Of a DNA stretch of 64,000 bases, positions 1 to 64,000 are shown one piece after another. The number at the start of each line of letters is the position of its first letter. The first letter of the stretch is position 1. The stretch comes from an uncultured Clostridia bacterium (GTDB taxonomy: Bacteria > Bacillota > Clostridia > Christensenellales > Borkfalkiaceae): contig CANQSR010000001.1 of assembly GCA_947626575.1 (NCBI GenBank), positions 62,001 to 126,000 on the forward strand. The letters run 5' to 3'. The notes beneath the pieces were generated by a model. The model searched no databases and was not told the origin of the DNA. It saw only the letters and a program-made list of their open reading frames with translations. A program made the position numbers and the translations under genes.

Positions 1-2
1 GC

Positions 3-392
3 TGCAACTTCGTGGTCAAGAAGAGCGGCATCTATAAGATCGTCATCGAGAAGTACACGGGCGATACGCTGCAAGCCTCCATGGAGATCTACAAGGCGTT
101 CTCCTATTCCGAAGAATACGATTCCTTTATCGAAGAGGAACCCGATGAGGGAGAGAACATGCTTGCGCGGCTCGCCGATAGCGGCAACGGAACCGCCGTC
201 GACCAGGACGAATATTGGAACGTATTCGAGAGTTTCGTCACGTCCCTGCACCGTTCTTACGATCCGCGTCTTGCATTCATCATCATCGCAATGATCCTCT
301 TCCTCGGCGATATTGCCGTGCGGAAGTTCAAATTCAAGTGGATCCACGAACTCGTGCGTGAACACAGAGCGAAAAAGGCGGAATCGAAATGA
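3..392 (+). CDS. C-terminal part of a membrane protein truncated by the window start (single C-terminal TM helix plus basic tail)
   Basis: Open frame runs through the window edge (CNFVVKKSGIYKI...); TM LAFIIIAMILFLGDIAV; stop overlaps the next ATG (ATGA). Confidence 0.6.
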   Translation, partial: CNFVVKKSGIYKIVIEKYTGDTLQASMEIYKAFSYSEEYDSFIEEEPDEGENMLARLADSGNGTAVDQDEYWNVFESFVTSLHRSYDPRLAFIIIAMILFLGDIAVRKFKFKWIHELVREHRAKKAESK

Positions 393-3349
393 AGAAGTTG
401 AAGTATTTTACAACCATTCTTTTGGCCCTTGTCATGTTGGTGTTTACGGCGGGGTGTACGAGGACGCTTCCGCTCGATACGCCCGATGCGGCGAGTTTCG
501 TCATCGACGACTCATATAACCTGTATTGGAAATACGTTCCCGCCGCCCGCAGTTACACCGTACTCGTGACGGGAGATGACCAAGACTACCGTCAGGAGAT
601 CCCTTCGCACTATACCCATGTCTCGCTTGCCCACCTTGACGAGGGGAAATACAGCATCCGCGTCATGGCCTCCGGCGGCAGCAACAACGAAGTCACCTCC
701 GCATGGTCGGAACCTTATACCTTCGACCGCGGCCACGAATCAAAACTTACCTACACGCTCATCAACGGCAACACGGAATATGCCGTCACGGGCATCGGAG
801 AGGAGGTGGGCGACGTCGTCATCGATGCGATCTACCGCGGCAAGCCCGTCACGGCCATCGCCGAGAACGCCTTCCGCGGAAAGGGAAACAGCAAGATCAC
901 TTCCGTCAAGATCCCCGAAGGCGTGCGCTCGGTGGGCGACGCGGCCTTCTATAACTGCACCAATCTTGCCTCGATCTCCTTCCCCGCTTCGGTCACGAGC
1001 CTCGGCGCCAAGATCTTTCAGGGTTGCAGCAAACTTGTTTCCGTCACGTTTGCGGAGGGGATCGGGATCACGTCCATTCCGGACTATACCTTTGCCTACT
1101 GCCGCAAGCTCGCGGAGATCTCCATCCCGGAGGGCGTCACCTACATCGGGGAGAGCGCATTCTATAATTGCGACGCTCTGGCGGACATCGCGTTTCCCGA
1201 TAGCGTGGCTTACATCGGCGTGCATGCCTTCGATTCCGATAAGGCCATGAAGTCCGTCTCCTTCGGGAGCGGCATTGCCTATATCGGGGAGAGTTCGTTC
1301 TATAATTGTTCCGAAGTTACCGAGCTCTCGTTCAAGCCCTTGACGGGCGAACTCGTATTGGCCGCGTACGCATTCGAAATGTGCGAAAAACTCACGCAGG
1401 TGCAACTTCCTGAGGGCCTCAGCCTCATTTCCGAACGCGCCTTTTCCCGTTGCCACGAGCTGGAAACCGTCACCATTCCCGATAGCGTCACCGAGATCGA
1501 GGCGAATGCCTTTTATGATACGAAGCTTTATAACAAGCAGAACCCCACGGGCGACCAGACCGCGGACGAGAAAAACGACGGATTCATCTATGCCGACCAT
1601 TGGCTCATCGGCGCCACGAATAAACTCAAACTCAGCATGGAGAAGCTCACCCCCGAAATGATCAAGGAGGGTACCGTGGGGATCGCAGATTGGGCGTTCC
1701 TCACCGCCGTCAGAGGCAACAACGGCGCCGTCGATAATCAAGGGCCTCCCAACCTGACGGAAGTCAACCTCAGATCGAGCATCCGCTATATCGGCGCAAA
1801 TGCCTTTTACAGATGTATCAAGCTGACCCGCTTCTCGACGGAGTTTACCGAAGACGGGAAAACGGGCGGACTCATTTCGATTGGCGATTACGCCTTCCGC
1901 GGGTGCAGTATCCTCCGCAACGTCGTATTGCGCGAGGGGCTTCTCGAAATCGGCAGTTACGCCTTCCGCGATTGCTCCATTTTGACGGACAACGGCGCGA
2001 ACATGATCCCCAAATCGGTTCGGCGCATCGGCACGCGGGCCTATCTCGATTCGGGCCTCTGGCTGAATGCGCGCGAGGCGGACGGCATCGCCTATGCGGG
2101 CAATTGGGTCGTCGGCTTCAATACGGATACTTCGAGTTCGCACAGCGAAATTGCGTTCAAGGACGGCGTCGTCGGCGTTGCCGACTTTGCGTTCTATAAC
2201 AATGAGGAATTGACGCGTATCCAAAAGCTCAACAGTGCGGAGCATATCGGGCGCGGCGCGTTCTTCGGCTGCACGGCGCTCGGCATGGTTTCGCTCAACC
2301 AGAACCTCACCGAGATCGCCGATAACACGTTCAGCGGATGCTCTTCGCTGGCCGTCGTGAATTTCCCCTTTTCCCTCAAACGGATCGGGCTTCGCGCATT
2401 CTATCAATGCACCTTGCTCGATGACATCGACCTCTCGGCCACCGACGTGGAAGAGATCGGGGAGATGGCCTTTTACGGATGTACCAACGTCAAGGAGATC
2501 GGCCTCGGCGGGAAACTTCAAACCATCGGCAGTTCTTCCTTCAACGGTCTCGAACAGATCGAGGAAGTCGTGCTTCCGGATAGCGTCACGGATATCGGCG
2601 CGAATGCGTTTGCGGGATGTACGTCACTCACCGCCGTCACGCTCAGCGGATCCCTGCAAGCGGTCGGTGCGGGCGCGTTCCAGGGCTGCGAATCGCTCGC
2701 TTCGGTGACGATCCCCGATAACGTGACCGAGATCGGGAACTATGCGTTCTATAAATGCGGGTCCCTTGCAACGGCAGACCTCGGAAGCAACACCGTGAGC
2801 ATCGGCACCTATGCCTTCGGCGCGACCGCGCTCACTTCGCTCGTTCTGCCCGCATCCGTCAAGGAGATCGGCGATTACGCCTTCAAGAGTACGAATTCCC
2901 TCACCTCCGTGCTGATGCTCGGCATCCCCGATGCGATCGGGATGCACGCCTTCTACGGAAGCTCCAAGCTGACGTTCTATATCGCGGGAAGCGAGGAGGC
3001 GGCCAATTCGAAGCAGTGGAGTTCCCGCTGGAATTCCGCCTTCCGCCCCGTTGTGTGGGAAGCCGCGGTGAACGCGGAAGAAGGCTATCTCGTATCCTTC
3101 ACGACGGCAGTCACGCCCGGCTATTTCAATCCCGCCAATCCCTTTGCGCGCTTCGGCCTTTCGGCGCCCGTGCGGGAGGGGTACGACTTTGCGGGCTGGG
3201 CAACATCGCCCGGCGGCGAGGCCGTCTATGGCGTGGACGAGTGGCGCAAGGCAGAGATCGGCACCACGTTTTACGCCGTTTGGACGGAACACACGGCCGC
3301 TCCCTCCGAGACGCCCTCCGGGACACCCGAAGAGACGGAACAGAACTGA
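389..3349 (+). CDS. Lipoprotein with many BspA-type leucine-rich repeats (LRR_5) and a C-terminal InlB B-repeat-like domain
   Basis: Lipobox VFTAGC; repeated 'I..YAF..C..L..V.LP..V..IG' units; C-terminal REGYDFAGWAT...FYAVWTE. Confidence 0.9.
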   Translation: MKKLKYFTTILLALVMLVFTAGCTRTLPLDTPDAASFVIDDSYNLYWKYVPAARSYTVLVTGDDQDYRQEIPSHYTHVSLAHLDEGKYSIRVMASGGSNNEVTSAWSEPYTFDRGHESKLTYTLINGNTEYAVTGIGEEVGDVVIDAIYRGKPVTAIAENAFRGKGNSKITSVKIPEGVRSVGDAAFYNCTNLASISFPASVTSLGAKIFQGCSKLVSVTFAEGIGITSIPDYTFAYCRKLAEISIPEGVTYIGESAFYNCDALADIAFPDSVAYIGVHAFDSDKAMKSVSFGSGIAYIGESSFYNCSEVTELSFKPLTGELVLAAYAFEMCEKLTQVQLPEGLSLISERAFSRCHELETVTIPDSVTEIEANAFYDTKLYNKQNPTGDQTADEKNDGFIYADHWLIGATNKLKLSMEKLTPEMIKEGTVGIADWAFLTAVRGNNGAVDNQGPPNLTEVNLRSSIRYIGANAFYRCIKLTRFSTEFTEDGKTGGLISIGDYAFRGCSILRNVVLREGLLEIGSYAFRDCSILTDNGANMIPKSVRRIGTRAYLDSGLWLNAREADGIAYAGNWVVGFNTDTSSSHSEIAFKDGVVGVADFAFYNNEELTRIQKLNSAEHIGRGAFFGCTALGMVSLNQNLTEIADNTFSGCSSLAVVNFPFSLKRIGLRAFYQCTLLDDIDLSATDVEEIGEMAFYGCTNVKEIGLGGKLQTIGSSSFNGLEQIEEVVLPDSVTDIGANAFAGCTSLTAVTLSGSLQAVGAGAFQGCESLASVTIPDNVTEIGNYAFYKCGSLATADLGSNTVSIGTYAFGATALTSLVLPASVKEIGDYAFKSTNSLTSVLMLGIPDAIGMHAFYGSSKLTFYIAGSEEAANSKQWSSRWNSAFRPVVWEAAVNAEEGYLVSFTTAVTPGYFNPANPFARFGLSAPVREGYDFAGWATSPGGEAVYGVDEWRKAEIGTTFYAVWTEHTAAPSETPSGTPEETEQN

Positions 3350-3376
3350 AAGAACCTTTGATAAGGAGATATTGAT

Positions 3377-6300
3377 ATGAAGAAGATGAAAAAGAGTCTG
3401 CTCATCTGTTTGATGACGCTCATCGCGGCGCTCTGCCTTGCATTGGCCGCATGCGGCGGCGGGGGCATCACTTTCAAATTCGTCACGGGAGAAGGCGCTC
3501 CCTTCGTTCCGGACGCGCATCCTGAGGCTGGGACCGAGTACACGCTCCCCACGCCCGAATGGGAGGGCCACAGCTTTGAGGGCTGGTACTCCGATTCCGG
3601 ATTTTCGGGCAGCCCCGTCACCTCCCAGATGGCGGAGGAGAACACGACTTTCTATGCAAAATGGGAGACGATGTACCGCGTCACGCTGGACGTGGCGGGC
3701 GGCACGTTGGATACGGTCGGCTTTTATCTGAAAGCGGGCGATAATCTCGGCGAAGCCGTGAAATCCTACATACCCACCAAGACGGGCTTCGAGTTCGGCG
3801 AATGGCTGAACGGCAAAACTGCGCTCTCCGCAAACGCCAAGATGCCCTCGGAGGATGTCACGCTCACGGCCCACTATAAGGTCGGCTACACCGTCGAGGT
3901 GTATTTGCAGGATAAGGACGATGCGTCCAAATACACCAAGTCCGAGAACTATACGGGCTATGCCTATGCCGACGGCAGGGCGTTCGCGCCTGACTATGCG
4001 CCCGAAGGCTATGAGACCGTGGCGCACGAAGGCGAAGTCATCTCTTTGACCTTGGATGAGAGCGATCCCTCCAAGAACGTCTTTAAGATCTATTACGACG
4101 TCTTGCAGGTCACCGTCCACTTCCTTGCGAACGACCCCGAACAGCCCAATTTAAGCGCTTCGAGGAGCGGTAAATACGGCGGGAAGATCGACCTTCCCAC
4201 CGAGGAGTTCACCCGCGAGGGCTACTTGCTCGTGGGTTGGAGCGAGTATACCGACGGGAGCGACATGATCCCCGTAACCCATAAGGCAAGCAACGTTGCG
4301 GAGTTTACGCCCGCACAGTACGAACTCAAAGAGGACATCACCCTCTTTGCCGTCTGGAAGCAGGGCAACATCGATATTTTCGGCGGCGAGGACTACATCT
4401 ATGTAGTGGATGACGGCATCTATCTCGAACGCGCGGGCTTCCTCTTTGCAGGCCAGAAGCGCGGCAACGAGAACCTCTATACTTTCAGCGCGGAAGGGAA
4501 GATCATCCTGACCTGCAAGGTCTTTGAGGACGGCACGTTCTGCTATGCGGACGACGAGCGCGAAGGGTATTCCGTCAAGCTCTATGACGTCTTTACGGGC
4601 GAGCTGAACGATGGCGTCACCATGGTCTTTGACGACTCCTACAACGGGCTTCGCTATATCGTGCAGGATGAGGACACGATCGCGACCGTGACGTATTCGG
4701 GCAGTTATTCCTTGGATGAGGAAGGCTACTTCCACACGCACTTCACGAGCGCCTCTTCGGGAGACGTAATCGAAGACTTCGTGTTCATGCGCGCTTTGGT
4801 CTCGGATGAAACGGGCAACCAAATCAGCGTCTTTGTCATCCGCAACGAAGAGGACTGCGCGCTCGGCGTTCTCACCATGTATATTGCCTCTCCGAGCGGC
4901 CCCGTCCCCTATGAGGACGATTACCAATTGCAGCTCAACGGGTTCGGCGAAGCGACGCTCAACTATCAGGGCTACGCGGAAACGATGTATTATATCTATG
5001 ACGTCGAATCGTTCGGCTTCGAGATCCTCGCGCTCTATACTTCCGATGGGCAGCTTTTCGGCACCTTCGTGGTCGATACGTTCAGCGGCGTCAATGGCTA
5101 TATGTATTTCGATACCGAGGCGTACGGCACGTTCGAAGAAGAGGAGGGAACGGGCAAGCTCGATCTCGACGGCCTCGGCACTGCGACGTTCACCAAAGAA
5201 GGCAAGACCGTAACGGGCTACTATGAGACGGATGAGACCGTGAGCGGAGATACCCTCGTCTATGTTCTCAGCGGCGAAGATATCCTTGTGTTCGCGATCG
5301 ACGTCTCTTACAGCGTGGATGAGGAGAGCGGCGAGTATATTTACGAATACAGCTATGTGCAGTATGCCGATTACGGCGAATATTACTATGCCACCGACGA
5401 CGGGTACGGCTATCCCCTCATGATCACGGGCGTGACGGAAAACGAGTTCGTTCTCTATGTTCCCGATAGCGAGGAAATGTATATGTATCCCGTCGCAACG
5501 GGTACGCTTTCCTTGCAGGATGGCGTCTACACTGCGACCGTAGAGGAAAACATCGTTGAAAGCACGGAAGGCCTCATGGATACGGGCATCGACGTCACCA
5601 AACTCAAAAAGTTTGTGTTCAGCGTCGTGCTTACGCAGGATAGCAGCGGATACATCACGCTCATGAGCTGGTCCTCCTATACCCTCGACGCCGACGGAGA
5701 AGAAGAGACTCACACCCTCGGCACGACCTATCACGCGAAGGACGGCGAAGGTAAAGGGACGCTCGTCGTCACGAATGTGACCGCAACCTATACCGACGAA
5801 AAGGGGACCGTTTACACGGGCATGTTCGGGGATGAGGAACTTTTCTACTACCTCAGCGTGGATGCCGATACCGTGTTCTACTTTGCCCTCGATAAGGAGA
5901 ATTCCACCTATCAGCTTCTCGATGCGAGCAAGCTCAACTTCATCTATGAGATCAACGAGGACGGTTCGGCCGACGGCTCCGCATTCATCTTCTATGACGG
6001 CTTGGGCGGCACCTTCTATTGCGTCGCCGACCCGACGACGGGAACTTACAATAAGCAGGCTTGCACGGTCACGGACACCGAAAAGACCACGATGGCGCCT
6101 TTCGAGGATAAGATCTATTCCTTCACTTGCGGGGATACGACGTTCAAGTTCATCACCATTACCGACGGAACATATAGTTACTTTATCAAGGAACTTAAAG
6201 GTTTCTCCGGGACGTATACCGCAAAGAACGGCGATACGCTCGCGCTGGACGGCTTCTCGTATGGCATTTATACCACGAACAATTCGCCCATCTACGGCTA

Positions 6301-8446
6301 CTATTCCTTGGAAGAGACGTCCGACGGGAAAACCTGCGTCCTCTTCAAGGACTTGCAGGGTAGCGATTTCTATTGTTACATCGACTTGACTGAAACCGAC
6401 AAGAGCTTTACCGTGCGCGGCGATGAGTTCCTCGATTGCCTTCTCATGGATAACAACCGCTTCAACGGCGAGTTCCTCTTTTTCGACGGGTACGGCAACC
6501 TCACCGTGTACACCTCAGAAGAGGACGATGCGGGCGGGTACACGGATAAGACCGTTGCAACGGGTAAATATGAACGCCTTGACGACGACACGTATGGCAT
6601 CGAATATACGTACACCGAGGGCGAAAAGAAGGGCAAGAAGGTAGAGGCGGTCGGTTCGTTCGGCATCTTCTATCAAGGCTCGTCCGGTTATTACGCATTC
6701 TACATCCTGTACGCGGATTCCGCTTACATCTATCTCAATCCCGTGGATTGGACGGTGTTGCATCTCTATGGGTTCGGCACGGCGCTGCGCTATAATACCG
6801 ACGGCACCGTGGAATACGGCAGCTACACCCTCATCGACGACGGCCTTCTCTACTTCGTCAACGATAGCGAAACGGATGCGGGCGTCTATGAATTTGATAC
6901 CGAAAAGCAAGAGATCAGGTTGTGCGAGTTCGACGATATAGGCTATTACACCGAGGAGTTCGATTCCCTGCTCTTCCTGAGCTATGGCTCGGTTGTAGCC
7001 GAAGACGAATGGCTTTGCTACTATACCGTCGACGGCGAAGAGCAAGTTTCCCTCTATTACGCTCCCTCGGACGTTGAAAACGTCGCGGATAAGGATATCA
7101 ACAAATATGGCTTCGTCAAGAAGTCGTTCGGCACATTCGAAAAGGAGATTACTTTCGGCAAAGAAGCAAAGACTTATTACCGTAACCCCGGAGTGGCCAT
7201 CACCTTCACGCGTGCGGGGAATGTCAACGAATATCCGCTTCCCGCATCCAATGTAGATGAGAATACCTCCACCAAGGATCTCGTCTTTGCCCCCGGCGGA
7301 AACGGCGATTTCGACGTCACGGGTAGAGTATTCCTCACCATGAGCGGGATCGAAGAGTCCATTCCCTGCACCGTCTCCCGCGTGGCGGGCGATAGCGGGA
7401 ACGACGAATTCTATGTCTCGATCAGCATGGGCGGCACCAGCTATCTGGAACTTTCCATCACCATCAACTATAAGGGCGAGGACGGCAGCACGTATACCGT
7501 CACGGGTTTGAGCTATGTGCAGGAGCTTCAATCGTACACCTACTTGCAAATGTACGAACTGCTCGCCCAATTCGGGTATGAATTGCCGAACTCCGTCGGC
7601 GTCATGGCGCTCTCGCAGGCATATGACGCACAGGGCAAAGAAGGTGGCTATAAGCTTTCAGCGGCCTTCGGCGAAAGTTCCGGTTTCTTCGATGCACAGG
7701 GCAACCTCATCGAGAGCCTCGATGACATCGCATGCCAAGTGGTCGAAGTACCGGGAGAGACCGAAGCTGATTCCTATGTCTATTACGAGGCCAAATTCAA
7801 GGGCAAGGACGAGTTTGAGTATTGCCTCGACTTCCAGACGCTCTACTATGAGAGCTTGGATGTTGACGCCTACTATGTGATGCTGTTGACGCGTGAGCAG
7901 ACGATTTCGCTCGGAACAGAGAAGTATCAGGTGTGGACGGAGCGCCTCATCGCAACCGACAGTTCCACTTACTATGCCCCCGGCGATATTTTGGACATCA
8001 AGCTTCTGAGTCCCGAAACGGAGGGCAGCATTCCTGTCAATTATGATTACCATTACATGTATGACCTGACGGCGGTCTTTGTATTCGAAGGCGGCCTCGG
8101 CGGCGACGGCGATCATCACTACATTGTGACGCTCGTTGACGGCGAGTGGACAGAAGAATTCGTCCCCGCCTTCACAGAGGTGCACCTTGAAGAAAAGCAG
8201 GCGACCGTCTACTTCACCGCACAAGGCGAAGAGGTCGCGATCTATTCTGACGACGGAACGATCGCCTACATTGATTTCGATCCGGACGACGTGGAGGGCA
8301 ATTCCTTCTATGCCGTCGTTGAGAGTAAATCGGATGGCGAGGGAGTCTACACGGTCACCCTTTACGGCGGGGCGCAATACAAAGTCACCGTAACGAGTGA
8401 CACTTCTGTTACGATCGAAGAGATCACGCCTTCCGAAGACGCGTAA
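3377..8446 (+). CDS. Very large lipoprotein (1689 aa) with InlB B-repeats at the N terminus and repetitive Tyr/Gly/Asp-rich beta-type units
   Basis: Lipobox LALAAC; FEGWYSDSGFSG...FYAKWE and YLLVGWSEYTDGS...LFAVWK repeats; RBS aaggagatattgat. Confidence 0.85.
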   Translation: MKKMKKSLLICLMTLIAALCLALAACGGGGITFKFVTGEGAPFVPDAHPEAGTEYTLPTPEWEGHSFEGWYSDSGFSGSPVTSQMAEENTTFYAKWETMYRVTLDVAGGTLDTVGFYLKAGDNLGEAVKSYIPTKTGFEFGEWLNGKTALSANAKMPSEDVTLTAHYKVGYTVEVYLQDKDDASKYTKSENYTGYAYADGRAFAPDYAPEGYETVAHEGEVISLTLDESDPSKNVFKIYYDVLQVTVHFLANDPEQPNLSASRSGKYGGKIDLPTEEFTREGYLLVGWSEYTDGSDMIPVTHKASNVAEFTPAQYELKEDITLFAVWKQGNIDIFGGEDYIYVVDDGIYLERAGFLFAGQKRGNENLYTFSAEGKIILTCKVFEDGTFCYADDEREGYSVKLYDVFTGELNDGVTMVFDDSYNGLRYIVQDEDTIATVTYSGSYSLDEEGYFHTHFTSASSGDVIEDFVFMRALVSDETGNQISVFVIRNEEDCALGVLTMYIASPSGPVPYEDDYQLQLNGFGEATLNYQGYAETMYYIYDVESFGFEILALYTSDGQLFGTFVVDTFSGVNGYMYFDTEAYGTFEEEEGTGKLDLDGLGTATFTKEGKTVTGYYETDETVSGDTLVYVLSGEDILVFAIDVSYSVDEESGEYIYEYSYVQYADYGEYYYATDDGYGYPLMITGVTENEFVLYVPDSEEMYMYPVATGTLSLQDGVYTATVEENIVESTEGLMDTGIDVTKLKKFVFSVVLTQDSSGYITLMSWSSYTLDADGEEETHTLGTTYHAKDGEGKGTLVVTNVTATYTDEKGTVYTGMFGDEELFYYLSVDADTVFYFALDKENSTYQLLDASKLNFIYEINEDGSADGSAFIFYDGLGGTFYCVADPTTGTYNKQACTVTDTEKTTMAPFEDKIYSFTCGDTTFKFITITDGTYSYFIKELKGFSGTYTAKNGDTLALDGFSYGIYTTNNSPIYGYYSLEETSDGKTCVLFKDLQGSDFYCYIDLTETDKSFTVRGDEFLDCLLMDNNRFNGEFLFFDGYGNLTVYTSEEDDAGGYTDKTVATGKYERLDDDTYGIEYTYTEGEKKGKKVEAVGSFGIFYQGSSGYYAFYILYADSAYIYLNPVDWTVLHLYGFGTALRYNTDGTVEYGSYTLIDDGLLYFVNDSETDAGVYEFDTEKQEIRLCEFDDIGYYTEEFDSLLFLSYGSVVAEDEWLCYYTVDGEEQVSLYYAPSDVENVADKDINKYGFVKKSFGTFEKEITFGKEAKTYYRNPGVAITFTRAGNVNEYPLPASNVDENTSTKDLVFAPGGNGDFDVTGRVFLTMSGIEESIPCTVSRVAGDSGNDEFYVSISMGGTSYLELSITINYKGEDGSTYTVTGLSYVQELQSYTYLQMYELLAQFGYELPNSVGVMALSQAYDAQGKEGGYKLSAAFGESSGFFDAQGNLIESLDDIACQVVEVPGETEADSYVYYEAKFKGKDEFEYCLDFQTLYYESLDVDAYYVMLLTREQTISLGTEKYQVWTERLIATDSSTYYAPGDILDIKLLSPETEGSIPVNYDYHYMYDLTAVFVFEGGLGGDGDHHYIVTLVDGEWTEEFVPAFTEVHLEEKQATVYFTAQGEEVAIYSDDGTIAYIDFDPDDVEGNSFYAVVESKSDGEGVYTVTLYGGAQYKVTVTSDTSVTIEEITPSEDA

Positions 8447-8457
8447 AGCAAAAGGGC

Positions 8458-8485
8458 AAAAGAGCGGGCTGCGGCCCGCTCTTTT
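8458..8485 (+). terminator. Rho-independent terminator after the large lipoprotein
   Basis: Perfect hairpin AAAAGAGCGGGC-tgcg-GCCCGCTCTTTT. Confidence 0.85.
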
Positions 8486-8515
8486 CACGTCTCCCCCTGC
8501 GGGGAAAGGAGTTCT

Positions 8516-9298
8516 ATGTTTTTGGATATTCTCATCAGCTTTCTCTTGCAACTCGCGCTCACGGTAGGGGTCATCTTTCTCTTCGGCTTTCTGATTGCGT
8601 GCTGCAACCGCGCTTTTTACAGGAATTTCGGGCGGAGAGCGCGGAAGGTTTGCTATGTGACGGGCTTCTTCGGGACGCCCGTCCATGAGCTTTCGCACGC
8701 CTTGATGTGCGTTCTCTTCGCACACCGCATCGTCGAGATCAAGCTCTTTCAGGTGAGCGATTCCGATGGCACGCTCGGCTATGTCTCCCACACGTACAAT
8801 AAGCGCAACGTCTATCAGGTCATCGGGAACTTCTTCATCGGCGTCGCGCCCATCGTCGTCATCACCGCGCTCCTCTATCTCGTTGCCTATCTGCTGCTTC
8901 CCGCGATGACGGCGGACTTCTTCGCGCACATCGGCCAAATCGACCTTTCCGAAGGCCTTACCTCGGTCATGGGGTGCCTCTTTTCTGCCATCGGCGTCTT
9001 TTTCTCCTATGCCGTACAGTGGCAGTGGTGGGTATTTTTGCTCATCGGGATGCTGCTTTCATTGCATATGACCCTGAGCGGCGCGGATATCAAGGGCGCC
9101 CTCGGCGGGCTTGCGCTCGTCGCAGTTTTGCTCCTCATCGCCGATATCGTCATGGGGGTCGTTTCCATGCCCGCGCTCAACGCCTTCACGCAGGTCTGCC
9201 TCGCCGCGGCGGGGTATCTTTTGAGCTTCTTTACGATCGCGCTCATCTTCGCCCTGCTCGCCGTCCTCATCTCCCTGCCCTTCCGCAGGCTGCGGTAA
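8516..9298 (+). CDS. Polytopic membrane protein with HExxH motif (M50-like putative metalloprotease)
   Basis: Several hydrophobic segments; TPVHELSHALMCVLF motif at a membrane-proximal position. Confidence 0.5.
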   Translation: MFLDILISFLLQLALTVGVIFLFGFLIACCNRAFYRNFGRRARKVCYVTGFFGTPVHELSHALMCVLFAHRIVEIKLFQVSDSDGTLGYVSHTYNKRNVYQVIGNFFIGVAPIVVITALLYLVAYLLLPAMTADFFAHIGQIDLSEGLTSVMGCLFSAIGVFFSYAVQWQWWVFLLIGMLLSLHMTLSGADIKGALGGLALVAVLLLIADIVMGVVSMPALNAFTQVCLAAAGYLLSFFTIALIFALLAVLISLPFRRLR

Positions 9299-9323
9299 GG
9301 GACGGCCCTTATAGGGACACCAA

Positions 9324-9378
9324 GACCTGCCCCCTTTTAAGGGGGCGGGTGGCGCGGCTTGCCGCGTCAGGTGGGGGT
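9324..9378. repeat. Intergenic repeat module A, copy 1
   Basis: Near-identical to 11391-11446 apart from the hairpin loop. Confidence 0.85.
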
Positions 9379-9484
9379 TTCATTCTGATAACGCCCCTCA
9401 TCAGTCACCTGCGGTGACAGCTTCCCCCCGATGGGGGGAAGCCTTGCTCTTGCTGTCCCCGCAAGCTCCGCCGAGGGGTATCGT

Positions 9485-10162
9485 TCAAAAGACCTTGAAG
9501 GTGTAATGGTTTTCGAGGAAGTGGTCGATGATATCGGGGAGCGCGTCGGCAGTCGCCGCGCGGTATGCGGAATCGTGCAACAAAAGCACCACCCGCGCCT
9601 TTTCCCCCGCCGTGGAGATCGCCGTCTTGACGAGCGTTTCGGCGTCGGCATGGGGGATCTCTTCGTCGCCGCATACGGCGTTCCACCACACGATCTCATA
9701 CCCCAAGTCCTTCAAAATGCTCTCCTTGGAGGGATGCCGCCCGCCGCCGGGGAAACGGTAGACGTGGGGGAATACGCCCGTACAGCGTTCGATGACCCCC
9801 GCGCACGCCGTAACGTCTTTGCGGAAGGCTTCATCGGAGCCATAGATGACGTCGTATCGGTGCGAAGCGGAGTGAACGCCCACGGTGTGGCCCTCGGCAA
9901 CGATGCGCCGCAACACTTCTTCGCGGCCGTAAACGCGGTCGCCCACGATAAAGAACGTGGCCTTCACGCCCTTTTCTTTGAGCGTATCGAGGATGCGGCC
10001 CGTCACTTTGGTGCTGGGGCCGTCGTCGAACGTGAGATAGATCTCTTTTTCTTCCGCAAAGGTAAAGGCGGGCGTGGCCATATTTCGCCCGCTCAAATGC
10101 GCCGCCAGCATGAGAATGACGGCGAGGCAGAAAATCACTGCGGTGACCCAACGTTTTTGCAT
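9485..10162 (-). CDS. Polysaccharide deacetylase (NodB homology domain), membrane anchored; start at ATG 10162 (MQKRWVTAV) preferred over TTG 10207
   Basis: YLTFDDGPSTKVTGRILDTL, GHTVGVHSASHRYDVIY, FRFPGGG motifs of the NodB family. Confidence 0.9.
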   Translation of the reverse strand: MQKRWVTAVIFCLAVILMLAAHLSGRNMATPAFTFAEEKEIYLTFDDGPSTKVTGRILDTLKEKGVKATFFIVGDRVYGREEVLRRIVAEGHTVGVHSASHRYDVIYGSDEAFRKDVTACAGVIERCTGVFPHVYRFPGGGRHPSKESILKDLGYEIVWWNAVCGDEEIPHADAETLVKTAISTAGEKARVVLLLHDSAYRAATADALPDIIDHFLENHYTFKVF

Positions 10163-10193
10163 ATACCGAGTTTGCGAAAATCGCGGAAAAATA

Positions 10194-10222
10194 TTTACTT
10201 TTATCAAACGATGTGCTATAAT
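10194..10222 (+). promoter_or_regulatory. Sigma-70-type promoter for galM
   Basis: TTTACT - 17 nt - TATAAT upstream of the galM RBS (gggaggagc). Confidence 0.65.
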
Positions 10223-10245
10223 GGATGAAACAAGGGAGGAGCAGT

Positions 10246-11283
10246 ATGATCACCACGAGAGAATTCGGCAGAACCAAAGATGGCAGAAAGGTGTTGGCGT
10301 TTACCATTGCGGACGGCAGAAGCAGCGTCACCGTCCTCAATTTGGGCGGTATCATCCGCCGCCTCGTCGTTCCCGCGGCCGACGGACGTCTTACCGACGT
10401 CGTACTCGGCTATAAGACCGTAAAAGAATACGAGGAGAACGGCGGCTATCTCGGCGCGGTCATCGGCCGCTTCGGAAACCGTATCGGCGGGGGCAAGCTC
10501 ACCGTGGACGGCATCGGCTACGACCTCTATCAAAACGACCGCGGCAACCACCTGCACGGCGGCAAAGCGGGCTTCAACACGAAGATCTGGGCGTACGGCA
10601 TCGCGGGCAACACGCTTGCGCTCTCCATCATCTCCCCCGACGGCGATGAAAATTACCCCGGCAATCTCAAAGCTACCGTCGTCTATACCTTCCGCGGCGG
10701 CGTCCTGCGCATCCATTACCTCGCGGAATCGGATAAAAAGACGGTGGTCAACCTCACAAACCACGCCTATTTCAACCTCAACGGCGAATCGAGCGGCACC
10801 GCGCTCGGCAACGTGTTGCAGTTGGATTCCGATCTGATCACGCCCACCGATAAGACGATGGTCCCCGTGGGCGGGTTCAGGCAGGTAAAGGGAACGGCCT
10901 TCGACTTCAATGACCCCAAACCCATCGGCAGAGATATCGACGGCGACGATGTAGACCTCAAACGCGGAGAGGGGTATGACCATTGCTATGTTTTGCGCCG
11001 CGGGACGGAAAAGCTCGTGAAATACGCCACGGCTTACGGCCCCAAGACGGGCATCGCGATGGATTGTTATACGGATATGCCCGCGGTCCAATTCTATGCG
11101 GGCAACGGGCTTGACCAGCAGGGCAAGTGGTCCAAATACGGCAAGCGCGCGGGGTTCTGCCTCGAAACGCAGGCTATCCCCAACAACGTCAACGTTCCCG
11201 AATACGCGGAGAAGGGGAGTTCCTACCTCGACGCAGGCGAGAAATACGATTTCTGCGCGGAGTATCGGTTTTATAATAAGTAA
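10246..11283 (+). CDS. galM: Aldose 1-epimerase
   Basis: GRFGNRIGGGKLTVDG, GNHLHGGKAGFNTKIW, NLTNHAYFNL, CLETQAIPNN; RBS supports ATG 10246. Confidence 0.93.
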   Translation: MITTREFGRTKDGRKVLAFTIADGRSSVTVLNLGGIIRRLVVPAADGRLTDVVLGYKTVKEYEENGGYLGAVIGRFGNRIGGGKLTVDGIGYDLYQNDRGNHLHGGKAGFNTKIWAYGIAGNTLALSIISPDGDENYPGNLKATVVYTFRGGVLRIHYLAESDKKTVVNLTNHAYFNLNGESSGTALGNVLQLDSDLITPTDKTMVPVGGFRQVKGTAFDFNDPKPIGRDIDGDDVDLKRGEGYDHCYVLRRGTEKLVKYATAYGPKTGIAMDCYTDMPAVQFYAGNGLDQQGKWSKYGKRAGFCLETQAIPNNVNVPEYAEKGSSYLDAGEKYDFCAEYRFYNK

Positions 11284-11334
11284 TTCACGGGGCCGCACCC
11301 CTTGCCCACCCCTTGGGGGGTGGAACGACAAGAA

Positions 11335-11386
11335 GCCTTCCCCTTGGGAGGGGAAGGTGTCTGCCGTACGGCAGACGGATGAGGTG
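11335..11386. repeat. Intergenic palindromic repeat module C, copy 1
   Basis: 52 bp, 51/52 identical to 14022-14073; contains CCTTCCCCTTGGGAGGGGAAGG and TCTGCCGTACGGCAGA palindromes. Confidence 0.9.
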
Positions 11387-11390
11387 TCGA

Positions 11391-11446
11391 GACCTGCCCC
11401 TACTTGTGGGGGCGGGCGGCGCGGCTTTGCCGCGTCAGGTGGGGGT
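11391..11446. repeat. Intergenic repeat module A, copy 2
   Basis: GACCTGCCCC...GGGGGCGGGYGGCGCGGCTTKCCGCGTCAGGTGGGGGT shared with 9324-9378. Confidence 0.85.
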
Positions 11447-11452
11447 GGCGTT

Positions 11453-11577
11453 CGTCATTTCGAGGAGCGGAACGACGAAGTAAGAACGAAGTCCGCTAAC
11501 ACAATACTTGGTCGCAATAAGATTCTTCGCGGATGAGCAATCCGATGAAAGCCAAACTTATTCGGCTCAGAATGACG
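11453..11577. repeat. Short inverted-terminal repeat element (CGTCATT...AATGACG)
   Basis: Terminal CGTCATT/AATGACG; same termini as 13940-14006. Confidence 0.55.
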
Positions 11578-11695
11578 GCTATCATAATGTGACCCTTCGG
11601 CACGCTCAGGGTGACGGATTTTTATTCCCCACTCCCTGAATCCCCCTCCCCAAGGAGGAGGTGGGGCGGCGTTTGGATCCCCTCATTCATATGAT

Positions 11696-11722
11696 AAAAA
11701 GGCAACCGTGGGTTGCCTTTTT
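11696..11722. terminator. Bidirectional-type terminator hairpin
   Basis: AAAAAGGCAACC-gtg-GGTTGCCTTTTT. Confidence 0.85.
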
Positions 11723-11786
11723 GCATGTCCTTTTCGGACATGGGTGGCGCGTTTTATGTCTGAACGTGAAAATGCAAGAGAATTTT

Positions 11787-11862
11787 CCTATCGTCGGCGG
11801 CCGCGCGGTGACGGCCGCGCGGCCGCCCTGCATAAGATGGAGTGACCGCCTTCGGCGATAGG
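11787..11862 (+). promoter_or_regulatory. Structured leader of the ZIP transporter gene, closing helix abuts the SD
   Basis: CCTATCG (11787-11793) pairs with CGATAGG (11856-11862); inner 11-bp perfect stem GGCGGCCGCGC/GCGCGGCCGCC (11796-11806/11817-11827). Confidence 0.5.
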
Positions 11863-11873
11863 GAGTTCTACAA

Positions 11874-12641
11874 ATGCAATGGTTTACGGTTCTCGATCCC
11901 TGGTTACAGGCCCTCATCATTTCATCAGTCATGTATGCGGCGACCGCGCTCGGCGCGACGCTCGTGTTCTTCTCTTCCAAATTCAACGAGACCGCGCTCA
12001 CGGCGATCACGGGCGCGGCGGCGGGCATCATGATCGCGGCGAGTTTTTTCTCGCTGCTCTTGCCCGCGCTCGGCTATGAAAGCGTTCTCCCCGATTACCT
12101 CACCGTGACGCTTGCCTTCCTCTTGGGGGGAGCGTTTCTCATCCTTTCCGACCTCTTCTTCGGCAGACGCCCGCCGCGCTTTGGCGGCATGGGCAGGGAA
12201 GGGTGTCTGCTCTTTCTTGCCGTCACCATGCACAATATCCCCGAAGGGATGGCGGTGGGGGTGGCGCTCGCCGCGGGAAACGCGCAGGGTGCGGTGCTTT
12301 CCGCGCTCATCTTTGCGCTCGGCATCGCCGTGCAGAACTTCCCGGAGGGGGCGTGCGTGGCCTTCCCGCTCCGCGCGCAGGGGATGCGTCCGCGCCGCGC
12401 CTTCTTCTTCTCGCAGGGTTCGGGTGCGGTGGAGATCCCCGCATGCGTCCTCGGCGCCGTCGCCGCTACCTTCATCGAGGGTCTCATGCCGTGGGCGCTC
12501 GCCTTCTCCGCCGGCGCGATGATCGCCGTCGTCTGCTCCGAACTCATTCCCGCCTGTTTTGCGGGCAACAAGTCCGTCGCGTCCGCGGGCGTTCTCATCG
12601 GGTTCTGCGTCATGATGATCCTCGATATCGCGCTCGGTTAG
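11874..12641 (+). CDS. ZIP family metal (zinc) transporter
   Basis: VTMHNIPEGMAVGVALAAG and AVQNFPEGACVAFPL motifs, typical TM layout. Confidence 0.9.
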   Translation: MQWFTVLDPWLQALIISSVMYAATALGATLVFFSSKFNETALTAITGAAAGIMIAASFFSLLLPALGYESVLPDYLTVTLAFLLGGAFLILSDLFFGRRPPRFGGMGREGCLLFLAVTMHNIPEGMAVGVALAAGNAQGAVLSALIFALGIAVQNFPEGACVAFPLRAQGMRPRRAFFFSQGSGAVEIPACVLGAVAATFIEGLMPWALAFSAGAMIAVVCSELIPACFAGNKSVASAGVLIGFCVMMILDIALG

Positions 12642-12772
12642 CGATGTATAATTCCCGCGGCGGGGTGCATACTTCGGGTATGGAAACAGAAGGAAAGAGT
12701 GCAAAAAAAAGGGAAGAGACGCGCGCCGTGAAACATGAAGTTTCAACGCCGCCCAAAGAAAACGAGCATACC

Positions 12773-13573
12773 ATGTCCGCGAGACGCATTGCAGTCATCG
12801 TCGGCGCATCGTCGGGGATCGGCCGCGAAACGGCGCTTCGCCTGCTTGCGCGCGGATACCGCGTATATAATATTTCGCGCACGCCGTTCAAGGGCGAGCG
12901 CGTCAAGACCATCGCGGCGGATGCGGCCATCGAGGGGGAAGTGGAGGCCGCCGTGAAAGAAGCGGGGGAGGATGCGGGGGCCATCGACCTCTTTGTCTAC
13001 TCTGCGGGGTTTTCCATGGCCGCGCCCATCGAACACGCCAAGAGCGGGGATTACCGGTATCTCTTTGAGGTCAACTATTTCGGCGCGGTGGAGGCATTGC
13101 GCGCGGCGGCACCCTATCTCAAAAGAAGGGGCGGGCGGGCAGTTCTCGTGGGGTCGCTCGGCGGAGATATGCCCATCCCGTATGATAGTTTTTATTCCTC
13201 TTCGAAGGCCGCGCTTGAAATGCTTGCGCGCGAGGCCGATCTCGAATTGCGGCCGTACGGCGTGCGCGTCTCCGCGCTTCTTCCGGGCGGGACGGCGACG
13301 GACTTCACCTATGCGAGAAGGATATACAGCGAGGAGGAGAGCCTGACCTATGCGCCGTCGGTGAAGAAGGCCTCGGCCGCGCTCGCGAATATGGAGCAGG
13401 GCGGCATGAATCCTTCCCTCGTCGCGGAGGCGGTCATCAAGCTCGCCGCGAGGCCGAATCCGCCTACCGTGTCTGCGGTGGGGGGCAAAAACAACCTCGT
13501 GCGCTATGTGAGCAAGATGCTCCCCGAACGCGTCACCGATTGGTTCGTGCGGAAGAAGTTCAACCAGAGATAA
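12773..13573 (+). CDS. Short-chain dehydrogenase/reductase (SDR); start uncertain, core domain begins at ATG 12773
   Basis: VIVGASSGIGRETALRLL Rossmann motif; SFYSSSKAALEML (YxxxK-type region, F-Y-SSSK). Confidence 0.85.
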   Translation: MSARRIAVIVGASSGIGRETALRLLARGYRVYNISRTPFKGERVKTIAADAAIEGEVEAAVKEAGEDAGAIDLFVYSAGFSMAAPIEHAKSGDYRYLFEVNYFGAVEALRAAAPYLKRRGGRAVLVGSLGGDMPIPYDSFYSSSKAALEMLAREADLELRPYGVRVSALLPGGTATDFTYARRIYSEEESLTYAPSVKKASAALANMEQGGMNPSLVAEAVIKLAARPNPPTVSAVGGKNNLVRYVSKMLPERVTDWFVRKKFNQR

Positions 13574-13605
13574 CCGCGGGGGGCTTCTCGCTGTCCCTTT
13601 TAGGT

Positions 13606-13659
13606 CGCAAAACGCGCTTCTCGCACATCAGCACGGTGTGCTGTGGGCGGCGTTTTGCG
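13606..13659. repeat. Nested palindrome in intergenic region
   Basis: CGCAAAACGC ... CAGCAC-ggt-GTGCTG ... GCGTTTTGCG. Confidence 0.7.
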
Positions 13660-13852
13660 GTGAGTGTCCGCGCGAGGTTTCTAGTGTATTCTAAGCGCGT
13701 CACGAGCCGCAGGCGAAGTAGCGCATCGGATGGCGCGAACGGTGACCGTCCGACCGAGGCTTCTATTTATTATCGAAGGTCGCCACGAGCCAAAGGCGAA
13801 GTAACGCGGGGTTTCTACCCGCGTGAGACAAGTGGCCGAATGAAATGAGGCC

Positions 13853-13915
13853 GAAAGGGTTTCAAAACCCCTCAGTCTCGCTTCGCTCGCCAGCTCCCCT
13901 ACAAGGGGCGCCAAG
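13853..13915. repeat. Intergenic repeat module E, copy 1
   Basis: GAAAGGGTTTCAAAACCCCTCAGTC...CAGCTCCCCTACAAGGGGCGCCAAG, shared with 21198-21263. Confidence 0.85.
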
Positions 13916-13939
13916 AGCGGACCCTGCTGTTCCCGCAAA

Positions 13940-14006
13940 CGTCATTCCGAACGAAGTGAGGAATCTCGTCCTTAGATTTCTCACCCCTGCGGGGTTCGAA
14001 ATGACG
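13940..14006. repeat. Inverted-repeat (MITE/REP-like) element
   Basis: CGTCATTCCGAAC...GTTCGAAATGACG imperfect palindrome. Confidence 0.75.
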
Positions 14007-14021
14007 TACTCGGCTGCCCAC

Positions 14022-14073
14022 GCCTTCCCCTTGGGAGGGGAAGGTGTCTGCCGAACGGCAGACGGATGAGGTG
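14022..14073. repeat. Intergenic palindromic repeat module C, copy 2
   Basis: 51/52 identical to 11335-11386. Confidence 0.9.
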
Positions 14074-14254
14074 CAATTTTAATAACACCCCTTCCGTCGA
14101 TCGCCTATGCTCGCGCCACCCACCCCTCAAGGGGTGGGCGAGGTTATACTCGTCGCCCCTAATAGGGAGATGTCACGGTGAGGGTGTAGGAATTTCCCAA
14201 TTTTGTGTTCGAGTTTTACAAGGTGCGATTTTTCATCAATATCTTTCCGAACGC

Positions 14255-14284
14255 TTGACGAAAAGGCGGGTCCTGTACTATAAT
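14255..14284 (+). promoter_or_regulatory. Promoter of the purine cluster
   Basis: TTGACG - 18 nt - TATAAT, followed by ~120-nt leader to purE. Confidence 0.75.
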
Positions 14285-14350
14285 GATACCATGAACGGGA
14301 CAAGATATGTTGGCCGCAAATGCGGCGTCCATCCATTAAGATCGTCCATC

Positions 14351-14385
14351 TGAGGCAGGTTTTTTCGCGCGAAAAAACCGCCTCA
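14351..14385 (+). promoter_or_regulatory. Strong hairpin in the purE leader (possible attenuator)
   Basis: TGAGGCaGGTTTTTTCG / CGAAAAAACCGCCTCA; no clean U-tract afterwards. Confidence 0.5.
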
Positions 14386-14408
14386 TTTACTTTTCACGGA
14401 GGTTATTC

Positions 14409-14903
14409 ATGAAGAAAGTTGCCGTCATCATGGGAAGCGATTCCGATCTGCCCGTTGTGGAAAAGGCGTTCGGAGTTTTTGAACGCTTTTCCGTTCCCTT
14501 TGAAGTACGCGTCCTTTCGGCGCACCGCACGCCCGCGGAAGCCATGGACTTTGCGGCCCACGCCGCCGAAAACGGCTTCGGCGTCATCATCGCGGCGGCG
14601 GGTATGGCGGCGCACCTTGCGGGCGCGCTCGCCGCAAATACCGTTCTGCCCGTCATCGGCATCCCCGTGAAGTCGGGCGCGCTCGGCGGCATGGACGCCC
14701 TCCTCTCCACCGTGCAGATGCCCTCCGGGATCCCCGTGGCGACGGTCGCCATCGACGGCGCGAAGAATGCCGCTTACCTCGCCGCGGAAATTTTGGCCCT
14801 CTCGGATGCGGACCTCGGCGGAAAACTCCTTGCGGCCAGAAGAGAGGATGCCGCGCTGGTCTTGAAGAAGAACGCCGCCATCCAAAGCCAATATCGCGTT
14901 TGA
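14409..14903 (+). CDS. purE: N5-carboxyaminoimidazole ribonucleotide mutase
   Basis: [33 protein letters not shown]. Confidence 0.95.
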
Positions 14904-14960
14904 GGCTTCGCCGGTTGCAGAGTTTCATTTCATCGTATAAAATTTTAAGGAGATACAATC

Positions 14961-15680
14961 ATGCAAAAAGTTGAGCAGCTCTATGAGGGCAAGGCAAAGA
15001 AGGTCTATGCCACCGACGACCCCGCGCTCGTCATCGTCTCCTATAAGGACGACGCGACGGCGTTCAACGGTCTCAAAAAAGGCACCATTGCGGGCAAGGG
15101 CGTCGTCAATAACCGCATGACCAACATGATGATGCGCCTGTTGGAAGAAAAGGGCGTTCCCACGCACTTCGTGGAAGAGCTTTCCGACCGCGAGACCCTC
15201 GTCAAAAAGGTGAAGATCGTGCCGCTCGAAGTCATCATCCGCAACGTCTCCGCAGGGTCGTTTTCCAAGCGTTACGGCGTAAAGGAGGGCATCGTCTTTG
15301 ATGCGCCCACCATCGAGTTCTCTTATAAGAACGACGAACTCGGCGACCCGCTCCTCAATACATACCACGCGCTCGCCTTGAAGCTCGCGACCAAAGAGGA
15401 GATCGCCCTCATCGAAAAGTACGCGTTTACGGTAAACGAGGTCCTCAAAGAGTACTTCCTCGCCCTCGGCGTCAAGCTCATCGACTTCAAACTCGAATTC
15501 GGAAAGACGGCGGACGGGACCATCGTCCTCGCCGACGAAATTTCCCCCGATACCTGCCGTTTCTGGGATGCAAAGACGGATGAAAAATTGGATAAAGACC
15601 GCTTCCGCCGCGACATGGGTGGGGTCGAGGACGCGTACAGGGAAATTTTCAAGCGCGTCACGAGCCGCCCCGCAAACTGA
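14961..15680 (+). CDS. purC: SAICAR synthetase
   Basis: [38 protein letters not shown]. Confidence 0.95.
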
Positions 15681-15707
15681 TTTCCCCGTGCGGGACCGGG
15701 AGGAACC

Positions 15708-17153
15708 ATGGCTGAAATTCACGAAGAATGCGGGGTGTTCGGCATCTTTGCCCCCCAAAAGCAGGACGTCGCTTCGACGGCGTATTACGCGCTCTTCGCC
15801 CTCCAACACAGGGGGCAGGAATCGGCGGGCATCGTCGTGAACGACGACGGCGTGCTCAGGACCTACAAGGATACGGGCCTCGTCAACGACGTGTTCACGG
15901 CAGAGACGCTCAGCCGTCTCGGCGAGGGTAACATGGCCATCGGCCACGTCCGCTATTCCACGACGGGTTCGGGCGGGCGCGAAAACGCCCAGCCCATCGT
16001 CGTCAACCACTTGAAGGGCAACATGGCGCTTGCCCACAACGGGAACCTCGTGAACGCCTCCGAACTCAGGATCGAGCTGGAAAACGAGGGGAGCATCTTC
16101 CATACGACTTCGGATAGCGAGGTCATCTCCTACATCATCACCAAGGAGCGCGTCAGGCGCCGTTCCATCGAGGAGGCCGTGCTTGCCGCCATGGAGAGAT
16201 TGCACGGCGCATACTCGTTTATCGTGATGTCTCCCTCCAAACTCATTGCCGCGCGCGACCCCCACGGGTTCCATCCGCTCTGCTACGGCGTCCGCGCGGA
16301 CGGCTCCTACATCGTCGCCTCCGAGAGCTGTGCGCTCGATGCGGTGGGGGCCACGCTCGTCCGCGAGCTGGATGCGGGCGAGATGCTCGTCTTTACCAAG
16401 GACGGCCCCGTCTCGGACAGGACGCATTGCGGCAAGAGCAAGCACATGTGCGTGTTCGAGTACCTCTATATCGCCCGTCCCGACTCCGTCATTGAGGGGA
16501 AGTCCGTCCACGAGGCGAGAAAACAGGCGGGCAGGTTCCTCGCGGAACGCTATCCCATCCGTGCCGATATCGTCGTCGGCGTTCCCGATTCGGGGCTGGA
16601 CGCCGCCTATGGCTATGCCGAGGCTTCGGGGATCCCCTATGGCATCGGCTTCATCAAAAATAAGTATATCGGCCGCACCTTCATCGCCCCCGGACAGGCC
16701 GCGCGGGAGGACAAGGTGCGCATCAAGCTCAACGTTCTGAAATCGGCCATCGAGGGCAAGCGGGTCATCCTCGTGGACGACTCCATCGTGCGCGGCACGA
16801 CCTGTGCGCGCATCGTGAAAATGCTCCGCGGCGCGGGCGCGACGGAGGTGCATCTGCTCTCCTCCGCACCTGCCTTTCTGAACCCCTGTTATTACGGCAC
16901 GGACATCGACTCGCGCGACAATTTGATCGCGTGCCACCATACCGTGTCCGAGATCGCCGCGATCATCGGCGCCGATTCGGTGGGGTATCTCCCGCTCGAA
17001 AAGGTGGCCTTGCTCACGGGCGGCGACGGCACGGGCTTTTGCTCCGCCTGCTTCGACGGAAACTATCCCACGGAGATCCCTTCCGAGACCATGAAGAGCA
17101 GATTCGAGCGTTGGGCAAGGCCCATCTCGGAAAACCCCAAGTTCAAGAAATAA
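15708..17153 (+). CDS. purF: Amidophosphoribosyltransferase
   Basis: ECGVFGIF catalytic Cys, LQHRGQESAGI, VILVDDSIVRGTT PRPP motif. Confidence 0.97.
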   Translation: MAEIHEECGVFGIFAPQKQDVASTAYYALFALQHRGQESAGIVVNDDGVLRTYKDTGLVNDVFTAETLSRLGEGNMAIGHVRYSTTGSGGRENAQPIVVNHLKGNMALAHNGNLVNASELRIELENEGSIFHTTSDSEVISYIITKERVRRRSIEEAVLAAMERLHGAYSFIVMSPSKLIAARDPHGFHPLCYGVRADGSYIVASESCALDAVGATLVRELDAGEMLVFTKDGPVSDRTHCGKSKHMCVFEYLYIARPDSVIEGKSVHEARKQAGRFLAERYPIRADIVVGVPDSGLDAAYGYAEASGIPYGIGFIKNKYIGRTFIAPGQAAREDKVRIKLNVLKSAIEGKRVILVDDSIVRGTTCARIVKMLRGAGATEVHLLSSAPAFLNPCYYGTDIDSRDNLIACHHTVSEIAAIIGADSVGYLPLEKVALLTGGDGTGFCSACFDGNYPTEIPSETMKSRFERWARPISENPKFKK

Positions 17154-17175
17154 CACCGTACCCACAGGAGGACCC

Positions 17176-18213
17176 ATGCAAAAGAGCTATTCCGAAAGTT
17201 ACAAGGCGGCGGGGGTGGATATCACCGCCGGTTACAGGGCGGTCGAACTCATGAAACAGCACGTCGCCCGCACCATCCCCGGCGGCAAGGCAGACGTCAT
17301 CGGCGGCTTCGGGGGGCTGTTCCCTCTCGACGTCGCGGGGATGAAGTCGCCCGTTCTCGTATCGGGGACGGACGGCGTGGGTACCAAATTGCGCATCGCG
17401 CAACTTCTCGGCCGCCACGGCACCATCGGCATCGACTGCGTCGCCATGTGCGTCAACGACGTCTTGTGCTGCGGGGCGCGGCCGCTCTTCTTCCTCGATT
17501 ACATCGCCTGCGGGAAGAACGTCCCCGAAAAGATCGCGGAGATCGTCGGCGGCGTTGCGGAGGGATGCGTGCGCGCGGGCTGCCGCCTGATCGGCGGCGA
17601 AACGGCCGAACATCCGGGGATCATGCCCGCGGATGACTATGACATCGCAGGCTTTACCGTGGGCATCGTGGACCGCGAAAAGATCATCGACGGCACGAAG
17701 ATGCGGGCGGGAGACGTCATGCTCGCCCTGCCCTCGACGGGCGTGCATTCCAACGGTTTTTCCCTTGTACGCAAGGTCTTTCAAGTGGAGGAGACGGATT
17801 TGGAGGCACCCATGTCCGAACTCGGAGGCCGTTCTTTGGGGGATGCGCTTCTGGAACCCACGGCGATCTATGTAAGGCCCATGCTCGCGCTCTTTGAAAA
17901 CGTCGAAGTTTTGGGCGTGGCGCACATCACGGGCGGCGGCTTCTATGAGAACATCCCGCGCTCGCTTCCCGCGGGGTTGGGCGTACGCATCGCGCGCGGG
18001 GACGTGCGTACCCCGCCCGTCTTCGGCCTCATCCAAAGGCGCGGCGGCATTTTGGAACACGATATGTTCAACACCTTCAACATGGGGGTGGGGATGACGG
18101 CCGTCGTGCATGCGGCGGATGCGCAACGCGCCATCGGGGTCCTCGCCGCGCACGGCGTAGACGCCTATGTGCTTGGCGCCGTCTGCGAAGGCGAAGGCGT
18201 GGAACTCGTATAG
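17176..18213 (+). CDS. purM: Phosphoribosylformylglycinamidine cyclo-ligase (AIR synthetase)
   Basis: SGTDGVGTKLRIAQ, GAGRP-type CCGARPLFFLDY, LIGGETAEHPG. Confidence 0.96.
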   Translation: MQKSYSESYKAAGVDITAGYRAVELMKQHVARTIPGGKADVIGGFGGLFPLDVAGMKSPVLVSGTDGVGTKLRIAQLLGRHGTIGIDCVAMCVNDVLCCGARPLFFLDYIACGKNVPEKIAEIVGGVAEGCVRAGCRLIGGETAEHPGIMPADDYDIAGFTVGIVDREKIIDGTKMRAGDVMLALPSTGVHSNGFSLVRKVFQVEETDLEAPMSELGGRSLGDALLEPTAIYVRPMLALFENVEVLGVAHITGGGFYENIPRSLPAGLGVRIARGDVRTPPVFGLIQRRGGILEHDMFNTFNMGVGMTAVVHAADAQRAIGVLAAHGVDAYVLGAVCEGEGVELV

Positions 18214-18227
18214 TACGGGAGGCGCAT

Positions 18228-18848
18228 ATGCAGGATAAAATTCGCATCGCCGTGCTGTGTTCGGGCGGCGGGACCAACTTTCAGGCGCTCTTGAACGCGC
18301 AGGAGGCGGGCCTCATTCCCGACGGGGAAGTGGTTCTTGCCGTCTGCGACCATGCGGGGGCGTTCGTCCTCGAACGGGCGAAAAGGGCGGGCGTTCCCGC
18401 GGCGGTATTCGACCGCAACGAGATTCCCGACCGCGCCGAACGGGAGGCGAAGATCCTCGCGCTTCTCCAACGCGAGCGCATCGGCCTCGCCGTGTTCGCG
18501 GGCTTTATGACCATTCTCTCGGAGAAGTTCACATCCGCCTTCCAAGGGCGCGCCGTCAATATCCATCCCGCCCTGCTTCCGAGCTTCGGCGGCAGGGGCA
18601 TGTACGGGCTTCACGTTCACGAAGCCGTTTTGAAGGCGGGCGTCAAGGTGACGGGCGCGACCGTGCATTACGTCACCGACGTGTGCGACGGCGGCCCCAT
18701 CATCGCCCAGAGGGCGGTGGAAGTAAAGGAGGGCGATACGCCCTTGGTTTTGCAAAAGCGCGTCATGCGCGAGGCCGAGTGGGTCATTCTCCCCGAAGCC
18801 GTGGAAGAGGTGTGTAAAAAACTGAAAGGAGCATCATATGGCAAATAG
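18228..18848 (+). CDS. purN: Phosphoribosylglycinamide formyltransferase (10-formyl-THF dependent)
   Basis: VLCSGGGTNFQALL, NIHPALLPSFGGRGMYGLHVHEAV, DGGPII. Confidence 0.95.
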   Translation: MQDKIRIAVLCSGGGTNFQALLNAQEAGLIPDGEVVLAVCDHAGAFVLERAKRAGVPAAVFDRNEIPDRAEREAKILALLQRERIGLAVFAGFMTILSEKFTSAFQGRAVNIHPALLPSFGGRGMYGLHVHEAVLKAGVKVTGATVHYVTDVCDGGPIIAQRAVEVKEGDTPLVLQKRVMREAEWVILPEAVEEVCKKLKGASYGK

Positions 18849-19560
18849 GGCAAAGAATTTGGGGCGGCTTTTGGCGGCAAACGAGTATCCCGGACGGGGC
18901 ATCGTCGTCGGGAGATCCCGCGACGGGAAGAAGGCGATGTTTGCCTACTTCATCATGGGCAGGAGCGAGAACAGCCGCAACCGCGTGTTCGCCGAATACG
19001 GCGACGAACTCAGGACGGAACCTTTCGACGCTTCAAAGGTCGCCGATCCCTCCCTCATCATCTATTCCCCCGTCAAAACCGTGGGCGGGGACATCATCGT
19101 GACCAACGGCGACCAGACGGACAGCATCCAGGCCTTTTTGGAGAAGGGCGTCTGTTTCCGCCGCGCGCTCATGCAGCGCACGTTTGAGCCGGATGCGCCC
19201 CACTATACCCCCCGCATCAGCGCGGTATTGCACCTTGGGGGCAAGCCTTCGGAGTATTCTTACGAACTCTCCATCCTGAAATGCGCCGACGGGAAGGGCG
19301 TGAAGTGCAACCGCCAATTTTTCCTCTATGAGGCCGTGAGCGGCTTGGGCCACTTCCTGCATACCTATCGGAGAAACGGCGACCCGCTCCCTTCCTTTCA
19401 GGGCGAACCCGTGTGCGTGAAGATCAAGAGCGATCTCCATGCCTTCGCCGATGAGATCTGGGAAAACCTCAACGCCGAGAACAAGATTTCGCTCTATTGC
19501 CGCGCCGTCGATTTGAAAACGGGCAAGTCCGAGCGCGTTCTCTACAACAAAAACAAGTGA
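18838..19560 (+). CDS. purO: IMP cyclohydrolase of the archaeal PurO type
   Basis: NEYPGRGIVVGRSRDGKKAMFAYFIMGRSENSRNRVF; position between purN and AICAR transformylase; overlaps purN by 11 nt. Confidence 0.85.
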   Translation: MANRAKNLGRLLAANEYPGRGIVVGRSRDGKKAMFAYFIMGRSENSRNRVFAEYGDELRTEPFDASKVADPSLIIYSPVKTVGGDIIVTNGDQTDSIQAFLEKGVCFRRALMQRTFEPDAPHYTPRISAVLHLGGKPSEYSYELSILKCADGKGVKCNRQFFLYEAVSGLGHFLHTYRRNGDPLPSFQGEPVCVKIKSDLHAFADEIWENLNAENKISLYCRAVDLKTGKSERVLYNKNK

Positions 19561-19575
19561 CATGGGGTGCGAAAA

Positions 19576-20760
19576 ATGAACGAATTTTCCTTGAAGTACG
19601 GCTGTAATCCCAACCAAAAGCCCGCGCGCATCTTCATGGAGAACGGCGGGGACCTGCCCGTCGAGATCCTGAACGGGCGGCCGGGGTATATCAACTTCCT
19701 CGACGCGCTCAATTCATGGCAGCTCGTGAAAGAGCTGAAAGAGAGTACGGGCATGGTGGTGGCGACGAGCTTCAAGCACGTTTCGCCCACCTCCGCGGCC
19801 GTCGGGAAAAAACTTGCCCCCGCGCTCAAAAAGGCCTGTTTTGTTGACGACATCGAGGGTCTCGACGACAGTCCGCTCGCATGCGCATACGCCCGTGCGC
19901 GCGGCACCGACCGCATGTCCTCCTTCGGCGATTGGATCGCCCTCTCCGACGAGTGCGACGAAGTGACGGCGCGCATCATCGCGCGGGAAGTCTCGGACGG
20001 CATCATCGCGCCCGCCTATTCCCCCAAGGCGCTCGAAATCCTGAAAAATAAGCGCAAGGGCGCCTACAACATCGTACAGATCGATAAGGACTATGTTCCC
20101 GCGCCCATCGAACGCAAGCAGGTGTTCGGCGTCACCTTCGAACAGGGGCGCAACGATTTCAAGATCGGCCGCGAACTTTTGGGGGATATCGTGACGAAGA
20201 ACAAGCATCTGCCCGAAGAGAAGGCGGTGGACCTCATCATCTCGCTCATCACGCTCAAATATACGCAGTCCAATTCCGTCTGTTTTGCGGCGGACGGACA
20301 GGCCATCGGCGTGGGGGCGGGGCAGCAATCGCGCATCCACTGTACGCGCCTTGCGGCGCAGAAGGCCGACCTCTGGCATCTCAGACAGCACGAAAAGGTC
20401 CTCTCCCTGCAATTTGCGGAGGGCGTGGGGCGGCCCGAAAAGAACAACATCATCGATTTGTACCTCTCCGACGACGCGGAGGAAGTCTTGGCGGAGGGCG
20501 AATGGCAGAAGAATTTTGCCGTGCGGCCCCAGCCCTTTACCCGCGAAGAAAGAGCGGAATATCTCGCGGGCATTCGGGGCGTGTCCCTCGGCAGCGACGC
20601 CTTTTTCCCGTTTTCGGATAACATCGAGCGGGCCTACCGCAGCGGCGTGACGTACGTCGCCGAGCCGGGCGGCTCCGTGCGCGACGACCTCGTGATCGGG
20701 GCGGCGGATAGGCACGATATGTTCATGTGCTTCACAGGACTGCGTTTGTTCCATCATTGA
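19576..20760 (+). CDS. AICAR formyltransferase stand-alone domain (PurH transformylase part without the IMPCH domain)
   Basis: NGRPGYINFLDALNSWQLV, SFKHVSPTSAAVG, SFGDWIAL, QSNSVCFAADGQAIGVGAGQQSRIHCTRLA; only ~395 aa. Confidence 0.93.
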   Translation: MNEFSLKYGCNPNQKPARIFMENGGDLPVEILNGRPGYINFLDALNSWQLVKELKESTGMVVATSFKHVSPTSAAVGKKLAPALKKACFVDDIEGLDDSPLACAYARARGTDRMSSFGDWIALSDECDEVTARIIAREVSDGIIAPAYSPKALEILKNKRKGAYNIVQIDKDYVPAPIERKQVFGVTFEQGRNDFKIGRELLGDIVTKNKHLPEEKAVDLIISLITLKYTQSNSVCFAADGQAIGVGAGQQSRIHCTRLAAQKADLWHLRQHEKVLSLQFAEGVGRPEKNNIIDLYLSDDAEEVLAEGEWQKNFAVRPQPFTREERAEYLAGIRGVSLGSDAFFPFSDNIERAYRSGVTYVAEPGGSVRDDLVIGAADRHDMFMCFTGLRLFHH

Positions 20761-20765
20761 CGGGC

Positions 20766-20888
20766 GAACTGCGTATAAGCTACGCGATACTTCGTCGAAG
20801 ATGTGCTTCCCTCGGTCGTGTACGTCCTTAGTACACTCCCGTCGGGAATGCTCCTTCTCCTCGTCTCGCTTGCTTCTCCGCAGTTGAG
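20766..20888. repeat. ~120-bp imperfect palindromic element
   Basis: AACTGCG ... CCGCAGTT ends; central TTCCC..GTGTAC-gtcctta-GTACAC..GGGAA nested stems. Confidence 0.65.
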
Positions 20889-20951
20889 GTAACCATAACG
20901 CTTGTTCGGGCTATTCACGCCCTGCGGGCGCGCCCCTTCGGGGCGCAACCG

Positions 20952-20998
20952 TTGCCTCCCCCCTTTTACCAGAGGGGGGAGGGTAGGGTGGGGGGTGG
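20952..20998. repeat. Intergenic repeat module F, copy 1
   Basis: TTGCCTCCCCCCTT...GAGGGGGGAGGGTAGGGTGGGGGGTG, also at 26598-26641. Confidence 0.8.
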
Positions 20999-21197
20999 TG
21001 TACCCTTTCTGCCCGAACGAGCGGGGCATCGACCCGCCACGCCAAAGCGACGGGCCGCTTCTACCCCCTCCCACGGGAGGGGGACTCCCCAAGGGGGTGG
21101 GGCGCATGGGTAGCGTCCTGCCCGAACGAGCTATTCACGCCCTGCGGGCGCGCTTGCTGTCCCTGAAAGGGAAAGTACCCTAAGCGAAGCGAAGGGG

Positions 21198-21263
21198 GAA
21201 AGGGTTTCAAAACCCCTCAGTCACTCGCAAGCTCGTGACAGCTCCCCTATAAGGGGCGCCAAG
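21198..21263. repeat. Intergenic repeat module E, copy 2
   Basis: Shared with 13853-13915. Confidence 0.85.
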
Positions 21264-21326
21264 TCCTCGTTCCCAAGGGGGTAGGCCTTCCGCTGTCCCC
21301 CAAAAAATTCCGCAAAAAGGTATATC

Positions 21327-22592
21327 ATGGATATTTTAGTGATCGGCGGCGGCGGCCGTGAACATGCCGTCATCCAAACCTTAAAAAAGAGTCCCAAGTG
21401 CGGGAAGATCTACTGCCTTCCCGGCAACGGCGGCATCGCGCGCGATGCGGAGTGCTATCCCGTCAAGGCGACCGACTTGGACGGCATCGCGGAATTTGCG
21501 AAAACGCATCCCGTGGACCTCGCCGTCGTCACGCCCGACGACCCGCTCGTCTTGGGTCTGGTGGATAGGCTCGAAGCGCTCGGCATCCCCTGTTTCGGCC
21601 CCGAAAAAAAGGCCGCCATCATCGAAGGGAGCAAGGTATTTTCCAAACATCTCATGCAAAAATACGGCATCCCGACGGCGGCTTCGGCAGAATTTGACGA
21701 CCCCATGTCCGCGGTCTCCTATCTCGAAACGTGTTCTTACCCCGTCGTCGTGAAGGCAGACGGCCTCGCGCTCGGCAAGGGCGCGGTCATCGTGAATACC
21801 CTCGCGGAGGGGAAGGCGGCCGTCCGCGAGATGATGGTGGAAAAGGTGTTCGGCGAGAGCGGGAGCCGCATCCTCATCGAGGAGTTTCTCACGGGCCCCG
21901 AAGTCTCCGTTCTCTCCTTTACCGACGGCAACACCGTCGTCCCCATGGTATCTTCCATGGACCACAAGCGCGCCCTCGATGGCGATATGGGGCCGAATAC
22001 GGGCGGCATGGGTACGGTCGCGCCCAATCCTTACTACACTCCCGATATCGCCGCGCGTTGCATGCGGGAGATCTTCTTGCCCACGATTGAGGCGATGAAG
22101 CGGGAGGGCCGCACCTTCCGCGGGTGCCTTTACTTCGGCCTGATGCTCACCGCGGACGGCCCCAAGGTCATCGAATACAACTGCCGCTTCGGGGATCCCG
22201 AAACGCAGGTCGTGTTGCCGCTCCTCGAAAGCGACCTCATCGACATCATGCTCGCGGTGCATAGCGGAACGCTGACCGCGGACATGGTACGCTTCTCTTC
22301 TGCGCATGCGTGCTGCGTCGTGCTTGCCTCGGAGGGGTACCCCAAGCGCTATCGCACGGGCTATGAGATCGCGCTCCCCGCGGCGGGGGCGGGCGAATAC
22401 CTCTTCATCGCGGGCGCAAAACAGGAGGGGGAGATGCTCGTGACGGCGGGCGGCCGCGTTCTCGGCGCAGTTGCAACGGCCCCCACGCTCCAAGAAGCCG
22501 TGGGCGGCGCCTATGCGCTCGCGGGGCGCGTGCGCTTTGCAAACGCATATATGCGCAAGGATATCGGCGCAAGGGCGCTGAAAGCGGAGTGA
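21327..22592 (+). CDS. purD: Phosphoribosylamine-glycine ligase
   Basis: VIGGGGREHAVI, VKADGLALGKGAVI, NTGGMGTVAPNPYYT. Confidence 0.97.
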   Translation: MDILVIGGGGREHAVIQTLKKSPKCGKIYCLPGNGGIARDAECYPVKATDLDGIAEFAKTHPVDLAVVTPDDPLVLGLVDRLEALGIPCFGPEKKAAIIEGSKVFSKHLMQKYGIPTAASAEFDDPMSAVSYLETCSYPVVVKADGLALGKGAVIVNTLAEGKAAVREMMVEKVFGESGSRILIEEFLTGPEVSVLSFTDGNTVVPMVSSMDHKRALDGDMGPNTGGMGTVAPNPYYTPDIAARCMREIFLPTIEAMKREGRTFRGCLYFGLMLTADGPKVIEYNCRFGDPETQVVLPLLESDLIDIMLAVHSGTLTADMVRFSSAHACCVVLASEGYPKRYRTGYEIALPAAGAGEYLFIAGAKQEGEMLVTAGGRVLGAVATAPTLQEAVGGAYALAGRVRFANAYMRKDIGARALKAE

Positions 22593-22628
22593 GACTTCTC
22601 CGCAGACGAGAAAACATCGGAGGAAATT

Positions 22629-25600
22629 ATGGTTTACCGGGTTTACGTAGAGAAAAAAGAGGGTTTTGACCACGAGGCAAAGCGGTTGCTTTCCGATTGC
22701 CGCGAACTTTTGGAACTCACGAACGTGGAGAACGTCCGCATTCTCAACCGCTATGACGCGGAGGATATCGACGAAGCGCTCTTCAAAAAATGCGTCTCCA
22801 CCGTCTTTTCCGAGCCGCAGATGGATACCGCCTCGGAGTGGGTGGATTTAGGCGGGGCGCGCGTGTTTGCCGCCGAATATCTGCCCGGCCAGTTCGACCA
22901 GCGTGCGGATTCGGCCGCGCAGTGCATCCAGCTCGTCTCCATGGGCGGGCGGCCCGTCATCCGTACGGCCAAGGTGTATGCGCTTTACGGCCCCGTCACC
23001 GAGGAGGACATCGCGGCTGTCAAGAAGTACGTCATCAACCCCGTGGAGCGCAGGGAAGCGAGCCTCGCCATCCCCGATACGCTCAAACTCGCCCACCCCG
23101 TCCCCTTAGACGTGGAGATCCTCGAAGGCTTCCGCGACCTCGATGAGCAGGGCATTGCCGCGTTCATCGGAAAGTACGCCCTCGCGATGGACGGGGACGA
23201 CCTCGCCTTTTGCCGTGACTATTTCCGCACCGAGATGCGCGACCCCACGCTCACCGAGATCCGTATGATCGACACCTATTGGTCCGACCACTGCCGCCAT
23301 ACCACCTTTCTGACCACGCTCGACGGGGTCTCCTTCGAGGATGAGTTGTTGCAGAAGGCTTACGGCGACTATCTCGCCGCACGCAGCGAACTCGGCCGTA
23401 CTTCGCCCGTCAACCTCATGGATATCGCGACCATCGCCTGTAAGCTCCTCAAAAAGAGGGGACTTCTCGATAAACTCGATGAGAGCGGGGAGGTCAACGC
23501 CTGCACCGTGCGCACCAAGGTGCGCGTGGACGGCGCGGACGAGGACTATCTGCTCCTCTTCAAGAACGAGACGCACAACCATCCCACCGAGATCGAGCCG
23601 TTCGGCGGCGCCGCCACCTGCATCGGCGGGGCCATCCGCGATCCGCTCTCCGGCAGGGGGTATGTGTATGCCGCCATGCGCGTCACGGGCGCGGCCGACC
23701 CCCTCGTACCCGTCAAGGATACCATGGCGGGCAAGCTCCCCCAGCGCCAGCTCGTGACGACGGCCGCAAACGGCTACTCCTCTTACGGCAACCAGATCGG
23801 CCTTGCCACGGGGCAGGTGGACGAACTCTATCATCCCGGTTATGCCGCCAAACACCTTGAAATCGGCGCGGTCATCGCGGCGGCGCCCCGTGAAAACGTG
23901 CGCAGGGAAGTTCCCATGCCCGGCGATAAAGTCATCCTGCTCGGCGGCAGAACGGGCCGCGACGGCTGCGGCGGCGCGACGGGGTCCTCCAAATCCCACA
24001 CGCTCCGTTCGCTTTCGGAATGCGGCGCGGAGGTGCAGAAGGGCAACGCCCCCGAAGAGCGCAAACTCCAACGTCTGTTCCGCAACAGGGAGGCCATGCT
24101 TCTCGTCAAACGCTGCAACGACTTCGGGGCGGGCGGCGTCTCCGTCGCCATCGGCGAACTTGCGGACGGCCTCGATATCGACCTCGACCTCATCCCCAAG
24201 AAATACGACGGCCTCGACGGCACCGAGCTTGCCATCTCCGAATCGCAGGAGCGCATGGCGGTGGTGGTGCAAGCGGACAGGGCGGAGGACTTCATCCGCC
24301 TCGCGGCGGCGGAAAATCTGGAAGCGACGGCCGTCGCCACCGTCACCCAGGAACCCCGCCTCAGGATGCGCTGGAACGGCAAGACCATCGTGGACCTTTC
24401 GCGCGGATTTTTGAATTCCAACGGCGCGGAAAAACATACTTCGGCCGCGCCCGCAAAGTGCGCCGACTACAAAAAAGAGATACCCATGTCCTTCGTCGGC
24501 GGCATGAAGGCGCTTGCGGGGGACCTCAACGTCTGCTCCAAGCGCGGCCTTGCCGAACGCTTCGATTCGACGATCGGCGCGGGGACCGTTTTCATGCCCT
24601 TCGGCGGAAAATATCAGATGACCCCGCCGCAGGCGATGGTCCACCTCGTCGCCACCGAACACGGCCACACGGATACCGCCTCGTACATGGCATGGGGCGG
24701 CAATCCCTATGTCCTCGAAAAGAGTCCCTATCACGGGGCGTATTTGGCCGTCGTGGAGAGCGTATGCAAGCTGATCGCGTCGGGCGCGTCCTTTGAGGAC
24801 GTGTACCTCTCATTGCAGGAATATTTCCCGAAGCCCGGCAAGGACCCCGCGCGCTGGGGACAGCCGCTTGCGGCTCTGCTCGGCGCGTTCAAGGCGCAGA
24901 CCGAACTCGGCGTTGCGGCCATCGGCGGCAAGGATTCCATGAGCGGCACCTTTGAGAACATCGACGTCCCGCCCACACTCATCTCCTTTGCCGTGACGGC
25001 GGGAAAGGCCTCCGAAGCCGTCTCGCCCGAATTTAAGGGAGCGGGCCACAAGGTGGTGTTGCTTGCGCCCGTCTATGATATGAACGGCCTGCCCGTGACG
25101 GCTTCCCTGCTTGCCAACATGCGCGCGGTGACGGCGCTCGTGCGCTCAGGGAAGGCGCTCGCCGTCTATACGCCGGGGTACGGCGGCGTTGCCGAGGCGG
25201 TGCTGAAAATGAGCCTCGGAAACAAAATCGGCTTCCGCTTCTCGGACATGGTATCCCTCGATACGGTCTTTGGCTATCGCTATGGGGCCTTCATCATCGA
25301 ACTGAAAGAGGAGATCGACCTCGGCGAAGAACTCGGAAAGACCACGGATGCCGAGACCATCGTACGCGGGTTAGACCTGCTCTCGCTCTCCGAACTGCAA
25401 AGCATTTACGAGGGCAAGCTGGAACCCGTCTATCCCACCAATTCCAAGGCGTCCGTGCGCCCGGTGTGGAACTTCACCTATGAGGGCGCGTGTCCGCTCG
25501 TCGCGCAGGCGAAGTATGCTTCCCCGAAGGCGCTCATCCCCGTATTTCCGGGTACCAACTGCGAATACGATACGGCGAAGGCGTTCGAGAGCGCGGGTGC

Positions 25601-26318
25601 GGCGTGCGACGTCTTCGTCATCCGTAACCGCACGGGGGAGGACGTCATGCGCTCGGCGGAGGAATTTGCGCGCCGCATGAAGGAGGCGCAGATCGTATTC
25701 ATCCCCGGAGGATTTTCGGGCGGCGACGAACCCGACGGCTCCGGGAAGTTCATCACGGCCTTTTTCCGCAACGAGGCCATCAGGGAGCAGGTGAAGCTGC
25801 TCTTGGAGACGCGGGACGGCCTCATGGGCGGCATCTGCAACGGGTTTCAGGCGCTCATCAAGTTGGGCCTCGTGCCTTACGGAAAGATCATAGATACCGA
25901 CGCGAACTGCCCGACGCTCACCTATAACGACATCGGGCGGCACCAGAGCCGTATCGTGCGCGTGCGGGTGGCTTCCGTCAACTCGCCGTGGCTTTCGGGC
26001 GTACGGGTGGGCGACGTATTTTCCGTACCCGTCTCGCACGGCGAGGGCAAATTCGTCTGTCCCGACGAGCTGATGATGTCACTCGCGGAGAAGGGGCAGG
26101 TGATGACGCAATACGTGGATCTCGATGACCGCGCAAGTATGAATGTGCGCTTCAATCCCAACGGCAGTGCGTATGCCGTGGAGGGCATTCTGTCCCCCGA
26201 TGGGCGCGTATTCGGGAAGATGGGCCATGCCGAGCGCGTGGGTGCGGGTCTCTATAAGAACGTACCGGGCGAATACGATATGAAACTCTTCGAGAGCGCA
26301 GTGAGATATTTTAAGTAA
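22629..26318 (+). CDS. purL: Phosphoribosylformylglycinamidine synthase, single large polypeptide with C-terminal glutaminase domain
   Basis: DTYWSDHCRHTTF, ETHNHPTEIEPFGGAATC, VFPGTNCEYD, GGICNGFQALIKLGL, VSHGEGKFV. Confidence 0.96.
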   Translation: MVYRVYVEKKEGFDHEAKRLLSDCRELLELTNVENVRILNRYDAEDIDEALFKKCVSTVFSEPQMDTASEWVDLGGARVFAAEYLPGQFDQRADSAAQCIQLVSMGGRPVIRTAKVYALYGPVTEEDIAAVKKYVINPVERREASLAIPDTLKLAHPVPLDVEILEGFRDLDEQGIAAFIGKYALAMDGDDLAFCRDYFRTEMRDPTLTEIRMIDTYWSDHCRHTTFLTTLDGVSFEDELLQKAYGDYLAARSELGRTSPVNLMDIATIACKLLKKRGLLDKLDESGEVNACTVRTKVRVDGADEDYLLLFKNETHNHPTEIEPFGGAATCIGGAIRDPLSGRGYVYAAMRVTGAADPLVPVKDTMAGKLPQRQLVTTAANGYSSYGNQIGLATGQVDELYHPGYAAKHLEIGAVIAAAPRENVRREVPMPGDKVILLGGRTGRDGCGGATGSSKSHTLRSLSECGAEVQKGNAPEERKLQRLFRNREAMLLVKRCNDFGAGGVSVAIGELADGLDIDLDLIPKKYDGLDGTELAISESQERMAVVVQADRAEDFIRLAAAENLEATAVATVTQEPRLRMRWNGKTIVDLSRGFLNSNGAEKHTSAAPAKCADYKKEIPMSFVGGMKALAGDLNVCSKRGLAERFDSTIGAGTVFMPFGGKYQMTPPQAMVHLVATEHGHTDTASYMAWGGNPYVLEKSPYHGAYLAVVESVCKLIASGASFEDVYLSLQEYFPKPGKDPARWGQPLAALLGAFKAQTELGVAAIGGKDSMSGTFENIDVPPTLISFAVTAGKASEAVSPEFKGAGHKVVLLAPVYDMNGLPVTASLLANMRAVTALVRSGKALAVYTPGYGGVAEAVLKMSLGNKIGFRFSDMVSLDTVFGYRYGAFIIELKEEIDLGEELGKTTDAETIVRGLDLLSLSELQSIYEGKLEPVYPTNSKASVRPVWNFTYEGACPLVAQAKYASPKALIPVFPGTNCEYDTAKAFESAGAACDVFVIRNRTGEDVMRSAEEFARRMKEAQIVFIPGGFSGGDEPDGSGKFITAFFRNEAIREQVKLLLETRDGLMGGICNGFQALIKLGLVPYGKIIDTDANCPTLTYNDIGRHQSRIVRVRVASVNSPWLSGVRVGDVFSVPVSHGEGKFVCPDELMMSLAEKGQVMTQYVDLDDRASMNVRFNPNGSAYAVEGILSPDGRVFGKMGHAERVGAGLYKNVPGEYDMKLFESAVRYFK

Positions 26319-26330
26319 GTTCACGAAATA

Positions 26331-26566
26331 GGTTCACGAAATTTGTTTGGGCGACGACTTACCTTGCTGTCCCCTTTGGGGAAAGTGGCCCAACGGGCCG
26401 AAAGGGGTTTTCATACTCCAAACAAATTTCCGTGAGGGAAATATAGGTTGACGCCTTCACTTACTTGGTCCTCTCATACGTTCCAACGGACAAGAAGCAA
26501 ACAGGGCTTTGCAAATTGGGTCGCCCACGCCCGAAATGAATTCCGCCTAAGGCAAGTGATTGGAAT
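26331..26566. repeat. ~237-bp tandem intergenic element, copy 1
   Basis: Arms CACGAAATTTGTTTGGG / CCAAACAAATTTCCGTG; right half ~94% identical to copy 2. Confidence 0.9.
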
Positions 26567-26567
26567 G

Positions 26568-26804
26568 GGTTCACGAAATTTGTTTGGGCATACCTCTTGC
26601 CTCCCCCCTTATACATGAGGGGGGAGGGTAGGGTGGGGGGTGTACATCAACTAACCCCAAACAAATTTCCGTGAGGGAAATATACTTTTGCGCCTTAACT
26701 TACTTGGTCCTCTCATACGTTCCAACGGACAATAAGCAAACAGGGCTTTGCAAATTGGGTCGCCCACGCCCGAAATGAATTCGGGCTAAGGCAAGTAATT
26801 GGAA
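26568..26804. repeat. ~237-bp tandem intergenic element, copy 2, different loop content
   Basis: Same arms and right half as copy 1; loop (about 26589-26653) is module F. Confidence 0.9.
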
Positions 26805-26984
26805 GCCCTACCCCCTACGGGGGGAGGGTGGCACGAGCAACGCGAGTGACGGATGGGGGGGGATCTAACCCTATTCCCCCCACCACCGCCCTGCGGGCGG
26901 AGCCTCCCCCCAAAGGGGTAGGCCTTGCGTCAAGCCCTGACGCGCAAGAGACGGAATAAGATTTTACCAATAAAAGGAGCATAT

Positions 26985-28649
26985 ATGAAATCAGATATCG
27001 AGATCGCGCAAGCGGCAAAAAAACGCCCCATCCTCGAAATTGCCCAAAAACTCGGCCTCGGCGAAGAGGATATCGAGTATTACGGCAAGTATAAGGCGAA
27101 GATCCTGCCTTCCGCGCTCGCGGGCAAGCGGGAAAAGGGCAAGCTCATCTTGGTCACGGCCATCACGCCCACGCCTGCGGGCGAAGGCAAGACGACGACC
27201 ACCATCGGCCTCGCGGACGGCCTCGCCCGCATCGGAAAACAGGTCGTCGTGGCGCTGAGGGAACCCTCGCTGGGACCCGTGTTCGGCATCAAAGGGGGCG
27301 CCGCGGGCGGCGGCTATGCGCAGGTCGTCCCCATGGAGGATATCAACCTGCATTTTACGGGCGACTTCCATGCCATCGGCGCGGCAAACAACCTGCTCGC
27401 AGCCATGCTCGATAATCACATCTTTCAGGGCAACGCGCTCGGCATCGACCCCGCGCGCATCACATGGAAGCGGTGCGTGGATATGAACGATCGCCAGCTC
27501 CGCTACATCGAGGACGGCCTCGGCGGCCCCAAGTCCGGCGTTCCCCGCAAGGACGGCTTCGATATCACCGTCGCCTCCGAAGTCATGGCCGTCTTGTGCC
27601 TTGCCTCCTCGTTTGCCGACCTCAAAGCGCGCCTTGCGCGCATCATCGTGGGCTATACTTACGAAGGCAAGCCCGTCACGGCGGGAGATTTGAAGGCGGC
27701 GGGGGCAATGGCGGCGCTCTTGAAGGACGCCATGAAGCCCAACCTCGTGCAGACGCTCGAAGGGACGCCCGCCCTCGTCCACGGCGGACCCTTCGCCAAC
27801 ATCGCGCACGGCTGTAATTCCGTCGCGGCGACCCGCGCGGCCCTGCAACTCGGCGACTACGTCGTCACCGAAGCGGGCTTCGGCGCAGACCTCGGCGCGG
27901 AAAAATTTCTCGATATCAAGTGCCGCTTTGCCGGGCTGAGACCCGCGGCCGTCGTCATCGTGGCAACGGTGCGCGCCCTCAAAATGCACGGCGGCGTACC
28001 CAAGACGGAGCTTGCGGGAGAAAATCTTGCCGCCCTCGAACGGGGACTTCCCAACCTTCTCCGCCACGTCTCCAATATCAAAAACGTCTATGGGCTTCCC
28101 GCCGTCGTCGCAGTCAACCGCTTCCCGACGGATACCGACGCCGAAATACAGCTCGTCATCGAACGCTGCCGTGCGCTCGGCGTCAATACGTGCCTCTCCA
28201 CCGTATGGGCGGAGGGCGGCAAGGGGGGCGAAGCGCTCGCCGCCGAGGTCGTGCGCCTGTGCGGGGAGAAGAGCGAGTTCCGCTATTGTTACGGCGACGA
28301 ACTCTCCCTCAAAGAGAAGATCCATGCCGTCGTCACGAAAATTTACGGCGGCAAGGGCGTCGTCTACACGCCCGAAGCGGAGGAGCAGATCGCAACGCTT
28401 GAACGGCTCGGCTTCGGACATGCCCCCGTCTGCATGGCTAAAACGCAATATTCCTTCTCCGACGACCAGACCAAACTCGGCGCGCCGACGGGGTTCGACG
28501 TCACCGTCCGCGCCGCTAAGGTCTCCGCAGGCGCGGGGTTCGTCGTCGTCCTCACGGGCAATATCATGACGATGCCGGGGCTTCCCAAGGTACCGGCCGC
28601 GGAAAATATCGACGTGGACGGGAACGGCAACATCACGGGACTGTTCTGA
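26985..28649 (+). CDS. fhs: Formate-tetrahydrofolate ligase
   Basis: [60 protein letters not shown] aaaggagc before ATG 26985. Confidence 0.97.
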
Positions 28650-29644
28650 TGGATGAAAAGGAACTTTTGAAACAGGCGGTGCCGCCGCTGCTCGGCTGGT
28701 ACCGCCTTTGCAAGCGGGATCTGCCGTGGCGCAAAGAGAGAACGCCTTATCGCGTCCTCGTCTCCGAACTCATGCTCCAACAGACGCGCGTGGAGGCGGT
28801 GAAGGAGCGCTATGTGGAATTTTTGCGCCGCTTCCCGACGGCGGAAAGGCTCGCTTCCGCCTCCGAGGAAGAGGTGATGAAGGCGTGGGAGGGCCTCGGC
28901 TATTATTCCCGCGCGCGCAACCTGTATCGGGCCGCCAAGATCATCGCCGAAGAGGGCTTTCCTCAGACATGGGTGGGGGTAAGAGCGTTGCCGGGGGTGG
29001 GCGACTACACTGCGGGAGCCATCTCTTCCATCGCGCTCGGCGTCGCCGCGCCCGCCGTGGACGGCAATGTTCTGCGTATTTTGACGAGATTTTTCGCCGA
29101 TTCCCGCAATATCGGCGACCAAGCCGCAAAAAAATACTTCTCCGAGCTTTTAAGGGCGGTGTATCCGCCAGAAGCGGGCGAGTTTACCGAGGCCTTGATG
29201 GAACTCGGCGCCATCGTCTGCGTCCCCAATGGACCTCCGATGTGCGGGGCATGTCCGTGGTCTGCCCTCTGCAAAGCGCATGCGGCGGGGACGGAAGAGC
29301 AGTTTCCCGTACGCAGTGAAAAGCGGGCGAGAAGGGTGGAAGAACTCGATGTGTACGTGTTGAAGCACGGCAATGAATTTGCCCTCGAAAAACGCGGCGC
29401 GGGGCTTTTGGCGGGCCTCTATGGGTTCCCGTGCGTCCGCCGCGGCGAAACGTTCCCCGCGGCGGGGAAAGTGCTTGCCGAAAAGCGCGCAAAGCACGTG
29501 TTTACCCACGTCGAGTGGCATATGCTGGGGCGGCTCGCGGAGGCCGCCGCGGACGGGGACTACCTGTGGGCGACGGCGGCGGAGATCGCGGAAAAATTCG
29601 CGCTCCCCTCGGCCTTCAAGGCCTTCCGCGCATGGCTGAAATAA
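28649..29644 (+). CDS. mutY: A/G-specific adenine glycosylase
   Basis: LMLQQTRVEAV, LPGVGDYTAGAI, 4Fe-4S cysteines CVPNGPPMCGACPWSALC. Confidence 0.94.
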   Translation: MDEKELLKQAVPPLLGWYRLCKRDLPWRKERTPYRVLVSELMLQQTRVEAVKERYVEFLRRFPTAERLASASEEEVMKAWEGLGYYSRARNLYRAAKIIAEEGFPQTWVGVRALPGVGDYTAGAISSIALGVAAPAVDGNVLRILTRFFADSRNIGDQAAKKYFSELLRAVYPPEAGEFTEALMELGAIVCVPNGPPMCGACPWSALCKAHAAGTEEQFPVRSEKRARRVEELDVYVLKHGNEFALEKRGAGLLAGLYGFPCVRRGETFPAAGKVLAEKRAKHVFTHVEWHMLGRLAEAAADGDYLWATAAEIAEKFALPSAFKAFRAWLK

Positions 29645-29719
29645 AAGTTGCCCTTTTCCGCATTAAATTCTTGCAATTTTGGCGAAAATGTGGTAGGATA
29701 TACAGAGCGAGGCAATCAT

Positions 29720-30922
29720 ATGTATAACATTACGAACGTCACGGAAGATATCATCTATCTCGGCGGCAACGACCGCCGCATCGCGCTCTTCGAGAGCGCG
29801 TTCCCCGTCCCGCGCGGCGTCTCCTATAACAGCTATTTGCTGCGCGACGAAAAGACCGTCCTCTTCGATACGGTGGACAGCGCCGTCTCCGACCTCTTCT
29901 TCGAGAACCTCGAAGCGGCGTTGGACGGCCGCACGCTGGATATCCTCGTCATCCACCACATGGAACCCGACCACTCCGCGACGGTTTTCCGCCTCATCGA
30001 GAAGTTTCCCGAAGTTCGCATCGCCGCCTCGCAAAAGACGGCGCAGATGCTGCAAAATTACTTCCCGCTCACGGGCAAAAACGTGCAGATCGTGAAAGAG
30101 GGGGATACCATGTCCGCGGGGAAGCGCTCGGTTTGCTTTATCGCGGCGCCCATGGTGCATTGGCCTGAGGTCATGATGAGCTATATCCCGGAGGAGGGCG
30201 TACTCTTCTCGGCGGATGCCTTCGGCACCTTCGGCGCGTTGGGCGGCTCCATCTTCGCGGACGAAGTCTTTTTCGAGCGCGATTACCTCGACGACGCGAG
30301 AAGGTATTACTTCAATATCGTCGGGAAATACGGGATACAGGTGCAGAACGTTCTGAAAAAGGCGGGAAAACTCGATATAAAGATCATCTGCCCCCTGCAC
30401 GGGCCCGTGTGGCGCAAGGACCTCGGCATGTTGCTCGCGAAATACGATACATGGAGCAAGTATGAGCCGGAGGAGCGGGGCGCCGCCGTGTTCTATGCCT
30501 CCGTCTACGGCCATACCGCGAACGCGGCGGAGATCGTCGCAACGGAGCTTGCAAAGAAGGGCGTTCCCGTGAAGATATACGATGTTTCCCATACCCATGT
30601 CTCTGTTTTGCTCTCGGAGGCGTTCCGGTATTCGCACCTCGTATTCTGCTCGACGACGTATAACAACGGCATTTTCATCAGTATGGAGAACTTCATCGCC
30701 GATCTCAAAGCGCACTTCTTCCAAAGCCGCCGCTATGCGGTGGTGGAGAACGGGAGCTGGTCGCCGCAGGCGGGCGCGCTCATGGAGAAGGAATTTTCCG
30801 AGATGAAAAACATGCACGAGGTCGGCGCGAAGGTCACCGTCCTCTCCTCGGTGAAGGAGGAGACGCGCGCGGCGCTCATCGCGCTCGCCGATGCCGTCGC
30901 CGACGATCTCAATGCGCAATAA
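29720..30922 (+). CDS. Flavodiiron protein (A-type flavoprotein, FprA family)
   Basis: HHMEPDHSATVF diiron motif, CPLHGPVWRKDL, C-terminal flavodoxin-like domain. Confidence 0.92.
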   Translation: MYNITNVTEDIIYLGGNDRRIALFESAFPVPRGVSYNSYLLRDEKTVLFDTVDSAVSDLFFENLEAALDGRTLDILVIHHMEPDHSATVFRLIEKFPEVRIAASQKTAQMLQNYFPLTGKNVQIVKEGDTMSAGKRSVCFIAAPMVHWPEVMMSYIPEEGVLFSADAFGTFGALGGSIFADEVFFERDYLDDARRYYFNIVGKYGIQVQNVLKKAGKLDIKIICPLHGPVWRKDLGMLLAKYDTWSKYEPEERGAAVFYASVYGHTANAAEIVATELAKKGVPVKIYDVSHTHVSVLLSEAFRYSHLVFCSTTYNNGIFISMENFIADLKAHFFQSRRYAVVENGSWSPQAGALMEKEFSEMKNMHEVGAKVTVLSSVKEETRAALIALADAVADDLNAQ

Positions 30923-30950
30923 AATCAAAATCAAATAAGGAGGCAATCAT

Positions 30951-31109
30951 ATGGCAAAGTATATCTGCAACGTCTGCGGATATGAGTATGACGAAGCGGC
31001 GGGGGATCCCGATAACGGCATCGCGCCCGGCACCAAGTGGGAGGACATCCCCGACGACTTCATCTGCCCGCTCTGCGGCGTCGGCAAGGAAGACTTCTCG
31101 GCGGAATAA
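30951..31109 (+). CDS. Rubredoxin (52 aa; not in supplied ORF track)
   Basis: [52 protein letters not shown] with two CxxC(G) motifs; RBS taaggaggcaatcat. Confidence 0.95.
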
Positions 31110-31191
31110 TTGCGTATGCGGCGGGCGCGTCTGCGCCCGCCGCATAATTTTTCGCAAGTGACCCCGCGGAAAAGTTTTTCCCTCAAAGTTG

Positions 31192-31220
31192 TTGACTTTT
31201 CCCTTAAATTCGGATACAAT
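31192..31220 (+). promoter_or_regulatory. Promoter of the Fic gene with overlapping palindromic operator
   Basis: TTGACT - 17 - TACAAT; TTTTCCCTTA (31197-31206) / TAAGGGAAAA (31222-31231) flank the -10. Confidence 0.7.
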
Positions 31221-31250
31221 ATAAGGGAAAACATGGGGAGATACAGGGAA

Positions 31251-32297
31251 ATGCGCAATTTCAATTATTCTGCGATCAAGGAGATGAAATGGGATAGCGA
31301 CGTATTGGGCCTGATCGCCGCGATCTACAAAGAGGCCGGGAAGCAGGAGCTTTATTTGAAGCAACAGCCCGAAAAGCTCAGCAAGCTGGTCGAGATCGCA
31401 AAGATACAAAGCACCGAGTCCTCCAACGCGATCGAGGGCATCGTGACGACGAGTACGAGAGTACGGCAGCTTGCGCTTGAAAAGACGGCGCCCAAAAACC
31501 GCGATGAGGAAGAGATCGCGGGATACCGGGACGCGTTGAAGATCATCCACGAAAATTTTGACGTTATCCCCATCACGCAAAACTATATTTTACAGTTGCA
31601 CAAAGTGATGTACGGACACATGAACAATCCGTATGCGGGGCGCACGAAGAACGTTCAGAACTATATCGCCGCGACCTATCCCGACGGACATACGGAAACA
31701 CTGTTTACGCCGCTCGCCCCGTTTGAAACGCCGCAGGCGCTCGATTGTATCTGCGGGGAATGCAACAGGGTCATCGGCAATCATGAAATAGAGCCGCTGA
31801 TCGCGATCCCCGTGTTTATCCACGATTTCCTCTGCATCCATCCCTTCAATGACGGCAACGGCAGGATGAGCCGCCTTCTCACCACGCTTTTGCTGTATCA
31901 ATGCGGTTTTTCCGTGGGGAAATATATCTCGCTCGAAGCCAAGATCGCCCAAAACAAGGATCTCTATTACGATGCTCTGCGTAAGGGACAAGCGGGTTGG
32001 CACGAGGGAAAAGACGATGCAACGCCGTTTATCAAATACCTGCTCGGAATCATTCTTTCCGCATACAAAGACTTCGGGGAACGGTTTGAATTGGTACAGG
32101 ATAAGATTTCGGCGTTGGAGACGGTGAGAAGGGCGGCGAACCGGGAAATAGGAAGATTTACCAAGCAGGACATCATGGAATTATGCCCGTCGCTGAGCAT
32201 CAGTTCGGTGGAGAGCGGGCTCAGAAAACTCGTGGAAATGAAAGAACTCAGGCGCGAGGGCGCGGGCAGGGCAACGAAATATTACAGGTCGACCTGA
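31251..32297 (+). CDS. Fic-domain protein with C-terminal winged-helix domain (start 31233 or 31251)
   Basis: Fic motif HPFNDGNGR; N-terminal inhibitory-type motif SNAIEG; C-terminal HTH-like SISSVESGLRKLVEMKELRREGAGRATKYYR. Confidence 0.9.
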   Translation: MRNFNYSAIKEMKWDSDVLGLIAAIYKEAGKQELYLKQQPEKLSKLVEIAKIQSTESSNAIEGIVTTSTRVRQLALEKTAPKNRDEEEIAGYRDALKIIHENFDVIPITQNYILQLHKVMYGHMNNPYAGRTKNVQNYIAATYPDGHTETLFTPLAPFETPQALDCICGECNRVIGNHEIEPLIAIPVFIHDFLCIHPFNDGNGRMSRLLTTLLLYQCGFSVGKYISLEAKIAQNKDLYYDALRKGQAGWHEGKDDATPFIKYLLGIILSAYKDFGERFELVQDKISALETVRRAANREIGRFTKQDIMELCPSLSISSVESGLRKLVEMKELRREGAGRATKYYRST

Positions 32298-32400
32298 CCC
32301 GTCCCTATATATGGTAAGCAAAGTCTCGTCCCCATGGATATCCGCGGGGACAGTTTTTTTGCCGAGAGAGAAAAAATTTGCATTCACATGCCAAAACGAG

Positions 32401-32429
32401 TTGCTTTTTTCGCGCGCGCATGCTATACT
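32401..32429 (+). promoter_or_regulatory. Promoter of rpsB
   Basis: TTGCTT - 17 - TATACT. Confidence 0.65.
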
Positions 32430-32468
32430 GTTAAAGTCTGCGGCCAAAACCGTAAGGCAAATCCACAT

Positions 32469-32541
32469 CTTCCCCTGCGCCGCTCGCCGTGCTTCGTAAA
32501 TCTTTTCATGCGAAGAAAGGAGCGGAACTGCCGCAGGGAAG
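32469..32541 (+). promoter_or_regulatory. Structured rpsB leader (possible S2 autoregulatory element)
   Basis: CTTCCCCTGCG pairs with CGCAGGGAAG; nested CCGCTC/GAGCGG and CTTCG/CGAAG. Confidence 0.5.
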
Positions 32542-32562
32542 AGAGGAGAAACGGAGGACATT

Positions 32563-33330
32563 ATGGCAGTTATCACCATGAAGCAACTTCTCGAAGCGGG
32601 CGTCCATTTCGGACACCAGACGAGAAAGTGGAACCCCAAGATGAAGAAGTACATCTTTGCGGCCCGCCACGACATCCACATCATCGACCTCGAAAAGACG
32701 GCCGCCCTCATCGAAGTGGCCTATTCGTTCGTCGTCGAATCCGTCAAGCAGGGCAAGAGCGTCCTCTTCGTCGGCACCAAGAAACAGGCGCAGGACGCCA
32801 TCAAGGAAGAGGCCGAACGCTGCGGGCAGTACTATGTCAATTCCCGCTGGCTGGGCGGCACGCTCACCAACTTCAAGACCATCCGCTCCCGCATCGACTA
32901 CCTCGAAAAGCTCGAACGCATGGAGGCGAGCGGCGAGTTTGACCTGCTCCCCAAGAAGGAAGTTTTGGGTCTCAAAAAGGAGATGGCGAAGTTGCAGGAA
33001 AACCTCGGCGGCATCAAGGATATGCACGGCATGCCCGGCATCATGTTCGTCGTCGACCCCCACAACGAGGATATCGCCGTCGCCGAAGCGCGCAAGATGC
33101 ACGTGCCGATCGTGGCCATCACGGATACCAACTGCGACCCCGACCTCATCGACTATGTGATCCCCGGCAATGACGACGCCATCCGCGCCATCAAGCTCAT
33201 CTCCTCCGTGATCGCGAACGCGGTCATCGAGGCCAACCAGGGCGAAACGCCCGTTCCCGCCGCCGAGGAAGCGGCCGAAACGGAGGAAGGCGGAGAACCC
33301 GCCGCCGAAGCCGAAAGCGAATCATTATAA
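32563..33330 (+). CDS. rpsB: 30S ribosomal protein S2
   Basis: [40 protein letters not shown]. Confidence 0.98.
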
Positions 33331-33344
33331 GGAGAATTACCGAT

Positions 33345-34271
33345 ATGGCAGAATTTACCGCAAAGGACGTAATGAGACTGCGCGAACAGACGGGCGCAGG
33401 CATGATGGATTGCAAGAAGGCGCTCACCGACGCCGACGGCGACTTCGAAAAAGCGGGGGAATTGCTCCGTGAACGCGGCATCGCGAAGGCCGCAAAGCGC
33501 GCCTCCAAGGTCGCGGCCGAGGGCGTCGTCTATGCGCTCGTCGAAGGCAAGAAGGGCGTCCTTCTCGAAGTCAACTGCGAGAGTGACTTCGTCGCCAACG
33601 GCGAGAAGTTCCGCACCCTCGTCGACCTCGTCGCAAAACAAATCCTGAAATGCGACCCCAAGGACATTTCCGAACTGCTTGCTTCGGACATGGGTGGGGG
33701 CAAGACCGTCGAGACCTTCATTTCCGAGCAGGTCGGCATCATCGGCGAGAAGATCTCCGTGAGGCGTTTTACGGTCTATAAGACCGAGGGCTTCATCGAG
33801 ACCTATATCCACATGGGCGGCACGATGGGCGTCATGCTCGATTTCTCCTGCCCCGAAACGCCCGTCACCAAGGAACTTGCGCACAACATCGCGCTCCACA
33901 CGGCGTTTGCAAAGCCCGCCTATCTTGCGGCGGAAGATGTTCCCGCGGAGGCCGTCGAGAAGGAGAAGGCCATCCTCTTGCAGGAAGTCCACAACGACGA
34001 AAAGATGGCAGGCAAGCCCGAAAAGGTGCTTGCGGGCATCGTCGAGGGCAAGATCAAGAAGTTCTATGAAGAGAACTGCCTCCTCGAACAGAAATACGTC
34101 AAGGACGACAAGGTCACCGTGAAACAGCTCATTGCGCAGGGCGCAAAGGAAGCGGGGATCCCCGTCGCCGTCAAGGCGCTCGTGTTCTTCGTGCGCGGCG
34201 AGGGCATCGAGAAGAAGGCGGAGGACCTCTCCGAGGAAGTCGCCAAGCAGGTCGAGGCCGCGAAGAAGTAA
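33345..34271 (+). CDS. tsf: Elongation factor Ts
   Basis: VMRLREQTGAGMMDCKKAL; CESDFVANGEKF. Confidence 0.98.
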   Translation: MAEFTAKDVMRLREQTGAGMMDCKKALTDADGDFEKAGELLRERGIAKAAKRASKVAAEGVVYALVEGKKGVLLEVNCESDFVANGEKFRTLVDLVAKQILKCDPKDISELLASDMGGGKTVETFISEQVGIIGEKISVRRFTVYKTEGFIETYIHMGGTMGVMLDFSCPETPVTKELAHNIALHTAFAKPAYLAAEDVPAEAVEKEKAILLQEVHNDEKMAGKPEKVLAGIVEGKIKKFYEENCLLEQKYVKDDKVTVKQLIAQGAKEAGIPVAVKALVFFVRGEGIEKKAEDLSEEVAKQVEAAKK

Positions 34272-34291
34272 CAAAAAGAAATCTGATATCG

Positions 34292-34321
34292 AAAAACGGT
34301 GGCGGCGCGTCACCGTTTTTT
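34292..34321 (+). terminator. Rho-independent terminator after tsf
   Basis: AAAAACGGTG..TCACCGTTTTTT. Confidence 0.8.
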
Positions 34322-34452
34322 CATGCCCGCCGGCACAGAGCATTGCGGGCGAGAGTTCCCCTGTGAAATGTTTCCCAATCCCTTGATTTTTCCGTATATA
34401 TATGGTATACTGTAAAAAACAGGAAATAAAACCAAGAAATAAGGAGCGAGGT

Positions 34453-35163
34453 ATGCAAGCCAAATATAAGAGGGTCCTGCTCAAACTTTCGGGGGAAGCG
34501 CTCGCGGGCGAGCAGCATTTCGGCCTCAACGAAGAGGTCATCGCGCGGGTCGTCGACCAACTCGTCAAGGTCCACGCCATGGGCGTGGATATCGCCCTCG
34601 TCATCGGCGGCGGCAACTTCTGGCGCGGCAGGCAGGGTACCAATATGGACCGCACCACCGCTGACCAGATGGGGATGCTCGCGACGGTGATGAATTCGCT
34701 CGCCATGATGGACGCCATCGAGCAGCGCGGCATACCCACCCGCGTGCAGACTGCCCTCAACATGATCTCCGTGGCCGAGCCTTACATCCTCAGAAAGGCG
34801 CTCAGCCATTTCGAGAAGGGGCGCATCGTCATCATGGCCTGCGGCACGGGCAACCCCTATTGCTCCACGGATACCGCCGCCGCCCAGCGCGCCTGCGAGA
34901 TCGACGCCGACGTTCTGCTCATGGCAAAGAATGTGGACGGCATCTACGACAGCGACCCCAAGACCAACCCCCATGCCAAGAAATACGAACACATCACCTT
35001 CCGCGACGTCGTCTCCGGCGGCCTCAAAGCCATGGACGCCACGGCCGCGACGATGTGCATGGAGAACAACATCCCCGTGCTGGCGTTTGCCCTCGGCGAG
35101 AAGGATTCCATCCTGCGCGCCGTCTGCGGCGAGCGGCTCGGCACCCTCATTTCCAACGAATAA
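34453..35163 (+). CDS. pyrH: UMP kinase
   Basis: RVLLKLSGEALAG; VIGGGNFWRGRQG; preceded by TTGATT-17-TATACT promoter. Confidence 0.97.
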   Translation: MQAKYKRVLLKLSGEALAGEQHFGLNEEVIARVVDQLVKVHAMGVDIALVIGGGNFWRGRQGTNMDRTTADQMGMLATVMNSLAMMDAIEQRGIPTRVQTALNMISVAEPYILRKALSHFEKGRIVIMACGTGNPYCSTDTAAAQRACEIDADVLLMAKNVDGIYDSDPKTNPHAKKYEHITFRDVVSGGLKAMDATAATMCMENNIPVLAFALGEKDSILRAVCGERLGTLISNE

Positions 35164-35195
35164 AAACCCCGTGATAAGGGAAAAAGGAGTAAGAT

Positions 35196-35768
35196 ATGGT
35201 AGATAACGAAAAAGTAGAGGAGATGTATCTCATCCTCGACGACAAGCTCGAAAAGACGGTGAGCGTCCTCAAAGAAAACTTTGCCGCCATCCGTGCGGGC
35301 AGGGCCAATCCCCATATCCTCGATAAATTGCAGGTGGAGGCCTACGGCATGATGAGTCCGCTCAACCAGCTCGGCAACGTATCCGTCTCGGATGCGCGTT
35401 GCCTCGTCATCAGCCCGTGGGATAAATCGCTCTTAAAGACCATCGAAAAGGCCATCCTCGCCTCCAACATCGGCATCACGCCGACCAACGACGGCTCGGT
35501 CATCCGTCTCGTGTTTCCCGAACTTACCGAGGAGCGCAGAAGGGACCTCGTCAAACAGATCCGCAAGATGGGCGAGGATAGCAAGGTCGCGGCGCGCAAC
35601 GTCCGCCGCGAGGCCATGGAGACGGTCAAGAAGATGAAGACGGCCAAGGAACTCTCCGAGGACGAGAGCAAGAACTGCGAGATCGACATCGAAAAGCGCA
35701 TCGGCGACTGTATCGAGACGCTCGATAAGGTCATTGCGGCCAAAGAAAAGGAGCTTATGACCATCTGA
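35196..35768 (+). CDS. frr: Ribosome recycling factor
   Basis: IRAGRANPHILDKLQVEAYGMMSPLNQLGNVSV; IRLVFPELTEERRRDLVKQ. Confidence 0.97.
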   Translation: MVDNEKVEEMYLILDDKLEKTVSVLKENFAAIRAGRANPHILDKLQVEAYGMMSPLNQLGNVSVSDARCLVISPWDKSLLKTIEKAILASNIGITPTNDGSVIRLVFPELTEERRRDLVKQIRKMGEDSKVAARNVRREAMETVKKMKTAKELSEDESKNCEIDIEKRIGDCIETLDKVIAAKEKELMTI

Positions 35769-36445
35769 TGGGCATTCCGTGCCACGTCGGTATCATCATG
35801 GACGGCAACGGCCGTTGGGCGCGGCGCCGTCTTTTGCCGCGCCTTGCGGGGCATCGCGCCGGCATGAACCGTATGCTCGCGCTCGTGGAACACATCTTTT
35901 CCTGCGGCGTGAAATATGTCACCGTCTTTGCGCTCTCCACCGAGAACCTCTCCCGCCCGCAGTCCGAACTCGACGGCCTCTTCGGCCTCTTCCGCGAGTA
36001 CTTTTCCTCGCAGATGGAAGCGTTGCGGGAAAACGGCGTACGGCTTCGGGTCATCGGCGACCGCGCGCTCATCCCGCAGGACATCGCAGACCTCATCCGC
36101 GCGGGCGAGGAACTGACGGCAGAGGGGACGAAGGCAAACCTTGCGATCGCCATCGGTTACGGCGGGCGGCAGGATATCGTTTCCGCCTGCAACCGCGCCG
36201 TGCGCGCGGGGCGGGAAGTGACGGAGGAATCCTTCGCCGCGGCGTTATCGACGGGGGGCATGCCCGCGCTCGACCTTCTCATCCGCACGGGCGGGGAGAA
36301 GCGCATCTCCAATTTTCTTCTCTTCGAAGCGGCGTATGCCGAGCTGGTATTTTCCGGGAAGATGTTCCCCGATTATACCGACGGGGACTTTGACGCGGCG
36401 CTCAAAGAGTACGCTTCGCGCGAGCGAAGATTCGGTAAAATCTAA
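35768..36445 (+). CDS. uppS: Isoprenyl transferase (undecaprenyl diphosphate synthase family)
   Basis: HVGIIMDGNGRWARRR; FALSTENLSRP; LIRTGGEKRISNFLLFEAAYAEL. Confidence 0.95.
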   Translation: MGIPCHVGIIMDGNGRWARRRLLPRLAGHRAGMNRMLALVEHIFSCGVKYVTVFALSTENLSRPQSELDGLFGLFREYFSSQMEALRENGVRLRVIGDRALIPQDIADLIRAGEELTAEGTKANLAIAIGYGGRQDIVSACNRAVRAGREVTEESFAAALSTGGMPALDLLIRTGGEKRISNFLLFEAAYAELVFSGKMFPDYTDGDFDAALKEYASRERRFGKI

Positions 36446-36462
36446 ATACATTTTGTAGACTT

Positions 36463-37545
36463 ATGGAAGAGACACAACAAGAGACGCAACAGTCGCTGCA
36501 AGAGCCGCAACCGCTGCCGCAGGGAAAGGGCGGCAAAAAGTTGGGCAATTTAGGCCTTCGCTGTATCACGGGGGCCGTCTATATCTTGGTGCTTGCGGCA
36601 TTTTTTGCCCTGAAAATTTTCGTATCCGACCTCTTTTTCGATGCGCTCATCCTCGCCTTCACCGTGGTGGGGACGTGGGAGATGACGCGCGCCTTCAAGG
36701 GGAAGCTGCACGCCTCGCAGGTCACGATCGTCATGATCTTCTCGGCGGCCGTCATCATCACATACGCCGTTGCCGACTTTGTGTTCCAGGACCTTCTCGA
36801 AGTCAAACTTCCCGATAACGGCGGCATCTTCGATGAGAGCGGCGGCCTGAACGAGGACGTGATCCGCACGCTCGTCGGCCGTAACTATGCCCTGCACATC
36901 ACGTTCGTGGTCATTTTGGCGGGCATTTCCGTTCTCCTTGCGCTCCTCGTCTTTGCGCACGGGCAGGTCACGCTTGAATCGACGGGCTGCGCCATGCTGT
37001 GTTACGTCTATCCCTCCTTCCTCTTGCTGGTGCTTTCCATCTGCAACCACTTGCAGAGCTACTCCGAGCTTGCGGTCATGTTCGTGTTCATCGTGGCGCC
37101 CTCCTCGGATGCGCTCGCCTACTTCTTCGGGAAGCTGTTCGGCAAAAAGCTCCCGCTCAAAATGGCCCCCGGCATCTCGCCCAAAAAGACGGTCATCGGC
37201 GGCTTCGGCGGCCTCATCGGGGGCGCGATCGGCGCGGTCATCATCTTCTTCATGTATTACGGCATCATGTGGCTCGACGACGTCGGCGTGACGGCGCAGA
37301 TCATCCGCAACATGTCCATCACGCCGCTCAACCTCATCTTCTTCATCGGGCTGGGCGTTGTGACTTCGGCGTTCTCGCAGTTCGGCGACCTCGTGGAGAG
37401 CGCCATCAAGCGAAAGCTCGCGATCAAGGATATGGGGAAGATCCTCCCCGGCCACGGCGGCATTCTGGACCGCATCGACTCCGCGCTCTACGCGGGCCTC
37501 ATCGTCTGCCTCGTCATGGTCCTCAGGCTCATGATCGTGGGATAG
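36463..37545 (+). CDS. cdsA: Phosphatidate cytidylyltransferase
   Basis: C-terminal SPKKTVIGGFGGLIGGAIG, SQFGDLVESAIKRKLAIKDMGKILPGHGGILDRIDSAL. Confidence 0.95.
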   Translation: MEETQQETQQSLQEPQPLPQGKGGKKLGNLGLRCITGAVYILVLAAFFALKIFVSDLFFDALILAFTVVGTWEMTRAFKGKLHASQVTIVMIFSAAVIITYAVADFVFQDLLEVKLPDNGGIFDESGGLNEDVIRTLVGRNYALHITFVVILAGISVLLALLVFAHGQVTLESTGCAMLCYVYPSFLLLVLSICNHLQSYSELAVMFVFIVAPSSDALAYFFGKLFGKKLPLKMAPGISPKKTVIGGFGGLIGGAIGAVIIFFMYYGIMWLDDVGVTAQIIRNMSITPLNLIFFIGLGVVTSAFSQFGDLVESAIKRKLAIKDMGKILPGHGGILDRIDSALYAGLIVCLVMVLRLMIVG

Positions 37546-37593
37546 ATTGCATACAATAAGGAGAGACGCCCGCGTCCGGCGGGCGCTTACATT

Positions 37594-38682
37594 ATGAAGA
37601 AGATCGCACTCATCGGCTGTACGGGCAGTATCGGGAGACAAGTCCTCGACGTCGTACGGAGCCATCGGGAAGCATTCGGGATCAGCGCTCTCGTATGCGG
37701 GAATGACCGCGCAAAGCTGCATGCGCTCGCGGAGGAATTTCATCCGCAAATTGCGCTTTGCGCCGCGGATGGGCATACCATGTCCGAAAGCCTCTTTGAG
37801 GATTGCGATATTGCATTCATCGCCGCGGGCGGTTTTGCGGGGCTTTTTTATACGCTTGCCGCCATCGGAGCGGGCAAAAAGATTGCCCTTGCCAACAAGG
37901 AATCGCTGGTCGTGGGGGGAGAACTCGTCATGGCGGAGGCGAAGCGCAAAGGGGTGGAGATCGTGCCTGTGGATAGCGAACACTCGGCGCTCTTTCAGGC
38001 GCTCGGCTTCCGCAGGGATGCGCCCTTCGAAAGGCTGGTACTCACGGCGAGCGGCGGACCGTTTTTGCATCATACCAAGGAGCAGCTGGCCCGCGTGACG
38101 GCGGCCGAAGCGCTCGCCCATCCCACATGGAAGATGGGCCCCAAAGTTACGGTGGATTGCGCCACGCTCCTCAACAAGGGATATGAGATCATCGAGGCGC
38201 ATTGGCTATATGGGGCGGATTTTTCGCGCATTACGGCCGTCATCCACCCGGAGAGCATCGTGCATTCGCTCGTGTATTTTCAGGACGGCGCGGCCATCGC
38301 CCAGCTCGGCTACCCCGATATGCGCGTACCCATCCAGCTCGCGCTCACCTATCCCGACCGCCTTCCCTGCGCGCCCATGCTCGATCTCGCACAGCTCCAA
38401 ACCCTGCACTTCGGGCGTCTGCCCGAAGAAAAGTTCCCCTGCTTCGGCCTTGCCTTGGAGGCGGGTAAGCGGGGCGGAAACGCGCCCGCCGTACTCAACG
38501 GGGCGGCGGAGGAGGCCGTGCGCGCCTTCCTTGCGGGGGATATCTCCTTCCCGCGCATCGCGGAGACCATCGAAAGCGCGCTCGCGCACGTGCCGCAGGC
38601 GGCGGCACAGACATATGCAGACCTCGCCGAAGCCGACAGAAGGGGACGCGGGGCCGCCCGGAAATGTATCTATGGTAAATGA
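37594..38682 (+). CDS. dxr: 1-deoxy-D-xylulose 5-phosphate reductoisomerase
   Basis: IGCTGSIGRQVLDVV; ALANKESLVVGGELV; PVDSEHSALFQ. Confidence 0.97.
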   Translation: MKKIALIGCTGSIGRQVLDVVRSHREAFGISALVCGNDRAKLHALAEEFHPQIALCAADGHTMSESLFEDCDIAFIAAGGFAGLFYTLAAIGAGKKIALANKESLVVGGELVMAEAKRKGVEIVPVDSEHSALFQALGFRRDAPFERLVLTASGGPFLHHTKEQLARVTAAEALAHPTWKMGPKVTVDCATLLNKGYEIIEAHWLYGADFSRITAVIHPESIVHSLVYFQDGAAIAQLGYPDMRVPIQLALTYPDRLPCAPMLDLAQLQTLHFGRLPEEKFPCFGLALEAGKRGGNAPAVLNGAAEEAVRAFLAGDISFPRIAETIESALAHVPQAAAQTYADLAEADRRGRGAARKCIYGK

Positions 38683-39943
38683 TCTTCTCATGCCCGCATG
38701 GGCGCAGTGGACGCTCGGCATCCTGCTCGCCCTTCTCATCCTGCTCGCGATGGTCACCATCCACGAGTTCGGCCACTATGTTGCGGGGAAAATCCTGAAA
38801 TTCCGCATCAACGAGTTCTCCGTGGGGTTCGGCCCCGCCATTTTCAAGCATACAAGCAAGAAAACGGGCGAACTCTTTGCCGTGCGCCTCATCCCCCTCG
38901 GCGGCTACTGCGCCTTCGACGGCGAGGATGGCCTTGACGAGGCCGAGACGAAAAAGGGGGATACCATGTCCGAGGGAGACCCCTCCGCGGCGGAAACGCC
39001 CGCGCCCGCGGCTTCCGAAAATATCCCCGCGGCTTCCGCAAAGGCGGGGACGCAGGCAAAGGCGGCCGAAAGGAAAGGACCGCCCGTTCCCCGCGGCGGA
39101 AAGTTTACCGAAATGGCGCCGTGGAAGCGCATCATCGTGCTTCTTGCGGGCGCGGCAATGAACTATCTCCTCGCGCTCATCCTCATCTTTGCCCTGTTCG
39201 GAGGGTACGGGCAGAGCCTCATCGAGGTGCGCGGCGTGGCCGAGAGCGCGGATTTTCCCGCGGAGTATTCGTTTGCGGCGGGAGATATCCTGCTCGCGGC
39301 GGAGGGGAAGGACCTGTATCTTTCGACGGATATCGCGCAGGCCGTGAGCGGCAAGAAGGCGGGGGATCTCATCACTGTGCGCGTGGCGGCCAAGACGGAC
39401 GGCGGCTACACCGAGACGGAGCGCAAGATCATGCTCCGCGGCGACGTCCCCGAACTTGCGAGTACGGAGGTGACGGGCGTATGGAACGCCCTCGGCATCG
39501 GCATCGAGGAGCGGGACGGGGCGCGGTATTATATGCTCTCCTCCACGACGTACCGCTTCGGCTTCTTCGAGACGGTCGGCCGCTCCTTCGTCTATTCCTT
39601 CAAGATCGCAGGCTCCATTTTCCGCATCATCGGCGAATTGTTTACGGGCAGGATCGGGCTGAACGTCTTGGGCGGACCCATCACGACCATCCGCATGACT
39701 TCGGAGATCGCCGCTTCGGGAATGCGGAACTTCCTCGAAATCGCGGCGTACATCGGCGTCAATCTCGCCGTGTTCAATCTCCTGCCCATTCCCGCCCTCG
39801 ACGGCAGCAAGATCGTGTTCACGCTCATCGAATGGGTATTCAAAAAGCCCGTTCCCCGCAAGATCGAGGCGGTCATCCACCTTGTGGGCATCGTGCTGCT
39901 CTTCGGGTTCGCCATTCTGGTGGATATCTTACAGTTCGTCTGA
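38672..39943 (+). CDS. rseP: RIP metalloprotease (site-2 protease, RseP-like); ORF-track start 38183 is spurious
   Basis: VTIHEFGHYVAGKIL; PDZ region; NLLPIPALDGSKIVF. Confidence 0.93.
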   Translation: MVNDLLMPAWAQWTLGILLALLILLAMVTIHEFGHYVAGKILKFRINEFSVGFGPAIFKHTSKKTGELFAVRLIPLGGYCAFDGEDGLDEAETKKGDTMSEGDPSAAETPAPAASENIPAASAKAGTQAKAAERKGPPVPRGGKFTEMAPWKRIIVLLAGAAMNYLLALILIFALFGGYGQSLIEVRGVAESADFPAEYSFAAGDILLAAEGKDLYLSTDIAQAVSGKKAGDLITVRVAAKTDGGYTETERKIMLRGDVPELASTEVTGVWNALGIGIEERDGARYYMLSSTTYRFGFFETVGRSFVYSFKIAGSIFRIIGELFTGRIGLNVLGGPITTIRMTSEIAASGMRNFLEIAAYIGVNLAVFNLLPIPALDGSKIVFTLIEWVFKKPVPRKIEAVIHLVGIVLLFGFAILVDILQFV

Positions 39944-39962
39944 ACGCCGTATTTTACAGAGG

Positions 39963-40397
39963 ATGCCCATGAAAGAGGTCTTTTTGTGCTGTGATTTCAA
40001 CTTCGAACACGCGGATACGCCGCCCGAACGGACGGCGCGCGCCCTCTGCGATGCGCTCCGCGCACGGGGGTACGAAGTTTTCTATACGGGGGAGTCCTCT
40101 CCCGATGCGGGCGTAGACGGCTATCTTTGGATGGTCTCCTCCCGCCTCGACGGGGCGAAGGCGCTCGTCCTCGTCTCCGAAAGGCCCGCCGATTGCGCCG
40201 ACGGCTGGGTGCGCTTCGAGTGGGAGAGTTTTTACCGCGATATCACCGTGCGCCGCATGAAAAAGCTGTTCGTCTCCTGCCTCAAAGAGGGCGCAAAAGG
40301 GTACCCGCGCGGCATTGCGGAGAGTCCTTCTTATGCGTGGGATGACGTCTGCGGCCTGCTTGCGGAACTCGATAAATTCTTTTTACAGAACCCTTGA
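39963..40397 (+). CDS. Small stand-alone TIR-like domain protein
   Basis: EVFLCCDFN..ERTARALCDALRARGYEVFYTGE..AKALVLVSERPADCADGWVRFEWESFY resembles the WVkyEW-type bacterial TIR pattern. Confidence 0.5.
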   Translation: MPMKEVFLCCDFNFEHADTPPERTARALCDALRARGYEVFYTGESSPDAGVDGYLWMVSSRLDGAKALVLVSERPADCADGWVRFEWESFYRDITVRRMKKLFVSCLKEGAKGYPRGIAESPSYAWDDVCGLLAELDKFFLQNP

Positions 40398-40416
40398 CCG
40401 CGGACATGGTATAGGG

Positions 40417-40450
40417 AAAGCCCGTCTGAGACCTCTCAGACGGGCTTTTT
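40417..40450. terminator. Bidirectional terminator between convergent genes
   Basis: AAAGCCCGTCTGAGA-cc-TCTCAGACGGGCTTTTT. Confidence 0.9.
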
Positions 40451-40462
40451 GGTGATGTGATG

Positions 40463-41653
40463 TTACGCCGCGGGCGTTATGCCGCCCTCTGCCGCGGCCG
40501 TGGTTTCCGCGGGTTTTTCCTTGGGGTGATATTTTCTCGCCGTCTTGACGAAGGCCTTCGAGCTGAACACGATGATGCCGACGGCGATGACGATGGCGAT
40601 ATCGGGAAGCACATAGCCGGATTGGTAGATGAGGCTATAAAGCCACGCGTTTTGCCCGCCGCCGAAGGAGCCGAAGGCGAACACGCCCGAAAAGTAATGG
40701 CAGATGAAACGCGCCAGCCCCGCCGTGACGCCGCCGAGCGCGATCTGGACCTGCGGGAGGCTATCGAGTTTCTTGCATTTTGCAAACGCCCCCGCAAGGC
40801 CGATGCAGGCGAATGCGGCGGGGTAATCGAGGATGAACTGCGCGGGATGCAGGATGTAGGGGTCCTGAACGGCCTGTAAGAGGCCGTAGATCATGCCCGC
40901 GAACACGCCCTTCTTCACGCCGAACATGTAGGAATAGATGATGAGGGGCAGGAGCGATGCCACGGTGATGGAGCCGCCCTGCGGCATCTTCACGATGCGC
41001 AGGTACGAGAGCGCGAAGCTCATCGCGACGGCGACGCCCGCATAGGAGATGGACTTGGCGTCGAAGCCCTTCTTTTCGCCCTTGCCGAGAAGGAAGGTCG
41101 CGGCGACGATGGCGGCAAGCAGCAGCGCGGCCGAGAGATACAGGCCGATCTGGTCCACCTTGGTGTAGTCGACGTCGCTTTCGTCGTCGGTGACGATCCA
41201 ATTGTTCCAGAGACTGTCTCCGCTCGCAAAGAGCATCCCCATGCACACGAGCGAGGCGATGAGTGCGGCGCCCACGGCGCACCCGCAGAGGATGTAGACG
41301 AGCTTATTGCGCTTGAAAAACAGCACCGCGCCGCTCGCCGCAACGGCGATGAGCAGGATGAGGAGGGGATAGAAGAGCAGGGCCTCGATGCCGTCCTCCA
41401 TAAAGGTGAGGATGAGCAGGACGGCGCCGACGATGCAGGCATACGAGACGGCGCCCAAGCCAAAGTATTTTCCGTACGCGCCCTCGCGTTTCAGAACGTT
41501 CTTATAGACGTATCTGAGGACGAGGAACAAAACAGCATAGACGGCGGCGAGGACGACGGTCAGCCAGAAGAATACGCCGCGCGCGGTGTTGAGGGGCGAA
41601 TCGAACGTGACGGGATACCACGTCGTGTCCGCCAAAAGGGATAGGGACAACAT
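40463..41653 (-). CDS. thiT: Thiamine ECF transporter substrate-binding protein ThiT with an extra N-terminal membrane domain
   Basis: KMPQGGSITVASLLPLIIYSYMFGVKKGVFAGMIYGLLQ, DPYILHPAQFILDYPAAF; TPP riboswitch upstream. Confidence 0.9.
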   Translation of the reverse strand: MLSLSLLADTTWYPVTFDSPLNTARGVFFWLTVVLAAVYAVLFLVLRYVYKNVLKREGAYGKYFGLGAVSYACIVGAVLLILTFMEDGIEALLFYPLLILLIAVAASGAVLFFKRNKLVYILCGCAVGAALIASLVCMGMLFASGDSLWNNWIVTDDESDVDYTKVDQIGLYLSAALLLAAIVAATFLLGKGEKKGFDAKSISYAGVAVAMSFALSYLRIVKMPQGGSITVASLLPLIIYSYMFGVKKGVFAGMIYGLLQAVQDPYILHPAQFILDYPAAFACIGLAGAFAKCKKLDSLPQVQIALGGVTAGLARFICHYFSGVFAFGSFGGGQNAWLYSLIYQSGYVLPDIAIVIAVGIIVFSSKAFVKTARKYHPKEKPAETTAAAEGGITPAA

Positions 41654-41692
41654 ACAGACCTCCGAAAATTTTTTGCGCTACCCGTCCCGAAT

Positions 41693-41727
41693 GAAAAACC
41701 GCCCGCGAAAAAAACGCAGGCGGAAAA
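41693..41727 (-). terminator. Riboswitch expression-platform terminator
   Basis: On - strand CCGCCTGCG-ttttttt-CGCGGGCGGTTTTTC. Confidence 0.8.
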
Positions 41728-41736
41728 CTTCCTTTC

Positions 41737-41816
41737 GACCGTTCTTTCGTCCAAGCATGACCTTGCCCGATTCCAATGGTATGATCTCAGCCCCTTGCGG
41801 GGCACCCACGACGGAT
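41737..41816 (-). ncRNA. TPP riboswitch
   Basis: - strand GTGGGTGCCCCGCAAGGGGCTGAGATCATACCATTGGAATC...: GGGUGCC/GGCUGAGAUCAUACC core. Confidence 0.9.
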
Positions 41817-41833
41817 ATTCACATGTTTTCACA

Positions 41834-41862
41834 AGTATAACGCGTTTTTCACGCAAAGTCAA
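41834..41862 (-). promoter_or_regulatory. Promoter of the TPP riboswitch/thiT transcript
   Basis: - strand TTGACT - 17 - TATACT. Confidence 0.8.
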
Positions 41863-41891
41863 TTGTTTTTCCGAAGAATTTATGATATAAT
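41863..41891 (+). promoter_or_regulatory. Divergent promoter driving a putative ncRNA
   Basis: TTGTTT - 17 - TATAAT, -35 directly abuts the thiT promoter -35. Confidence 0.65.
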
Positions 41892-41896
41892 ACAAA

Positions 41897-42010
41897 ATAC
41901 GTCTCCGCACCCCGCCCTGCCCGCAAAAAGGGGCGCGCCGCAAGGGGATGAAGCGCGCCGCGGAATGCCGTTTTTGAAGGGCAGACCGCGGACATGGTAC
42001 CCGCGTTTTT
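41897..42010 (+). ncRNA. Putative orphan structured small RNA
   Basis: Promoter, long imperfect hairpin CTGCCCGCAAAAA...TTTTTGAAGGGCAG, then CGCGGacatggtacCCGCGTTTTT terminator-like end; no plausible ORF. Confidence 0.4.
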
Positions 42011-42491
42011 GCCGTAAGGCGGAAAATCGCACGAAGTTTTCGCCTCTCTGCAAGCTATCCGCCGCGCCGCCCTTGGGCGCACGCGGAAGCGCCCGGCGGG
42101 CCGCTCATGATTTCCCCCGCGGTTGCAGATACTCATGGGCGGCAGGGGCCGCCGCTCATCCCGCTCGTCACCGCTCGTCGCTGTGCGTCAACCGCGCGTC
42201 ATCCTGTCCCGCCCGCACGTTCTTTGTGACGCCGAAGGGCGGCACGAGCGCAAAGCGCGAAGTAGCGGAGCGAAGGACCCCGAAGAGCGAATATGCAATT
42301 ATAAATTTTTCTTATAGCTGTTATACAAAAATTTTATACCTCCCGAAAATGGGAATGGGGTGAAAGGGGTGTGTGACAAGTGTGTAAGAATAGAACAATA
42401 TGTTGAAAATTACCCCCTAAAATGAGAAAAGAACTCGCAATATGTAAATAATTTACAAAAACGCCCAAAACGAAATCCAAAATAAATTCGT

Positions 42492-42521
42492 TTGACAGCG
42501 AAATGCGCCGTGTGGTATAAT
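42492..42521 (+). promoter_or_regulatory. Promoter of the giant subtilase gene
   Basis: TTGACA - 18 - TATAAT. Confidence 0.8.
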
Positions 42522-42624
42522 TTCACCACAATCAATTATTATATAGCACGCGCGAACGTAATGATTTATGCAAGCGCGCCGCCATAGACCAAGACCAAAA
42601 TACATTGCAGGAAAGAAGGAAACC

Positions 42625-45600
42625 ATGGAAAAGACAGGAAAGAAAATCAAATCGCTCGCCCTGTGCGCGTCGGTCGCGCTCATGGCGGGTACCCTCGCCG
42701 CTTCGCAGTTATTGCCCGTTTTCGAGGGCGTCGGCAGGGGAAACTCCGTTTCGGGCAGCGCAGAGACGGCGCTCGTCAGCGAGCAAAACGCCGCCGCGGT
42801 GGATACGCACGTTTCGTCCTATCTCAACAAGAACGTCGTCCAACAGCTCCCGGATAGCCTCGCCGCAGACAGGGAAATTTCCATCCTCGTAGAGACGGCG
42901 GAGAGCGGGATCATGGCGGCATACGACGCACAGAGCGGGATCTCCCGTTATGCGTCCGTCGCGGAGTTCGCCTCGTCCTCCAAGGGCGCAGAGATCGTTT
43001 CGCGCATCGAACGCAGAAATGCGGACGCCAAGAAATATCTCGAACGGAGCGGCGTCTCCTTTACTTACGGCGCTTCCTACAACGTTCTCATGGGCGGCAT
43101 CGAGATCGTCGCCAAGGCGGGGGATTACTACCGCCTCGTTTCCGCGCTCGCAGGCACGGGGTACACGGCGTCCATCAGCGAGGAATATGCTGTCTGCGAG
43201 GCCCAGCGCGTCGATAACACCGTCCACGTGCATGATACGGGTATTTTCAACAGCGAAGGTTCGGGTTACGATGGGTCGGGGACCGTCGTCGCCGTTCTCG
43301 ATACCGGCCTCGACTATACGCATACGGCGTTTGCAGTGGAGCAGTTCAAATCCACCAACCCCGTCATGACCCCGACCACCATCAACGAAAAGGTTTCGCG
43401 CCTCCGCGCCGCAGAGTATACGCCCGGCCTCTCCGCCGCCAACGTATATCTGAGCGCCAAGATCCCCTATGCCTATGACTATGCCGACCACGATACCGAC
43501 GTCTATCCCCACGGGGACGAACACGGCACGCACGTTTCGGGCATCATCGTCGGCAAGGACGACGAGATCACGGGCGTTGCGCCCAATGCGCAGCTCTGCG
43601 CCATGAAAGTGTTCTCGGATAAGGTCAGCGGCGCGCGCTGGTCGTGGATCCTCTCGGCTTTGGAGGACTGCGTGGTGCTCGATGTGGACGTCATCAACAT
43701 GTCCCTCGGCTCCGCGGCGGGCTTCACGGAGGAATCCGACCCCGAAAAATTGCGGGAAAAGATCGTGTATAACAGCGTCGCCGAACACGGTATCAGCCTC
43801 GTGGCGGCCGCCGGCAACGAATATAACTCCACCTTCGGCTCCGAGAAGAACGGCAACCTCGGCCTCACCTCCAATCCCGACTCCGCGACCATCGGCTCCC
43901 CCGGTTCCTATGATTCGGCGCTCGCCGTCGCGTCCATTTCGGGCGTCAAGACGCCGTTCCTTGAATATAAGGGCCAAATCATCTACTTCACCGAGTCCGC
44001 CGACCAATCCTCCGAGACCCGTCACTTCGTGGACGACATCTTGAAGAATGGCGTGAACGAGCAGGAGTTCGAATACATCACCGTACCCGGCGTGGGCCGC
44101 AGTTCGGATTACAGTTCCATCGAAAACGATATCAAGGGCAAGATCGCGCTTGTCCGCCGCGGCGATACTTCTTTCGAGGATAAGTCGCGCGTTGCGCAGA
44201 GGATGGGCGCCGCCGGCGTCATCATCTACAACAACGTTTCGGGCGACATCACCATGACGGTCGGCTCGGTCACCATCCCCGTCTGCTCCATCTCCCGCGA
44301 TAACGGCGAGTTGCTCGCCTCCGTCAAGAGGGGGAAGATCACCGTCAGCAAGGGCAACACCGCAGGCCCCTTCATGTCCGACTTCTCCTCGTGGGGCCCC
44401 ACGCCCGATCTCCGCATCAAGCCCGAAATCACGGCGCACGGCGGCGATATCTATTCCTCCGTCCGCGGTCAGGAATACGACCGTTTTTCGGGTACCTCGA
44501 TGGCCTCGCCCAACCAGGCAGGCGTCACGGCGCTCGTCCGCCAATACGTAAAAGATAAGTTCCCGCAGGCGACCCGCGCCCAGCAGCTCGCCTACACCAA
44601 CCAGATCATGATGTCCACGACGGATATCGCGAAGAACATGAACGGGCTTCCCTACTCCGTGCGAAAACAGGGCGCAGGGCTTGCCAACCTCATCAAGGCG
44701 ACCACGTCGCCCGCCTTCATCAGCACCTTTGCCCGCGACGACAAAGCCGTGGCAAGCCAAAATCCCGACCGCTTCACCGACAAAGTCATCGACAAGGCCA
44801 AGATCGAATACGGTGACGACAAGGAGCGGAAGGGCAGCTATCAGCTCAAATTCAACATCAACAACATCGAGAGCGCCGCACTCACCTATGACGTGGACGC
44901 CATCGTCATGACCGAGGGCATCAGCGAAAACAAGACCTATAAGGGCGACAGAACCGTCACGCAGGAGGGCTACATCCTCGACGGCGCGAAGGTGAAAGTT
45001 GAGAACGTCACGGGAGACGGCTCCCAAAACGGCAACACCGTCACCGTGCAGGGCAAGGGAACGGCGACCGTCGTCGTCGTCATCACGCTCGACGAAAAGA
45101 CGGATAAGGCCTATCTTGACCAATTTGAAAACGGCATGTATGTGGAGGGGTACATCACCCTCACGGTCCCCAATGAAGAAACAGTCGCCCTGAACGTTCC
45201 CTACCTTGCCTTCTACGGCGATTGGACGGAGGCGCCCATCTTCGACCTCGATTACTTCGAGACCGACAAGGATGCGCTCGACGATTCCCTCGCGACGCTG
45301 GATAAGACGTTGCCCGACGCCTATGCAACGACGCCCGTCGGCGGCTTTTACAGCGACTATATCTCCATGCTCGGCTCCTATGTCTTCGTGCAGGATCCCG
45401 CGGCGACCCCGATCTCCGCGACCCGCGACCACATCGCCCTCACCAACCAGGCAGGGGAAGTCGGCGGCGTCAACTATATCTATGGCATCTATGCGGGGCT
45501 TCTCCGCGGCGCAAAGCGCGTGGAAATGAGCGTCACCGACGCCGTGACGGGGGAGGTCATCTGGCAAAATACGGAGTGGAACCAGCGCAAATCTTACAGC

Positions 45601-48600
45601 GCGGGAAGCTCCATCTATCCCGCGATGATCGATGTGGATTTCCACATGACGGATTACGATTTCAAGAACAACACGAAATATATTTTCCGCGCGGAGGCCA
45701 TCCTCGATTACCCCGGCGAGCAAAATAATAAGAAATCCGTCTTTGAATTCCCGTTCGTGACAGACTTCGAGGCGCCCATCGTGACCGATGCGCAGTTCTA
45801 CACCGAATACGATACCACCGCCAAGAAGAACAAGCTCTTCGCGCGCCTCTATATATATGATAACCATTATACAATGGGCGCGAGCATCGGCCAGCTCGTC
45901 TATGCGGAAAAGGGGTCGGGCTCCATGTATTCCCTCAAAGGGTTCGGCAACTATGTCACGCCCGTCTATTCGCAGTTCAATTCCACTTCGGAGCTGGTCG
46001 TCGAACTCACCGACCACATCGCCGATCTCGCCAATTCCATCACGCCCAATACCTTCTCCGTCGCGCTCTATGACTATGCGATGAACCAGGGCGTCTATGA
46101 GGTCCGCATCCCCGACTCCGTGAAGGGACTCTATTTCAGCGAGATGGAGCATGCGGACGGCACCCCCCTCGGCGAGGGCGAATACGGCGTCACGCTCAGC
46201 CCCAACCAGACGTATGTCCTCGAACCCAAGCTGTATCCCGGCACCGAATGGCGCGAAACGCTCACATATACGAGCAACAACGACGCCGTCGCGAAAGTCG
46301 TCAACGGCAAGATCCTTGCGGTAGGGCAGGGGACGGCGGTCATCACGGCCACGAGTAGCGTGGATAAGAATGCCAAGGCGGAACTCTCCGTCAAGGTCCT
46401 CGGCAGCGGCGACCCCGGTTACGAGGAATACACGGAACCCGTCGTGGATGTGTTCCACATCACGGGTTACGAGACGGACTTCGCCTTCTATGATATTTCC
46501 AACGACGACCGTGACCTCGGCCTTACGGACTCCGTGACGGAATTCTCGGCCAATGCGACGACGTATTCCCTCTCCATGTTCCCCTCCGAGCGCGTCACGC
46601 TCACCTATAAGCTCATCGCCTTCGACCCCGCGTCGACCAAGGTCCTCTTTTCGAGCGGTAGCGAGAGGTATGTCCGCGTCGATGAGAACGGGCAGATCAC
46701 CGCAGTCGCAGAGGGTACCACCTCGGTCATGGTACGCGTTGTGAAGGTCAACGAGGACGGTTCGACGACGCCGACCATGTACAACAGGACGGTCATGATC
46801 ACCGTCAAGGACCCCTATGAGCGCAACGGTCCCTATCTCACCTCCTACCGCGGCGGCGGCATGCAGTCCTATACCGATGCAGACGGCAAAGTCCACGAAC
46901 ACGCCGTCGTCATTCCCAAAGAGCTGGGCTTCACCGAGATCGATCAGTTCGCATTTTCGGGCTATCAATATATCCCCAAGGATCTCTCCGCGGGCGACGT
47001 CATCGACGAAGAGGATCCGAGCGCGACCAAGATCTGGTATTACGGCGATAACTCCGACGTCGAGGAAGTCGTCATTCCCGAAGGCGTGAAGAACATCGGC
47101 AACTATGCCTTTGCGGGCATGACGAGCCTCAAACGCGTGGTGCTTCCCTCCACGCTCAACAGGATCGCCATGGGCGCCTTCTATGGCTGCACCAATCTCA
47201 CCGAAGTCGCCGGCCTCGAATATGTCAAGTTCATCAGCCAGGATGCGTTCTCAGGGCCTGCGGTAAACGGCCAATACACGGCCACGCTGCTCACGGGCGT
47301 CAAGGAAGGATCCTTTGCAAATATCGTGGCGATCGGCGACGGCGCATTCCGCGGCACGCTGCTTTCGCGCATCAATCTGCCCGCCTCGGCGCAGTCCATC
47401 GGCGCCTACGCCTTTGCCGACTCTAAGGTCACAAATGTGACTATACGGGCCTCCAAGATCAAACTCGGCAACTATGCGTTCGCGCGCTGTGCGTCCCTTG
47501 CCAAGATGGAAGTGAACGCCTCCGTCATCCCCGACGGCGTGTTCGAGGGCTGTACAGAACTCGAAAAAATTACGCTCGGCGCGGACGTCGAGAGCATCGG
47601 CCCGAACGCCTTTGCGGGGACGAACATCGCGAGCTTCATTGTGCGGCCGGGCAATCCCAACTTTGCCGCGCAGGATTCCTATTCCTATCTCCTCAGCAAG
47701 GATGGAAAGACGCTCCTTCAAGTGGCGCCCGCGGCAGGAAACACCTTCCCCGCCGCCGATAACACCGATACGCGGCTCGAAAGTCTGGAAGAGATCGGCA
47801 CGGGTGCGTTTTCGAGTTGCACTTCCCTGACGTCGGTGAACCTGCCGAGCGTCAAGCGCGTGGGCAACTATGCGTTCTATGGTTGCGAAGAACTCTCCAC
47901 GCTCCATCTCGGCGCGCTTGAAGAGATCGGCGACTATGCCTTCGCGTTCTCCGGCCTCAAAACCATCCCGACGCTTGCGGATACGCTCACGGAGATCGGC
48001 AGTTATGCCTTCGCGGCCACCGCGCTCACGAGCGTCAATATCGCAGCTGCGGATGCGGAAAAGGGCTTCTTCATCGGCGAGGGCGCCTTTGCGGCCAACA
48101 AGCTTCTCAGCACCGTCACCATCGGCGATAACGTCACCGTCGGCACGGGCGCCTTCCAGGCGGCCTATAACGTCGAGGAAGTCACGATGGGGTCGATGAA
48201 CAGGGACGACGGTGTCACCGTCAAGCAATATTATACGCACATTGTTTCCCCCGAAACCCTTAAATCTGTCACGCTCGGCAAGAACGTGACGGTGGGCGAG
48301 CAGGCCTTCTCCTACCAGACGGGGCTTCAACAGCTGACTGCCGGCGAGGGGACGGTCATCGGCGACGGCGCCTTCTACGGCAGTTCGTCCTTCACGATCA
48401 CTACTAACGGCAACATCTCGGCCGTCAATCTTACGGCAGATCTCTCCAAGGTCAAATCCATCGGCGCGGATGCGTTCTCAGGCCCCGCTGTCAACATGTA
48501 TATTTCCTTTACGAGCAAAGGGCAGGACGAACCCGATTCCATTTCCGATGAAGGGAGTATAGGCTGGTGGCAGGCGCCGCAGATCACGACGGTGAACCTT

Positions 48601-50313
48601 ACGTCCCTCGAATCGCTCGGCGAAGGCGCGTTTGCCTACAACCAATTCCTCGGCTATGAGGAAGGTTCGCTCACGCTCGGCGATAAGCTCACCGAGATCC
48701 CCGCATCGGCATTCACATATTCCAATCTCACCACCGTGGACCTCAAAAACGTCACCAAGGTGGGGGACGGCGCGTTCATGGCAAGCTATAATCTCACAGG
48801 CGTTGACCTCAGCAAGCTCACCGAGATCGGCGCGGGCGCCTTCGCGGCAAATGCCCTCACCTCGGTCACCCTCCAAGAGGGCGTCACCGTGGGCGCAGAG
48901 GCGTTTTACAGCAACATAGAACTTAAAGAGGTGAAGGGCCTCGGCGGGATCGCTTCCATCGGCGCGGGCGCCTTCGCGGGTACGGCCATCTCCGGCGACG
49001 TCAGTCTTTCGGCGACGTCCATCGGCGATATGGCCTTTATGGGTACGGGGCTTACCTCCGTCACCCTCCCCGAAACGCTCACCTACATCGGGGAAAATCC
49101 CTTCGCGGGCTGTCCGCTCAAACCCTTCACCAAGACGGAAGATGAGAAGTTCCACGGCCAGACCGTGGGCAGTACCACCGTCACTGACTTCGTCATCAAC
49201 GAAGAGGCGGGCATCGAGGTCATCGGCGGCGCTCTCTATAAGACCACGCCCGCGGGCGGCCGCGTGCTTGTCACCTATCCGATGAACGCAACGGCGCGCG
49301 AGTTCGTCGTGGCGGATAACACCGTCCGCATCTCCGCCTTTGCCTTCATGGGCAGCAGTGTGTATGCGGTCACGCTCCCGGAGACGGTCAAGGCGCTCGG
49401 CGATAAGGCCTTCTATGGCTGCGACAAGTTGGGCATCGTCACCTTCCAGAGCTACAATTCGCCCATCCTCGAAGAGCAGTACGATGCCTCCTATGCGGAT
49501 CTGCCGCGCGAAGATGAGGACGGCTCTCCGATAGAAGATGAGGACGGCAATTACGTCACCAACCTTCCTTCCCAGCCCGCCTTCGAAATCTTCACGGATA
49601 CAGGGGCCACCGACCTCGGTATCCTCAAATTCCGCACGATGGGCTTCGATGCGCCCAACTTCTTCTTCGGAGCCAACTTCGTAGGTTATATCGGCAAGTG
49701 CGCGGGCGACCTCATCATGATCTGCCCCTCCAACGGCGTCGGATACGATTCCTTCATCTTCTCGCAGTACTTCGAGGCGAGGATCAAGGGCGCGCCCGCG
49801 GCCGACGATGTGACGCTTGCGGCCATGGCGGCCATCCGCTCGCTTCCCGATAGCATCATGTACGATCATAAACCGCTCGTGGTAGAGGCGCGCAGGCTGT
49901 ATGACCTCATCGTCTCCGAAGAACAGCGCGGCATCGTGGAGACGGCAGGATTGGAACTCAAACTCACGCAGGCCGAAGCCATGATCCAATTCTATGACCA
50001 GGAGCAAAATCCCAATCAGCCCACACCGCCCGCAGAGGAGGAGAAAGAAGGTCCCGATGCGCTCGTCATTACCCTGAGCGTGCTTGTGGGCGTGTTCGGC
50101 GCCGCCGCCATCGTCGCGTTCGTGCTGCTCTTCCTCTCCCGCCGTAAACCGCAGGGGACTGCGGGAACGGATGGCCCCCAAGAGAACACGGCGGAAAGCG
50201 CCGAAGAGAGCGGAACCGAGGCGGACGGCACGGCGGAAAACGGCGAGGAAAGCGCGGATGCCGATAGCGGCGAAAGCGGAGAAAACGACGGCGCCGCTCC
50301 GGAGGAAAGGTAA
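42625..50313 (+). CDS. Giant (2562 aa) surface S8 subtilase with PA-like, Ig-like (Big_2) and BspA-type LRR domains, C-terminal TM and acidic tail
   Basis: Catalytic triad motifs VLDTGLDYTH, DEHGTHVSGI, FSGTSMASPNQAG; VVNGKILAVGQGTAVITATSS; many LRR_5 units from ~46.9 to 49.4 kb; LVITLSVLVGVFGAAAIVAFVLLFLSRRK. Confidence 0.92.
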   Translation: MEKTGKKIKSLALCASVALMAGTLAASQLLPVFEGVGRGNSVSGSAETALVSEQNAAAVDTHVSSYLNKNVVQQLPDSLAADREISILVETAESGIMAAYDAQSGISRYASVAEFASSSKGAEIVSRIERRNADAKKYLERSGVSFTYGASYNVLMGGIEIVAKAGDYYRLVSALAGTGYTASISEEYAVCEAQRVDNTVHVHDTGIFNSEGSGYDGSGTVVAVLDTGLDYTHTAFAVEQFKSTNPVMTPTTINEKVSRLRAAEYTPGLSAANVYLSAKIPYAYDYADHDTDVYPHGDEHGTHVSGIIVGKDDEITGVAPNAQLCAMKVFSDKVSGARWSWILSALEDCVVLDVDVINMSLGSAAGFTEESDPEKLREKIVYNSVAEHGISLVAAAGNEYNSTFGSEKNGNLGLTSNPDSATIGSPGSYDSALAVASISGVKTPFLEYKGQIIYFTESADQSSETRHFVDDILKNGVNEQEFEYITVPGVGRSSDYSSIENDIKGKIALVRRGDTSFEDKSRVAQRMGAAGVIIYNNVSGDITMTVGSVTIPVCSISRDNGELLASVKRGKITVSKGNTAGPFMSDFSSWGPTPDLRIKPEITAHGGDIYSSVRGQEYDRFSGTSMASPNQAGVTALVRQYVKDKFPQATRAQQLAYTNQIMMSTTDIAKNMNGLPYSVRKQGAGLANLIKATTSPAFISTFARDDKAVASQNPDRFTDKVIDKAKIEYGDDKERKGSYQLKFNINNIESAALTYDVDAIVMTEGISENKTYKGDRTVTQEGYILDGAKVKVENVTGDGSQNGNTVTVQGKGTATVVVVITLDEKTDKAYLDQFENGMYVEGYITLTVPNEETVALNVPYLAFYGDWTEAPIFDLDYFETDKDALDDSLATLDKTLPDAYATTPVGGFYSDYISMLGSYVFVQDPAATPISATRDHIALTNQAGEVGGVNYIYGIYAGLLRGAKRVEMSVTDAVTGEVIWQNTEWNQRKSYSAGSSIYPAMIDVDFHMTDYDFKNNTKYIFRAEAILDYPGEQNNKKSVFEFPFVTDFEAPIVTDAQFYTEYDTTAKKNKLFARLYIYDNHYTMGASIGQLVYAEKGSGSMYSLKGFGNYVTPVYSQFNSTSELVVELTDHIADLANSITPNTFSVALYDYAMNQGVYEVRIPDSVKGLYFSEMEHADGTPLGEGEYGVTLSPNQTYVLEPKLYPGTEWRETLTYTSNNDAVAKVVNGKILAVGQGTAVITATSSVDKNAKAELSVKVLGSGDPGYEEYTEPVVDVFHITGYETDFAFYDISNDDRDLGLTDSVTEFSANATTYSLSMFPSERVTLTYKLIAFDPASTKVLFSSGSERYVRVDENGQITAVAEGTTSVMVRVVKVNEDGSTTPTMYNRTVMITVKDPYERNGPYLTSYRGGGMQSYTDADGKVHEHAVVIPKELGFTEIDQFAFSGYQYIPKDLSAGDVIDEEDPSATKIWYYGDNSDVEEVVIPEGVKNIGNYAFAGMTSLKRVVLPSTLNRIAMGAFYGCTNLTEVAGLEYVKFISQDAFSGPAVNGQYTATLLTGVKEGSFANIVAIGDGAFRGTLLSRINLPASAQSIGAYAFADSKVTNVTIRASKIKLGNYAFARCASLAKMEVNASVIPDGVFEGCTELEKITLGADVESIGPNAFAGTNIASFIVRPGNPNFAAQDSYSYLLSKDGKTLLQVAPAAGNTFPAADNTDTRLESLEEIGTGAFSSCTSLTSVNLPSVKRVGNYAFYGCEELSTLHLGALEEIGDYAFAFSGLKTIPTLADTLTEIGSYAFAATALTSVNIAAADAEKGFFIGEGAFAANKLLSTVTIGDNVTVGTGAFQAAYNVEEVTMGSMNRDDGVTVKQYYTHIVSPETLKSVTLGKNVTVGEQAFSYQTGLQQLTAGEGTVIGDGAFYGSSSFTITTNGNISAVNLTADLSKVKSIGADAFSGPAVNMYISFTSKGQDEPDSISDEGSIGWWQAPQITTVNLTSLESLGEGAFAYNQFLGYEEGSLTLGDKLTEIPASAFTYSNLTTVDLKNVTKVGDGAFMASYNLTGVDLSKLTEIGAGAFAANALTSVTLQEGVTVGAEAFYSNIELKEVKGLGGIASIGAGAFAGTAISGDVSLSATSIGDMAFMGTGLTSVTLPETLTYIGENPFAGCPLKPFTKTEDEKFHGQTVGSTTVTDFVINEEAGIEVIGGALYKTTPAGGRVLVTYPMNATAREFVVADNTVRISAFAFMGSSVYAVTLPETVKALGDKAFYGCDKLGIVTFQSYNSPILEEQYDASYADLPREDEDGSPIEDEDGNYVTNLPSQPAFEIFTDTGATDLGILKFRTMGFDAPNFFFGANFVGYIGKCAGDLIMICPSNGVGYDSFIFSQYFEARIKGAPAADDVTLAAMAAIRSLPDSIMYDHKPLVVEARRLYDLIVSEEQRGIVETAGLELKLTQAEAMIQFYDQEQNPNQPTPPAEEEKEGPDALVITLSVLVGVFGAAAIVAFVLLFLSRRKPQGTAGTDGPQENTAESAEESGTEADGTAENGEESADADSGESGENDGAAPEER

Positions 50314-50316
50314 CGC

Positions 50317-51915
50317 ATGAAAACGAGAACCAAACTATTGATCGTCCTCGGCTTTGCCATGGCGGGAACGCTCGCGCTCGCGGCGTGCGCCGGCCCGGAT
50401 ACCACCTACAAGGATTATGCGGGAAGGGGCGCCAACGTCATCATCACGTACGATAAGAACGGCGGCGAGTTCGCGAGCAATCCCAACATCGATATCAAGG
50501 ACGTCTATTATTACAGCGATCTGGAAGGGGGACTGAAATTGCTCGCGCCGGGCGACCCCAACCGCGGCCAGACGTATGCGACGAGCATCGTCACGCGGTC
50601 CGGCTATCAGCTCGCGGGGTGGTACACGGAGCGCACCGAACGCACGGATGCGCAAGGCAACGCGCTCGATGATTACGGCGAGCTTGTCTCGGTAAGCAAC
50701 CGTCCGCAGGGATATACATACAGCGGCCGGTGGGATTTCTCCTCGAAAAAACTCACCGAGACCGACCTCAACAAAGATACGGAGTCGTGGGGGACGGTCT
50801 ACCGCCTGACGCTCTATGCGGCATGGGTCCCCAACTTCACCTATGACTTCTATGCGCAGGACGCGCAGGGCAAGTGGCAGTATTACGGCAGTACGACGCG
50901 GACCAACGGGATGGATACCCCGCTTCCCGCGTGGAGCAAGGATTCGGGCGCGCTCGAATACAGCGGCATCCCCGTCTATAAGACGGATACGATGACGTAT
51001 TCCATGACGGGCATCTACCTCGACGAAGCGTTGGCGCAGCCCGTGGCGGATGACAACATGGACCGCGTGCACGATATCGCCAGCGACACGTTGGATGCAA
51101 ACGGCAACGAGGTGAAGGGCATCCCGCACGGCGGCAGTATCGACCTCGAACACGGCATCGGCCTCGATCTCGTCCGCAAATGCTATACGACGTGGCGCGA
51201 ACGCGCATGGTATCGCATCAGCACGCCCGCCCAATTCATCTCCAACATGATTGCGGACGCAGGGTTTGAGATAAAAGAAGATCTCCACTTTACCACCACC
51301 GACAGCACCATCCCGTGGATCGGTTCGGCGCTCACGTTCAAGGGCATCATCGAGGGCGGCGGCCATACGATCGACGGCTTGACCTCGACGCAGGCGAAGA
51401 ACGCCCGTCAGGCGGGCGGCCTGTTTACCGAGATCGCCGCGGGCGCGGTCATCAGGAACGTCAAATTCACCAACATGAGCTTCACGGTTTCGGGTACCAC
51501 GCAGCAGGGCGGCCTTTACGGCCTGCTCGCCGCCTCCATCGACGACGCGGCCACCATCGAAGGCGTCACCGTGACGGGGACCATCCACGTCTACGACCCC
51601 GTGGATACTTCGGACTTTGGGAACTACACGATCGGACTCGTGAGCGGAGACCTGAATGCAAGGGGCATCGCGACGGGCGGCATCACGGCCGTTGCGGACC
51701 AAGTGAATACATTCATTATCGGAACGGGGTACGTTCCCCAATGGCCCGTACTCGTTGCGGTGGGGGAGGACGGCCGCGTGACCATCACCCCGAACCCGAC
51801 GCCGGACAAAAATCCTTCGGCGGAAGAAAGCCCGTCGCCGGATGAAGATCCGCCGAAAGAAAACCCCGGCCAACCCGCCACGCCGCCCGGTGAAACGGAC
51901 GATACGGAAAATTAA
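50317..51915 (+). CDS. InlB B-repeat lipoprotein with Pro/Glu-rich C-terminal tail
   Basis: Lipobox LAAC; ITYDKNGGEF...GYQLAGWYTE; C-terminal NPSAEESPSPDEDPPKENPGQPATPP. Confidence 0.8.
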   Translation: MKTRTKLLIVLGFAMAGTLALAACAGPDTTYKDYAGRGANVIITYDKNGGEFASNPNIDIKDVYYYSDLEGGLKLLAPGDPNRGQTYATSIVTRSGYQLAGWYTERTERTDAQGNALDDYGELVSVSNRPQGYTYSGRWDFSSKKLTETDLNKDTESWGTVYRLTLYAAWVPNFTYDFYAQDAQGKWQYYGSTTRTNGMDTPLPAWSKDSGALEYSGIPVYKTDTMTYSMTGIYLDEALAQPVADDNMDRVHDIASDTLDANGNEVKGIPHGGSIDLEHGIGLDLVRKCYTTWRERAWYRISTPAQFISNMIADAGFEIKEDLHFTTTDSTIPWIGSALTFKGIIEGGGHTIDGLTSTQAKNARQAGGLFTEIAAGAVIRNVKFTNMSFTVSGTTQQGGLYGLLAASIDDAATIEGVTVTGTIHVYDPVDTSDFGNYTIGLVSGDLNARGIATGGITAVADQVNTFIIGTGYVPQWPVLVAVGEDGRVTITPNPTPDKNPSAEESPSPDEDPPKENPGQPATPPGETDDTEN

Positions 51916-51945
51916 AAAATTCGAAAAAAATCGGAGGACATAGAT

Positions 51946-54726
51946 ATGAAACACAAAAAGGCAGTGAAAGCAGTATCCCTGGTACTCGTGGCTGCACTCG
52001 GCGTCGGCGCTTGCTCGGCGCTCGCAGGGTGCGGATCCGGCGAGAAGGCCCTCGTCATCATGACGGAAGAACTGAACGGACTCTTCAACCCCTTCTATTC
52101 GACCGCGGGTACGGATATGGACGTCGTCGGCCAGACGCAGATCTCCATGTTCAATACGGATAGCGACGGCGAAATTTCCTATGGCGACGATGAACCCGTC
52201 GTCGTGAAGGACTTCAAACAGGAGACGGCGGCGGACGGCAGTACCACCGATTACACGTTCGTCCTCAAAAACGGCATCGAGTTCTCGGACGGCAAGCCCC
52301 TCACGATGAACGACGTCATGTTCAACCTGTACGTCTACCTCGACCCCGTCTATACGGGTTCCTCGACCATGTATTCCACGGATATCGTCGGCCTCAAAGC
52401 GTACCGCACGCAGACGACCAATGAGAACGACGACGAGGAACTGACGTCCAACGCAACGGGGTATGCCATGACGCGCCGCGAGGAACTCCTCACCGCGTAC
52501 GATGAATGCAACAGGGAGCTCAACCCCGATACCCCCGATAGCTATAATGTAGATATCGAGAAGCTGGAAAAGTTTATCAAGGATGAATATACGCCTACGG
52601 AAGGGTACAGGCTTACCATTTGGGCCGACGGCAAGCCCTCTGACAAAGATCTTGCAAACGGCACCGCGGATGAACTTGCCCGCGCACAGCTCTATGCAGA
52701 CCTCGAAGAGGCTTTGAGGCTCTTCCGTGAAGAACTCAACAATGACTTCGATTCCGCAAAGGACGCCTATCAGGAGCCGCCCTATGTCCCGCAGGCGGGC
52801 AAAGAGGGGCAGAACGATTCGGATATCCGTTTCGACGGCGATACGAAGGAAGTCGTTTCCTTCATGTATATGGAGGGGTTTATCACCCTTGCCTATGCAG
52901 ATATCACCCAGAACGGCACGCTCAAAGAGGACGCCAACCATATCGTTGCCAACAACAATAGGACAAACAAGCAATCCAAAAAGAACTATGATGAGGACGC
53001 CATCGAGCATGCCGCAAATCCCCGCGAGGCGGCCATTAATTTCGTGTACGAAACCAAGGTCAAATCCGCATTCAACGAAGTGCTTCGCTGGTGGGCGACG
53101 GGCAGCAACCTGCTCGCCGGCTTCATCGGGAAAGCCAAGGAAGTCATTCTCGAACAAAACGTGAGCGCGAACGGCGGCCAAGTCCGCTTCCCCAACATCT
53201 CCGGCATCCAATCCCTCGGCCACACCACCAACGAGCAGAACGTGACCATCGGCGAAAAGACCTATAAGATCGCCCATGAATACAATGACGACGGCACCGT
53301 CAAGAATCCGGGCGAATATGCCGTTCTCCGCATCCGTATCAACAAGATCGACCCCAAGGCCATCTGGAACTTCGGGTTCACCGTGGCGCCGCATCACTAT
53401 TATTCCGACCCTGAGAAATATCCCGTCAATATCAAGGAAAACAAATTCGGCGTGGAGCGCGGCTCCTATGAATTCCAGACGGGCGTGTTGCAGGGTAATA
53501 CCGATAGCGGCGTGAGCAAGAACAAAGTGCCGCTCGGCGCAGGCCCCTATGTTGCGACCGACCGCGACGGCAAGGATAACCCCGCGGCCAACGAATTCAT
53601 GCTCAACAATATCGTCTATTTCAAGGCCAACGAGAAGTTCTTTGCAAACGTCGAGGACTGCGCGGAGTCGTTGCATCCTCCGCTCATCAAGCGCATGAAC
53701 TATCAGGTCGTCTCCCCGACCAACGCTATCTATCAGCTCAGAAGCGGCAGCGTCCACTTCGTCGAGCCGCAATATACCAACGAGAACAGCGACCAGCTCA
53801 ACGATATGAAGTCGAGCGGGTTCGAGAGCGTGGCCACTTGGCAGCTCGGCTATGGCTATATCGGCATCAACGCGGGCAAGGTCCCCAATATCTATATCCG
53901 CAGGGCCATCATGTCCGCCATGGACACCAGACTTGCGATCAACTATTATCGCGGCGGCGAAGCGGTGACCATCCGCTGGCCCATGTCCGTCGTCAGTTGG
54001 GCATATCCCCGCACGGCAGGCAACTCGCTCGATCCCGCGGACCCGCTGAAAAACATGGAACAAAACAACGGCACGGAGCATGACTACACGCGGTATGTGA
54101 GCGATGAATCCGCCAAGGCCAACATCCTGAAGTATATGGCGCTCGCGAACGTCGGACCCAACAGCCCCGACCTCAAGATCCAATTCACCATTGCAGGTTC
54201 CAACCTCACCGACCACCCGTGCTATAACGTCATGAAGAACGCGGAAGCGCTTCTCGATTCGTGCGGCTGGGATGTCGAAGTCGTCTCCGACGTGCAGGCG
54301 CTCACCAAGCTCTCGACGGGCAGCCTCTCCGTCTGGGCGGCGGCGTGGGGTTCCACCATCGACCCCGATATGTATCAGGTCTACCACAAGAACTCCACGG
54401 CGACCTCCGTGTATGCGTGGGGCTACCGCGAGATCCTCGGCGCGCGCGATTCCTATCCCACGGAGATCGGTATCCTCGATAAGCTCTCCACCGTCATTGA
54501 GCAGGCCCGCGAGACCAACGAGCGCAACGGCGATAACGGCCGTATCGCCCTCTATAAGCAGGCGATGAGCTATGTTCTCGATCTCGCCGTCGAGCTTCCC
54601 GTCTACCAGCGTAAGACGCTCTATGCGTACAACGCCAACGTCATCGATAAGAATACGTTGCCCGAAGAGATCAACTCTTACACCTCGCCGCTCTCCCGCA
54701 TCTGGGAAGTCGATTTCGTCAAATAA
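51946..54726 (+). CDS. Extracellular solute-binding protein family 5 (peptide ABC transporter), lipoprotein, unusually large (926 aa)
   Basis: Lipobox LAGC; YTFVLKNGIEFSDGKPLTMNDVMFN; NIYIRRAIMSAMDTRLAINYY; adjacent opp genes. Confidence 0.9.
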   Translation: MKHKKAVKAVSLVLVAALGVGACSALAGCGSGEKALVIMTEELNGLFNPFYSTAGTDMDVVGQTQISMFNTDSDGEISYGDDEPVVVKDFKQETAADGSTTDYTFVLKNGIEFSDGKPLTMNDVMFNLYVYLDPVYTGSSTMYSTDIVGLKAYRTQTTNENDDEELTSNATGYAMTRREELLTAYDECNRELNPDTPDSYNVDIEKLEKFIKDEYTPTEGYRLTIWADGKPSDKDLANGTADELARAQLYADLEEALRLFREELNNDFDSAKDAYQEPPYVPQAGKEGQNDSDIRFDGDTKEVVSFMYMEGFITLAYADITQNGTLKEDANHIVANNNRTNKQSKKNYDEDAIEHAANPREAAINFVYETKVKSAFNEVLRWWATGSNLLAGFIGKAKEVILEQNVSANGGQVRFPNISGIQSLGHTTNEQNVTIGEKTYKIAHEYNDDGTVKNPGEYAVLRIRINKIDPKAIWNFGFTVAPHHYYSDPEKYPVNIKENKFGVERGSYEFQTGVLQGNTDSGVSKNKVPLGAGPYVATDRDGKDNPAANEFMLNNIVYFKANEKFFANVEDCAESLHPPLIKRMNYQVVSPTNAIYQLRSGSVHFVEPQYTNENSDQLNDMKSSGFESVATWQLGYGYIGINAGKVPNIYIRRAIMSAMDTRLAINYYRGGEAVTIRWPMSVVSWAYPRTAGNSLDPADPLKNMEQNNGTEHDYTRYVSDESAKANILKYMALANVGPNSPDLKIQFTIAGSNLTDHPCYNVMKNAEALLDSCGWDVEVVSDVQALTKLSTGSLSVWAAAWGSTIDPDMYQVYHKNSTATSVYAWGYREILGARDSYPTEIGILDKLSTVIEQARETNERNGDNGRIALYKQAMSYVLDLAVELPVYQRKTLYAYNANVIDKNTLPEEINSYTSPLSRIWEVDFVK

Positions 54727-54751
54727 GCGAAGCGAACGGAAAACCGAAGGG

Positions 54752-54779
54752 CCCTTCCCCGCAATTTTTGCGGGGAAGG
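54752..54779 (+). promoter_or_regulatory. Intercistronic hairpin between solute-binding protein and permease
   Basis: CCTTCCCCGCAA-ttt-TTGCGGGGAAGG. Confidence 0.8.
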
Positions 54780-54836
54780 CATCCCGTTTTTGTAGCCCTC
54801 AGGCTACACCGCAAATAAATCAAGCGGAGAAGTTTC

Positions 54837-55829
54837 ATGCTGAAATACATTCTCAAACGATTGGGGCTTGCCATTCTCTGCCTCGTCGGCGTCTCTCTCA
54901 TCCTATACATCCTCGTGCGCATGATGCCCGTGAGCTTCGTACAGGATAAGATCAACCAGATCAACCAGGGCGGTGCTGTGGTCTCGCAGGACGTCATCGA
55001 CGCCATGTATAAGATGTACGGACTTGAAGACAGCAGTTTTTTGGGCATCCTCACCGGATACGTCAATTGGATCGGGGCGCTTTTGAGGGGCGACCTCGGC
55101 ACAAGCTGGAAATACGGCGGACCCGTCCTCGACGAGATCGTCAACCACATGGGTACGTCCTTCATCATCGCGTTCATTTCGATGATCTTCGAATACCTCA
55201 TCGCCATTCCCTTGGGCGTCACGGCGGCCACGCACCAATATTCGGTGCGCGACTATGTCGTCACCGTCCTCGTCATGATCGGCATCTCGCTACCGTCCTT
55301 CTTCTTCGGGCGGTTTTTGCAGAGTATCTTTGCGGGCAACCTCGGCTGGTTCCCGGCGGGCGGCCTGGAAGATGCTTCCAAGCACTATTCGGGCATCATG
55401 ATCGCATTCGACCAGCTATGGCACGTCATGCTGCCCATCTTCGTCATGACGATTTTGAGCATCGGCGGCACGATGCGCTATATGCGCACCAACATGCTCG
55501 AAGTTCTCAATTCCGACTACATACGGACGGCGCGCGCAAAGGGCCTTTCCGAGAGGAAGGTCATCTATAAGCACGCCTTCCGCAATACGATGATCCCCAT
55601 CGTCACGATGATGGCGGGCGTGCTTCCCTCGCTCTTTTCGGGCGCGATGATCACCGAGCAGGTCTTTGACCTCCCCGGCATCGGTAAGATCGCCCTCGAT
55701 GCGATGCAGGCGGGCGATATTCCCTTCATCATGGGCGATAACATGTTCATTGCGTTCCTGAGCGTCATCGGCGTGCTTCTTTCCGACCTCATGTACGCCG
55801 TCGTTGACCCGCGCGTCAAGCTCTACTAA
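54837..55829 (+). CDS. Peptide ABC transporter permease (OppB/DppB-like)
   Basis: N-terminal MLKYILKRLGLAILCLVGVSLILYILVRMMPV; EAA loop YIRTARAKGLSERKVIYKHAFRNTMIPI. Confidence 0.93.
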   Translation: MLKYILKRLGLAILCLVGVSLILYILVRMMPVSFVQDKINQINQGGAVVSQDVIDAMYKMYGLEDSSFLGILTGYVNWIGALLRGDLGTSWKYGGPVLDEIVNHMGTSFIIAFISMIFEYLIAIPLGVTAATHQYSVRDYVVTVLVMIGISLPSFFFGRFLQSIFAGNLGWFPAGGLEDASKHYSGIMIAFDQLWHVMLPIFVMTILSIGGTMRYMRTNMLEVLNSDYIRTARAKGLSERKVIYKHAFRNTMIPIVTMMAGVLPSLFSGAMITEQVFDLPGIGKIALDAMQAGDIPFIMGDNMFIAFLSVIGVLLSDLMYAVVDPRVKLY

Positions 55830-55839
55830 GGAGGCCGAT

Positions 55840-56982
55840 ATGGACGAATTCAAAAACGGGGATGGGTTTGAACCCGAAAAAATCAACCTCACAGAGACGG
55901 AGCGGGCGGAAGCGGACGAGGCGGCGATGCTTGCCGCCGGTCCCGAAACGGATGAACAGGCGCTCATGGAGGCGCAGGATGAGGCGAACGCGCTCGATAA
56001 GAACGTGCGCCTTCTCTCGCCCGGCCGCATGGTCGCGCGGCGGTTCTTCCGCTCCAAGCTCTCCGTCATCGGTCTCGTCATGATCCTCGCGCTGCTGCTC
56101 TTTTCATGGATGGGTCCCGTGTTCTACCACCGGTGGGGAGAGGAGGAGATGGATAAATCCGTCAAGGTCGAGTATAGCCGCGAGACGGTCATCTATACGG
56201 ATGAAGAGACGGGGGAAGAATACACCTTCTATCAAGTAGCGGAGGACCATCAGACGCTCAACAGCCTCGCGCCGATGTCATGGGATCACCTCTTCGGAAC
56301 GGATAAAAACGGTTGCGACGTCTTTACCCGCCTCATGTACGGCGGCCGCGTCTCGATGTCCGTCTCCTTCTTAGCCGTCTTTGTCGTCACCATTTTGGGC
56401 GTCATCTTCGGCGGCATTTCGGGCTATTTCGGCGGATGGGTGGATAACGTCATCATGAGGCTCTGCGATATCCTCATGTGCCTTCCGCAACTTCCGCTGA
56501 TGCTGATCATCGGTACGCTGTTCGATTCGTGGCATGTGGAATCGTATATGCGTATCTATTACCTCATGCTGTTCTTGACGCTCCTATCGTGGCCGGGCAT
56601 TGCCCGCCTCGTGCGCGGGCAGATCCTCTTTTTGAGGGAACAGGAATATATGGTCGCGGCGGAGGCCATGGGATTTTCCACGTCGCGCAAGATTTTCAAG
56701 CATCTCATCCCCAACGTCTTGCCCCAGCTCATCGTCTCCATGACGCTCTCGCTCGGCAGCATGATCTTGTCCGAAGCCACGCTTTCCTATCTCGGCCTCG
56801 GCATGAAGGGCGGCGCATCGTGGGGCGTGATGATCCAGATAGTCACCGAGGATACCAACGTTCTGAACAGTTTCTTCAACGTATGGGGGCCTCCGGGCAT
56901 CTGCATCATCATCGCAGTACTCGGCTTCAACTTCATCGGCGACGGCCTCAGAGACGCGCTCGATCCCAAGGCAAGGAGATAA
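55840..56982 (+). CDS. Peptide ABC transporter permease (OppC/DppC-like)
   Basis: HLFGTDKNGCDVFTRLMYGGRVSMSV; EYMVAAEAMGFSTSRKIFKHLIPNVLPQLIV. Confidence 0.93.
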   Translation: MDEFKNGDGFEPEKINLTETERAEADEAAMLAAGPETDEQALMEAQDEANALDKNVRLLSPGRMVARRFFRSKLSVIGLVMILALLLFSWMGPVFYHRWGEEEMDKSVKVEYSRETVIYTDEETGEEYTFYQVAEDHQTLNSLAPMSWDHLFGTDKNGCDVFTRLMYGGRVSMSVSFLAVFVVTILGVIFGGISGYFGGWVDNVIMRLCDILMCLPQLPLMLIIGTLFDSWHVESYMRIYYLMLFLTLLSWPGIARLVRGQILFLREQEYMVAAEAMGFSTSRKIFKHLIPNVLPQLIVSMTLSLGSMILSEATLSYLGLGMKGGASWGVMIQIVTEDTNVLNSFFNVWGPPGICIIIAVLGFNFIGDGLRDALDPKARR

Positions 56983-56985
56983 GAT

Positions 56986-58308
56986 ATGGCAGAAGAGAAA
57001 AAGAACCGGCACTATCTGACGGGTAAAGAAGTCCGCGCCATTGCCAAGGAGAACGCAAAGATCACCCGTGCGTTTGAAAAGAAAAAGAAGCGCAAGGCGG
57101 CAGAGAGCGAGTTCCTCTCCTCGATGAAGGACCCCAAAAACATCCTCGAAGTGGAGGATCTGCACACCTATTTCTTTACCGACCAAGGCGTGGTGAAGGC
57201 CGTCAACGGCGTTTCGTTCGATATCCCGCAGGGGTCCACCGTGGGCGTCGTCGGGGAATCGGGTTGCGGGAAATCCGTGACGAGCATGTCCATCATGCAA
57301 CTCTTGCAGGGACCCGCCGGGCAGATCTATTCGGGCAGTATGCGCTTCAAGTCCTATGACTTCAAGCGCGACGGAAAGGGGAACCCCATCCCCATCTGGG
57401 ATGACGACGAAGAGGGGCGCCCGCAGTACGACGAAGTCAAAGACAGGAAGGGCAACGCCAAGCTCGATAAAGAGGGCAAGCCCATTTTGGAGCGCCGCCA
57501 GAAGCGCGATGAATACGGAACGCTCCTCTATGAGATGGAGGAGAAAGTCTTTGATATCGCCAAGATGCCCACCAAGGAGATGTACCGTCTGCGCGGGCGG
57601 CAGATCGCGATGATCTTTCAGGAACCCATGACGAGCCTCAACCCCGTGTTCACCATCGGCAACCAGCTCGACGAAGTGACGCTGTTGCACTTTCCGGGGT
57701 CCACCAAGGAGGACGCCAAGCGCCGTTCCATCGAAATGCTCAATCTCGTGGGCATCGCCATGCCCGAACGCGTGTATAAATCCTACCCGCACGAACTTTC
57801 GGGCGGTATGCGCCAGCGCGTCATGATCTCCATGGCGCTCGCGGGCGACCCGCGCCTCATCATCGCCGATGAACCCACGACGGCGCTCGACGTCACCATT
57901 CAGGCGCAGATCCTCGACCTCCTTAGAGACTTAAAGACGCGCATCAACGGCTCCATCCTGCTCATCACGCACGACCTCGGTATCATCGCCGAAATGGCGG
58001 ATTATGTCGTCGTCATGTATGCGGGCCGCATCATCGAGCGCGGGACGGCTTCGGAGATCTTCCACCATCCCATGCACCCCTATACCATCGGCCTGCAAAA
58101 ATCCAAGCCGACGATGGATTCCGAATCGGAGTCGCTGTTCAACATCCCCGGCAACGTTCCCAATCCCATCGATATGCCCGATTATTGCTATTTCCGCGAG
58201 CGTTGCTCCGGTTGCATCAAGGCCTGTTTCGGCGAATATCCGCCCATGATACAGGTCGGCCCCACGCATTTTGTTGCCTGCCACCTCTACGATAAGGAGA
58301 ATAAATGA
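56986..58308 (+). CDS. Peptide ABC transporter ATP-binding protein (OppD-like) with insertion after Walker A
   Basis: [69 protein letters not shown]. Confidence 0.94.
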
Positions 58309-59525
58309 TGGACAAGAAAAAGGACGAAACGCTCGAAGAGAGCGAAAACGGGGTACCCATGTCCGCAGATGCTTCTCCCGAAACGGAGGGGACGACGGCC
58401 CAGCCCACCGAAGAAGAGCGCGCCGAAAAGAATGCCGCGTGCATCGCTTCGGGCGACTTCGAGGGCTTCGACGACGAGTTGCAGGCGCGCCGCGAGGCCG
58501 TGGCCCGCGAACAGAAGGCCGAAGAGGACAAGGCTCTTCCGCCCGATGAAAACGCCCTCCTCGAAGTCCGCCATCTCAAAATGTATTTCCCCCTCAAAAA
58601 GTCGCTCGGCGGGAAGGTCAAGGTGTGGCTCCGCGCGGTGGACGATATCTCGTTCACGCTCAAAGCGGGCGAGACGCTCGGCATCGTCGGGGAATCGGGC
58701 TGCGGCAAGACGACGATGGGCCGCGCCATTCTGAAACTCTATAAGCCCACGGGCGGGCAGATCTTCTTCGGCGGCAAGGACATCGCGCCGTATAAGTCCT
58801 CCGGGATGCGCCCCCTGCGCACGCAGATGCAGATCATCTTTCAAGACCCGTATTCCTCGCTCCCGCCCCGCAGTACGGTGGGGGGCATCCTCTCCGAACC
58901 CGTGCGGGTCCACAACATCGTACCCAAGGAAAAGACCAAGGAATACGTTCTCGACGTCATGGACCAATGCGGCCTCCGCGATTACTACTTCGAGCGCTAT
59001 CCGCATGAATTTTCGGGCGGCCAGCGCCAGCGTATCTGCATTGCCCGCGCGCTCTCGGTCAACCCCAAACTCGTCGTCTGCGATGAGCCTGTCTCCGCGC
59101 TTGACGTCTCCATTCAGGCGCAGATCATCAACCTTCTGAAACGCTTGCAGCAGCAGAGGGGTTTGACGTACGTATTCATTTCGCACGACCTCTCCGTCGT
59201 CAAGCACATTTCGGATAGGATCGGCGTCATGTATCTCGGTTCGATGGTGGAGTTCGGCAACAAGAAGGATATCTTCTCGCACCCCATGCACCCCTATACG
59301 CAGGCGCTCTTCTCCGCGGTACCCAATCCCAACCCCGACGTGAAGATGGACCGCATCGTGCTGAAAGGGGATATCCCCTCGCCCGCCAATCCGCCCAAGG
59401 GGTGCAAGTTCCACACGCGCTGCCCCAAGTGCATGGAGATCTGCAAGCACGTCGCGCCCGTCTACAAGGAATATGAACCCGGCCACTTCGTGGCCTGCCA
59501 TTGCTACCCGCAGGAGGAAGCATGA
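58305..59525 (+). CDS. Peptide ABC transporter ATP-binding protein (OppF-like)
   Basis: [66 protein letters not shown]. Confidence 0.94.
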   Translation: MMDKKKDETLEESENGVPMSADASPETEGTTAQPTEEERAEKNAACIASGDFEGFDDELQARREAVAREQKAEEDKALPPDENALLEVRHLKMYFPLKKSLGGKVKVWLRAVDDISFTLKAGETLGIVGESGCGKTTMGRAILKLYKPTGGQIFFGGKDIAPYKSSGMRPLRTQMQIIFQDPYSSLPPRSTVGGILSEPVRVHNIVPKEKTKEYVLDVMDQCGLRDYYFERYPHEFSGGQRQRICIARALSVNPKLVVCDEPVSALDVSIQAQIINLLKRLQQQRGLTYVFISHDLSVVKHISDRIGVMYLGSMVEFGNKKDIFSHPMHPYTQALFSAVPNPNPDVKMDRIVLKGDIPSPANPPKGCKFHTRCPKCMEICKHVAPVYKEYEPGHFVACHCYPQEEA

Positions 59526-59785
59526 AAAAGAAGGGGGAGTCCGGCGGCAGCGGGGAAGTCCCCAAGAAAAAAGAACAGAAGATCGTCTACATCGACGACG
59601 GCTCCACCGTCGCCGATATGAGCGGGACCCGTAAGGGCCCCCCGCGCAGAAAGTCCACCATGAAGGAGAAGTGGAAAACGTACATCACGACGGTCAAACA
59701 CATGATCCTTCCGCTCCTCATCACGTTGCTCGCCATGACGATGGTATTTATCATCCTCATGCTCGTGACGGGCAAGTGGACTTAA
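59522..59785 (+). CDS. Small single-TM protein co-encoded with the opp operon
   Basis: ATG overlaps oppF stop; C-terminal TM MILPLLITLLAMTMVFIILMLV. Confidence 0.6.
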   Translation: MKKKGESGGSGEVPKKKEQKIVYIDDGSTVADMSGTRKGPPRRKSTMKEKWKTYITTVKHMILPLLITLLAMTMVFIILMLVTGKWT

Positions 59786-59808
59786 AAACATGGACATGAT
59801 TTACGGCA

Positions 59809-59833
59809 AGCCGCCCCGAAGGGGGCGGTTTTT
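59809..59833 (+). terminator. Rho-independent terminator of the opp operon
   Basis: AAGCCGCCCC-gaa-GGGGGCGGTTTTT. Confidence 0.85.
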
Positions 59834-59938
59834 CTGTTTTTCAGGCGGCATTTTCCGCGCATTTCGTCGAAAATCCGCCGCGCAAATATTTTTCTTTCCG
59901 CAACATATAGATTTTTTTTGCGAAGTACCGTCAAAGGA

Positions 59939-59967
59939 TTGTGTTTTCTTGAAAAAAATGCTATAAT
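59939..59967 (+). promoter_or_regulatory. Promoter of plsX-rnc-smc
   Basis: TTGTGT - 17 - TATAAT. Confidence 0.6.
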
Positions 59968-60001
59968 GTCTCCGTACGAAATCTATCGTATGGAGAAGCA
60001 T

Positions 60002-61024
60002 ATGTTAAAAATCGTGGTTGACGCCATGGGAGGCGACCACGCGCCCGCCGAGATCGTGAAGGGCGCGCTCCGCTCTCTTGACATGCGCAAGGACTTCATG
60101 GTCGTCCTCACGGGCGATGAAGCGTTGATCGGGCATGAACTCGAAAAGTACAAATACGATCCCGCCCGCGTCGAAGTCGTACACTGCGGGGAGGTCATCA
60201 CCAACGACGACGTTCCCACCCACGCCGTGCGGGTGAAGCGCGATAGTTCGCTCGTCGTCGGCCTCAAACTCCTCAAAGAGGACGCGGAGGCGGGGGCGTT
60301 CGTCTCGGCGGGTTCCACGGGCGCGGTTCTTACGGGCGGCATCATGCACATCGGCAGGATCAAGGGCATCCTCCGCCCGGCACTCTGTCCGGGCATCCCC
60401 AACGTCAACGGCGGGAGAACGCTGCTCTGCGACTGCGGCGCCAACGCCGAATGCAAGCCCGCCTACCTCCAACAGTTCGGCATCATGGCTTCCGCCTATG
60501 CGAAGGCGGCCTTCGGCATCGCAGAACCCCGCGTGGGGCTTCTCACCAACGGCACCGAGGAACACAAGGGCGATACGCTCCATCAGGAGGCCCATGCGCT
60601 CCTCAAAGAGACGCACGGCATTCATTTCGTGGGCAACATCGAGGGGCGCGACATCATGTACGGCGACTGCGACGTCGCCGTTGCCGACGGCTTTTCGGGC
60701 AACATCGCGCTGAAATCCGTCGAGGGTTGCGGCAAGACCGTTGCCGCCGTCCTCTCGCAACAGTTCAAGAAGAGCGCGGGCAGTAAGCTCGCATACCTGT
60801 GCGCGCGCAAGCAGATCAACGCCCTCAAAGATATGCTCGACTACGCCAAGCTCGGCGGGTCCGTCTTTTTGGGCCTCAGGCAGGTGGTCATCAAGAGCCA
60901 CGGCTCCTCCAAGGCGACGAGCATCGCCGCCTCCGTCTGCCAGGGGGTGGACGCCTACCGCGGCGGCCTCATCGCATCCATCGAGCGTATGCTCGCCGAA
61001 ACGGGTCTGCCCGCGGAGACGTGA
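60002..61024 (+). CDS. plsX: Phosphate acyltransferase PlsX
   Basis: IVVDAMGGDHAPAEIVKGAL; DGFSGNIALKSVEG. Confidence 0.96.
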   Translation: MLKIVVDAMGGDHAPAEIVKGALRSLDMRKDFMVVLTGDEALIGHELEKYKYDPARVEVVHCGEVITNDDVPTHAVRVKRDSSLVVGLKLLKEDAEAGAFVSAGSTGAVLTGGIMHIGRIKGILRPALCPGIPNVNGGRTLLCDCGANAECKPAYLQQFGIMASAYAKAAFGIAEPRVGLLTNGTEEHKGDTLHQEAHALLKETHGIHFVGNIEGRDIMYGDCDVAVADGFSGNIALKSVEGCGKTVAAVLSQQFKKSAGSKLAYLCARKQINALKDMLDYAKLGGSVFLGLRQVVIKSHGSSKATSIAASVCQGVDAYRGGLIASIERMLAETGLPAET

Positions 61025-61689
61025 TGCGCAACGGGGAGACGTGGACGGAGGAGACCGTCCGCCGAGCGGAGGCGTGCATCGGCTATGTGTTCCGCGAGAA
61101 AGCGCTCCTCGTCGCCGCCTTTACCCATAAGACGTATGCCAACGTGAGCGGGGAGGCGGATAACGAGCGGCTGGAATTTTTGGGCGACGCCGTTTTGCAG
61201 CTCTCCGTCACCGAGGACCTCTATGCGGGGCATCCCGGTGCGGCGGAGGGCAAGCTCACCGAACTCCGCCAGCAGTATGTCTCCAAGGAGGCGCTGGCGC
61301 AGTCTGAGAGAAAGCTCGGCCTCATGCGCTATCTCCGCCATTCGGCGGGGGAGAGCAACCTCTCGGATAAGACGAGTTCCAGCCTCATCGAAGCGGTGGC
61401 GGGGGCCATCTATTTAGACGGCGGCTTCGGGGCGGCCAAGGCCTTTTTGGGGCGGTGCCTCACCGTGGCGCAGACGGAAAACTATAAGACGCTCCTGCAA
61501 GAATATGTGCAGGAACGGCAGAAGAGTACGCCCGTCTACCGCGACGAAGAACAGGAGGCGGGGACCTTCCGTTGCAGCGTATCCGCTCTCGGCTTCACGG
61601 CAACGGGGACAGGACCAAGCAAAAAAGCGGCGGAAACAGCCGCCGCACAAGCATTATATGAGAAATTGAGAAAGGGGAATCATCCGTGA
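61024..61689 (+). CDS. rnc: Ribonuclease III
   Basis: NERLEFLGDAVLQL signature; C-terminal dsRBD SALGFTATGTGPSKKAAETAAAQALYEKL. Confidence 0.96.
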   Translation: MRNGETWTEETVRRAEACIGYVFREKALLVAAFTHKTYANVSGEADNERLEFLGDAVLQLSVTEDLYAGHPGAAEGKLTELRQQYVSKEALAQSERKLGLMRYLRHSAGESNLSDKTSSSLIEAVAGAIYLDGGFGAAKAFLGRCLTVAQTENYKTLLQEYVQERQKSTPVYRDEEQEAGTFRCSVSALGFTATGTGPSKKAAETAAAQALYEKLRKGNHP

Positions 61690-64000
61690 ACTTCAAGGAA
61701 ATCCGTCTCGTGGGCTTCAAGTCCTTTGCAGACAAAACAACCATCCGCTTTGACGACGGCGTCACCTGTATCGTCGGCCCCAACGGGTGCGGCAAGTCCA
61801 ACGTAGCCGACGCCGTGCGCTGGGTACTCGGCGAGCAATCGGCGAAAAACCTGCGCGGCTCCTCCATGCAGGACGTCATCTTTAACGGCTCCGAAACGAG
61901 GCACCAGCTCTCCTTCTGCGAGGTGACGCTCGTCTTTGATAACAGCCAAAAGATCTTCGACATCGAGTACGAAGAGGTGGCCATGACGCGCCGCCTCTAC
62001 CGTTCGGGCGAGAGCGAATATCTCATCAACATGCAGCCCTGCCGTATGCGCGACATCGTGAAACTTCTTCACGGCGTGGGCATCGGCAAAGAGGGCTATT
62101 CCATCATCGGGCAGGGCAAGGTCGCCCAGATCATGAACTCCAAGCCCGTGGAGCGGCGCGCCATCTTCGAGGAGGCGACGGGCGTCATCAAGTTCAAGAC
62201 GCAGAAGGCCGAGATCGAGCGCAAGCTCGATGGTTCCCGCGATAACCTCACCGTGTTCATCCAGCGCATGGATGAGGCCGAGACACAACTCCGTCCCCTC
62301 GAAAAACAGGCGGATACCGCCAAGAAATACCGCGAATATTCCGAACAGCTCAAATACGAGGAAGTCAACGCCTACCTCGTGCGGAGCGATAGCTTCGAGC
62401 AGGAGACAAATTCCTATAAGGCCAAGATCGCCGAAGCGGAGAAGCTGCTCTCGGAGGTGGAGGCGCGCCTCGAAGCCCTCGACGGCGAGGAGGACGAGAG
62501 CCGCGCGGGCGCGTACAGCGCGGATATCCGCCTCAAAGATATCAACGAGCGTCTGCGTCTCTTCGAAGTCGGCATCGAGCGCAAGAGCGGCGAAGTGCGC
62601 GTGGTGCGCGAACGCCTCGAAGCCTGCCGTGACCGTCTCGGACAAGCCAAGGCGGAGATCGAGAGCGCGATGAAGCGTTCGGAGGAGATCGAGACCCTCG
62701 TCGCGGGGAGCGGCAAGCGCAAGGAGGAGAGCGAAGCGCGGCTCAACGAGATCGCGGCCGAGTGCAAGGACCTCATGCGCAAGCTCGCCGAGGCAGACCT
62801 CCGCATCTCTACATACGAAAAGATCTCCGATGAAAAGCGCGCCAGCCAGCTCTCCAACGCCGAGGACCTCGCTTCCGTGCGCGCCGAGGCGGGCAGTCTT
62901 TCCGCCAAGCGCGATTTCACGCAGGACCGCATCGAAGAAGTCAAGGAAGCCATCAAGAAGGCGGAGGTCCGCCATGCGGAGTATGCCCGCCAGCTCACCG
63001 AGTGCCAGAAGCAGAAGGCGGTGTGCGAGGCCTTCCTCAACAACAAGGCAGACGAGGAGCGCGATCTGCAAATGGATATCTCCGACCTCATGCGTTCGGA
63101 GAAGAAGCTCTCCGAGGAGATCTCCGCCTGCAACACGGATATCGCAAGCCTCAAAAACCAGCTTGAAATGCTCGTCGGCCTCAAAAACCGCTTCGACGGT
63201 TACCGCGATTCCGTCAAGAAATTGCAGCTCGACGCCAAGCGCAACCCCGAAATCGGCAAGCGCATCGTGGGCGCCATTGCGGATATCGTCACCACCGAGA
63301 AGAAGTATGAGGTCGCCATCGAAACGGCATTCGGCGCCGCCATGCAGAACCTCGTCACCGAGACGCCCGACGACGCGCGTTTCCTCATCGAATATTTGAA
63401 GCGTACGGGCGGCGGCGTCGTCACCTTCCTGCCCGTCGAGGGTATGCGGCCGCGTCCCGATTCCCGCGAAGCCCAGCTCGCCCTCAAAGAGAGCGGCGCG
63501 CTCGGCCTTGCGAACGACCTCGTCCGCTATAATCCCTACTATTCCAACGTCATCAAAAATCTGTTGGGCAACACGCTCATCTGCGATACCATCGCCTCGG
63601 CGACCAACATCTCCAAGAAGTATCCGCGCGTATTCCGCATCGTCACCCTCGACGGCGATAACATCGCCACGAGCGGCGCCATGACGGGCGGTTCGCGCAA
63701 GCGGGATAGCGGCAACCTCCTCGCGGGGGAGCGCAATATCAAGGAGTGCGAGGATAACATCGCCCGCAAACAGGCCGCCCTCGCCAAGCTCAAACAGGCG
63801 CTCGCCTCCGCCACGGGAGAACTCGAAGAGGCCCGCACGGCATACGAGACCTTCCGCACCAAGGTGCAGGAGGAGACGGCCAACTTTGCCGCCCTCTCGC
63901 AGAAGGAGATCGCGCTCGCCGAACTCATCGCCGATGCGCAGGGCGACGCCGACCAATACAATACCCAGCTCATCCGCCTCACCCAGCAGGCTTCCGACCT
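61686..64000 (+). CDS. smc: Chromosome segregation protein SMC (partial, runs off window end; GTG start; not in supplied ORF track)
   Basis: VNFKEIRLVGFKSFADKTTIRFDDGVTCIVGPNGCGKSNVADAVRWVLGEQSAKNLRG; coiled coil; hinge region; no stop before 64000. Confidence 0.95.
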   Translation, partial: MNFKEIRLVGFKSFADKTTIRFDDGVTCIVGPNGCGKSNVADAVRWVLGEQSAKNLRGSSMQDVIFNGSETRHQLSFCEVTLVFDNSQKIFDIEYEEVAMTRRLYRSGESEYLINMQPCRMRDIVKLLHGVGIGKEGYSIIGQGKVAQIMNSKPVERRAIFEEATGVIKFKTQKAEIERKLDGSRDNLTVFIQRMDEAETQLRPLEKQADTAKKYREYSEQLKYEEVNAYLVRSDSFEQETNSYKAKIAEAEKLLSEVEARLEALDGEEDESRAGAYSADIRLKDINERLRLFEVGIERKSGEVRVVRERLEACRDRLGQAKAEIESAMKRSEEIETLVAGSGKRKEESEARLNEIAAECKDLMRKLAEADLRISTYEKISDEKRASQLSNAEDLASVRAEAGSLSAKRDFTQDRIEEVKEAIKKAEVRHAEYARQLTECQKQKAVCEAFLNNKADEERDLQMDISDLMRSEKKLSEEISACNTDIASLKNQLEMLVGLKNRFDGYRDSVKKLQLDAKRNPEIGKRIVGAIADIVTTEKKYEVAIETAFGAAMQNLVTETPDDARFLIEYLKRTGGGVVTFLPVEGMRPRPDSREAQLALKESGALGLANDLVRYNPYYSNVIKNLLGNTLICDTIASATNISKKYPRVFRIVTLDGDNIATSGAMTGGSRKRDSGNLLAGERNIKECEDNIARKQAALAKLKQALASATGELEEARTAYETFRTKVQEETANFAALSQKEIALAELIADAQGDADQYNTQLIRLTQQASD

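What the first reader, a model, noticed from the sequence alone, without database searches (positions are those of the whole stretch)
26331..26804. Tandem ~237-bp intergenic element with exchangeable cassettes inside an inverted-repeat loop
Seen: two adjacent copies share arms CACGAAATTTGTTTGGG / CCAAACAAATTTCCGTG and a ~150-bp right half (about 94% identical by eye), but the ~65-bp interiors (26352-26417 and 26589-26653) are unrelated. Each interior is itself a dispersed module: TTGCTGTCCC..GGGCCGAAAGGGG in copy 1, and module F (also at 20952-20998) in copy 2. This looks like a modular non-coding element that swaps or captures hairpin cassettes. The mechanism is inference, and no transposase or recombinase is nearby.
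Basis: partly seen in the sequence, partly recalled or inferred. Interest (0 to 1): 0.62.

Follow-up and report, generated by a model that had tools for sequence, protein, structure and literature searches.

The report
Mosaic hairpin repeat with swapped tips
Bacteria of one uncultured gut genus carry dozens of copies of a non-coding DNA element, usually right next to genes, built around a long hairpin whose tip has captured other repeated hairpins and whose parts are reshuffled among copies, which makes it a good natural test case for how bacterial genomes build and remix small structured repeats.

Summary
The two units in the purL-fhs spacer (26333-26804) belong to a dispersed family, not a local duplication: 62 BLAST places in the 1.9-Mb genome and covariance-model matches in 50 of 61 congeners, but only one marginal match outside the genus. 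Each unit has a long hairpin (P1; 33 different outer stems, 10.85 of 11 pairs Watson-Crick against 7.8 with shuffled arms) followed by covarying helices. The P1 tip is exchangeable: 45 two-armed units of this genome hold module F (17), two forms of module T (18), one other cassette, three nested inserts, or nothing (6). F and T also stand alone elsewhere. Cassette class is independent of the flanking right half (13/35 vs 12.5 expected), yet all 35 F and T cassettes lie in one orientation: rare capture, then shuffling by recombination. P1 abuts gene edges (median 14 nt; right end 283 nt). No Y1 transposase or reverse transcriptase domain was found in this genome. Best filed as a new variant of mosaic palindromic repeats (BIME / yeast GC-cluster-like). 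Enzyme, if any, and function unknown.

The parts
26320..26329 (+). partial extra copy of the left end (TTCACGAAAT), one base after the purL stop codon
26333..26569 (+). unit 1 of the element (carries a form-i T cassette)
   Evidence: model match 26398-26556, 118.7 bits
26335..26351 (+). unit 1 P1 left arm CACGAAATTTGTTTGGG
26352..26417 (+). unit 1 cassette (module T form i: CTGTCCCCTTTGGGGAAAGTGGCCCAACGGGCCGAAAGGGG)
26418..26434 (+). unit 1 P1 right arm CCAAACAAATTTCCGTG (bulged C)
26497..26512 (+). unit 1 helix P3 (GCAAACAGGGCTTTGC), followed by conserved AAATTG
26523..26553 (+). unit 1 tail hairpin P4; its two halves come from different P4 versions (CCCGAA..TTCCGC) and do not fully pair
   Evidence: read against the two P4 versions
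26570..26804 (+). unit 2 of the element (carries an F cassette)
   Evidence: model match 26647-26795, 136.1 bits
26572..26588 (+). unit 2 P1 left arm
26589..26656 (+). unit 2 cassette, module F proper at 26600-26642
26657..26673 (+). unit 2 P1 right arm
26736..26751 (+). unit 2 helix P3
26762..26792 (+). unit 2 tail hairpin P4 (GCCCACGCCCGAA..TTCGGGCTAAGGC)
20941..20997 (+). freestanding copy of module F (no arms)

Best explanation
A genus-restricted family of multi-copy, structured intergenic repeats about 160 nt long without a cassette (about 235 with one), presumably spread as non-autonomous mobile DNA. Each unit has a long left hairpin (P1) next to a gene edge and a right half with two further well-supported helices (P3, P4). 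In the basic form P1 ends in a loop of about 5 nt. In several lineages, unrelated GC-rich hairpin modules that are themselves dispersed repeats have been captured into the P1 loop. After rare captures, the upper part of P1 (apex plus cassette) and the tail hairpin have been reshuffled among copies by recombination or gene conversion, giving a mosaic family. Shown: dispersal, helix covariation, empty and filled tips, freestanding modules, independence of cassette and right half, single cassette orientation, species-to-species presence/absence at the purL-fhs site. Inferred: recombination as the shuffling process, capture by insertion at the apex, and mobility by an unidentified enzyme or a replication-linked process.
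For: 62 places in the own genome; model R1 matches 50/61 congeners, up to the 48 candidates scored per genome. P1: 33 distinct outer stems, 10.85/11 WC pairs vs 7.76 (max 8.55 in 1000 shuffles). 20-pair structure: 96.7% paired vs 83% shuffled, 90 double changes vs 24, covariation 0.348 vs 0.114, 0/500 shuffles reach it; slid versions 26-41% paired. Same arms with empty or different tips: table of 45 units, e.g. C22:2090 and C11:64255 empty; G006 has near-identical P1 arms with an 11-nt loop (L323) and a 72-nt cassette (L326). Modules freestanding with sharp edges. Shuffling: nearest neighbour by right flank shares cassette class 13/35, expected 12.5; tail type shared with nearest proximal neighbour 23/39, expected 19.6, p=0.21, while P3 and P4 types are tightly linked, showing that linkage is detectable. 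Reciprocal chimeras C25:3938 and C25:3583 with mismatched apex arms; chimeric P4 in unit 1 of the window. 35/35 F and T cassettes in one orientation. purL-fhs spacer: many congeners have 12-40 nt only, G006 a unit with an empty tip, G024 a unit with another cassette, G000 two units.
Against: No precise target-site duplication or terminal inverted repeat was demonstrated, and no enzyme was found, so mobility rests on copy number and presence/absence. The species compared are diverged (75-91% identity over the FTHFS start), so no single swap was seen between near-identical strains. F copies inside arms show several internal variants also seen in freestanding F, which would also fit repeated capture. 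Arms were located by maximising complementarity, which inflates P1 pairing somewhat, and the shuffled-arm control inherits that selection. As RNA, unit 1 does not fold better than shuffled sequence (z -1.4) and its arms are not paired in the minimum-energy structure, whereas unit 2 folded as DNA does (z -5.2). Units are from a draft assembly.
Confidence: 0.72

Rival explanations
1. The element is mainly a functional cis-acting RNA: a 3'-UTR structure just after stop codons that protects or terminates the transcript or affects the upstream gene's translation, whose apical P1 loop simply tolerates insertions.
For: Covarying helices; 9 of 17 first units lie 0-14 nt after a stop codon; published work cited in PMC12306157 says REPs within 15 nt of a stop codon can lower translation.
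Against: Some units adjoin the start of a divergent gene instead, so orientation to transcription is not fixed; copy number and distribution vary widely between congeners, with 0 to at least 48 matches; tandem arrays; P1 has only 2 wobble pairs in 363 positions, fewer than usual for a helix selected as RNA; unit 1 is not unusually stable as RNA.
Confidence: 0.2
2. An active trans-acting recombinase or transposase recognises hairpin tips and repeatedly inserts or swaps the cassettes.
For: Cassettes with clean edges at the apex and several unrelated cassette families in different species; IS elements that insert at the axis of REP palindromes are known (PMC1525189).
Against: No Y1 transposase or RVT_1 in this genome, and neither tracks element number across congeners; cassettes sit in one orientation only; no transposase among ten neighbouring proteins. 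Other enzyme families were not searched.
Confidence: 0.12
3. A simple local tandem duplication with one degenerate interior.
For: The two units in the window are adjacent and 93% identical in the right half.
Against: 62 places genome-wide and a genus-wide family; both interiors are intact repeats found elsewhere.
Confidence: 0.01

Closest known systems
Bacterial interspersed mosaic elements (BIMEs) and REP palindromes
   Same: Intergenic, multi-copy, palindromic, combined in mosaic arrays, often close to stop codons
   Different: REPs are 20-40 nt with GTAG or CGTC tags (PMC3733652) and are linked to RAYT-type Y1 transposases (own knowledge); here units are ~160-235 nt with several helices, no Y1 domain was found in this genome, and whole GC-rich repeats sit inside the hairpin loop
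Yeast mitochondrial GC clusters, fungal double-hairpin elements and sponge repetitive hairpin elements
   Same: Short mobile hairpins that spread through intergenic DNA and occur in tandem; GC clusters merge and shuffle units (PMC4478555, PMC2800124)
   Different: Bacterial; stems vary with compensation while a single-stranded core (AAGC..GCAAATTG) is conserved, whereas in GC42 and sponge elements the changes fall mainly in loops
REP palindromes as targets of insertion sequences (IS1397, ISRm22 and others)
   Same: Insertion of another mobile sequence at the axis of a repeated palindrome (PMC1525189)
   Different: The inserted sequences here are short non-coding hairpin repeats, not transposase-coding IS
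[quoted passage not shown]
   Same: Small, non-coding, multi-copy, presence/absence between species
   Different: No terminal inverted repeats spanning the element and no target-site duplication found
Stem-loop repeat families of bacterial genomes (PMC2267715)
   Same: Repeated structured intergenic families
   Different: No mention of mosaic, modular or nested tips found in the text search of that paper

Membership tests
REP/BIME (RAYT-linked) | Multi-copy intergenic palindrome | tested here: met
REP/BIME (RAYT-linked) | GTAG or CGTC tag at the foot of a 20-40 nt palindrome | tested here: not met
   Sequences before the P1 stem are variable, mostly ending in T, with no GTAG/CGTC tag by inspection
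REP/BIME (RAYT-linked) | Y1 (RAYT-type) transposase in the same genome | tested here: not met
   none in the own genome (97% complete draft); 10 of 41 congeners, not tracking copy number
MITE | Terminal inverted repeats | tested here: not met
   Left end TTCACG.. and right end ..GGCAAG(T)(G/A)ATT compared by eye; no inverted repeat spanning the unit
MITE | Target-site duplication | tested here: inconclusive
   purL-fhs spacer comparison is too diverged to show a precise empty site
Known Rfam RNA family | Score above the curated cut-off of any of 4227 families | tested here: not met
Integron attC sites | Core sites RYYYAAC / GTTRRRY and an integron integrase | not tested
   No obvious core site noticed by eye; no integrase search was run
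Yeast GC-cluster-like mobile hairpins (works like) | Merging and shuffling of hairpin units | tested here: met
   (analogy of behaviour, not homology)

The most novel reading that the evidence does not exclude
The P1 apex is a dedicated exchange site: an unidentified trans-acting enzyme, or a replication-linked strand-switching process acting on single-stranded hairpins, moves hairpin cassettes between tips, a miniature non-coding cassette system.
Probability: 0.12. Interest if true: 0.85.

Novelty: new variant of a known kind. Interest (0 to 1): 0.52.

Why it matters
Mosaic palindromic repeats have been known for decades, but how hairpins end up inside hairpins and how the pieces are remixed is largely untested. 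This family offers dozens of units per genome in many related species, with empty and filled tips, chimeric stems and freestanding donor modules, so capture and exchange can be reconstructed event by event. Its anchoring to gene edges also makes any effect on transcript ends or translation testable.

Tried and rejected
Rfam at curated and permissive thresholds gave nothing meaningful. Y1 transposase and reverse transcriptase as mobilisers: absent from this genome and not tracking copy number. Y1 and RT loci in congeners carry only weak model matches nearby (best 17 bits, E 0.03). Idea that tandem arrays have one tail type inside and another at the end: my script misfiled the alpha tails; a hand count from the same listing gave about 10/24 alpha vs 15/25 beta units followed by another unit, no clear difference. 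Idea that the P1 hairpin alone is a dispersed repeat in species lacking the full element: matches are mostly chance or coding-like. Two exact element patterns are absent from the viral contigs.

Full report
Check of the observation. The right halves are 93% identical over 151 nt, the arms are as given, and the interiors are unrelated. Each interior is itself a dispersed module: F is found 69 times in the own genome with no hit for the reversed control, many copies freestanding with sharp edges and unrelated flanks; module T (CTGTCCC..GGGAAAGTG[hairpin]AAAGGG) is found freestanding at least 11 times in the stretches read, once in the same form as in unit 1.

A family, not a duplication. The 474-bp pair hits 62 places in the 1.9-Mb draft genome, and the left arm occurs 47 times with up to 2 mismatches against 0 for the reversed control. 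An exact 19-base core pattern scanned over one genome per 84,980 species gave 49 stretches, all in MAGs named Lapin-, titled uncultured Clostridia (rabbit origin inferred from the name). A covariance model matches 50 of 61 genomes of the genus, up to the 48 candidates scored per genome. In a sample of 200 genomes of the order, matches outside the genus came down to one marginal hit, E 9e-4. The element is therefore essentially genus-restricted, and absent or rare in some members.

Structure. Across species the P1 arms differ completely in sequence but still pair. For 33 distinct outer stems of 11 nt, 10.85 pairs are Watson-Crick; shuffling right arms among units gives 7.76 on average and at most 8.55 in 1000 trials, and positions 4-8 use three or four pair types. 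Helices P3 and P4 covary too: 20 pairs, 96.7% of cells paired, 90 double changes against 24 in shuffles, 0 of 500 shuffles reach the observed values, and sliding the partners by 1-3 columns drops pairing to 26-41%. Between P3 and P4 the stretch AAATTG is nearly invariant. Caveat: arms were located by searching for complementarity. The single-sequence folds are mixed: unit 1 as RNA is not more stable than shuffles (z -1.4), unit 2 as single-stranded DNA is (z -5.2).

The exchangeable tip. Of 45 units with both arms in this genome, 17 carry F, 11 and 7 carry two forms of T, 1 a GTCATTCTGAG module, 3 larger nested inserts, and 6 have an empty tip of 2-6 nt. In relatives the short-loop form is common, and other lineages carry other cassettes; one genome (G006) has near-identical P1 arms once with an 11-nt loop and once with a 72-nt cassette. 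A second species, Lapin-032 bin107, has almost the same arms as this genome but a GTCATACCGAG-type cassette in most of the units read.

Capture or shuffling? If each cassette defined an old subfamily, units with similar right halves would share cassettes. They do not: nearest neighbours by the 60 nt right of P1 share cassette class in 13 of 35 cases, 12.5 expected (p=0.50; whole right half p=0.17). Tail type is likewise not significantly tied to the proximal part (23 of 39, 19.6 expected, p=0.21), whereas P3 and P4 types are tightly linked, so real linkage is detectable in these data. Cassette class is tied to the arm apex (GTTTGG..CC or GTTTTGC..GCA), with exceptions at C25:3938 and C25:3583 that are reciprocal chimeras with unpaired apices. 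Unit 1 of the window also has a P4 hairpin whose halves come from two versions. All 35 F and T cassettes lie in one orientation. Together this favours few captures followed by exchange of the upper P1 and other segments among units. Internal variants of F shared between armed and freestanding copies mean that continuing exchange with freestanding modules, or several captures, cannot be excluded.

Location. First units of arrays start a median of 14 nt from a gene edge, 10 of 17 within 14 nt, nine of these after a stop codon; the far end lies a median of 283 nt from the next gene, and freestanding F modules lie a few hundred nt from genes. Some units instead start just upstream of a divergent gene. 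In the orthologous purL-fhs spacer many congeners have 12-40 nt; G006 has a unit with an empty tip directly after the stop codon, G024 a unit with a different cassette, G004 and G018 only a P1-like hairpin. This is presence/absence between species, at a favoured position.

Mobiliser. No Y1 transposase or RVT_1 was found in this 97%-complete draft. In congeners, Y1 occurs in 10 of 41 and RVT_1 in 6 of 41 genomes, without tracking element number. None of ten neighbouring proteins scanned is a transposase. Other enzyme families were not searched, so mobility in trans remains open.

Comparison with known systems. It behaves like mosaic palindromic repeats: BIMEs and REPs in bacteria, GC clusters in yeast mitochondria, which merge and shuffle (PMC4478555), and hairpin elements of sponge mitochondria (PMC2800124). 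It fails tested features of RAYT-linked REPs (no GTAG/CGTC tag, no Y1 enzyme here) and of MITEs (no terminal inverted repeats), and no Rfam family matches. REPs are known insertion targets for IS elements (PMC1525189), a precedent for insertion at a palindrome axis. I therefore call it a new variant of a known kind.

Noticed in passing
window 11335-11386 and 14022-14073: Another dispersed hairpin repeat (GCCTTCCCCTTGGGAGGGGAAGG..GTCTGCC..GGCAGAC..), 52 nt, 98% identical copies.
   Followed up: no
window 26805-26960: Further GC-rich modules fill the rest of the purL-fhs spacer after unit 2, including one with a GTGGCACGAGC..GCGAGTGAC inner hairpin.
   Followed up: no
modules F and T, genome-wide: The modules themselves have exchangeable inner hairpins: in F the slot between GGGGGGAGG and GGGGGTG holds GTAGG, ATTTAGG, TGTCCGC..GCGGACA or TGTCACGGC..GCCGTGACA; in T the hairpin between AAAGTG and AAAGGG varies likewise. 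Swapping occurs at several nested levels.
   Followed up: partly
L201 1-600: Three near-identical tandem units of about 202 bp, a recent array expansion in a congener.
   Followed up: no
G000 C7:70330, C6:39104 and 39271: Perfect hairpins with tetraloop-sized tips just upstream of genes (one before a recA-like start), divergent empty-tip members of the family.
   Followed up: partly
P1 stems of all species: P1 has almost no G-T wobble pairs (2 of 363 positions), while P3 shows about 5%, which hints that P1 is maintained as a DNA palindrome.
   Followed up: partly
window 389-3349 and 42568-50313: Large open frames with repeated IG(D/N)YAFAG-like motifs, seen as repeat families D1-D3; possibly BspA-type leucine-rich repeat surface proteins (not tested).
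   Followed up: no
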